Part shown: piece after piece, positions 1 to 35,926 of the stretch | Layout of the letters: every line of letters starts with the position of its first letter | How positions within the stretch are numbered: position 1 is the first letter of the stretch | NCBI GenBank assembly: GCA_019637105.1 | Contig: JAHBWF010000078.1 | Span: forward strand, 1 to 35,926 | Source of the DNA: Labilithrix sp. | GTDB taxonomy: Bacteria; Myxococcota_A; Polyangia; Polyangiales; Polyangiaceae | Length of the DNA: 35,926 bases | Direction of reading: 5' to 3' | Notes under the pieces: generated by a model | Told to the model about the DNA's origin: nothing | Databases searched by the model: none | What the model saw: only the letters and a program-made list of their open reading frames with translations | Translations under genes and position numbers: made by a program

Positions 1-147
1 GAACGCGCGCGCATCGAGCAGGCGCTCGCCCAATCGGGAGGCAACCAGACGCGCGCCGCCGAGCTCCTCGGCATCTCCCGACGCACGCTCGTGAGCCGCC
101 TCGAAGCGTACGGCTTCCCGCGACCGCGCAAGGATCGCGCTCCCTGA
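1..147 (+). CDS. C-terminal tail of a Fis-type sigma54-dependent response regulator (partial)
   Basis: The open frame enters from the left edge and ends at a TGA at 145-147, giving 48 residues. They form a Fis-type helix-turn-helix: a helix ending in GGNQTRAAELLGISRRTL, followed by VSRLEAYGFPRPRK. This is the standard DNA-binding end of NtrC-family activators, which drive sigma54 RNA polymerase from upstream sites. The AAA+ and receiver domains, if present, lie outside the window, so the signal it answers to is unknown. It converges on the leftward kinase gene with only 45 bases between the two stops. The family call is firm; membership of the NtrC class rather than another Fis-domain protein is inferred from the RRTL-x3-L signature. 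Confidence 0.85.
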   Translation, partial: ERARIEQALAQSGGNQTRAAELLGISRRTLVSRLEAYGFPRPRKDRAP

Positions 148-192
148 AGGCGGGCGCGCGGACGAGGCGGCCCCGCCACGCCGCGCGCGGGC

Positions 193-2541
193 TCAGCCGC
201 GCCGCGCGGCCGCCTCGAGCGACTTGGCCACGCGAAAGCCGAGGCCGTGGGCGCGCAGCGTCGCCGGCGCGGAGCTCCGCGACGCCGCGCGGCACGCGTG
301 GCGATCGGAGGAGGCGTCGCCCGAGCGCGTCCACCGCCTCGCGGGCTCGTCGCCGAGGTCCGCCGCCGGCTCCGCCCGCGCGCCCGCCACCCACTCGCGG
401 ACGCCGCCGGCCATGTCGCGCGCTCCGTAGGGCGACTCGTCCTCCGCGAAGCTGCCGACCGGCTCGGCGTGGCCGACCAGGCGCCTCGACTCGCGCATGT
501 GGCAGAAGGTCGGGTCGAACCGATCGCCCCAGGGGTGGTAGCGGCCGTCGACGCCGCGCGCGGCCTTCTCCCACTCGACGTCGGTGACGAGCCGCGCGCC
601 CGACCAGCGCGCGAAGGCCTCCGCGTCGTACGCGTCGACGAGCGTCACCGGCACCCGCCACGCGTGCCCCTCCTCGAGCGGGAAGCGCGCGCGGACCTCC
701 GCGTCGAGCGCGGCCTCGTCGGGCACCCAGCGCCCGGAGACGCGGACGACCACGCGCTCCTCTGCCGACCGTCCCAGGCCGCGCGGGACGTGACGCGCGG
801 CGCGCTCCGGATCGATCTCCGTCAGCGCGTCGAGAAACGTGCAGTATTCACGGATCGTCACGGGGTACCGCGCGATCGCGAAGTCGCCGATCACCTCCTC
901 GCGCCGCGGGTACGGATCGTACGCCTCGGCGTCGCCGCCGAGGATCGCCGCGCCAGCCGGGACGTAGACGAAGTCGTCGCCGATCTCGTCGTCGTCGTAG
1001 AGCCGCACGGCGCCCTCGTGGCGCTCGCCGCGCCGGAGCAGCACCGGGTAGCGGACGTCGCGGCGCCCGGCGCGCTGCAGCGTCAGGAGCCAGGAGCCCG
1101 CGGCGAGCTTCGCGTCGCGCACCGGGGTCGTCCCGAGGTCGACGGCGCCCTCCGGGACGAGGACCCGGCCGCGCTCGACGAAGCGCCGCGCGATCACGCG
1201 CGCGCCGGGCGGGACCGACGCGAGCGACAGCCGGGCGTCGCCGCCGAGGCGCGCGGCGTAGCGGCCGTCGTCGTGCTCGGCGACCAGCGCCTCGTACTGC
1301 GCCTGCTCGGCGACGCTGCGCGCGTCCTCGGCGAGGCGCGCCTGCGCGTAATAGATGTCCGCGAGGCCCCGCCGCGCCTCCGCGCACCCCGGATCGAAGA
1401 CGAGCGCGCGCGAGTGGAGCTCGATCGCCTCCGCGCGCGCCGCGCCCTGCGCGCGCGCCGCCTCGCTCGCGCGGTCCTCGAGGAGCCAGGCCTCGCGCTT
1501 CGCGGACGCCGGCTCCCAGCCGCGCACGCGCTCGAGGTGGGCCCGGGCGCGCCGCTCGAGCTCCCGGCGCTCCTCGTCGAGGCGCGCCCAGCGCTCCTCC
1601 GCCTGCCGCGCGCGGGCGGCGAGCGCGCGCGCCTCGGCCTGACGACGCTCGTGCTCGCGCGCCCCTTCGAGGAAGTCCTCGAGCCGCCGCGCGACGTCGT
1701 ACGCCGACCCCGGACGCGCGGACGGATCCTTCGCGAGGAGCTCGACGCAGAGATCGTCGAGGAGCAGCGGGCACTCGGCGTCCACCGCTCGAGGGCGCGG
1801 CGGCGTCTCGGTCCGCGTCGCGGCGAGCGTCGCCTCCTTGGTCGCGCGGCGAAACGGACGGACGCCCGTGAGGACCTCGTACACGATGACGCCGAACGAG
1901 AAGAGATCGACGCGGTGATCGATCGCCTCGAGCGGCCCGTCGAGCGTCTCGGGCGCGAGGTAGCCGGGGGTGCCGATCACGCCGGTGATCGGCGCGTCGC
2001 GCTCGCGCCGGCGCGCGACCGGGCTCGCGGGATCGACGCGGGCGAGCCCCCAGTCGGCGACGTAGACCTCGCCGTGATCGCCGACGAGCACGTTGCCCGG
2101 CTTCAGATCGCGATGAACGACGCCGCGCTCGTGGGCGTAGCCGAGCGCCCGCGCGATCTGGACGAGGAGCGCGACGAGGCGCGCGAGCGACCATCCCTCG
2201 CGCCCCTCCGAGCGGAGGATGTCGCGGAGCGAGTGCCGCCCGACGATCCGCATCGTGTAGTACGGCCGCCCGTCGTCGGCCTGACCGACGTCGTAGACGG
2301 GCACGATCGCGGGGTGCTCGAGCTGCGCCGTGACGCGCGCTTCGGCCTGGATCTCGTCGCGGTCGGCGTCGGCGAGCGGCACCTTGAGCGCCACCGTGCG
2401 GCGGGTCTCGCGGTCGAGCGCGGCGAGCACCACGCCGACGGCTCCTGCGCCGAGCTCACGCTCGACCTCGTAGCGCGCGATCCGCGGCGCGCGCGGCGCG
2501 CTCGGCTCCACGGGGAGCGCGCGCGCCGCGGCCGGCGGCAC
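193..2541 (-). CDS. Ser/Thr protein kinase fused to PEGA-like and FGE-sulfatase (SUMF1-like) domains
   Basis: The product has 782 residues from a GTG start at 2541; no better start lies between this codon and the pqqA stop. Residues about 24-295 form a Hanks-type kinase with a glycine loop (GAGAVG), Lys53, HRDLKPGN at 143-150 and DWG at 163-165 where most kinases have DFG. An Arg/Glu/Ala-rich probable coiled coil with a TPR-like stretch follows, then a PEGA-like beta segment (near 445-520) and a C-terminal FGE-sulfatase fold (about 530-780) with WEKAARG, HPWGD and a final GFRVAK. True formylglycine-generating enzymes use two cysteines; here the matching stretch has one (HACRAASRS), so this domain is probably a binding module. 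There is no obvious membrane segment. It lies 68 bases downstream of pqqA on the same strand and may share its transcript. Confidence 0.9.
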   Translation of the reverse strand: MPPAAARALPVEPSAPRAPRIARYEVERELGAGAVGVVLAALDRETRRTVALKVPLADADRDEIQAEARVTAQLEHPAIVPVYDVGQADDGRPYYTMRIVGRHSLRDILRSEGREGWSLARLVALLVQIARALGYAHERGVVHRDLKPGNVLVGDHGEVYVADWGLARVDPASPVARRRERDAPITGVIGTPGYLAPETLDGPLEAIDHRVDLFSFGVIVYEVLTGVRPFRRATKEATLAATRTETPPRPRAVDAECPLLLDDLCVELLAKDPSARPGSAYDVARRLEDFLEGAREHERRQAEARALAARARQAEERWARLDEERRELERRARAHLERVRGWEPASAKREAWLLEDRASEAARAQGAARAEAIELHSRALVFDPGCAEARRGLADIYYAQARLAEDARSVAEQAQYEALVAEHDDGRYAARLGGDARLSLASVPPGARVIARRFVERGRVLVPEGAVDLGTTPVRDAKLAAGSWLLTLQRAGRRDVRYPVLLRRGERHEGAVRLYDDDEIGDDFVYVPAGAAILGGDAEAYDPYPRREEVIGDFAIARYPVTIREYCTFLDALTEIDPERAARHVPRGLGRSAEERVVVRVSGRWVPDEAALDAEVRARFPLEEGHAWRVPVTLVDAYDAEAFARWSGARLVTDVEWEKAARGVDGRYHPWGDRFDPTFCHMRESRRLVGHAEPVGSFAEDESPYGARDMAGGVREWVAGARAEPAADLGDEPARRWTRSGDASSDRHACRAASRSSAPATLRAHGLGFRVAKSLEAAARRG

Positions 2542-2609
2542 CGTCGCCTCGTTCTCGGGCGACGCGGCCTCGTCCTCGCGGCCCGGCGCTCGGCGAACGT
2601 CCGCGCCGC

Positions 2610-2768
2610 TCAGGCGCGCGGGACGACGACGTCGAGATCCGTCTCGGCCGGCTGCTCGCGCTTCACGAAGAGCGGGCCGTCCTTCAACGGATCGTAGTTG
2701 TCGTCCTGGTAAGAGGAGATCTCGGCGTCCATCTTGATCTCGATCGCTTCGGGCTTGGTCCAGCTCAT
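2610..2768 (-). CDS. pqqA: PqqA-like PQQ precursor peptide with long C-terminal extension
   Basis: This short gene encodes 52 residues from ATG 2768 to TGA 2610. It begins MSWTKPEAIEIKMDAEISSY. The N-terminal W-x-KP and the Glu16-I-S-S-Tyr20 spacing match PqqA peptides, in which PqqE joins the Glu and Tyr side chains to start PQQ synthesis. Classical PqqA has 22-24 residues and ends soon after the Tyr; here about 32 more follow, acidic at first (QDDNYD) and ending VVVPRA. An AAGG ribosome site lies about nine bases before the ATG. The gene sits 90 bases downstream of a sorbosone-dehydrogenase-like gene and over 3.5 kb from pqqBCDE, which run the other way. The identification rests on the motif plus the neighbouring pqqBCDE. 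A PQQ-enzyme-associated peptide that merely resembles PqqA is the alternative. Confidence 0.82.
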   Translation of the reverse strand: MSWTKPEAIEIKMDAEISSYQDDNYDPLKDGPLFVKREQPAETDLDVVVPRA

Positions 2769-2858
2769 CGTCTTACCTTGTGGTCATTCTGACGCGAATC
2801 CAGGTCGTGTCCAGCGCATTCGAGCCCGCCGCCGACCGCGTCGCCGACGGCGCCGACA

Positions 2859-4607
2859 TCACTGCGGAAGCGGCGCGCCCTCGCGGATCCAGCTCTCGAC
2901 CTCCTCGAGCTGCTCGGGGCTCAGGCCGCCCGCGGGCATCTGCGGGTACCCCTCGCCCTTGACGCGGAGCACGAGCTCGCTGTCGAGCCGGTTCGGCTGC
3001 ACGTACGGCGGGCGGCCGCCGGTGCGCGGCGCGCGCAGGCGCTCCGCGTTGCCCACGGCGTCGCACCGGTCGAGGCGGAGGCCGCCGGCGTATCCGGGCC
3101 CGACGCCGTGACAGCCGACGCACGCCGTGTCGACGACGTCCCGCTGCACGCGCGAGAACGAGTCCGTGCGACGCGCGAGCTGCTCGCAGCGCTGGCGCTC
3201 CTCCGGGCTCGCCTGCGGCTGCGTCGCGGGGAGCGGCCGCATCGGCGCGCCGTCCCCGCCCGCGGGATCGAAGAACACGCGGAGCACCGTGCCGTTCTTG
3301 TCCTCGGTCAGGTAGAGCGAGCCGTCGGCGGCCGCGAGGACGTCGACCGGCGCGCCGAGGGGCTCGCGACCGTCGGCGCTCTTCTCCCAGCCGCGGATGA
3401 CGTCGAGCGGGTCGCCTGCGCCCGGGACGCCGTTCGCGTCGACGGGGACGACGACCAGGCGGTGACCGTTGGCGCGGTAGCCGTGGTACGCGACGAGGAG
3501 GTTCCCGCGGTACGGCGCCGGGAACATCGCGCCCTCGTAGTAGGTCATCCCGAGCGGCGCCGCGTGCCCCGGCAAGAGGAGCGCCGGGTTCGTGTAGCGC
3601 GTGCAGTCGACGCGGCCGCGGTACTCCGGGTTCGGCGCGCCGTTGTCGTAGCAGTACGGCCAGCCGTAGTGCGCGCCGGGGACGATGACGTTGAGCTCCT
3701 CGTGCGGGAGATCGCCTTCGTTGTCGGTGAGCGACGCCTCGTGCTTGTGGATCGAGTCGCGCGAGTTCTCCGCCTGGATGAGCGCGTTCGACACGGGGTG
3801 GACCGCGAGCGCCATCGAGTTGCGGAGGCCCTTCGCGACGACGGTGTGGCCCGCGGCGACGTGATCGGGCCCCTCGAGGACGTATTTGCGGATGACGCCG
3901 TGGGGCTTCGGGCCGTCGGCCTCGGGGCACGGCAGCGGGTAGCCCGCCGGCGGCCGCGCGCCCGCGCCCTGCTCGCAGACGTCGGAGACGGAGCCGACGT
4001 TCGCGTAGAGCGTCCACGGGTCGCGCTTGTCGAAGACGAACTTCGCGAGCGGGTGCCGCCCGGCGCCCGGGAGATCGTTGACGACGACCTTGAAGCGGGG
4101 CTGCTTGTAGTCCGGCGACGCGCGGAACTTCCCGGCGCGCGGGACCGGATCGACGGTCTGCTCGTACGGATCGAAGCGGAAGATGCCCTTCGGCGTGCCG
4201 ATGTACGGCAGGCCGTCCGGACCGACGGCGACGCCGCTCGGCTTGTCGATCAGCTTCGCCACGCGCGTGCGCGAGAAGGACTTGTCGGCGAGGCGGCGGA
4301 GGAGCCAGACCGAGCCGCGGTCCTGGGCCCAGCCGCCCATCTCCGCGAGGACGAAGTCGCCGCTCGGGAGCTGGGCGATGCCGCGCGCGTAGGTGAAGCC
4401 GTCGGCGACGAGGCCGACGCACACGCCCGGCGGCGTCTTCAGCGTCTTCAAGCGCGGGAGTCCGTCGCACGAGCCCTCCGTCGTGTACGCCTCTTCGCCC
4501 GCCTCCTCCTCGACGACGTCCTCGTCGCCAGGCTGCCCGCAGGCAGGCGTGAGGACGGCCGCGCCGAGGAGCGTCGAGGCGAGGAGCGGGAGGAGGGCCG
4601 AGCGCAC
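2859..4607 (-). CDS. Secreted glucose/sorbosone dehydrogenase-like protein with C-terminal cytochrome c domain
   Basis: The product has 582 residues from GTG 4607. A short hydrophobic signal (LLPLLASTLLGAAV) ends at TPAC, so it is exported and possibly lipidated. The body (about 45-475) resembles the glucose/sorbosone dehydrogenase beta-propeller, with GVAVGPDG, LRNSMALAVHP, PGAHYGWPYCY and GAPVDVLAAADGSLYLTEDKNGTVLRV-type blade ends. Members of this fold such as soluble glucose dehydrogenase bind PQQ. CVGCH at 496-500 and Met557 in YPQMPAGG mark a mono-heme cytochrome c, so electrons could pass from PQQ to heme in one chain. pqqA lies immediately downstream and a P450 upstream, which supports a PQQ-linked role. 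The substrate is unknown. The start is uncertain: a strong GAGAGGAG lies about 45 bases upstream of this GTG without an in-frame ATG. Confidence 0.85.
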   Translation of the reverse strand: MRSALLPLLASTLLGAAVLTPACGQPGDEDVVEEEAGEEAYTTEGSCDGLPRLKTLKTPPGVCVGLVADGFTYARGIAQLPSGDFVLAEMGGWAQDRGSVWLLRRLADKSFSRTRVAKLIDKPSGVAVGPDGLPYIGTPKGIFRFDPYEQTVDPVPRAGKFRASPDYKQPRFKVVVNDLPGAGRHPLAKFVFDKRDPWTLYANVGSVSDVCEQGAGARPPAGYPLPCPEADGPKPHGVIRKYVLEGPDHVAAGHTVVAKGLRNSMALAVHPVSNALIQAENSRDSIHKHEASLTDNEGDLPHEELNVIVPGAHYGWPYCYDNGAPNPEYRGRVDCTRYTNPALLLPGHAAPLGMTYYEGAMFPAPYRGNLLVAYHGYRANGHRLVVVPVDANGVPGAGDPLDVIRGWEKSADGREPLGAPVDVLAAADGSLYLTEDKNGTVLRVFFDPAGGDGAPMRPLPATQPQASPEERQRCEQLARRTDSFSRVQRDVVDTACVGCHGVGPGYAGGLRLDRCDAVGNAERLRAPRTGGRPPYVQPNRLDSELVLRVKGEGYPQMPAGGLSPEQLEEVESWIREGAPLPQ

Positions 4608-4695
4608 GCCTCGAGGCGCTGCAACCGACAGGCCACGTTTGCCTACATCACTCCTCTCGAAATCGTAGGGAAAAATTCCGGGTTCCAGGGGTGTC

Positions 4696-4720
4696 CGCGC
4701 CGGATGTCGGATCCGGCGCG
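4696..4720 (-). terminator. Perfect 10-bp hairpin between P450 and dehydrogenase genes
   Basis: The arms at 4696-4705 and 4711-4720 are perfect 10-base inverted repeats around a five-base loop (GTCGG). The hairpin sits in the 224-base gap between the P450 stop and the dehydrogenase start. Read leftward it is followed only about 20 bases later by a run of five T, so it is not a textbook intrinsic terminator. It could instead be an attenuator, a protein site, or a leader structure of the dehydrogenase mRNA. Confidence 0.4.
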
Positions 4721-4831
4721 ATCCAACCTCGACGGCAAAATCGACTGGCGCAGGAGCAGGCGCAGAGGAACGGGGGAGCGCGCGGACGAGCCGATGGCGG
4801 GCCCCGGCCGCGATCTTTTCCGACGTCGTGC

Positions 4832-6175
4832 TCAAGACGCGAGGCGCGCGCGGAGGAACGGCCGGCGCTTCTGGAGGACCACGCGCAGGCCGTCCGAGGG
4901 CGTGATCGTGATCGAGCGGCGCACCATGCCGACGGGCCGCCTGCCCTCGAGCGCCAGCTCGCAGCGCGTCACGATGCGCGCGAGGACCATCTTCATCTCG
5001 TAGAGCGCGAACGCCATCCCGATGCAGCGGCGCACCCCGCCGCCGAACGGGAAGAACTCGTGCGCCGAGAGCTTCTTGCCGAAGAAGCGGCGCGGATCGA
5101 AGCGCTCGGGATCGGGGAAGGCCTCGGGGCGTCGATGGGCGAGGTAAATCGAGCAGACGACGACCGTGCCCTCCTTCAGGTCCCAGCCGCCGACGCGCTG
5201 ATCCTTCGCCAGCACGCGGCCGACGATCGGGATGACCGGGACCAGGCGGAGCGCCTCGCGGACGGTCGCGTCGAGCAGCTCGCACTTCGCGATCGCCTCG
5301 GGGGTCGGATCCGGACCGAGGGCGTCGAGCTCGGCGCGGAGATCGGCGAGCGGCTCCGGCGCGTCGAGGAGCCAGCGCATCGCCCAGGTGAGGCCGGTCG
5401 CGCTGGTCTCGTGTCCCGCGACGAGCAGCGTGACGAGCTCGTCGCGGAGCTCCTCGTCGGACATCGGCTCACCGTCCTCGTCGCGAGCGTCGAGCAGGAG
5501 CGAGAGGATGTCCGGCCCGCGCGTCCCGTCGCGCCGTCGACGCCGGATCTCGGCGTAGAGCAGCGCGTCGTTCTCGGCGACGGCCCGACGGAAACGCCCG
5601 TAGTGGTTGAGGCGCCCGAGATCGACCTGCAAGAACGGCAGGAGCAGCGGCGGCCAGGTCCCGAGCTCGAGCAGGCGCTTCGTGCTCTGGACCATCTCTT
5701 CGAGGCGCGCGCCCTCGAAGCCGAACACGGTGCGGACGATCACGCGGAGGGTGATGTCCTGCATCGGCTCGTGGAACGAGAACGGCTCGCCGTGACGGAA
5801 CGAGTCGATCGCCTCGTCGGTGACGTCGAGCATCGTCCGCCCGTAGACCTGCATCCGCTCGCCGTGGAACGGCGGGAGCAGGAGCTTGCGCTTCCGCCGG
5901 TGCGCGCGTCCGTCGACCATCAGCACCGAGCGATCGCCGAGGAGCGGGGCGAGCGTGCTGTTGAAGCGGCCGGCCTCGAGCGTCTCACCGTTGTCGAGGA
6001 AGACCTCCTTCACGTCCTCCGGGTTGGAGAAGAAGACGAGATCGAACGCGAGGAGCCTCATCGTGAAGGTCTCGCCGAGCTCCTTGGAGAGACGATCGAG
6101 GTACGGATACGGCGCGCGGAGCCACTGCCAGGTGCTCCACGCCGCAGAGTGCCTCGGCCCGGGCGGCAAGCGCAT
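4832..6175 (-). CDS. Cytochrome P450
   Basis: The product has 447 residues from ATG 6175, chosen because the protein then opens with MRLPPGPR, the Pro-rich hinge typical of P450s; a longer frame upstream would add about 30 Arg-rich residues. The I-helix oxygen-activation motif is AGHETSA (253-259), the ExxR pair is Glu307/Arg310 in EALR, and the heme loop is FPFGGGVRRCIG with the iron ligand Cys384. There is no signal peptide or N-terminal membrane anchor, so it should be a soluble cytoplasmic monooxygenase needing separate redox partners, none of which are adjacent. It is divergent from pqqB with about 124 bases between them and heads the leftward set containing the PQQ-type dehydrogenase and pqqA. 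The substrate cannot be read from sequence. Confidence 0.96.
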   Translation of the reverse strand: MRLPPGPRHSAAWSTWQWLRAPYPYLDRLSKELGETFTMRLLAFDLVFFSNPEDVKEVFLDNGETLEAGRFNSTLAPLLGDRSVLMVDGRAHRRKRKLLLPPFHGERMQVYGRTMLDVTDEAIDSFRHGEPFSFHEPMQDITLRVIVRTVFGFEGARLEEMVQSTKRLLELGTWPPLLLPFLQVDLGRLNHYGRFRRAVAENDALLYAEIRRRRRDGTRGPDILSLLLDARDEDGEPMSDEELRDELVTLLVAGHETSATGLTWAMRWLLDAPEPLADLRAELDALGPDPTPEAIAKCELLDATVREALRLVPVIPIVGRVLAKDQRVGGWDLKEGTVVVCSIYLAHRRPEAFPDPERFDPRRFFGKKLSAHEFFPFGGGVRRCIGMAFALYEMKMVLARIVTRCELALEGRRPVGMVRRSITITPSDGLRVVLQKRRPFLRARLAS

Positions 6176-6181
6176 GATGGA

Positions 6182-6233
6182 CGTATACGCCAAACTCGAC
6201 CGGCGGCGCGGGCGCCGAACGAGCGGCGCCCGC
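6182..6233. promoter_or_regulatory. Divergent P450/pqqB control region with palindromes
   Basis: The gap between the divergent P450 and pqqB starts must carry the promoters of both operons. It contains an 8-base perfect palindrome (CGTATACG, 6182-6189), almost abutting the P450 start, and a perfect 9-base inverted repeat at 6208-6216 and 6225-6233 with an 8-base spacer. I see no clear sigma70 -35/-10 pair. Either element could be an operator shared by both directions, which is inferred from position only. Confidence 0.4.
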
Positions 6234-6299
6234 CCGAGCGCTCGCGCGCGCGGTCGGGATCGCACCCGCGCGGCGGCGCGAGCGGCTACGATGGCGTCG

Positions 6300-7232
6300 A
6301 TGCGTGCGATCGTGCTCGGCTCCGCCGCCGGCGGCGGCTTCCCTCAATGGAACTGCGGCTGCTCGAACTGCGCGGCCGTGCGCGCGGGCCGCCCGGGCTT
6401 CGTCCCGCGGACGCAGGACTCGCTCGCCGTGACCGCCGGCGCCGATCCGATGACCGGCCGCTTCGTGCTCGTGAACGCGTCGCCCGACGTCCTCGCGCAG
6501 ATCCAGAAGACCCCCGCGCTCTGGCCGCGCGCGCCGCGCCACTCGCCGATCGCGGCCATCGTCCTCACGAACGGCGACATGGATCACGTGCTCGGCCTCT
6601 TCTCGCTGCGCGAGTCGTACCCGCTCGCGCTCTACGCCACGTCGTCGGTGCGGCGCGGGCTCGAGGAGAGCGCGTTCATCCGCACGCTCCGCCGCTTCGA
6701 GGGGCAGCTCGTCGTCCGCGAGCTCGTCCTCGGCGCGCGCGCGGAGCTCGCCGACGCCGCCGGCGAGCCGCTCGGCCTCGCGGTCACGCCGTCGGCGATG
6801 TCGGGGAAGCTCCCCGTCCACTTCGTCGGTCACGCGAAGGGCGCGGCCGAGGACAACGTCGCGCTCTCGTTCACCGACGGGCGCGGCTCGCTGATGTACG
6901 CCGCGGCGGGCGCCAGCGCGGAGGTCGACCTCGGCGGACACGACGTCGTCCTGTTCGACGGCACGTTCTACCGCGAGGACGAGCTCGTGCGCCTCGGGCT
7001 GTCGAAGTCGTACGCGCGCGACATGGCGCACGTCCCCATCGGCGGAGACGCCGGGAGCCTCGCGCGGCTCGGGGGCCTCGCGGCGCGCCGCATCTACACG
7101 CACGTCAACAACACGAACCCGATCCTCGCCCCCGACTCGGAGGAGCGTCGCGCCGTCGAGGCGGCGGGCTGGGAGATCGCGCACGACGGCATGGAGATCG
7201 TGCTCGAAGGCGCCGCCGGAGGGACGCGATGA
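6300..7232 (+). CDS. pqqB: PQQ biosynthesis protein PqqB (metallo-beta-lactamase fold)
   Basis: The 310-residue product starts MRAIVLGSAAGGGFPQWNCGC, almost the family's standard opening; an in-frame ATG three codons upstream (6291) is an alternative start. The NCGCSNC cysteine cluster and MDHVLGLFSLRE (the HxxxxL-type part of the beta-lactamase-like fold) are present, as is DNVALSF near the middle. PqqB is a metal-dependent oxygenase that hydroxylates the tyrosine ring of the crosslinked PqqA dipeptide. Its length matches the family's usual 300-310. Its TGA overlaps the pqqC ATG as ATGA, so the two are translationally coupled. It is the first gene of the rightward pqqBCDE operon. Confidence 0.97.
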   Translation: MRAIVLGSAAGGGFPQWNCGCSNCAAVRAGRPGFVPRTQDSLAVTAGADPMTGRFVLVNASPDVLAQIQKTPALWPRAPRHSPIAAIVLTNGDMDHVLGLFSLRESYPLALYATSSVRRGLEESAFIRTLRRFEGQLVVRELVLGARAELADAAGEPLGLAVTPSAMSGKLPVHFVGHAKGAAEDNVALSFTDGRGSLMYAAAGASAEVDLGGHDVVLFDGTFYREDELVRLGLSKSYARDMAHVPIGGDAGSLARLGGLAARRIYTHVNNTNPILAPDSEERRAVEAAGWEIAHDGMEIVLEGAAGGTR

Positions 7233-7933
7233 GCCGCGACGACGCGCCGCTCGATCGCGAGGCGTTCGTCGCCCGCCTCCGCGCCGAGGGGGAGAGCCGC
7301 TACCACGACCGTCACGACTTCCACGTCCGGATGCACGCCGGCGCGCTCTCGCGACGGCAGATCCAGGCGTGGGTGGAGAACCGCTTCTACTACCAGACGC
7401 GGATCCCGATCAAAGACGCGATCATCCTGTCGAAATCGGAGGACCCGGCGTTCCGGCGCGTCTGGATGCACCGCATCTCCGACCACGACGGGAAAGAAGA
7501 AGGTCAGGGCGGCATCGCGCAGTGGCTCCGCCTCGCGAAGGGCGTCGGCCTCGACGTCGGCGAGGTGAGGAGCCTCACGCACGTCCTCCCGGGCGTGCGC
7601 TTCGCCTGCGACGCCTACGTCCAGCTCGTGCGCGAGCGCCCGCTCGTCGAGGCGGTCGCCTCGTCGCTCACCGAGTTCTTCTCGCCCGACATCATGGCGA
7701 GGCGCGTCGCCGCGTGGGAGCAGCACTACCCGTGGGTCGACGGCGACACGCTGGCTTATTTCCGCGGCCGCGTGACGCGCGCGCGCGAGGACTCGCGCGA
7801 GGCGATCGACTACGTGCTCGCGCACGCGACCACGCGCGCGGAGCAGGAGCGCTGCGTCGACGCCTTGATCCGCAAGACCGAGATCCTCTGGGCGCTCCTC
7901 GACGCGGTCGACCGCGCGTTCCCGGGCACCTGA
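7229..7933 (+). CDS. pqqC: Pyrroloquinoline-quinone synthase PqqC
   Basis: The 234-residue product matches the usual PqqC length (about 230-250). It contains YHDRHDFHVRMHAGALS, WVENRFYYQTRIPIKDAIILS and the EFFSPDIMARR stretch that are characteristic of PqqC. The enzyme carries out the last step of the pathway, cofactor-free ring closure and eight-electron oxidation of the AHQQ intermediate to PQQ in the cytoplasm. The start codon overlaps the end of pqqB by four bases; pqqD follows after 29 bases. All features look intact. Confidence 0.97.
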   Translation: MSRDDAPLDREAFVARLRAEGESRYHDRHDFHVRMHAGALSRRQIQAWVENRFYYQTRIPIKDAIILSKSEDPAFRRVWMHRISDHDGKEEGQGGIAQWLRLAKGVGLDVGEVRSLTHVLPGVRFACDAYVQLVRERPLVEAVASSLTEFFSPDIMARRVAAWEQHYPWVDGDTLAYFRGRVTRAREDSREAIDYVLAHATTRAEQERCVDALIRKTEILWALLDAVDRAFPGT

Positions 7934-7962
7934 GGCGGCCGGGAGCGCGGGCGAGGAGCGTC

Positions 7963-8247
7963 GTGGCGCGGGAGCTCTCCTTCATCCCCAAGCTGGCCAA
8001 GAAGGCGCGCCTGCGCTTCGATCGCCACTCGGGCAGCCACATGATCGTCTACCCCGAGCGCGGCCTCGCGTTGAACGGGAGCGCCGCGGAGATCGCCCGG
8101 CGCTGCGACGGGACGCGCACGCTCGGCGCGATCGTCGACGAGCTCGCGCGCGAGGCCGGCGCCGGCGCGGACGAACGCGCGATCGTCGAGACGGACGTCG
8201 TCGCGTTCGTCGAGCTGCTCGCGCAGAGGGGCCTGCTCGAGCCATGA
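7963..8247 (+). CDS. pqqD: PQQ biosynthesis chaperone PqqD
   Basis: The 94-residue product starts at GTG 7963, chosen because GAGGAG lies six bases upstream. The protein has the PqqD pattern: an N-terminal strand region (PKLAKKARLRFDRHSGSHM), YPERGLALNGSAAEIARRCDG and a C-terminal winged-helix-like part ending LLAQRGLLEP. PqqD is a RiPP recognition element that binds the PqqA precursor and presents it to PqqE. Its last codon overlaps the pqqE ATG as ATGA. Given the unusual length of the local PqqA, this protein and PqqE are the natural partners to test for tolerance of the tail. Confidence 0.96.
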   Translation: MARELSFIPKLAKKARLRFDRHSGSHMIVYPERGLALNGSAAEIARRCDGTRTLGAIVDELAREAGAGADERAIVETDVVAFVELLAQRGLLEP

Positions 8248-9314
8248 GCGCGCCGCGGCCCTACACGCTCATCGCCGAGCTCACCTACCGCTGCCCGCTC
8301 CGGTGCCCGTACTGCTCGAACCCGACCGATCTGGCCGCGCACGACGGCGAGCTCGGCACCGACGAGTGGACGTGCGTGCTCGGCGAGGCCGAGGCGCTCG
8401 GCGTCGTGCAGGTGCACTTCACCGGCGGCGAGCCGCTCGCGCGCAAGGACCTCGAGGCGCTCGTGACGCGCGCGCGCGAGCTCGAGCTCTACTCGAACCT
8501 CGTCACCAGCGGCGTCCCGCTGACGAAGCAGCGCCTCGCGGGGCTCGTCGAGCGCGGGCTCGACCACGTGCAGGTGAGCGTCCAGTCGGCGCGCCCCGAT
8601 CGCGCCGACGCGATCGCCGGCTACGCCGCGCACCCGCAGAAGATCCAGGTGATGCGCTGGGTCACCGAGCTCGGGCTCCCGCTCACGATGAACGTCGTCC
8701 TCCACCGCGCGAACCTCGACGAGATCGACGAGCTCGTCGCGCTGGCCGAGGACGTCGGCGCGAGCCGGCTCGAGCTGGCCAACACGCAATACGTCGCGTG
8801 GGCGCTGTCGAACCGCGACGCGCTCCTGCCGACGCGCGCCCAGCTCGAGGCGGCCGGCGAGCGCGCCGCGAAGCACAAGGCGCGCCTCCAGGGGAGGATG
8901 GACGTGCTCTTCGTGAAGCCCGACTACTTCGGGACGACGCCGAAGGCGTGCATGGACGGCTGGGCGCGCCGCTTCATCCACATGGTCCCGGACGGGCGCG
9001 TCCTGCCCTGCCACGCCGCCACGAGCATCACGCCGCTCCGCTTCGACAGCGTGAAGGATCGCGCGCTCGCCGACATCTGGACGTCGTCCGAGGCGCTCCT
9101 CGCCTACCGCGGCGAGGCGTGGATGCCCGAGCCGTGCAAGAGCTGCGAGCGCCGGACGATCGACTTCGGCGGCTGCCGCTGCCAGGCCTTCGCGCTCACG
9201 GGCGACGCCTCCGCGACCGATCCCGCCTGCCAGCTCGCCCCGCAGCACGCGCTGGTCGAGGCCGCGCGTTCGCGCGAGCCCGGCGAGCGCCGCTATCTTT
9301 ACCGCGGCCGCTGA
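8244..9314 (+). CDS. pqqE: PqqA peptide cyclase PqqE (radical SAM/SPASM)
   Basis: The 356-residue product has the radical SAM triad C17-x3-C21-x2-C24 (YRCPLRCPYC), FTGGEPLARKDL for SAM binding, and a C-terminal SPASM region with CMDGWARRF, VLPCHAA, PCKSCERR and FGGCRCQAF. These are the auxiliary iron-sulfur ligands of PqqE, which forms the carbon-carbon bond between Glu and Tyr of PqqA. Length and motif order match the family, and nothing is missing. The gene ends the pqq block; an MFS gene starts 50 bases downstream. Confidence 0.97.
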   Translation: MSAPRPYTLIAELTYRCPLRCPYCSNPTDLAAHDGELGTDEWTCVLGEAEALGVVQVHFTGGEPLARKDLEALVTRARELELYSNLVTSGVPLTKQRLAGLVERGLDHVQVSVQSARPDRADAIAGYAAHPQKIQVMRWVTELGLPLTMNVVLHRANLDEIDELVALAEDVGASRLELANTQYVAWALSNRDALLPTRAQLEAAGERAAKHKARLQGRMDVLFVKPDYFGTTPKACMDGWARRFIHMVPDGRVLPCHAATSITPLRFDSVKDRALADIWTSSEALLAYRGEAWMPEPCKSCERRTIDFGGCRCQAFALTGDASATDPACQLAPQHALVEAARSREPGERRYLYRGR

Positions 9315-9364
9315 CGCGCCGCCCCTACCGCGGGCCGCCGACGCCCGCCGCCTCCGAAACGAAG

Positions 9365-10705
9365 ATGCAGAAGACACCGCTCGCCATCGCGTCCGCCGGC
9401 GCCTTCGTCGCCGCGCTCAGCACGAGCCTCGTCGCGGTCTCGGCGCCCGTCATCGCGCGGGACCTCGCGGCGTCGTCCGGCGACGTGAGCTGGGTGCTCT
9501 CCGCCTACCTCCTCGCGGTGAGCTCGCTCCTCGCGCTCGCCGGCAAGCTTGCGGACGTCCTCGGGCAGAGGCGCGTGTACCTCACGGGGTTCGTCTTCTT
9601 CGTCGCCGGCGCGGCGATGTGCGCGGCGGCGAAGGACCTCTTCGCCCTCGTCGGCGCGCGCGTCCTTCAGGGCGCCGGCGCGGCGATGCTCATGGCCGTC
9701 GGTCCCGCGATCGTCACGCGCGCCGTCCCGCCGTCCCGGCGCGCGCGCGCCCTCGGCGTCCAGCTCGCGGCGACGTACGTCGGCTTGACGCTCGGCCCGG
9801 GCGCCGGCGGCCTCCTCGCGGCGAGGATCGGCTGGCACGCGGTCTTCGTGACGATCGCGGGCGCGGGCGTCATGGGGCTCGCGGCGGCCGCTCTCCTCCT
9901 GCCGGCCGACGACCACGACGGGCGCGGCGCCGCCGGGGCGAGCGCGCTCGATCTGCCCGGCGCGCTCTTGTTCGCGCTCGGCCTCTCGACGCTCCTCGTC
10001 GCCATGAAGCGGACGCACGACGAGGGCTGGGCGAGCCGATCCGTCCTCCTCCTCGGCGCGCTCTCGCTCGTGACGCTCGCGGTGTTCGTGCGCCACGCCG
10101 CGCTCCACCCCGCGCCGCTCCTGCCGCTCGGGCTCTTCCGCAGGCCGGCGTTCGCGTTCGGCGTCCTCGGCGCGCTCGTGCTCTACACCGTCACGTTCAT
10201 GCTCGCGTACCTCCTGCCGTTCCACCTCCAGCGCGACGCCGGGCTCTCGCCCGCCCACGCCGGCGCGCTCATGACGGCGCAGCCGGCGACGATGGCGGTC
10301 GTCGCGCCGTTGAGCGGCGTCGTCGCCGATCGCTGGGGACCGCGCCTCCCGAGCTCGGCCGGGATGCTCGCGATCGCCGGGGGCATGACGTCGGTCGCCG
10401 CGACCGCCGCCGCGCCGGGCGCGCGCCTCGTCCTGTCGCTCGCGCTCGTCGGCCTCGGCGCCGGGCTCTACGTCGCGCCCAACAGCGCGCTCGTCATGGG
10501 GGCCGCCCCGCGCGATCGCCAGGCGACGGCCGCCGCGATGGCCGCGACGGCGCGCAACGTCGGCATGACGCTCGGGATCGCCGTCGCCGCCTCGCTCGAT
10601 CGCGCGGTCGGCTTTCGCGGCGCGCTGCTCGTCGCCGCCGGGCTCGCCGCGCTCGGCGCGCTCCTCGGCGTCGTGCGCCCCGTAGCGGCGTCGGGATCGA
10701 CTTGA
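9365..10705 (+). CDS. MFS transporter (DHA2/EmrB-QacA type)
   Basis: The 446-residue product consists almost wholly of hydrophobic segments, consistent with 12 or more membrane spans. It has the MFS motif A region GKLADVLGQRRVYLTG, the drug/proton antiporter motif C-like GLTLGPGAGGLLAARIGW and the early VSAPVIARDLAASSGDVSWVLSAYLL seen in EmrB/QacA-like exporters. The substrate is unknown. It starts 50 bases after pqqE and ends 14 bases before the rhodanese gene, so it is likely co-transcribed with pqqBCDE; a role in moving PQQ or a product of the PQQ enzyme is only a guess from position. Confidence 0.9.
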   Translation: MQKTPLAIASAGAFVAALSTSLVAVSAPVIARDLAASSGDVSWVLSAYLLAVSSLLALAGKLADVLGQRRVYLTGFVFFVAGAAMCAAAKDLFALVGARVLQGAGAAMLMAVGPAIVTRAVPPSRRARALGVQLAATYVGLTLGPGAGGLLAARIGWHAVFVTIAGAGVMGLAAAALLLPADDHDGRGAAGASALDLPGALLFALGLSTLLVAMKRTHDEGWASRSVLLLGALSLVTLAVFVRHAALHPAPLLPLGLFRRPAFAFGVLGALVLYTVTFMLAYLLPFHLQRDAGLSPAHAGALMTAQPATMAVVAPLSGVVADRWGPRLPSSAGMLAIAGGMTSVAATAAAPGARLVLSLALVGLGAGLYVAPNSALVMGAAPRDRQATAAAMAATARNVGMTLGIAVAASLDRAVGFRGALLVAAGLAALGALLGVVRPVAASGST

Positions 10706-10719
10706 TACGGTGCCCGCTC

Positions 10720-11079
10720 ATGAGCCTCGAACGCATCTCCCCCGCCGAAGCGCACGCCAAGATGACCGCCGAGGGCTTCACCTACGTCGACGTCCGCACC
10801 CCCGAGGAGTTCGCCGAGGGCCGCCCCGCCGGCGCCGTCAACGTCCCGCTCGGCGACGACTTCGTCCGCGCGATGGAAGCGCGCTTCGCCAAGGACGCGC
10901 GCATCGTCGTCGGCTGCAAGGCCGGCGGGCGAAGCCTGCGCGCGGCCAACGCCCTCCTCGCCGCGGGCTTCACGAACGTGCTCGATCAGCGCGCCGGCTT
11001 CGACGGCTCCCGCGGCCCCTTCGGCGAGCTGACCGAGCCCGGCTGGGCCCGCGCCGGCCTCCCCCAGGACGCCGGCTGA
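10720..11079 (+). CDS. Single-domain rhodanese
   Basis: The 119-residue product is one rhodanese domain. It has YVDVRTPEEFAEG near the start and the active-site loop Cys66-KAGGRS, the CxxGxR form that cradles the persulfide. Such proteins carry sulfur from thiosulfate or other donors to acceptors in the cytoplasm. There is no signal peptide. It follows the MFS gene after 14 bases and converges with the next kinase, with only ten bases between stops. No sulfur acceptor gene is adjacent, so the physiological partner is unknown. Confidence 0.93.
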   Translation: MSLERISPAEAHAKMTAEGFTYVDVRTPEEFAEGRPAGAVNVPLGDDFVRAMEARFAKDARIVVGCKAGGRSLRAANALLAAGFTNVLDQRAGFDGSRGPFGELTEPGWARAGLPQDAG

Positions 11080-11089
11080 TCCGCGGCCC

Positions 11090-12271
11090 TCAACGCGAGG
11101 GCGCGGCGCTGCTCGGGGTCGGGACGTCGGGCGCGTCCGGGACGTCTTCCTGGTTCGCCCGCCACGCGAGGAAGCCGAGGAGCGCCACCATCAGCGAGAC
11201 GCCGACGATGATCCCCGTGAGGAGCGCCGTCTTCGCGTTCATCCCGCCGCTCGGGAGGTCGTCGAGCTCCTCGAGCGCCTCGGGGCTCGCGGGCTTGAGC
11301 GCGTACTGCACGCGATCCTCCGACAGCGTCGCGACCTGGACCGCGCCGAGACCGCACACCTTCACGAGCTGCTCCGCGAGCTCGTCGACGCTCTGGAAGC
11401 GCTTCGACGGCTCGCGGTGACACGCGCGGAGGAACCACGCGTCGAGCCCGGCGGGGACGTCCGCGACGAACTGGCTCGGCACCGGGAGCGGCTCGACGCA
11501 GACCTTGAGCACGATGTCGCCGAGCACCTCCCCCTCGAACGGGATCCGCGCGGTGAACGCGGCGAACGTGCACGCGCCGAGCGACCAGATGTCGGTCAGG
11601 GCGTTCGGGTTGCCGCCGACCGTGAGCTGCTCCGGGCTCATGAAGTTCGGCGTGCCGATGACCGAGCCCTCCTGCGTCGGCCCCTTGAGGCCGCCCTTGC
11701 CCGCGACGCCGCCGTCGAGCATCTTCGCGATGCCGAAGTCGACGAGCTTGACGATGTAGCCGAGCTCGCCCGCCTCTCCGTCGGCGTTGGTGGCGAGGAA
11801 GATGTTGTCCGGCTTGAGGTCGCGGTGGACGATGTTCGCGGCGTGCGCCTTGGCCAGCGCCTTGCTCGCCTGCGCGATGATCTGCGCGGCCTCCTTCGCC
11901 GGCATCGGTCCGCGCCGGATGAGCGCCTCGGAGAGCGACTCGCCCTCGAGGAACTCCATCACGATGTACGGCAGGCCCTTGTCGGTGACGCCGTAGTCGT
12001 ACACCTTCACCGCGTGCTTCGAGTCGACGCTCGCCGCGGCGCGCGCCTCGATCTCGAAGCGGCGGCGCGCGTCGGGGCGCTCGGCGAACTGCGGCCGGAT
12101 GAACTTGATCGCGAGGCGGGTGCCGAGCTGCTCGTGCTTGCCGAGCCACACCGTGCCCATCCCGCCGGAGCCCACGAGCGGTCCGACGCGGTACTTGCCG
12201 CCGACGACCGTGCCCTCGAAGGACTCGTCGGGCGTCAGATCGTGCGCCGCCTCCGCTCCGCTCGTCGACAT
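11090..12271 (-). CDS. Membrane-anchored Hanks-type Ser/Thr protein kinase
   Basis: The 393-residue product has a full kinase domain: glycine loop GSGGMGTVWLG, Lys56 in AIKFI, HRDLKPDN (149-156), DFG at 178-180 and the activation segment GTPNFMSPEQL. The domain ends near residue 305. A single membrane span at about 348-370 follows, and the last 23 residues (Asp/Pro/Ser-rich) would lie on the far side. This is the common PknB-like layout of myxobacteria, without PASTA repeats or another visible sensor. It is divergent from the lipoprotein gene at 12329 with 57 bases between starts. The substrate is unknown. Confidence 0.95.
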   Translation of the reverse strand: MSTSGAEAAHDLTPDESFEGTVVGGKYRVGPLVGSGGMGTVWLGKHEQLGTRLAIKFIRPQFAERPDARRRFEIEARAAASVDSKHAVKVYDYGVTDKGLPYIVMEFLEGESLSEALIRRGPMPAKEAAQIIAQASKALAKAHAANIVHRDLKPDNIFLATNADGEAGELGYIVKLVDFGIAKMLDGGVAGKGGLKGPTQEGSVIGTPNFMSPEQLTVGGNPNALTDIWSLGACTFAAFTARIPFEGEVLGDIVLKVCVEPLPVPSQFVADVPAGLDAWFLRACHREPSKRFQSVDELAEQLVKVCGLGAVQVATLSEDRVQYALKPASPEALEELDDLPSGGMNAKTALLTGIIVGVSLMVALLGFLAWRANQEDVPDAPDVPTPSSAAPSR

Positions 12272-12328
12272 TCCGCATCAGACTAGCCCAACTTCGCGCC
12301 GCGCTGCGGGGGATGTTAGGCTGAGCCC

Positions 12329-13141
12329 ATGCGTCCCTCCGCGCTCGTCCTCTCGGTCGGCACCTTCGTCGCCGCCGCCGCCGCCGCGGCCGCGTGCGGA
12401 GACGACGACGGCGGGACGGTCGCCCCGGGGGCCGACGGCGGCGGTGAGGCGCAGGCCGACGCCCCCGTCGTCATCACGGACGACACCGAGTCGAAGCAGT
12501 CGGGGAAGATCATCCGCGCCCAGACGGAGGACGAGGGCGTCGAGGGCGCGACGGTCACCGTCGCCGGGAAGTCCGCGACGACGAACGCCGCCGGCGACTA
12601 CGAGCTCGTCGTCCCGCGGAACACGCCGTATCGGATGACGGTCGCGGGCGAGGGCTTCTACAAGCTGCTCGAGCAGGAGTGGATCCTGAAGAAGGAGACG
12701 CTCGAGCGCGGCAGCACGAACCTCCTCCCCACCGCGACCGCGAACCTCCTCGCGGGCCTCCTCCCGGGGCGCGATCCGGAGAAGGGGCTCGTCGTCGTGA
12801 AGGTGACGCCGCTCCCTCCGTGCACGACCGAGGAGGGCGCGACGCTCTCGATCGAGCCGCCGGGCGAGGCGAAGCTCACGTACTTCGCGGGCTCGTTGCC
12901 CGACAGCCAGCAGACGTCGGTGAAGGCCGGCGCGGCCTTCTCGGCGGCGTTCTACAACGTCGAGGTCGGCGTCCCGCTCGCGATCGTCGTCCGCTCGCCC
13001 CAGTGCGCGCAGGCCGCGTTCCCGGTCGAGGTCGGCGACGTCACCTACACGGGCGCGCTCTCGGCCGAGGCGGGCGAGGCGCTGGCGTACTTCCGCGTCT
13101 ACATCAAGGACCCTCCGATCGCCGACGCCGGCGTGGACTGA
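12329..13141 (+). CDS. Lipoprotein with carboxypeptidase regulatory-like domain
   Basis: The 270-residue product begins with a signal peptide containing an Ala-rich core and a Cys at about 23 followed by GDDDGG, so it is probably lipidated and, given the acidic residues after the Cys, likely on the cell surface. Residues about 58-110 (GKIIRAQTEDEGVEGATVTVAG...TTNAAGDYELVVP) resemble a carboxypeptidase regulatory-like or CNA-B beta sandwich. The remainder (to 270) is unrecognised and ends PPIADAGVD. It is a stand-alone gene between divergent and downstream neighbours, and no function can be assigned. Confidence 0.85.
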   Translation: MRPSALVLSVGTFVAAAAAAAACGDDDGGTVAPGADGGGEAQADAPVVITDDTESKQSGKIIRAQTEDEGVEGATVTVAGKSATTNAAGDYELVVPRNTPYRMTVAGEGFYKLLEQEWILKKETLERGSTNLLPTATANLLAGLLPGRDPEKGLVVVKVTPLPPCTTEEGATLSIEPPGEAKLTYFAGSLPDSQQTSVKAGAAFSAAFYNVEVGVPLAIVVRSPQCAQAAFPVEVGDVTYTGALSAEAGEALAYFRVYIKDPPIADAGVD

Positions 13142-13195
13142 GCCGACGCGCGCGAGGACCGAGGCGTCGCGCCGCCGCTGTGCTACTCGAACGAC

Positions 13196-13882
13196 GTGGT
13201 CCGCGCCGTCATCTTCGACATGGATGGGCTCCTGATCGACTCGGAGCCGCTCTGGGTCCGCGCCGAGATCGAGGTGTTCGGCCGCGCGGGGGTCTCGCTG
13301 ACCGAGGAGGACTGCGCGCTCACGAAGGGCCTGCGCGTCGACGACGTCGTCGCGTACTGGCACCGGCGCCGGGGCTTCGACGGCGCGCCCGCCGACGTGG
13401 AAGAGCGGCTGATCGCCCGCGTGGCGGAGCTGGTGCGCGCCGAGGGCCGCGCGCTCCCCGGCATCGAGTCGGCGCTCGCGGCGGCGCGCTCCGAGCGCGG
13501 TCGGCGGATCGCGCTCGCGTCGTCGTCGCCGACGCCGATCATCGAGGCGGCGCTCCAGCGGCTCGGCCTCACGAGCACCTTCGACGTCGTGGCCTCGGCG
13601 GAGGGCGAGACCCACGGCAAGCCCCACCCGGCGATCTTCCTCCGCACGGCCGGCCGCCTCGACGTCTCGCCGCTCGAGTGCGTGGTGCTCGAGGACTCGA
13701 TGACCGGCGTGATCGCCGCCAAGGCGGCGCGCATGAAGTGCGTCGCCGTCCCGTCGGATCCTTTGGCCGGTCCCTCGTCGGCGACGCGCGACGCGCGCTT
13801 CGTCCTCGCCGACGCGATCGTCACCTCCCTCGTCGAGGTCACGTCGGTGCTCCTCGACCGCGTCGCCGGCGATCCGACCTGA
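13196..13882 (+). CDS. HAD-superfamily sugar-phosphatase (HxpB/YniC-like)
   Basis: The 228-residue product starts at GTG 13196 and carries all four HAD motifs: FDMDGLLIDSEPLW with Asp8 and Asp10, the ASSSPTPII serine motif, the lysine in HGKPHPAIF and the acidic LEDSMTG. The cap is the alpha-helical subclass I type. This opening is typical of hexitol or 2-deoxyglucose 6-phosphate phosphatases of the HxpB (YniC) group. Exact substrate cannot be read from sequence; related beta-phosphoglucomutases share the same layout. It is 54 bases downstream of the lipoprotein gene and may be co-transcribed. Confidence 0.93.
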   Translation: MVRAVIFDMDGLLIDSEPLWVRAEIEVFGRAGVSLTEEDCALTKGLRVDDVVAYWHRRRGFDGAPADVEERLIARVAELVRAEGRALPGIESALAAARSERGRRIALASSSPTPIIEAALQRLGLTSTFDVVASAEGETHGKPHPAIFLRTAGRLDVSPLECVVLEDSMTGVIAAKAARMKCVAVPSDPLAGPSSATRDARFVLADAIVTSLVEVTSVLLDRVAGDPT

Positions 13883-13923
13883 CCCGCGCGAGCGTTCGCG
13901 CCGCGCGTCCGGAGGGCCCCGCG

Positions 13924-14508
13924 CTACTCGGGCTTCGGTCGGAACGTGATGACGTACTGATCGACGGCGCGGTCGAGGATGCGCAGCGTGTCCATCTCGG
14001 GGAGCCCGGCCACCTCCACGATCGTCTCGAGGGGCAAAAGCCCGTCGACGAAGCCGAGGATGTAGGCCGTCTTCGGATCCTCGATCAGCGGCCCGAGCTC
14101 GGTGATCTTGCGCGCGAGCGACGGCACGCGCGTCATCGGGGCGAGCCGGGCGCGCAAGAACGCGAGCTGCTGGTCGTCGTCGAGGGCCTCGACGTCCGAG
14201 TAGCGCACGGCGATCTCGACCTCGGGCGCCGACGCGAGGTGGGCGCGCGGCGGGGTCGAGTCCATGAGCACCGAGGCGATGCGCGCCTCCTCGATGGCGA
14301 CCTCGTCGGTGACCGTCGGGAGGCGCTCGCGGCCGATGGTGTCCTCGGCGTAGCGCTCGACGTCGAACGCCGGCCTCACGGTCTCGCGCGGGATCGTTCC
14401 GGATTCGACCGCGGCCGGAGCTTCGTCGTCTCCGCCCTCCTCGCCGTCGAGGTCGAGCAGAGGTTTGATGTCACGAGACTCGGCGGCCATCTCATCAAAG
14501 TCTACCAT
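13924..14508 (-). CDS. Uncharacterised acidic protein with C-terminal helical domain
   Basis: The 194-residue product is soluble and has no signal peptide. The first 90 residues are acidic and low in structure (GEEGGDDEAPAA). The last 90 include LARKITELGPLIEDPKTAYILGF and VDGLLPLETIVEVAGLP, a pattern like the small winged-helix segment that ends many myxobacterial signalling proteins, followed by LRILDRAVDQYVI. I do not recognise a named family. It starts 12 bases after the stop of the YXWGXW lipoprotein gene on the same strand and is likely expressed with it. Confidence 0.75.
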   Translation of the reverse strand: MVDFDEMAAESRDIKPLLDLDGEEGGDDEAPAAVESGTIPRETVRPAFDVERYAEDTIGRERLPTVTDEVAIEEARIASVLMDSTPPRAHLASAPEVEIAVRYSDVEALDDDQQLAFLRARLAPMTRVPSLARKITELGPLIEDPKTAYILGFVDGLLPLETIVEVAGLPEMDTLRILDRAVDQYVITFRPKPE

Positions 14509-14520
14509 CGTTCGAGGCGG

Positions 14521-15069
14521 TCAGTCGTCCTCGTCTCCGGAATCGCCCGTATCGACGGTCGCATCGGTCCCGGCGGGGGCCGCGCGGCGCCCTCGGACGC
14601 CGCCCGTGTCGACCGGCGGCGGGGCGCCGAGGCGGCTCCGGGCGCGGGCGCGGGGGCCGAGCGCGCCGATGAAGGAGCGGTCCGTGACCGTCGCCCCCGA
14701 GGCGTCTTTCCAGCTCGACGGCGCGAAGAAGAGCTGCCCGTCGGCTCGCCGGCGCACGATGACCCATCGGGCGAGGCGGACGCCGGGCGGCGGGACGACC
14801 CACGATCCGAAGCGCCAGACGTAGCGGTTCCCCGACCACTCCCACGAGCCGTCGACCCAGACGGCGCCCTTCGCCGGCGACGGCGGGACGAACTCGACCG
14901 GCGGCGTGCGCGGCGAGAACGGCACAGCGACGTAGTCGTCGGCGGAGACGGGCGCTGCGGCCGGCCTCGGCAGAGCGCCGCCGCAGGCCGCGACGGACAT
15001 CGCGCCCGCGACGAGCCCCGCGAGCGCCGCCAGGCGTCGGAGCGGACCGACGGCGCGAACGAAGCTCAT
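14521..15069 (-). CDS. YXWGXW-repeat lipoprotein
   Basis: The 182-residue product starts at ATG 15069 with a signal peptide (LAALAGLVAGAMSVAAC) ending at Cys29, a lipoprotein-type site. The middle holds WVDGSWEWSGNRYVWRFGSW, the YXWGXW repeat of small secreted proteins, and a second Trp-rich turn (ARWVIVRRRADGQLFF). The C-terminal 45 residues are Arg then Thr/Gly/Asp rich. Frames reading further upstream are antisense to the TamA-like gene and were not used. Its ATG is only 21 bases from the ATG of the divergent TamA-like gene. Function is unknown; related proteins are cell-envelope associated. Confidence 0.85.
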   Translation of the reverse strand: MSFVRAVGPLRRLAALAGLVAGAMSVAACGGALPRPAAAPVSADDYVAVPFSPRTPPVEFVPPSPAKGAVWVDGSWEWSGNRYVWRFGSWVVPPPGVRLARWVIVRRRADGQLFFAPSSWKDASGATVTDRSFIGALGPRARARSRLGAPPPVDTGGVRGRRAAPAGTDATVDTGDSGDEDD

Positions 15070-15090
15070 CCAGCCCGGTGCCGGCCTGGT

Positions 15091-17193
15091 ATGGTGCGCG
15101 CGATGCCGCTCGTGAGCGGTAGCCGTCCTCATCCGTTCCTGATCTCCGCGGCGGCGCTCCTCGCGCTCGCCGGCAGCGCATGTTACCGCGTGCCCGCCGG
15201 CAAGAAAGCGATCGACAGCGTCACGATCCAGGGCACGCACGGCGTCGACGAGGAGGAGCTGCTCGACAGCATCGCGACCCGCGAGGGCCCGCGCTTCCTC
15301 GGGATCTTCGACGGCGTCGTCTACGAGTACGAGATCTTCGACCAGTACGCGCTCCGGCGAGACCTCCAGCGCATCGAGCGCTACCTGCGCGCGCAGGGCT
15401 ACTACGACGCGACCGTCTACGCGGCGCGCGTCGAGGAGAAGGGGAACAAGGTCGCCGTCACCATCGGCGTCCATCAAGGCGAGCCGGTGCTCGTCGACTC
15501 CATCGCGATCGCCGAGAAGACGCCGGTGGACGCCAAGTCGCGCGAGGCCATCCGGCGCGCGGTCAACTCCGTCCTGCCCATCGGCAGGCCGCTCGACGAG
15601 GACAAGTTCGCCGAGTCGGAGCGCGCGGCGCTCGAGGGGCTCACCTCGACCGGCCACGCGGCCGCGAAGGTCACCCGTCAGGCGGAGGTCGACCTCGCGA
15701 CGCACCGCGCGCGCCTCATCTACACGGTCGAGCCCGGGCCGCTCGGCAAGTTCGGCCCGGTGAGGTTCGAGGGCCTCGGTGACCTCCCCGCCGACGCGGT
15801 GCGCCGGATCTTCGGCGTGGAGGAGGGCACGCGCTACTCGAGCCAGGCGCTCGCGGACGGCCGGCAGGCGCTGCTCGACCTCGGCGTCTTCGCCTCGATC
15901 GACGTCGCCCAGGACCTCGAGGAGTTCGAGCGCTCGCAGGTCGTCCCGATCATGGTCAAGGCTCAGCCGGCCAAGATCAAGGCGCTGCTCCTCGGGGGCG
16001 GCGTCGAGCTCGACTCGCTCAAGACCGACGGCCACCTCCAGGTCGGCTGGCAGAACGGCAACTTCCTCGGCGGCCTCCGAAAGCTCGATCTTCGCTACAA
16101 GCCCGGAATCGTCCTCTACCCCACGCGGTTCCCTGATCTGCGAGCGCCGACGGATCCACTCTACGAGCACCGCATCACGGCGACGCTCAGGCAACCCGCG
16201 TTCTTCGAGAAGCGCACCACCGGCTTTGCACGCACGGAGTACAACGTTTACCCGGTCCTGCTCGCGCGCCCGACCGAGGACGTCCTCGGCTACCACGAGC
16301 TCCGCGGCGAGGTCGGGCTCGAGCGCATGTTCTGGAGAAAGCTCTTCGTGAGCCCGGAGTACAACCTCCAGGCGAACTTTCCGTTCGACTACATCGGGCA
16401 CATCGAAGGCGTCGAGACGCTCGTCATCTCGTACATCGCGATCACCACGCACCTCGACTTCCGCGACGATCCGATCAAGCCGCGTCGCGGGTTCTTCATC
16501 GGGAACGAGCTCCAGTTCGCGGGCGGCCCGCTGCAGGGCGTCGCCGACGACGTACGGATCCAGCCGGAGCTCCGCGGCTTCATCCCGCTGCCCAAGAAGG
16601 TCACGATCGCCCTGCGGGGCTCGCTCGGCTTTCTCTTCCCCTTCAACTATTCGAAATTCTCGCAGATCAACTTCGAGACCCCGGGCACGTCGCGCGCGGA
16701 GGAGTCCAGTCGCGACTACCAGCTCCTCTTTTTTCGCGGCTTCTTCGGCGGCGGCCCGACGTCCAACCGCGGCTACCCGCTCCGCGGGGTCGGCCCCCAC
16801 GACTACATCCCTTACCTGAGCCCCGCCGGACAGTCGGGGGCCGCGGGGGGCTGCAACCCCAACTCCGAGGCGTGCTTCCTCCCGACCGGAGGGCTCTCGC
16901 TCTGGGAGGCCAACGCCGAGGTCCGCTTCGTCGTGTCCGGGCCCTTCTCGACGGCCGTGTTCTGCGACGCCGGCGACGTCTCGCCCTTCACGGTGAGCAT
17001 CCGCCTGGACCGGCCGCACCTGTCCTGCGGAGGCGGCGCGCGCTACGACACCCCGGTGGGCCCGATCCGCTTCGACGTCGGCTACCGCATCCCCGGGATG
17101 CAGTACCCCAAGGGCGCGACGTTCGAGCTGGATCCGACGCCGCTCCTCGGCATGCCGATCGCGATCGCCTTCGGCATCGGAGAGGCGTTCTAG
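15091..17193 (+). CDS. TamA-like Omp85 outer-membrane assembly protein
   Basis: The 700-residue product has an N-terminal signal ending near ALAGSAC, POTRA-type repeats (about 45-370; for example VTIQGTHGVDEEELLDSI, LRAQGYYDATVYAARV, FEGLGDLPADAVRRIFGVEEGTRY) and a C-terminal 16-strand barrel with the Omp85 signature RGY at 560. It ends in an aromatic residue, IGEAF, as outer-membrane barrels do. ATG 15091 is used; an ATG at 15103 is also in frame. The TamB-like gene starts on its last stop base, so the pair matches the TamA-TamB module, although BamA itself has the same domains. The local Cys suggests possible lipidation, but the -3 position is Gly, which is a poor lipobox. Confidence 0.93.
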   Translation: MVRAMPLVSGSRPHPFLISAAALLALAGSACYRVPAGKKAIDSVTIQGTHGVDEEELLDSIATREGPRFLGIFDGVVYEYEIFDQYALRRDLQRIERYLRAQGYYDATVYAARVEEKGNKVAVTIGVHQGEPVLVDSIAIAEKTPVDAKSREAIRRAVNSVLPIGRPLDEDKFAESERAALEGLTSTGHAAAKVTRQAEVDLATHRARLIYTVEPGPLGKFGPVRFEGLGDLPADAVRRIFGVEEGTRYSSQALADGRQALLDLGVFASIDVAQDLEEFERSQVVPIMVKAQPAKIKALLLGGGVELDSLKTDGHLQVGWQNGNFLGGLRKLDLRYKPGIVLYPTRFPDLRAPTDPLYEHRITATLRQPAFFEKRTTGFARTEYNVYPVLLARPTEDVLGYHELRGEVGLERMFWRKLFVSPEYNLQANFPFDYIGHIEGVETLVISYIAITTHLDFRDDPIKPRRGFFIGNELQFAGGPLQGVADDVRIQPELRGFIPLPKKVTIALRGSLGFLFPFNYSKFSQINFETPGTSRAEESSRDYQLLFFRGFFGGGPTSNRGYPLRGVGPHDYIPYLSPAGQSGAAGGCNPNSEACFLPTGGLSLWEANAEVRFVVSGPFSTAVFCDAGDVSPFTVSIRLDRPHLSCGGGARYDTPVGPIRFDVGYRIPGMQYPKGATFELDPTPLLGMPIAIAFGIGEAF

Positions 17194-20100
17194 TGAAGAG
17201 GCGCGCCCTCCTCGCCCTCGCGCTGTCCCACGCGAGCGGGAGCGTCGGCGTCGTCGCGACGTTCGCGGGCGCGCTCGTCGCGGGGGTCGCGCTCCACGCC
17301 AACCTCCCCGCGTCTCGACGCGTCGCCGGCGACGTCGGCAACCGCGTCACGAGCCGCGTGTTCGACGGCAAGATCGCCGTCGGCGAGGTGCGGGCGCTCT
17401 CGCTCGGCGCGATGTCGAAGGTCCGCGTGCGCGAGGTCGAGGTCGTCGATCCCGACGGCCGGCAGGTGATCCTCGCGCACGACGTCGAGGCGACGATCGA
17501 CCTCGCGCGGCTCTTGTCCTCGCTCGCCAAAGGCGGTCCGCCGGACGTCGACCTCGAGGAGGTCCGCGTCGGCAGGGCCGACGTGGTCCTCGACGTCGAC
17601 GACGCGGGCAAGCCGCGGATCGCGCGGGCGTTCCACCCGCGCGGGGACGACGAGGACGCGGCGGAGCCGCCCGAGCCGACGCCGCGCGAGCGCGCGCCGC
17701 GCGTCCGGATCGGGAGCGCGAAGGTCGGGCTCGCGCGGGTCCACGGCGCGCTCGTGCCGCCCGAGCTCGACGGCGACGCCTCCGAGCTCGAGGCGCGCCT
17801 GCTCCTCGCGGAGAAGCGCCTGCGCGTCAACGTCGAGCGGAGCAAGGTGGTGCTGCGCTCGCCGAAGGTCCCGAACCAGAGGGCCCCGCTCGTCGGGGCG
17901 ACCCGCGGCGAGCTCGCGCTCGACCTCGAGACGGCCGAGCTCGGCGGCCACGCCGAGCTCGAAGGCTCGTGCGGGAGCGTCCCCATCGCGGCGCGCGCGG
18001 AGCTCGTGGACGATCGGCTCGAGGCGACCGTCGACGTGGCCGAGACCTCTCCCGCGGCGATCGCGACGGCGTTCTCCGGCGTCCCGGTCACGCGCCCGGT
18101 CGAGCTCCACGCGCGCGCGCACGGGAAGCTCCCGACGATCGTCCTCGAGGCGCGCGCCCGGGTCGGCGCGTCGACGGTCGCGGCCGACGGCGAGCTCGAC
18201 CTGCGCGAAGGGCACGCGTTCAAGCTCTCCGTCGACGCGACCGAGCTCGACGCGGACGCCTTCGGCGCGGGGATCGCGACGAACGTGTCGGGCAAGCTCA
18301 CCGGCGAGGGCACGCTCTCGGGCGCGACGGGGGCGCTCGGCACGTTCCGCGTGACGACCGCCGAGAGCACCGTGGCCTCGGAGCGGATCCCGCCGGCGAC
18401 GATCGAGGGCCGCTTCGAGGACACGCAGGTGACCGCCGTAGTCCGCGCGCGCGAGCCCGGGGTCGAGGGGAACGGCAAGCTCACGTTCGATCGAGCGACG
18501 AACCTCGTCACGTTCGACCTCCAGGCGCGCTCCAGCTCGCTCCGCGCGCTCCAGCGCGCGCCGAACGTCGTCGGCGGCGCGGCCTCGGCGCGCGTCCAGG
18601 GCAAGATCGACCTCACCAGGTACACGATCCAGGCGACCACGACCGCGTCGGCCGACGGCGTCGCGGCGGGCGCGTTCTCGGCGCGGCACCTCAGCGCGAG
18701 CGGCGGGCTCGAAGGCCCGCTCGTCGCCCCCGTCCTCTCCGTCGGCTTCGCCGGCGTCGACCTGCGGGTGAAGTCCGGCGACAAGGCTCCGCTCGTTTAT
18801 CCGAGCGCGGCCGGACACGCGCGGATCGCGCTCGTACCGTCCCCGCGCGTGCTCGACGCCTCGATCCACCTGGGCGCCGCGGGGGCCGACGGCGTCACCG
18901 TGTCCGCGGACGCCGTCCAGGTGAGCGGCGGCGTGGTCGAGGCGCGCGGCCTCCGCGTCACGGGGCTCGGCGAGCCGCTCACGCTCGACGCGCGCCTCGG
19001 CGGCGGCCGATGGAGCCTCCGCGCGAAGAGCGCGGGCGTCGACCTCCACCGCGCCGCGGCCGTCACCGGCATCCGCGAGCTCGAGCTCGTCCCGGAGGGC
19101 ACCACGGCGTCTCTCGACGTCGACCTGCGTCAAGAGGCCGAGGGCGCCGACGGCCACTTCGACGTCGTCGTCCGCGGCGTCGCGCGCGGGGAGTCGCGCG
19201 ACGCCGAGCTCTACGCCGCCGCGCACGCCAAGATCGACCGCGGCAACCTCGTGGGCTCGGCCAAGGTCGTCGCGGAGGGGCTCGGCGAGATCGAGATCGT
19301 ACGCGCCGAGCTGGTCGTGCCCAAGCGCCTCGACGCGCGCTCGCTCCAGCGCGCCACCGGCACCGTCGAGCTCCGCGGCTCGGTCGATCTCTCGCAAGGC
19401 GCGGCGTTGTTCGCCGGCGAGGGCGTCGAGCGCGTCGGCGGGCTCGCGTCGTTCAGCGCGCGCCTCGAGCGCGCCGACGCCGCCGCGCTCCCCACCGTCC
19501 GCGCGACCGTGCGCACCGAAGGGCTCGACGTCGCGCTCTCGGGCGAGCCGCCTTCGCGCACGGTCACGATCGCCGGCGTCGACGTCGTCACCCACCTGGC
19601 CTGGGACGGCCGCACCGACGACGCCGAGGTCGCCGTCGTCTCGTGGGACAAGCACGGCCTCCTCGGCGCCGCGTCGGCGAAGACGAAGCTGCCGCTCGCG
19701 GCGTGGTGGACCGGCGCCGCGAAGCTCGACTCGAACGCGCTCGGCGCGCTCGCCGTCTCCGCGATCGCCGACGTCCCCGCGCGCGAGATCTCCGAGCTGC
19801 CCTCGTTCATCGACGCGCCGCCGCTGCGCGGCCGCCTCGCGAGCCACCTCGAGATCACCGGCGCCGTGGGCCGCCCGATGGTCGTCGTGAGCGCGCGGGC
19901 GGAGAGCCTGCGCGCGGATCGCCCGCGCGTCCCGGGCGAGGAGGCGTTCGATCCGCTCGACGGCTCGCTCGAGGCGCGCTGGGACGGCGAGCGCGCGGCG
20001 ATCACGTTCGCGTTCGACGAGAGACCCCGCCGGCAGCGCCCGCGGCGGCGCGCGAACCGCGACGGCGCTCGCCAGCCCGCCGCCCGGCCCCCGGCGCAGC

Positions 20101-21905
20101 AGACGCGGAAGAACCCCGGTCACCTCCGCGGTCTCGTGTTGATGACCGACCTGCGCGCGAGCGACCTCCTCCGCGGCAAGGCGCCGGCCGACCTGCCCTG
20201 GCGCGCGTCCGCGGAGGTCGAGGTCGAGAACCTCATGCTCGGCGCGCTCCCGATGGTCGACGGCGTGAGCGGATCGCTCGGCGGCCGCGTGCGCTTGAAG
20301 GACCTGAACGGGAGCCCGTCCTTCGAGGCCAAGGCGCACATCGACGATTTCGGCGCCGGCGGCGCCGTGGTCGAGCGGCTGGATCTCACCACCGGCGGGC
20401 GCGACGCGTCGCTCTTCGCCCACGCGTCGATCACCGATCAAGAGAGCAAGGCCACCTTCCAGCTCGCGTCCAAGAGCCTCCGCATGAAGGGCCTCGACGT
20501 CTCGTGGGAGCCCGTCGCGCCGACGCGGCTCGACTACGCGGTGCAGAACGGCCGCCTCGCGCTGCTCGCGCCGCTCGTGACCGGGGTCATGTCCGAGATG
20601 GACGGCCGCGTGGACGGCGCGGGGAGCGTGACCATCGACGAGAGCTCGCAGGTGTTCGAGGGCGGGCTCGCGCTCCAGGACGCGCGGGCCTACGTGAACG
20701 CGGTCGGCGAGGAGATCTCGTCGCTCTCCGCCATCGCCAAGTTCGAGCGCACGGGCGTGTTCCGGATCGACGACGCCAAGGGGAGGCTCGGCGCCGGCGA
20801 GTTCCGCGCCGCGGCGAGCGGGAGGATGAACGGGCTCTCCTTCGTGGGCGGAGACGCCACGATCGTCGCGACGAAGGACGTCCCGATCAGCGCGGAGGGC
20901 GCCACCTTCGCGTCGGCGACGGGCGAGGTGAAGGTGTCGGCGAAGATGTCCGACGACCGGAGCGCGCTGCTCGTGACGGTCGACGTCCCGCGCGCGGACG
21001 TCCAGCTCCCCGACCGCAGCACGCAGTCGCTCCAGCCGCTCGATCCGGATCCCACGGTGGCGATCGGCGTCCGCGGGCGCAACGGCAAGCTCGATACGAC
21101 CGCCGTGCGGAAGCACCGCGGCGGGACCGGGCGGCAGACCGCGGCCTCGAAGACCAACGGCGCGGGGCTCGTCACGCGCATGACCGTCACGCTCGGCAAC
21201 GCCGTCCAGCTCGAGGGGCGCGGGCTCGACATCGCGCTCGGCGGCCGAACGCTCGTGGAGATCGCCGACGAGGTCAGGGTCACCGGGCGCATCGATCTGC
21301 GCGGCGGGACGATCGAGGTCCACGGGCGCCGCTTCACCGTCGACCGCGGGACGGTGACGTTCCCCGAGGGCGGCGACGCGGCCAACCCGACCATCGTCGC
21401 CGCGGCCTACTGGGACTCGCCCGATCGCACGCGCGTCTGGGTCGAGTTCACGGGCCCGCTCAAGTCCGGCAACCTCGCGCTCCGATCCGAGCCGCCGTAC
21501 TCGAAGAACGAGATCCTGAGCGTCCTGCTCTTCGGCCGTCCCGACCCGAACATGGCCGCCGCGGACGATGGCACGCAGACCGGCGACACGTCCGGCGCGA
21601 CCGCGGTCGGCAGCGGCTTCATCGCGAGCGACCTCAACCGCGTGCTCTCCGAGATCGACGAGAGTCTCGACGTCGAGACCGACACGCTGAGCGGCAACCG
21701 CACGCGCGCCAAGGTCGGGCGGAGCTTCTTCGATCGCCGCTTGAAGGTGCAGTTCGGCTACGCGCCCGGGCGCACGACCTACCGCGAGCCGGACACCGCC
21801 TACGTGTTCCTCAACTGGCAGTTCGTCCCGAAGTGGTCGCTCGTCGCGACGCGCGGCGACCGCGGCACGTCGATCCTCGACGTGCTGTTCCAGCACCGCT
21901 ACTGA
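17193..21905 (+). CDS. TamB-like translocation and assembly module protein (DUF490)
   Basis: The 1570-residue product starts at GTG 17193, the G being the last base of the TamA-like TAG, so translation is coupled. An N-terminal hydrophobic anchor (SVGVVATFAGALVAGVAL) is followed by an AsmA-like domain and a very long repetitive beta-rich body. The last 400 residues contain the TamB/DUF490 hallmark: GRIDLRGGTIEVHGRRF, VDRGTVTFPEG, WVEFTGPLKSGNLALRS and ILSVLLFGR. TamB bridges the inner and outer membranes and, with TamA, supports outer-membrane protein and lipid transport. Residues about 944-975 are an Arg/Pro-rich insertion beginning with an AGA codon, unlike the rest. Length is near the usual 1200-1600. 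Confidence 0.94.
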   Translation: MKRRALLALALSHASGSVGVVATFAGALVAGVALHANLPASRRVAGDVGNRVTSRVFDGKIAVGEVRALSLGAMSKVRVREVEVVDPDGRQVILAHDVEATIDLARLLSSLAKGGPPDVDLEEVRVGRADVVLDVDDAGKPRIARAFHPRGDDEDAAEPPEPTPRERAPRVRIGSAKVGLARVHGALVPPELDGDASELEARLLLAEKRLRVNVERSKVVLRSPKVPNQRAPLVGATRGELALDLETAELGGHAELEGSCGSVPIAARAELVDDRLEATVDVAETSPAAIATAFSGVPVTRPVELHARAHGKLPTIVLEARARVGASTVAADGELDLREGHAFKLSVDATELDADAFGAGIATNVSGKLTGEGTLSGATGALGTFRVTTAESTVASERIPPATIEGRFEDTQVTAVVRAREPGVEGNGKLTFDRATNLVTFDLQARSSSLRALQRAPNVVGGAASARVQGKIDLTRYTIQATTTASADGVAAGAFSARHLSASGGLEGPLVAPVLSVGFAGVDLRVKSGDKAPLVYPSAAGHARIALVPSPRVLDASIHLGAAGADGVTVSADAVQVSGGVVEARGLRVTGLGEPLTLDARLGGGRWSLRAKSAGVDLHRAAAVTGIRELELVPEGTTASLDVDLRQEAEGADGHFDVVVRGVARGESRDAELYAAAHAKIDRGNLVGSAKVVAEGLGEIEIVRAELVVPKRLDARSLQRATGTVELRGSVDLSQGAALFAGEGVERVGGLASFSARLERADAAALPTVRATVRTEGLDVALSGEPPSRTVTIAGVDVVTHLAWDGRTDDAEVAVVSWDKHGLLGAASAKTKLPLAAWWTGAAKLDSNALGALAVSAIADVPAREISELPSFIDAPPLRGRLASHLEITGAVGRPMVVVSARAESLRADRPRVPGEEAFDPLDGSLEARWDGERAAITFAFDERPRRQRPRRRANRDGARQPAARPPAQQTRKNPGHLRGLVLMTDLRASDLLRGKAPADLPWRASAEVEVENLMLGALPMVDGVSGSLGGRVRLKDLNGSPSFEAKAHIDDFGAGGAVVERLDLTTGGRDASLFAHASITDQESKATFQLASKSLRMKGLDVSWEPVAPTRLDYAVQNGRLALLAPLVTGVMSEMDGRVDGAGSVTIDESSQVFEGGLALQDARAYVNAVGEEISSLSAIAKFERTGVFRIDDAKGRLGAGEFRAAASGRMNGLSFVGGDATIVATKDVPISAEGATFASATGEVKVSAKMSDDRSALLVTVDVPRADVQLPDRSTQSLQPLDPDPTVAIGVRGRNGKLDTTAVRKHRGGTGRQTAASKTNGAGLVTRMTVTLGNAVQLEGRGLDIALGGRTLVEIADEVRVTGRIDLRGGTIEVHGRRFTVDRGTVTFPEGGDAANPTIVAAAYWDSPDRTRVWVEFTGPLKSGNLALRSEPPYSKNEILSVLLFGRPDPNMAAADDGTQTGDTSGATAVGSGFIASDLNRVLSEIDESLDVETDTLSGNRTRAKVGRSFFDRRLKVQFGYAPGRTTYREPDTAYVFLNWQFVPKWSLVATRGDRGTSILDVLFQHRY

Positions 21906-21935
21906 TCCGTCCTCGCGGCCGGCGCCGGGGGCCTC

Positions 21936-21955
21936 CGCCGACGCTTCGCTCGGCG
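21936..21955 (+). terminator. Weak stem-loop after the tamB-like gene
   Basis: The six-base arms CGCCGA and TCGGCG surround CGCTTCGC, 31 bases past the TamB-like stop and just before the convergent lipoprotein stop at 21963. There is no T tract in either direction. It could be a two-way terminator but is short enough to occur by chance in DNA this GC-rich. Confidence 0.25.
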
Positions 21956-21962
21956 CGCGCGC

Positions 21963-22418
21963 TCAGCCGCCGTCGGCGCCGCCGCCCTCGGCGGCGACCC
22001 ACCGGTCGACCGCGGCGCGCTGGTCGGCGGTCAGCTCCGGCCCGAGGTGGACCCCCTTGTTGACGAACGCGCTGTCCGGAAGGTGGTAGTTCTTGGCCTT
22101 GAAGAGCGGGTAGGTCGCGGCGGCGCCCTCGCCGAAGAAGATGGGCGCGCCGCTCGTCCCCGCGAGGTGGCAGCTCCCGCACGCGGGGTTGATCGCCGGG
22201 AAGGCGTCGCTCACGAACACCGGGTTCACCTGCGCGGTCGAGCCGGTGCTGGTCGGAGCGGGGTCGGGCGTGTCCCCCGTGTTCGAGCCGGAGCCCGTAC
22301 CTTGGGACGGCCGCTCGGAGAAGGTGATGACTCCCTGATCCGGCCCGCTGCACCCAGGCGTCGCCGTGAGGCCGGCCCCCAGCATCCCGAGCACGACGAG
22401 AACGCCGCGATAGTCCAT
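21963..22418 (-). CDS. Lipoprotein with a single c-type heme motif
   Basis: The 151-residue product starts at ATG 22418, which has GGAGG about six bases upstream. [17 protein letters not shown] leads to TPGC, a lipoprotein-type site. A Ser/Thr/Gly/Pro linker follows, then [11 protein letters not shown], the CxxCH site for covalent heme, and a short all-alpha end ([19 protein letters not shown]) as in small cytochromes c. The expected distal Met is not obvious. Its leader matches that of the next gene upstream, 89 bases away on the same strand, so the two are paralogues at least in that part. It converges on the TamB-like gene. Electron partners are unknown. Confidence 0.85.
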
Positions 22419-22507
22419 CTCATCCTCCGGGAGCGGAGCGCCGAACGCGGAGCGGGCCGGGCCGATCGCTTCTCGTCCCGCGTCGCCGCTGCAAGCGATG
22501 CGCCTCG

Positions 22508-23152
22508 TCAGGGCACGTAAACACGGCCGGTGCCGTCCGTCCCGTGACAGTTCGCGCGCGTGGCGCTGCACCCTCGGTCCGTCGGCTGGAGCGGCGTGGC
22601 CATGTACTTGGGCTCCGCGCCGCCCTCCCGGCGGACGCCGACCTTGCTGCCCGCGGGGATGGTCGTCCCCTCCTTCTCGAGCCAGAAATTGCCGTTCGCG
22701 TCCGTGTACGTGGTCCCCACCTCGGCGCCGTTGGGACCGACGATCCGGATCTCGGCCTTCGTCACGACCTGGTCACCTTGAGCCGCGTTGTAGACTGTGC
22801 CACCGAAGACCCAAGGCCGGCCGCCCTCGAGGTGGCAGCCGGCGACGATGCAGTCCTTGCCCTCGACGCTGCCGCCGTGCGCCGGGTTCGCGTCGTTCGC
22901 CGCGACGCCGGGGTCCACGTAGTTGAAGGGCGTCGTCCCGAAAACGGGATCGGCCGCCGCACCTCCCTCGTCGCCCCCGTCCGTGCCACCCGTGCCACTC
23001 GTGCCACTCGAGCTCGGGGTGTCGGAGGTCCCCTGCGTCTGGCGCTCGGCGAAGTTGATGGCTCCCGGATCCGGGCCACTGCACGCAGTCGCGGAGGCGA
23101 GCGCCCCCGCCCCGAGCACTGCGGTGATAAGGAGAACGCCGCGATAGTCCAT
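22508..23152 (-). CDS. Lipoprotein with non-standard CxnCH motifs
   Basis: The 214-residue product starts at ATG 23152. The opening [16 protein letters not shown] leads to [10 protein letters not shown] and matches the leader of the neighbouring gene at 22418. The mature part has two His-ending Cys pairs with odd spacing: DCIVAGCH (Cx4CH) and CSATRANCH (Cx6CH), 80 or so residues apart. Between them [14 protein letters not shown]...TDANGNFWL resembles a carboxypeptidase regulatory-like strand pattern. Standard heme attachment uses CxxCH, so whether heme is bound is open. The linker is Gly/Ser/Thr/Asp rich. It is 88 bases upstream of its paralogue and probably co-transcribed with it. Confidence 0.85.
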
Positions 23153-23366
23153 TCAACCTCCGCCCGCGGAAATACGGGCCGTCCCTCGGTTTCGTCGTCC
23201 AGGACGACCTTCCGCGCGAGCCTCCGACGCGCCGAAGCCGCGGCACGCCGGGGGACGAGCTGCAAGCCGTGCGCCTTCGAAGTTCAGCACTCCCGGCCGA
23301 ACTCGACAAGTCGACTCGACGAAGAGACGAGAACCGCCGCCGGAGCTCGGCGGCGACGCGGAGCGC
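23153..23366. other. Intergenic stretch upstream of the paralogous lipoproteins
   Basis: This is part of a 393-base gap between the leftward lipoprotein start and rplU. It should contain the promoter of the leftward pair, but I see no convincing -35/-10 set. Open frames across it lack plausible protein character. The remainder of the gap holds the rplU promoter and leader, listed separately. Confidence 0.6.
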
Positions 23367-23394
23367 TTTACAAACGCGGGCGCACGCGTATAGT
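23367..23394 (+). promoter_or_regulatory. Sigma70-type promoter of rplU-rpmA
   Basis: TTTACA at 23367-23372 and TATAGT at 23389-23394 each match the consensus at five of six bases, with a 16-base spacer. This is the best housekeeping promoter in the window and stands out against the GC-rich background. Transcription would start near 23401, giving a leader of about 145 bases before the rplU ATG. Confidence 0.75.
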
Positions 23395-23400
23395 GCCGCG

Positions 23401-23545
23401 TCCCACGCCCTGGAGCGAGGCAACGAATCCGAGCTTTTTCGAGAGCTTGTCCTTCGTTCCGCACCGCTCCGAGGCACGGCAACCCCGCCGTAACGGTCTC
23501 GGCGAAAGGCTCCGAGGCGCGCACGGCTCAAGAAGAGGGCGATCC
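23401..23545 (+). promoter_or_regulatory. Long 5' leader of the rplU transcript
   Basis: The leader contains the direct repeat GCTCCGAGGC at 23466-23475 and 23509-23518, each followed within a few bases by ACGGC, and a GAGC...GAGAGCTT stretch near 23430-23447. Long leaders ahead of rplU are known in Firmicutes, where an L21 leader RNA exists. Autoregulation here is inferred from length and repeats only. Confidence 0.4.
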
Positions 23546-23857
23546 ATGTACGCGGTCATCAAAACGGGCGGAAAGCAGTATCGGGTGGCGGAGGGCGATC
23601 GGCTCCGCGTCGAGAAGCTCACGGGCAACGTCGGCGACACCGTGACCCTGGGCGAGGTCCTCCTCGTCGGCAGCGGCGACGGCGTGAAGGTCGGCGCTCC
23701 CCTCGTCGGCGGCGCGAAGGTCGAGGCGAAGATCGTCGGCCAGGACCGCGCGCCGAAGGTCATCATCTTCAAGTTCCGCCGTCGCAAGAACTACCGCAGG
23801 AAGACCGGTCACCGGCAGCCGTTCACGGCGCTCGAGATCACCGGCATCACGGGCTGA
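23546..23857 (+). CDS. rplU: 50S ribosomal protein L21
   Basis: The 103-residue product opens [18 protein letters not shown] and ends with [20 protein letters not shown], both diagnostic of L21, a 23S rRNA-binding protein of the large subunit. Length matches the family. The Lys/Arg-rich GHRQ segment is intact. AGAAGAGGG before the ATG serves as ribosome site. rpmA follows after 16 bases, the near-universal order. Confidence 0.99.
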
Positions 23858-23873
23858 AGAGGAGAAGAGGACC

Positions 23874-24134
23874 ATGGCTCACAAAAAAGGCGCAGGCAGC
23901 ACGCGCAACGGTCGCGACTCCAACTCGCAGCGCCGGAGCGTCAAGGTGTACGGCGGCGAGACCGTCCGCGCGGGCAACATCATCGTTCGCCAGGTCGGCG
24001 AGACGATCGCCGCGGGCAAGAACGTCGGTCGCGGCAAGGACTTCACCATCTTCGCCCTGATCGACGGCGTGGTGAAGTACGAGTGGAAGACGAAGGACAA
24101 GAAGAAGGTCTCCGTCTACGCCGAAGCTTCCTGA
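23874..24134 (+). CDS. rpmA: 50S ribosomal protein L27
   Basis: The 86-residue product opens [20 protein letters not shown], the L27 signature, whose N-terminal tail reaches the peptidyl-transferase centre. [16 protein letters not shown] follows as expected. There is no N-terminal cleavage extension of the Firmicutes kind. AGGAGAAGAGG lies just upstream. The next gene is a HAD hydrolase 28 bases downstream, whereas obgE is the common neighbour in most bacteria. Confidence 0.99.
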
Positions 24135-24162
24135 TCCGTCGGATCACGGGCGCGAGGTCGCG

Positions 24163-25110
24163 ATGGCGGGGAAGCGAACGAGCCGAAGCCCGTCCGAGGG
24201 ACGAGGTCGAACCAACGGGAGCACGCCGGCAGCACGGCGGAGCTCCCGTGTCGTTTCTGCGAGCAAGCTCGGGAAGTACAAGCTGCTCGCGCTCGATCTC
24301 GACGGTACGCTCCTGAACCACGCAGGAGCCGCGAACGACGCCGACGTCACGGCCGTTCGCAAGCTGCGCGCGCGCGGCGTCAAGGTGACGATCCTCACCG
24401 GCCGCCTCTACTCCGGCACGCGCGAGTCCGCCGAGCTGCTCGGCATCGAGGGGCCCGTCGGCTGCGCCGACGGCAGCCACATCGTCAACGTCAAGAACGA
24501 CAAGACGCTCTTGCACCACGGCATCCGCGGCCGCGCCGCCGACCGCCTCCGCGCGAGCCTCGAGCGCAACGACCTCGTCGCGTTCCTCTTCGCCGAAGAC
24601 GCGATCGTCCACGACGAGCGCGGCGCCGACTACCTGCCGTACGTCCGGACGTGGTCGACCGACCTGCGGTACGCGCACCGCGTGACCGAGCACGCGCTCT
24701 GGGACTCGGACGACGGCATGACCGCCGTGGTCGCGCTCGGGAAAGAGGCGAGCATCGGCCGGACCGTCGCCGACATCCAGCGCGACTCGACCGAGTCGAT
24801 GCAGGTCGCGATGTTCCCGTTCCGGCGCGATCCCGAGCACTGGGGGATGGTCGCGCGCGCGTCGGGCGGCACCAAGGGCACCGCGCTCGCGTGGATGTCC
24901 GCGCACTACGGCATCGACATCTCCGAGACCGTCTGCGTCGGCGACTGGCTGAACGACCTCCCGATGATGTCCTGCGCCGGGCGCTCCTTCGCCATGGGGC
25001 AGGCCCCGCCGGAGGTGAAGGCGGCCGCGACGGATGTGCTCGAGGGGACGATCGACGCGGGCGGCGCCATCGCCGAGGCCATCGGACGTGCGTTCGGCAC
25101 GAAGCCGTAG
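24163..25110 (+). CDS. Cof-type HAD hydrolase
   Basis: The 315-residue product carries LLALDLDGTLLN with Asp45 and Asp47, the TGR serine/threonine motif (ILTGRLYS), Lys in GGTKGTALAWM and VGDWLNDLPMM, the acidic motif of Cof-type (subclass IIB) phosphatases acting on sugar phosphates or nucleotides. The first 38 residues are basic and Ser-rich and lie ahead of the catalytic strand, so a start further downstream is possible; GAGG upstream of 24163 supports the longer form. It is 28 bases after rpmA and 19 bases before feoA. The substrate is unknown. Confidence 0.92.
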   Translation: MAGKRTSRSPSEGRGRTNGSTPAARRSSRVVSASKLGKYKLLALDLDGTLLNHAGAANDADVTAVRKLRARGVKVTILTGRLYSGTRESAELLGIEGPVGCADGSHIVNVKNDKTLLHHGIRGRAADRLRASLERNDLVAFLFAEDAIVHDERGADYLPYVRTWSTDLRYAHRVTEHALWDSDDGMTAVVALGKEASIGRTVADIQRDSTESMQVAMFPFRRDPEHWGMVARASGGTKGTALAWMSAHYGIDISETVCVGDWLNDLPMMSCAGRSFAMGQAPPEVKAAATDVLEGTIDAGGAIAEAIGRAFGTKP

Positions 25111-25129
25111 GTCCGAGTAGACTGGCCGC

Positions 25130-25423
25130 ATGGTCGTCGAAGCGAAGCGCTCGATCGACGCGGCCGCGGCTCCCAGCGGCGGGCCCCTCGCCACGGCGAC
25201 GTCGGGCGCGCGCGTCCGCGTCGTGGCGGTGCGCCTCGACGCCGACGTCGCGGCGTGGCTCGCCGCGGTCGGCCTCCACGTGGGAGAGGAGGTCGTCGTG
25301 CTTCGCCGCGCCGTCCTCGGCGGCCCGCTCCACGTTCGGACCTCCTCGGGGGGCGAGTTCGCCGTCGCGCGCGAGCTCGCGGAGAAGCTCGACGTCGTCG
25401 CCGCGCGCGAGGCGGAGTCATGA
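25130..25423 (+). CDS. feoA: Ferrous iron transport protein FeoA
   Basis: The 97-residue product has the SH3-like FeoA fold pattern, with ARVRVVAVRLDADVAAWLAAVGLHVGEEVVVLRRA then GGPLHVRTSSGGEFAVARELAEKLDV. FeoA is a small cytoplasmic regulator or partner of FeoB. It is about 20 residues longer than typical FeoA because of an N-terminal Ala/Ser tail. Its stop overlaps the feoB start as ATGA, which fixes the pairing. Confidence 0.92.
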   Translation: MVVEAKRSIDAAAAPSGGPLATATSGARVRVVAVRLDADVAAWLAAVGLHVGEEVVVLRRAVLGGPLHVRTSSGGEFAVARELAEKLDVVAAREAES

Positions 25424-27330
25424 GCGAGGCGACCGCCGGGCGCGCCGACGCCTGCACGATCGCCCTCGTCGGGAGGCCCAACTCGGGCAAGTCGTCGCTC
25501 TACAACCGGATGACGGGCGGCAACGCCCGGGTCGGCAACTACCCCGGGATCACCGTCGACGTGCTCGAGGGCGCGGTCGAGCTCCCGTCCGGCGCGCGCG
25601 CCGTGGTCGCCGACCTGCCCGGGCTGTACTCGGTCGAGGCCACGGTCGCGCGCGACACGGACGAGGGCGTCGCGCGGAGCTTCCTCGATCGACTCAGGGA
25701 GAGCTCCTCGGAGGGAGACGCCACGCCGGGGCGCTTCCTCGTCGTTCAGGTGATCGACCCGACGCGGCTCGCCCTCGGCCTGCGGCTGACGCGCGAGCTC
25801 GCCGCGGCGAAGCTCCCGCTGCTCGTCGCGCTCACGCACGCGGACGTCCTCACGTCCGAAGGACGCGAGATCGACGTCGCGCGCCTCGAGAGCGAGATCG
25901 GCGCCCCGGTCGTCCTCCTCTGCGCCCGGGATCCCGACGCGAAGGGCGCGCTGCTCGCGGCGGTGGACGACCGGCTGCGTGACCGCGATCCGCCGGAGCC
26001 GCGCGCGTCGTTCGATCCGGCGGCGCTCGCCCGCCACGTCGTGCGCGACGTGTCGACGAGCGAGGCGACGAGGCGGCGCCGACGGTTCACCGAGCGCGTC
26101 GACGCGGTGCTGCTCCACCCGCTCCTCGGTCCGCTGCTCTTCGTCGGGCTCATGGCCCTCGTCTTCGCCGCGGTCTTCCTCGTGGCCGACCCGGTGACGG
26201 GCGCGTTCGACGCCCTCGTCGGCGTGGCGCGCAACGGCCTCGGTCGCGTGCTCGGCGAGGGCCTCGTCGCGTCGTTCCTCGCGGACGGGATCCTCGCCGG
26301 CGCCGGCACCGTCCTCGCGTTCATGCCGCAGATCGTGATCCTCACGGTCGCCCTCGAGGTGCTCGAGGCGAGCGGCTACCTCGCGCGCGGCGCGTTCCTC
26401 GTCGATCGTCTGCTGCGCGTCCTCGGCCTGAGCGGGCGCAGCTTCCTCCCGCTCTTGATGGGGCACGCGTGCGCGGTCCCGGCGATCTCGGCCACGCGCG
26501 TCGTGCGCGATCCGCGCGAGCGCCTGACGACGATCCTCGTCCTGCCGCTCATGACCTGCTCCGCGCGGCTCCCGACCTACGCGCTCGTGCTCACCGCGTT
26601 CTTCTCGGGTCGCTCGGCGCTCTTCCGCGCGTGCCTCTTCGTCGGGCTCTACTTCGCCGGCATCTTCGCGGCGCTGGTCGCGACCTTCGTGCTGCGGCGA
26701 ACGGCGACGAAGGGCAAGAGCTTGCCGCTCGTCCTCGAGATGCCCTCCTACCGCGTGCCGCAGGCGAGCGTCGTCGCGCGCAAGGCTTACCGGACGGCGC
26801 GGCGCTTCCTCCGCGACGTCGGGACGACGATCGTGATCGCGTCCGCGGTGCTCTGGACGCTCCTCTCGATCCCGATGCCCGGCGTCCATCGCGATCCCGA
26901 CGCGCCCGCGATCGAGTCGAGCGTCGCCGCGACGGTGGGGCGGACGATCGAGCCCGTGACGCGCCCCGCCGGGTTCGACTGGCGGATCGACGTCGGGCTC
27001 ATCGGCTCCTTCGGCGCGCGCGAGCTCATGGTCGCGACGCTGGGCGTCGTCTACGGGGTCGAGGACGCCGAGGACGACGCCGCGCCGCTCGCCGAGAAGC
27101 TGCGCGAGGCGAAGCGGCCCGACGGCGCGCCGGTCTACGGCGTCCGCACCGGGCTCGCGCTGCTCGCGTTCTTCGTCCTCGCCTGCCAGTGCATGAGCAC
27201 CGTCGCGGCGATCCGCCGCGAGACGTCGAGCTGGCGCTGGCCCGCGTTCGTCCTCGGCTACACCTACGCGCTGGGGTACGCCGCGGCGGTCCTCGTGTAT
27301 CAGATCGGCGGAGTCCTCGGGCTCGAATGA
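25420..27330 (+). CDS. feoB: Ferrous iron transporter FeoB
   Basis: The 636-residue product has an N-terminal G-protein domain with G1 GRPNSGKSS (18-26), VGNYPGITVD, G3 DLPG (65-68), then the GDI-like spacer and a hydrophobic permease with the Gate motifs (GHACAVPAISATRVV and PLMTCSARLPTY). It imports Fe2+ across the inner membrane. The G4 site reads ALTHAD (137-142) where FeoB normally has NMxD. It is shorter than E. coli FeoB (773), mainly in the C-terminal part. The final ATGA overlaps the histidine kinase start. Confidence 0.96.
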   Translation: MSEATAGRADACTIALVGRPNSGKSSLYNRMTGGNARVGNYPGITVDVLEGAVELPSGARAVVADLPGLYSVEATVARDTDEGVARSFLDRLRESSSEGDATPGRFLVVQVIDPTRLALGLRLTRELAAAKLPLLVALTHADVLTSEGREIDVARLESEIGAPVVLLCARDPDAKGALLAAVDDRLRDRDPPEPRASFDPAALARHVVRDVSTSEATRRRRRFTERVDAVLLHPLLGPLLFVGLMALVFAAVFLVADPVTGAFDALVGVARNGLGRVLGEGLVASFLADGILAGAGTVLAFMPQIVILTVALEVLEASGYLARGAFLVDRLLRVLGLSGRSFLPLLMGHACAVPAISATRVVRDPRERLTTILVLPLMTCSARLPTYALVLTAFFSGRSALFRACLFVGLYFAGIFAALVATFVLRRTATKGKSLPLVLEMPSYRVPQASVVARKAYRTARRFLRDVGTTIVIASAVLWTLLSIPMPGVHRDPDAPAIESSVAATVGRTIEPVTRPAGFDWRIDVGLIGSFGARELMVATLGVVYGVEDAEDDAAPLAEKLREAKRPDGAPVYGVRTGLALLAFFVLACQCMSTVAAIRRETSSWRWPAFVLGYTYALGYAAAVLVYQIGGVLGLE

Positions 27331-28832
27331 GCACGGCCGACGACCGACTCGAGCCGGCTGGCGAGATGAAGCGGTCGGCCCGGACGGGCCCCGGTCTCCG
27401 CGTGCAGATCGTCCTCGCCCTCGCGGGCGTGATGCTGCTCGCCTACGTCCCGCTCTTCTTCGCGATCGCGCAGGTGACGCGCGGCACGTCGCTCGCTTAC
27501 CGCGAAGACGCCGCGCGCAGCCTCGGCCGCGCCGTCGCCGCGCACGTCGCGGAGGTGCGGACCAACGATCCGGCGGCGCTCGAGCGGACGATCGCCTCGC
27601 ACGTCGGCGACGGCGGCGCCCTCGCCGTCGGCGTTTACGGTCCCGCGCGCGAGCTCGTCGCGCGCGGCGGGCCGGAGGCCTCGCTCCTGACCGCTCCGCC
27701 GCTCCCGTACGGAGAGGCCGCGCGCCGGGTCTCGTCGTCGTCGGGGCGCGCGATCGACGTCGTCCTCCCGAGCGGACGCGACGGCGCCGTGCTCGTCCGC
27801 GTGCAGGCGGAGGACGATCCCGCGCGCACGTCGCAGCTCGTGCGCGGCGTCGCGCTCTACATGACCGTGTTCGCGATCGCGATCCTGGCGTTCGCGTACA
27901 TCGCGCTGACGCGCGTGATCGTGCGCCCGATCGAAGAGCTCGCGCGCGCCGCGGACCGCGTCGCCAGCGGGGGGCGCGATCTCGATCTCCCTCGTTCGGG
28001 CGCGCGCGAGGTGGCCGAGCTCGGCGCGAGCGTGCGCGCGATGACGGCGCGCCTCCTGAAGGAGGAGCAAGCGCTCCGGAGCAAGGTCGAGGAGCTCACG
28101 ACCACGACCCGACGCCTCGGCGAGACGCGCGAGCAGCTGGCGGGGAGCGAGCACATGGCGAGCGTCGGAAAGCTCGCCGCCGGCGTCGCCCACGAGATCG
28201 GCAACCCCATCGCGGCGATCATGGGGATGCACGATCTCATCGAAGACGCCGAGACGAGCGACGAGGTGCGGGCGGACTTCTTGAAGCGCATGAGGAGAGA
28301 GACCGAGCGCATCCACGTCGTCGTGCGCGATCTCCTCGACTACGCCCGCCCGGAGAACGGACCGGCGTCGGTCCGGCCGGCGCGCGCCGAGGTCGCGGAG
28401 GTGATCGACGACGCGCTCGCGCTCGTCCGCCCGCAGAAGGACTTCAAGGCGATCGAGACGCGCGTGGAGGTCGAGGAGGGGCTCGCCGTCGGCCTGTCGC
28501 CGCAGCGGCTCACGCAGGTGCTCTTGAACCTGCTGCTCAACGCCGGCGCGGCCCTCGGCGCGAGCGCGCGCCCGACGTCGACCGTCGTCGTGCGCGCGCG
28601 GAGGACCGGCGGGACCGTGCGGATCGAGGTGGAGGACGACGGGCCCGGCGTCCCGAAGGACGTCGCGCCGCGGATCTTCGATCCGTTCGTCACGACCAAG
28701 GACGTCGGCGCCGGGACCGGCCTCGGCCTCGCCGTGTGCCGCGGCATCGTCGAGGGCGCGAGCGGGCGGATCTTCGTGGACCCGACCTACGACGGCGGCG
28801 CGCGCTTCGTGGTCGAGCTGCCGAGCGCCTGA
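27327..28832 (+). CDS. Membrane sensor histidine kinase
   Basis: The 501-residue product has a membrane span at about 25-50, a periplasmic sensing stretch to about 172, a second span at 175-198 and a HAMP linker (VRPIEELARAADRVASGG). His289 in VAHEIGNPIAAI is the phosphorylation site, followed by the N box NLLLNAGAAL, DDGPGV, FDPFVTTK and GTGLGLAV. It is an NtrB-like class kinase (HEIGNP) often paired with sigma54 activators. No response regulator is adjacent. The start overlaps feoB, so an iron or envelope-linked cue is suggested by position only. Confidence 0.95.
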   Translation: MSTADDRLEPAGEMKRSARTGPGLRVQIVLALAGVMLLAYVPLFFAIAQVTRGTSLAYREDAARSLGRAVAAHVAEVRTNDPAALERTIASHVGDGGALAVGVYGPARELVARGGPEASLLTAPPLPYGEAARRVSSSSGRAIDVVLPSGRDGAVLVRVQAEDDPARTSQLVRGVALYMTVFAIAILAFAYIALTRVIVRPIEELARAADRVASGGRDLDLPRSGAREVAELGASVRAMTARLLKEEQALRSKVEELTTTTRRLGETREQLAGSEHMASVGKLAAGVAHEIGNPIAAIMGMHDLIEDAETSDEVRADFLKRMRRETERIHVVVRDLLDYARPENGPASVRPARAEVAEVIDDALALVRPQKDFKAIETRVEVEEGLAVGLSPQRLTQVLLNLLLNAGAALGASARPTSTVVVRARRTGGTVRIEVEDDGPGVPKDVAPRIFDPFVTTKDVGAGTGLGLAVCRGIVEGASGRIFVDPTYDGGARFVVELPSA

Positions 28833-28860
28833 GCCCGCCGTCACGCCTCGCGCGGCGGGC
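28833..28860 (+). terminator. Stem-loop directly after the histidine kinase
   Basis: The eight-base arms GCCCGCCG and CGGCGGGC are perfect complements around a 12-base loop, starting on the base after the TGA. No T run follows, so termination efficiency is doubtful; it may act with Rho or protect the mRNA end. The next gene is convergent, starting its stop at 28917, so a terminator is needed here. Confidence 0.45.
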
Positions 28861-28916
28861 GCGCCCTCCGGCGCACCGGACGCCGCCTCGCCGTGCAGGT
28901 CTCCGAGGCCCGGACG

Positions 28917-29711
28917 TCACGCCTCGAGCGCGGCCAGCCAGTCGGCGAGGCGCGCGACACGGAGGTTCTTCTCCTTCGCCGCGGCGAGGATCTCGGGCAG
29001 CGTCTTCGCGGCGGTCGGCGCGTGATCGCCGCGCTCGGCGGCGTCGTGCAGCAGGACGATGGCGCCGTCGTCGAGCCGGCGCGTGATCCGCGCGGCGACC
29101 TTCTTCGGATCCGCCCTCGCGAGGCCGTCGTAGCCGGCGACGGACCAGCCGACGACCGTGAGATCGAGCTGCTCGGCGATACGGGCGATCGTCGGGTTGG
29201 TGTGACCGATCGGCGGCCGGAAGAGCGTCGGGCGACGCTTGGTCACCTTCTCGAGCGAGCGGATCGCGCGCACGAGATCGCGGCGGACCCGCCGCGGGCC
29301 GCGCAACGCGAAGAGGCGGTCGTGCGCCCAGCCGTGGACGCCGACCTCGTGACCACGCGCGACGATCTCCTTCACCGTGTCGGGGTGCTCGTCGACCTTC
29401 CGCCCGATGACGAAGAAGGTCGCCTTCGCGTCGTGCTCGTCGAGGATGTCGAGGACCTGCCGCGTGTGGACCGGATCCGGACCGTCGTCGAAGGTGAGGA
29501 CCACGCCGCGCGCGTCCTCGGGCCCGCGGACGACGGCGTCGGCGAACATCCGGAGCCGGAGGACGAACACGCCTGCGAGGACGATCCCGACGTAGAGACC
29601 GACGGCGGCGACCGCTGCCCAGAGCGGCGGCGGCGCGGTCGTCACCGCGTAGGCCGTGAGGCCGATCCCGCCGAGCGTCGCGGCGAAGAAGACGACGCGC
29701 GCGGGGGACAT
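28917..29711 (-). CDS. NodB-family polysaccharide deacetylase, membrane-anchored
   Basis: The 264-residue product has two hydrophobic segments at the N terminus (about 5-22 and 30-52), then the NodB fold: motif 1 LTFDDGPDP with Asp75 (catalytic) and Asp76 (metal), motif 2 HGWAH with His126 and His130, motif 3 LFRPPIGHTN, motif 4 and LLHDA. These enzymes remove acetyl groups from amino sugars in peptidoglycan or surface polysaccharide, outside the inner membrane. Motif 2 is usually H-[ST]-x-x-H, so Gly127 is a variation. It is 60 bases downstream of the next leftward membrane gene. Confidence 0.92.
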   Translation of the reverse strand: MSPARVVFFAATLGGIGLTAYAVTTAPPPLWAAVAAVGLYVGIVLAGVFVLRLRMFADAVVRGPEDARGVVLTFDDGPDPVHTRQVLDILDEHDAKATFFVIGRKVDEHPDTVKEIVARGHEVGVHGWAHDRLFALRGPRRVRRDLVRAIRSLEKVTKRRPTLFRPPIGHTNPTIARIAEQLDLTVVGWSVAGYDGLARADPKKVAARITRRLDDGAIVLLHDAAERGDHAPTAAKTLPEILAAAKEKNLRVARLADWLAALEA

Positions 29712-29771
29712 CAGCCGCCCCCCGGAGCCCGAGCGCGGGGCGACGACACGACGGCGGCGGCCGCGGAGGGC

Positions 29772-30320
29772 TCAGCGGCGCTTCTTGGCCGGCGCGGCCT
29801 CTTCCTCTTCGTCGGCGTCATCGGCCTCGTCCTCTTCGGCGACGCGCACCTTCTTGTCCTTGCCGGAGCTGGACGCGGCGAGGGCCCCCTTCTCCTCCTC
29901 TTTCGTCTCCTTGTCGCCGGTGTTGTCGAGCTCGAAGAAGCCGGCGAGGAGCGCGGCGATGAGCGGGAGGGAGACCGCCGGGAGCTGGCCGATCTCGGCG
30001 GGTCCGTTGCTCGCCTTGAGCGCGGTGAGATCCACGTCCACGTGAACCCACTGACGCAGCGCGAACATCCCGCCGAGCGCGAGGAGCGCGCCGAAGAACG
30101 CCTTGAGGCCGGCCTCGATCTTCCCGTCGGCCGACCAGATGGGCTTGCCGGCGACGAGCCCGGTGAGCACGCCCGTCAGCGCCGCCGCGAGGTAAGCGCC
30201 CGCGGCGCCGAGCGGAGACCCGTCGAAGGTCATCACGCCGAGCCCCTGGACGAGCGCAGCGGCGAGGATGGCGCCGACCACTGCTCCGAGGAAGAGGCCG
30301 ACGAAGAGGCGCTTCAACAT
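29772..30320 (-). CDS. Small membrane protein with charged tail, unknown function
   Basis: The 182-residue product starts after an excellent AGGAGG site five bases before the ATG. It has four probable membrane segments in the first 130 residues (for example VGLFLGAVVGAILAAAL and AFFGALLALGGMFAL), then a hydrophilic tail of Glu, Lys and Asp ending PAKKRR. I do not recognise a family. It sits between the deacetylase and recD2 on the same strand. The mixed-charge tail could bind nucleic acid or partner proteins, but this is a guess. Confidence 0.8.
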   Translation of the reverse strand: MLKRLFVGLFLGAVVGAILAAALVQGLGVMTFDGSPLGAAGAYLAAALTGVLTGLVAGKPIWSADGKIEAGLKAFFGALLALGGMFALRQWVHVDVDLTALKASNGPAEIGQLPAVSLPLIAALLAGFFELDNTGDKETKEEEKGALAASSSGKDKKVRVAEEDEADDADEEEEAAPAKKRR

Positions 30321-30402
30321 AAAGGCCTCCTGAGTCTACCCGGCCACCTCGTCGCCGCAAGCACCGCGGGTTCGCCTCCGCCCGACGACGTTCGTGTCGC
30401 CG

Positions 30403-32700
30403 TCACTCCGGAGAGGCCTCCGGCTCGACGCCCGCCCCGCCGCGAGCTCCGCGCTCGCTCTCCGCCCGGATCCGCGGAGCGAGCCGGGTCTGGCGGTCGT
30501 CACGCCGCTGCTCCGCGAGGGCGATCTGAAGTGCGCGAGGATCCGCGACGAGCACGACCAGGCGCTTGCCGCGCGTCACGGCGGTGTAGACGAGGTTCTT
30601 CGACAGCATCACGAAATGGCTCGCGAGCAAGGGGAGGACGACCGCGGGGTATTCGCTCCCCTGCGACTTGTGGACCGTACATGCGTACGCGAGCGCCAGC
30701 TCGTCGAGGGCGCGACCGTCGTAGGGCACCTCACGGGCGTCGGCGCCGTCGTCGAAGCGGACCACGAGCGCGTCGGCCTGCTCGTCGACCGACGCGACCA
30801 CGCCGACGTCGCCGTTGTAGACGTTCTTGTCGTAGTCGTTCCGGAGCTGCATGACCTTGTCGCCGACGCGAAACGTGACCTTGCCGCGCGCGAGCCCGGG
30901 CGCCGAAGGGTTCAGCGCGGCCTGCAGCGCCTCGTTGAGCACAGCCGTGCCCGCGGCGCCGCGGTTCATCGGCGTGAGCACCTGGATGTCGCGGACGGGG
31001 TCGAGGCCGAACCGACGCGGGATGTGGCGCGTCACGAGGTCGACGATGACGCCGCGCGCGTCGTCCGCGTCGCGCCGCTCCATCATGAAGAAGTCCGCGC
31101 TCGGATCGCCCTTCTCGGGGACGACGGGCGCCTCGCCGGCGTTGATGCGGTGAGCGTTCTGCACGATCAGGCTCTTCTCTGCCTGGCGGAAGATCTTCAC
31201 GAGGCGGACGCACGGGACGATGCCCGACGCGATCGCGTCGCGGAGCACGGAGCCCGGACCGACGCTCGGGAGCTGGTCCACGTCGCCGACGAGGACGAGC
31301 CTCGCCCCCTCCGCCACGGCCTGGGTGAGCGCGTCGGCCATCCAGACGTCGACCATCGAGCTCTCGTCGACGACGATCGCGCTCGCGTCGATCGGCCTCT
31401 TCGCGTCGCGCTTGAAGGCGCCGGTCTTCGGATCGAACTCGAGGAGCCGGTGGAGCGTCGCGGCGACACGACCGGTGGCCTCGCTCATGCGCTTGGCCGC
31501 CCGCCCCGTAGGCGCGGCCAGGCGGGAGACGACGCCGGCGCGCTCGAACACGCTGAGGATCGCCTTCACGATCGTCGTCTTGCCGACGCCGGGCCCGCCG
31601 GTGACGACCAAGAGCGGACAGCGCGCCGCGCGCTCGACCGCGAGGCGCTGCTCGTCGGCCAGCACAGTCCCGGTCTCGCGCTCGAACCGCTCGACGGCGC
31701 CCGCGAACCCGGCGAGCGCCGCGCTCTCCGCGATCGCGAGCGTCGCGAGCCGCGCGGCGAGCCGGGCCTCGGTCTCGTGCATCCTCGCGTCGTAGATCGC
31801 CGCGCCCCGGAGCGACCGGCCCGCGCGCAGGCGGACGAGCGAGTCGGCCTCCTCGGCGACGACGTAACCGCCCGCGAGCGTGTCGGCGAGGGCCTGCTCG
31901 AGCGCCTCGAGGAGCGCAGCGCTCGGAGCCTCCCCCGAGCTCGCGTCGAGCTCGAGCAGGCGCGCCGCGCGCGCGATGAGCTCGTCGGCGACGAGGTAGC
32001 AGTGGCCCGCTTCGGTCGCGTCGCGGAGCGCCTGGAGGAGCGCGGCCTGCATCCGCTGAGGCGAGTCCTTCGCGATCCCGAGCTCCGACGCGATGCGATC
32101 GGCCGTGCGGAAGCCGATGCCCCAGACGTCGATCGCGAGGCGATACGGATCGCCGGAGACGACGCTCACCGCCTTCGGCCCGTAGCGCTTGAAGATCCGC
32201 GCGGCGAGGTGAACGCTCGCGCCGTGGGCCTGGAGGAAGACCATCACGTCTCGCAGGGCGCGCTGCTCGTTCCACGAGGCGATGAGCTGATCCGCGCGCG
32301 CTCGTCCCAGCCCGGGGACCTCGCGCAGCCGGTGCGGCTCTTCCTCGAGCACCTTCAGCGTGGCGAGCCCGAAGTGCTTGACGATGCGCTGCGCGGTCAC
32401 GCCGCCGATCCCCTTGATCAACCCGGACCCGAGGTACTTCTCGACCCCGCCGAGCGTCGTGGGCGCGAGCTCGATCACGCTCGTCGCGCGGAGCTGCTCG
32501 CCGTGGTCGCGGCTCACCTCCGGGACGCCGCGGACGCGCACCCTCGAGCCGACGACGACGCGCGGGAAGACGCCGACGACGGTGAGGCGATCGCGGCGCT
32601 CCGGCACGTCGATCTTCACGACGCGGAAGCCGGACTGCGCGTTCTCGTAGGTGACGATCGCGACCTCCCCCTCGACGGCGATCTCCCGGCGCTCCGACAC
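30403..32700 (-). CDS. recD2: RecD2-type ATP-dependent DNA helicase
   Basis: The 765-residue product starts at GTG 32700. An N-terminal OB-like region is followed by helix-hairpin-helix repeats (LIKGIGGVTAQRIVKHFG and VPGLGRARADQLIASW), then Walker A GGPGVGKTT (368-376), Walker B VVDESSM, GDVDQLPSVGPG and the C-terminal TVHKSQGSEY and YTAVTRGKR. This is the RecD2 (YrrC-like) layout: a 5'-3' superfamily 1 helicase working without RecBC in repair and tolerance of DNA damage. Length fits (700-750 plus a tail). The last 40 residues are Arg/Glu-rich. No recB or recC is present locally. Confidence 0.95.
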   Translation of the reverse strand: MSERREIAVEGEVAIVTYENAQSGFRVVKIDVPERRDRLTVVGVFPRVVVGSRVRVRGVPEVSRDHGEQLRATSVIELAPTTLGGVEKYLGSGLIKGIGGVTAQRIVKHFGLATLKVLEEEPHRLREVPGLGRARADQLIASWNEQRALRDVMVFLQAHGASVHLAARIFKRYGPKAVSVVSGDPYRLAIDVWGIGFRTADRIASELGIAKDSPQRMQAALLQALRDATEAGHCYLVADELIARAARLLELDASSGEAPSAALLEALEQALADTLAGGYVVAEEADSLVRLRAGRSLRGAAIYDARMHETEARLAARLATLAIAESAALAGFAGAVERFERETGTVLADEQRLAVERAARCPLLVVTGGPGVGKTTIVKAILSVFERAGVVSRLAAPTGRAAKRMSEATGRVAATLHRLLEFDPKTGAFKRDAKRPIDASAIVVDESSMVDVWMADALTQAVAEGARLVLVGDVDQLPSVGPGSVLRDAIASGIVPCVRLVKIFRQAEKSLIVQNAHRINAGEAPVVPEKGDPSADFFMMERRDADDARGVIVDLVTRHIPRRFGLDPVRDIQVLTPMNRGAAGTAVLNEALQAALNPSAPGLARGKVTFRVGDKVMQLRNDYDKNVYNGDVGVVASVDEQADALVVRFDDGADAREVPYDGRALDELALAYACTVHKSQGSEYPAVVLPLLASHFVMLSKNLVYTAVTRGKRLVVLVADPRALQIALAEQRRDDRQTRLAPRIRAESERGARGGAGVEPEASPE

Positions 32701-32843
32701 GGGCTCACCCTACTGCGTCCGTCCGCGGCGCGCGATGCCCCGCGACCGGGCGGACGGCGCGAGGCGCGACGGCGCCGTGGCGGATCCTCGCGCGGGCGGG
32801 AGCGAGCGCGGAGCGTCGGGGCGGGGAGCGAGCACAAAAGCGC

Positions 32844-32873
32844 GACGGCGCGGAGGGTCACCTCCACGCCGTC
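32844..32873 (-). terminator. Intrinsic terminator of the Cys-rich lipoprotein gene
   Basis: The arms 32844-32850 and 32867-32873 pair over seven bases, then one C-A mismatch, then 32852-32856 with 32861-32865 over five, with a GTCA loop. Read leftward the stem is followed within a few bases by CTTTTG. It lies about 28 bases past the lipoprotein stop at 32901, the expected place. It is the most convincing terminator in the window. Confidence 0.7.
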
Positions 32874-32900
32874 CGTCCACCCTCGCGGGGGAGCGCTACG

Positions 32901-34016
32901 TCACTGCAGCTTGTCGGTGCGGAGGTTCAGGATGAACGTCCCGTCCCCGGCGCTCGTGCTCGAGCCCCAGAGCGCGTTGTAGATGAGGATCTTGCCGCCG
33001 GCCGGGATGATGATCTTGTCGAGTCCGGCGAGGGTGTACGTGCTCGAGGCGCCGCACGGCGAGGGCGTCCCGGTGATGCACGAGTCGGCGACCCGGCTGG
33101 TGCACTGCCCACGGTCGGCGTCGGTCATCGGGAGCCCGTGCGTCGCGTAGGCCCAGATGACGGTGTCGACCTCGATGCCGGTCGAGGACTTGGTGTGGTA
33201 GGCCGAGATCTCGGCCTCCTTCGTCGTCCCGTTCGTGACCTCGACCGGAACGAACCGAACGTTGGTGCCGGTCAGGGTGCCGGTGCACGAGGCGTTCGGC
33301 TTGTTGAACGTCTCGGTGCCCAGCGTCCACTGCTGCGAGCGCACGGCGCCGACCGTCGTCTGGATCGTCATCTTGTTCGGCGTCGTCGGGATGTCACACG
33401 TGCTGGAGTAGTTTTCCCAGCCGCAGGTCAGGTTGCACGTACGGTTCTTGTAGCCGCCGCCCGGGCAACCGGCCGTCGTGTACTGGACCGTCCCCGGCGA
33501 GCAGCTGTTCGCGGGCTGACCGGTGCATCCGCCCCAGTTGCAGGAGTTCGAGCACGTCTGCGTCCCGCAGTTGCCGCACGCCTGCGTGGAGCCCGGGGTG
33601 CAAATGCCGGCCTCGCCGGAGCAGGGCCCGTAGTCGCTCCACTGGAGCTTGCCGCCGACCTGCTCGCAGATGGCCTCCTGCTTTCCGCACATGCCGCAGG
33701 TGCGCGACACGGTCTTGTCCGCGGTCGGACACGAGTCGCCCGGCTCGGGCGGCGGCGGACCGGCGTCCTTGGCCGCGTCCTTCCCGGCGTCCTTGCCCGC
33801 GTCCTTCTTGCCCGCGTCGACGGTCGAATCGTCGTCGTCGTCGTCGTCCGAGCTGCTCGGCGGAAGGACCGATCCCGTGCCCTCCGTGGGATCCGTCTCG
33901 CTCGCCAGATCACCGAAGTCCCCCGTCTCGCCGCTTGCACTGCATCCAACGACCGCGACGGTGCCAACGAGACCAGCGACGATGCAGCCGAGGAGGCCGG
34001 ACTTGAGTGAACGCAT
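32901..34016 (-). CDS. Cys-rich lipoprotein with DAG/KDAG linker
   Basis: The 371-residue product starts at ATG 34016 with AAGGAG about 12 bases before it. The signal GLLGCIVAGLVGTVAVVGC ends in a lipoprotein site. A linker of Asp runs, DAGKKDAGKDAGKDAAKDAG and Pro follows, common in Polyangiales lipoproteins. Residues about 95-215 hold some 20 Cys in a repeated C-x-x-C and CGTQTCSNSCNWGGC-type pattern, probably disulfide-bonded outside the cell. The C-terminal 150 residues lack Cys-rich repeats except three pairs and look like a beta sandwich (TNVRFVPVEVTNGTTKEAEISAYHTK). Codon use is somewhat less GC-rich than the neighbours. The function is unknown. Confidence 0.87.
   Translation of the reverse strand: MRSLKSGLLGCIVAGLVGTVAVVGCSASGETGDFGDLASETDPTEGTGSVLPPSSSDDDDDDDSTVDAGKKDAGKDAGKDAAKDAGPPPPEPGDSCPTADKTVSRTCGMCGKQEAICEQVGGKLQWSDYGPCSGEAGICTPGSTQACGNCGTQTCSNSCNWGGCTGQPANSCSPGTVQYTTAGCPGGGYKNRTCNLTCGWENYSSTCDIPTTPNKMTIQTTVGAVRSQQWTLGTETFNKPNASCTGTLTGTNVRFVPVEVTNGTTKEAEISAYHTKSSTGIEVDTVIWAYATHGLPMTDADRGQCTSRVADSCITGTPSPCGASSTYTLAGLDKIIIPAGGKILIYNALWGSSTSAGDGTFILNLRTDKLQ
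33829..33846 (-). repeat. TCG microsatellite coding an Asp run
   Basis: Six uninterrupted TCG units on the + strand encode part of a seven-Asp stretch in the lipoprotein linker. The tract is prone to slippage in steps of three, which would change linker length without breaking the frame. Confidence 0.8.
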
Positions 34017-34036
34017 TGGGCGGAAACGCTCCTTCC

Positions 34037-34105
34037 CTCGCCAATCTCCGTGGCGAGTGGACGGCCGCTCTAGCGCTCTGTGGTGGGGTGTGCAAGTCCC
34101 ACCCC
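34037..34105 (-). promoter_or_regulatory. Two hairpins in the leader of the Cys-rich lipoprotein mRNA
   Basis: The arms CTCGCCA (34037-34043) and TGGCGAG (34051-34057) pair perfectly around a seven-base loop, only a few bases from the ribosome site at about 34028-34033. A second pair, GGGGTG (34085-34090) and CACCCC (34100-34105), lies further upstream with a nine-base loop. If the promoter is beyond 34105 both would be in the mRNA leader. Confidence 0.45.
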
Positions 34106-34410
34106 TCGACATACAGCCGTCGTTGCCGCGGGCGCCCCGCGTCACCATGACGTCAAAATGTCGTAACCACTGGCCAATCGGCTGTGCTTCGCCGACGTCG
34201 GCTCATGTGAGGATTCCTGGTCTCGGCAACGTCTCAGAATCCGGCCGGAGGAGGTTGGCTGGAATCATCAATGATTTCCGAAGGCGCGGAGCGTCATCTC
34301 TACAAAAGACCTTCAAATCGCGAACCCACGGAAGACGAACGCCAGGGCTCGTGGAGAGGCCCACACGCGCTCGGAGCGCTCTCTCGCGTGCCGTGCACGT
34401 CCCGGCGCGT

Positions 34411-34439
34411 TGACGCGCCCGGCCAACGCGTGACGCGCC
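34411..34439 (+). repeat. Direct repeat TGACGCGCC spaced by exactly 20 bases
   Basis: The 9-base unit occurs at 34411-34419 and 34431-34439. A start-to-start distance of 20 bases is close to two DNA turns, as for tandem sites bound on one face. The first copy also belongs to the hairpin GGCGCG-TTGA-CGCGCC. It lies about 90 bases before the six-Cys repeat lipoprotein. Confidence 0.5.
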
Positions 34440-34530
34440 ACGGCGCGCCCTGACACCCGACACACGCGCGCCCCGCTCCCGTCGCGGCGCCCGCTCGAAA
34501 TGGGTCACACGGCCCGATCGCGAATGGACG

Positions 34531-35127
34531 ATGATCGCCGGCATGCGTCGCGCGCTCCTCGTCGTCACTCTCGGGATCGTCGCCGCGCAGGCGTGCAAGG
34601 TGAGCTCGTCATCCGCTCCCCCCCAGCCTGCGCCTCCGAGCTACGCGGGCGCTCCGCCCGGCGCGCAGTGCGCGGACGGCCCGCCGATGTGCGGCGCGGA
34701 CCGCGCGTCGGTCGTGCAGTGCCAGCGAGGCGCGTGGGTGTTGCTCCAGCCGTGTCCCGGCGCGCGCGGCTGCTCGATCGCGGGCGGCAGCATCCAGTGC
34801 GATACGAACGCGTCCCCCGCGGGCGCGCCCTGCGAGCCCGAGGGCGGCTACGGCTGCACCGCCGACCGCCGCAACCTCACCGTGTGCCGCGGCGGGCGGA
34901 CCGCGATCGCGTCGACCTGCCGTGGCGTGCGCGGGTGCTCGGTCGGCAACGCGGTCGACTGCGACCACTCCGTCGCGCTCGTCGGCGACCCGTGCGACGG
35001 GCCCAAGGAGATCGCGTGCTCGCAAGACGGCAAGGCGCTCCTCCGCTGCGCGAACGGCGTCTACCAGTTCTCCGAACCGTGCCGAAACGCGTGCCTGTCG
35101 ACGAGCGGGCGCGTGCTCTGTCAGTGA
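34531..35127 (+). CDS. Lipoprotein with three six-cysteine repeats
   Basis: The 198-residue product has a signal peptide (MRRALLVVTLGIVAAQAC) from either ATG 34531 or 34543, a short Ser/Pro spacer, and three repeats of about 46 residues. Each has six Cys spaced C-x6/7-C-x9-C-x10-C-x3/5-C-x7/8-C. Conserved elements include CxxD/xxD, VQC or VCR, and GARGCS or GVRGCS. The Cys would form disulfides once exported, giving three similar small domains. I do not recognise the family. It converges on the next lipoprotein gene with 30 bases between stops. Confidence 0.85.
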   Translation: MIAGMRRALLVVTLGIVAAQACKVSSSSAPPQPAPPSYAGAPPGAQCADGPPMCGADRASVVQCQRGAWVLLQPCPGARGCSIAGGSIQCDTNASPAGAPCEPEGGYGCTADRRNLTVCRGGRTAIASTCRGVRGCSVGNAVDCDHSVALVGDPCDGPKEIACSQDGKALLRCANGVYQFSEPCRNACLSTSGRVLCQ

Positions 35128-35141
35128 GCTCGTCGCGCGCT

Positions 35142-35156
35142 CGGTCCGGAGGACCG
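35142..35156. terminator. Short symmetric stem-loop between convergent genes
   Basis: CGGTCC and GGACCG form perfect six-base arms around GGA, in the 30-base space between the two convergent stops. A two-way terminator is possible, but there is no T run on either side. Confidence 0.35.
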
Positions 35157-35157
35157 C

Positions 35158-35781
35158 TCAGTCGTCGTCTTCTTCTTCGTGCTCTGGGCCGTGCGCGGGC
35201 TCGAGCACGCGCGTGCTCAGATCGAAGCGGATGATCCCGATCGGATCGCCGATGAAGCGCTCCGTGACCGCGACGCGATGCTCGACCGGACCGGCGTACT
35301 CCTCCCGCGCGATCGCCTCGACGAGCTCCATGTCCACGTCGATCGGGAGGAGGCCGGGCATCGTCTCGGTGCAGGACACCGCCGTCGCCGTCGCGACGCA
35401 CTCGGAGGTGCCGGCGGGCCCCGTGAGCGTGCCGCGGTTCGTCGCCGTATCGAACGGCCCCGTGAAGTCGACGCGGATCGAGTCTCCGACGAGCCCCTTC
35501 GGGAGGTTGTACGCGAGGCGCGCCGTGCCGTTCTGGACCTCCCAGCGCACCTCGGACGTCTTGTAGGTCGCGGCGGCGGCCAGCTCCGGCGGGACCGGCA
35601 CGTCGTAGTCGCCGCTGTACTTCGCCTCTCCCTCGACGGCGCCGGGCGCCGCGCCGTCTCCGGGGGCGTCGGAGCCGCCGCGCGCGCCTCCGGAGCCCGT
35701 CCCGGTCGGAACGCTCGAGGTCCCGCCGCCGCACGCCGCGGCGAAGAGGAGAAGCCCACTCAGAACCGTGAACGTCTTCAT
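35158..35781 (-). CDS. Lipoprotein of unknown function
   Basis: The 207-residue product has a signal MKTFTVLSGLLLFAAAC with a clean lipoprotein Cys at 17, then a Gly/Ser/Thr linker. Residues about 55-160 look beta-rich (KTSEVRWEVQNGTARLAYNLPKG and DSIRVDFTGPFDTATNRG), and one Cys pair (SECVATATAVSC) may form a disulfide. The tail is acidic (EHEEEDDD). I do not recognise a family. It is divergent in role from neighbours; 58 bases separate its start from the stop of the next leftward gene. Confidence 0.8.
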   Translation of the reverse strand: MKTFTVLSGLLLFAAACGGGTSSVPTGTGSGGARGGSDAPGDGAAPGAVEGEAKYSGDYDVPVPPELAAAATYKTSEVRWEVQNGTARLAYNLPKGLVGDSIRVDFTGPFDTATNRGTLTGPAGTSECVATATAVSCTETMPGLLPIDVDMELVEAIAREEYAGPVEHRVAVTERFIGDPIGIIRFDLSTRVLEPAHGPEHEEEDDD

Positions 35782-35839
35782 CGAATCACTCCCTGACGAT
35801 GGTCCGCGACGATTTCACGCGCCAGCACGACCGCGCCGT

Positions 35840-35926
35840 TCAATTCTTGCCGCTCTTGCTGCCTTTGCCGCTCTTGCCGCTCCCGCCGCCGTGCGGCTTG
35901 CAGAACGACGTCGTCACGCCGTGCTC
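35840..35926 (-). CDS. C-terminal tail of a Gly/Ser/Lys-rich protein (partial)
   Basis: The open frame enters from the right edge and ends at TGA 35840, giving 28 residues: EHGVTTSFCKPHGGGSGKSG followed by KGSKSGKN. The repeated GKSG-type tail resembles flexible basic ends of secreted or surface proteins. Most of the gene is outside the window, so no function can be given. Confidence 0.6.
   Translation of the reverse strand, partial: EHGVTTSFCKPHGGGSGKSGKGSKSGKN

Follow-up and report, generated by a model that had tools for sequence, protein, structure and literature searches.

PQQ is a bacterial redox cofactor. The stretch of Labilithrix sp. DNA analysed here (the window, 35,926 nucleotides) carries a reading frame of 52 codons whose product has the glutamate and tyrosine of a PqqA peptide and then continues for 32 residues. 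The locus therefore raises two questions, namely whether such a peptide can be the PqqA of its genome, and what the additional residues might be for. Very probably the small gene does encode a PQQ precursor, one with a long tail that the textbook peptide lacks. Our reading, which we put at about three chances in four, is that it is this genome's PqqA and belongs to a long-follower subfamily, in which the follower would be a retained module that docks on or shields the peptide in the PqqD-PqqE complex.

The gene lies on the minus strand, a detail that the original prediction did not give, with an ATG at 2768 preceded by an AAGG stretch and a stop codon at 2612-2610 (Table 1). Its translation, MSWTKPEAIEIKMDAEISSYQDDNYDPLKDGPLFVKREQPAETDLDVVVPRA, is 52 residues long and agrees in full with the peptide as first described, with Glu16, Tyr20, the W-x-KP leader (W3-T-K5-P6) and a 32-residue tail. 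Both the Glu-x3-Tyr pair that becomes PQQ and the aromatic-x-x-Pro leader ahead of it are present, the aromatic residue being W, Y or F, three before the proline, in 34 aligned homologues. The peptide falls outside the 22-29 residues by which short PqqA peptides are recognised, and no fold is predicted for it (pLDDT 72, pTM 0.19) apart from a helix at 27-30.

Table 1. Features of the pqq locus in the window, with strand and the evidence for each.
Feature	Position	Strand	Basis
pqqA, 52 codons + stop	2610..2768	-	translation and homologues
Glu16 codon (future PQQ glutamate)	2721..2723	-	invariant in 34 rows
Tyr20 codon (future PQQ tyrosine)	2709..2711	-	invariant in 34 rows
Proximal follower, residues 22-35 (DDNYDPLKDGPLFV)	2664..2705	-	dN/dS and pN/pS comparisons
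Distal follower, residues 36-52, indel-prone, C-terminal VPRA	2613..2663	-	alignment and selection data
Promoter-like TGGACA-N16-CAGAAT upstream of pqqA	2786..2813	-	consensus match only
Putative lipoprotein: PQQ-dehydrogenase-like beta-propeller (GSDH/AA12-like) + cytochrome c-like C-terminus	2859..4607	-	PF07995, fold match
Cytochrome P450	4832..6175	-	PF00067 4.5e-72
pqqB	6300..7232	+	TIGR02108 321 bits
pqqC	7229..7933	+	TIGR02111 310 bits
pqqD	7963..8247	+	TIGR03859 69 bits (cut-off 46)
pqqE	8244..9314	+	TIGR02109 504 bits
MFS transporter frame downstream of pqqE (start not fixed)	9350..10705	+	PF07690 5e-56

In a protein search of this genome and its relatives, 97 genomes in all, homologues of the peptide were found at E<=1.1e-13 in 10 of the 13 genomes of the genus, its own included. 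Peptide and pqq cluster occur together in these 10 genomes, and neither was found in the other three (G005, 72% complete; G009; G011). PqqE was scored in nine of the 13; the tenth, G001, has PqqB, C and D, with pqqE truncated at a contig end. Across the family, PqqE is detected at E<=1e-60 in 34 of 109 genomes, and 30 of these 34 have a PqqA-like peptide (W/Y/F-x-x-P plus Glu-x3-Tyr) in the stretch examined. Among the remaining four, the cluster is interrupted by a contig end in G046 and G142, PqqC and PqqE alone are detected in G138, and G125 has a full cluster in which no PqqA-like peptide was found, also by a looser scan. With homologues in 10 of 13 genus genomes and a peptide in 30 of 34 PqqE-positive genomes, pqqA is not a chance open reading frame. 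The best named matches are to Labilithrix and other Myxococcales metagenome-assembled genomes (MAGs), followed by Sorangium cellulosum at 50-68% over part of the peptide.

An alignment of 34 rows, made up of the 30 peptides of PqqE-positive genomes and one each from G001, G068, G071 and G086, has Pro6, Glu16 and Tyr20 invariant in every row; the pair to be crosslinked is conserved among the homologues. No second, classical pqqA was found in the genome itself (91.5% complete, 334 contigs), where the best scores reach 14.6 bits for PF08042 (cut-off 21.1) and 14.3 for TIGR02107 (cut-off 20), and where a profile built for this family (A1) matches the pqqA frame and nothing else at E<=10. On both points on which the original prediction could have failed, it was borne out. 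By every identity test applied here except the library models, all of them comparisons of sequence and context, the 52-residue peptide reads as PqqA.

The library models recognise this form poorly, in line with the earlier warning that the gene is easily overlooked. Neither Pfam nor NCBIfam has a family that matches the peptide (P0002) at E<=1 or E<=10, TIGR02107 is above its cut-off in none of the 13 genus genomes, and even at E<=10 only nine (TIGR02107) and 11 (PF08042) of the 34 aligned peptides are matched. A search against PqqA profiles, which had been suggested as a check, gave a divided answer: TIGR02107 and PF08042 do not match the 52-mer, whereas its homologues at L064 and L101 pass in the same register. 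Single scoring with TIGR02107 covered seven of the 34 aligned peptides and one Elioraea peptide. The model aligns to the homologues in the same register and two of the seven pass the cut-off of 20 (L064 25.3 and L101 23.9 bits), with L099 (18.9), L077 (18.6), L120 (16.5) and L065 (14.2) below it and no match to L094 or L080; the cut-offs of TIGR02107 and PF08042 are thresholds of library recognition, not functional features. Two classical PqqA peptides score 39.9 and 44.8.

Length is no better a guide. Classical PqqA had been given as 22-24 residues, which proves too narrow: the lengths in our survey run from 23 to 56 with one Myxococcales peptide of 75, and those printed in PMC2294125 include 23, 29, 24 and, for P. 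fluorescens, '24 or 39' residues. That the 52-mer is longer than the classical form stands. Within the 34-peptide set the total length is 26-56 and the tail 7-36 residues, with a tail of at least 17 residues in 28. Pseudomonadota loci, anchored on PqqB and not on PqqA (48 loci from 47 of 299 genomes), have a PqqA-like peptide in 46 of 48 cases, with tails of 4-13. The eight Nitrospirota loci, from 198 genomes, all carry tails of 24-33 residues in peptides of 44-53; one of the eight, G389, served as the seed and had been found with profile A1. PqqA length is hence not diagnostic, given these eight loci and the '24 or 39' printed for P. fluorescens. Among Myxococcota, 73 of 377 genomes are PqqB-positive, and 14 of the 30 best-scoring loci read have a PqqA-like peptide, with tails of 4-33; a looser scan adds two N-extended peptides, L266 and L268. 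In these two and in L080:9776-9904 and L081:9758-9886, an N-terminal extension of ~18-30 residues replaces the long tail, and it is strongly acidic in L080 and L081. A 54-residue form (L126) comes from a MAG named Fibrobacteria, on one contig in one bin. Its PqqB falls among Myxococcota rows, and the contig may have been wrongly binned or the cluster transferred. The long form thus occurs in related PQQ clusters of at least two phyla.

The distribution follows the phylogeny of PqqB. A tree of 104 rows, built like the PqqC/D/E comparisons from tblastn segments with stops written as X, was midpoint-rooted for drawing only and divides into two halves at 98/95 support. Of the 52 rows in each half, 43 in one and a single row in the other have tails of at least 17 residues, and the long-tail label changes four times on the tree compared with 33.7 when shuffled (0 of 500 shuffles as low). 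Some rows were found with an AEI-type profile, which selects the type of core and not the tail, and second loci of the same genome were omitted from tree and tail counts where noticed, G523 keeping two. The long-follower subfamily therefore goes with one of the two deep sides of the PqqB tree. Nine rows on that side are short-tailed, and the long tail must be dispensable there. No paper on a long-follower class of PqqA was found in the open-access literature.

The long tails share a layout. Among 45 of them, a count that takes close relatives of the window's genus separately, Gln directly follows Tyr in 41, Asp or Glu stands at +2 or +3 in 44, the net charge of the first 12 residues is negative in 44, and every one of the 45 has a proline between +4 and +17. 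The motif P-x0-2-[FIVLY][VAIL], picked once the Polyangia tails had been inspected, is present in 32 of 45 compared with 6.0 in shuffled tails, and in 17 of 26 compared with 3.3 once similar tails are removed (0 of 2000 shuffles as high); in Nitrospirota alone it is unsupported (3 of 8 compared with 1.2, 189 of 2000 shuffles as high). The acidic start is found in Nitrospirota too, and inspection by eye shows it in those nine rows of the long side whose tails are short. In the Labilithrix peptide an acidic patch right after Tyr-Gln is followed by the Pro-hydrophobic motif (GPLFV) and then by a variable end. Pooled over the 10 genus genomes, in pairs that are not independent, dN/dS is 0.20 for residues 22-35 and 0.19 for the core. 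Among the four closest genomes, where changes are few, pN/pS rises from 0.05 in the core to 0.25 in residues 22-35 and 0.56 in the distal part. From the pooled 0.20 and the 0.25 it follows that the proximal tail is under purifying selection; its constraint is about that of the core in the pooled data and weaker than that of the core among the four closest genomes.

These same data bear on the most serious alternative, in which the tail has no role at all, the stop codon having drifted downstream and the extension being tolerated as the protease removes it anyway. Tails that range from 7 to 54 residues among relatives would suit a drifting stop codon, as would the looseness of the proximal and distal parts relative to the core in the four closest genomes, the nine rows that lack a long tail on the same side of the tree and a predicted model that has no fold. 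A drifting end would not, however, be expected to keep its proximal segment under purifying selection, to begin with acidic residues in 44 of 45 cases or to hold the long state stably across a large part of the PqqB tree. We consider an entirely idle tail unlikely, though it is the alternative that we take most seriously.

The chemistry in Labilithrix, the partner of the tail and the protease are inferred here from the characterised pathway. PqqD would present residues 1-15 of PqqA to PqqE, which would crosslink Glu16 to Tyr20, and a protease would then excise the crosslinked pair by cutting on either side of each residue. A long follower had been thought to need an extra cut. Tail length adds none if the scheme proposed in PMC2294125 applies, since the four bonds around Glu and Tyr that it has cut by a protease already include, for any PqqA, the one after Tyr; a single cut after Tyr20 would remove the tail whatever its length. 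Before that cut, the follower may dock on the PqqD-PqqE complex or shield the peptide within it. Docking of an acidic follower is the most economical idea, since PqqE contacts the C-terminal region. Charge complementarity with PqqD or PqqE was also considered and dropped as support. At K14 and R21 of PqqD, the fraction of rows with Lys or Arg is 0.90 and 0.93 on the long side (29 rows) and 0.06 and 0.00 on the short side (18 rows, six of its 24 loci having yielded no PqqD); the mean charge of PqqC also rises on the long side, and so the two positions do not single out PqqD.

The follower might instead give a protease a handle by which to take in the peptide; that enzyme would be encoded elsewhere and would take the place of the operon-borne PqqF of gammaproteobacteria. 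The chamber of Serratia PqqF is small and accommodates a 25-residue PqqA (PMC12731061), which would fit a need for some other protease. Among the neighbour clusters of 39 pqq loci, of which the 25 most widespread were covered, most of them without an assigned identity, no recurring protease was noticed, and the genome itself holds unlinked M16 candidates, with nine M16 C-domain matches on five contigs and none on the contig of the window. Alphaproteobacterial PqqA, however, is short-tailed and is likewise processed by unlinked proteases, and a handle of this kind seems rather improbable.

The neighbourhood of the gene suggests a third role. The four genes pqqB, C, D and E all score above their NCBIfam equivalog cut-offs and form an intact cluster, an operon divergent from pqqA and 3.5 kb distant. 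Between pqqA and pqqB lie the P450, whose start is separated from that of the divergent pqqB by 124 bp, and a dehydrogenase-like protein whose end resembles cytochrome c. The latter is above the cut-off of PF07995 and below those of the cytochrome c families. The best fold matches of its predicted model (pLDDT 69.5) are PQQ pyranose dehydrogenase 6jt5 and AA12 enzymes, with 3a9g and 3das also at the top and other propellers (lactonases, DFPases) ranking lower. The model thus has the beta-propeller fold expected of a PQQ-dependent enzyme, and the protein is likely to be a PQQ user. Fungal pyranose dehydrogenase likewise joins an AA12-like PQQ propeller to a cytochrome c-like part. On the other side of the locus, the MFS frame after pqqE is a possible exporter. 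Directly after pqqA, a minus-strand frame at 193-2541 encodes a Ser/Thr kinase with a C-terminal formylglycine-generating-enzyme-like domain, and a family of frames of ~452 residues recurs in nine of 39 pqq loci, for instance just after pqqE in L083.

In 8 of the 10 peptide-bearing genomes of the genus, pqqA lies 41-114 bp downstream of the dehydrogenase gene on the same strand, and the distance in G036 is likewise short at 59 bp, an arrangement that would suit a tail binding the adjacent PQQ dehydrogenase and so coupling cofactor and apoenzyme, one of the partners first proposed. In G007, however, the two genes are 6 kb apart and the promoter-like site is retained, and long tails are also found where no dehydrogenase homologue was detected in the stretch read near pqqA (L066 of G012 and the Sorangium loci L082 and L090). 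This role is disfavoured and we regard it as very improbable. The window shares identical hexamers of TGGACA-N16-CAGAAT, a consensus match only, with G003, G004 and G007, and G008 and G002 have weaker versions; on this ground pqqA may have a promoter of its own. Co-transcription with the dehydrogenase as a rule was another candidate, weakened by that site and by the arrangement in G007. That the peptide is the precursor of a different RiPP merely resembling PqqA is scarcely credible, for although the standard PqqA models do not match P0002, homologues adjoin pqqB in many genera, some of them pass the PqqA model, and the genome, with its intact pqqBCDE, yielded no other PqqA.

In other families of the Myxococcota, divergent PqqA-like peptides of another type are found away from the cluster. 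These CE-type peptides (L140-L163; profile A1) have an N-terminal extension and [W/Y/F]xxP, then L.CE(I/L)(T/S)(A/S)Y(A/V)PD and mostly ..PLF. With profile A3 they are detected at E<=1e-3 in 42 of 377 genomes of the phylum. Those of G163 and G258 lie inside pqq clusters; 36 of the other 40 genomes have PqqB, and four have a CE-type peptide with PqqB not detected (G228, G352, G904, G917), while PqqB alone is found in 37 genomes and neither in 300. Peptide and pqqB are on different contigs in 35 of the 36, although with draft contigs this does not prove distance, and far apart on the same contig in G940. In 15 pqqB regions of CE-type genomes (L273-L287), no PqqA-like peptide was found beside pqqB by the motif used; pqqB and pqqC are present in all 15 and pqqE in 14. 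TIGR02107 gives a weak match to five of 14 CE-type peptides (best 0.0026) and PF08042 to one of 14 (0.17). The simplest reading is that the CE-type peptide would be an unlinked PqqA. In L288:8593-8745 a CE-type PqqA-like peptide (..ACGCEINCYATSS..) lies between pqqC and pqqD inside a pqq cluster and is possibly a link between linked and unlinked forms. At L178 an unlinked CE-type peptide is flanked on one side by a sulfotransferase-like gene and on the other by a DUF502 gene (8307-9317, 9641-10366), frames related to which recur in five and six of the other 11 loci. Two PqqB homologues, of ~386-404 and ~172-198 bits, are present in each of seven family f29 genomes (L245, L246, L248, L249, L251-L253, L290, L292).

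Compared with classical PqqA (TIGR02107/PF08042; 23 residues in Klebsiella pneumoniae, 29 in Methylorubrum extorquens), the Labilithrix peptide shares the W-x-x-P leader, the Glu-x3-Tyr spacing and the partner enzymes PqqB, C, D and E. It differs in its core (AEI-x2-Y-Q, where classical PqqA has LEVTLY or MEVTSY), in the number of residues after Tyr (32 as against 4-9), in being unmatched by the models and in having a dehydrogenase and a P450 between pqqA and pqqB. Long-tailed PqqA of Nitrospirota and Sorangium has the same core, acidic follower and side of the PqqB tree, but in the loci read its gene is directly beside pqqB, and its distal tail is unlike that of Labilithrix in sequence. Bottromycin-type RiPPs (PMC10885120) likewise extend beyond their modified residues on the C-terminal side, by a segment that has to be removed; PqqA, unlike them, keeps an N-terminal leader bound by PqqD, and homology is not claimed.

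Taken further, and more tentatively, the pattern may reflect two anciently separated PqqA architectures, a short proteobacterial one and a leader-core-follower one in Myxococcota, Nitrospirota and perhaps Fibrobacterota, with PqqE or PqqD reading the acidic, Pro-hydrophobic follower as a third recognition element, and with pqqA having also left the operon in other Myxococcota; we hold this picture at somewhat less than even confidence. Tails spanning 4 to 54 residues form a natural series and offer a direct test of what PqqE-PqqD and the protease need beyond Glu-x3-Tyr. PQQ capability is commonly inferred from gene models, and the two tested miss pqqA here and in most of the aligned relatives; a PqqA profile made from the long form would aid annotation in at least two phyla.
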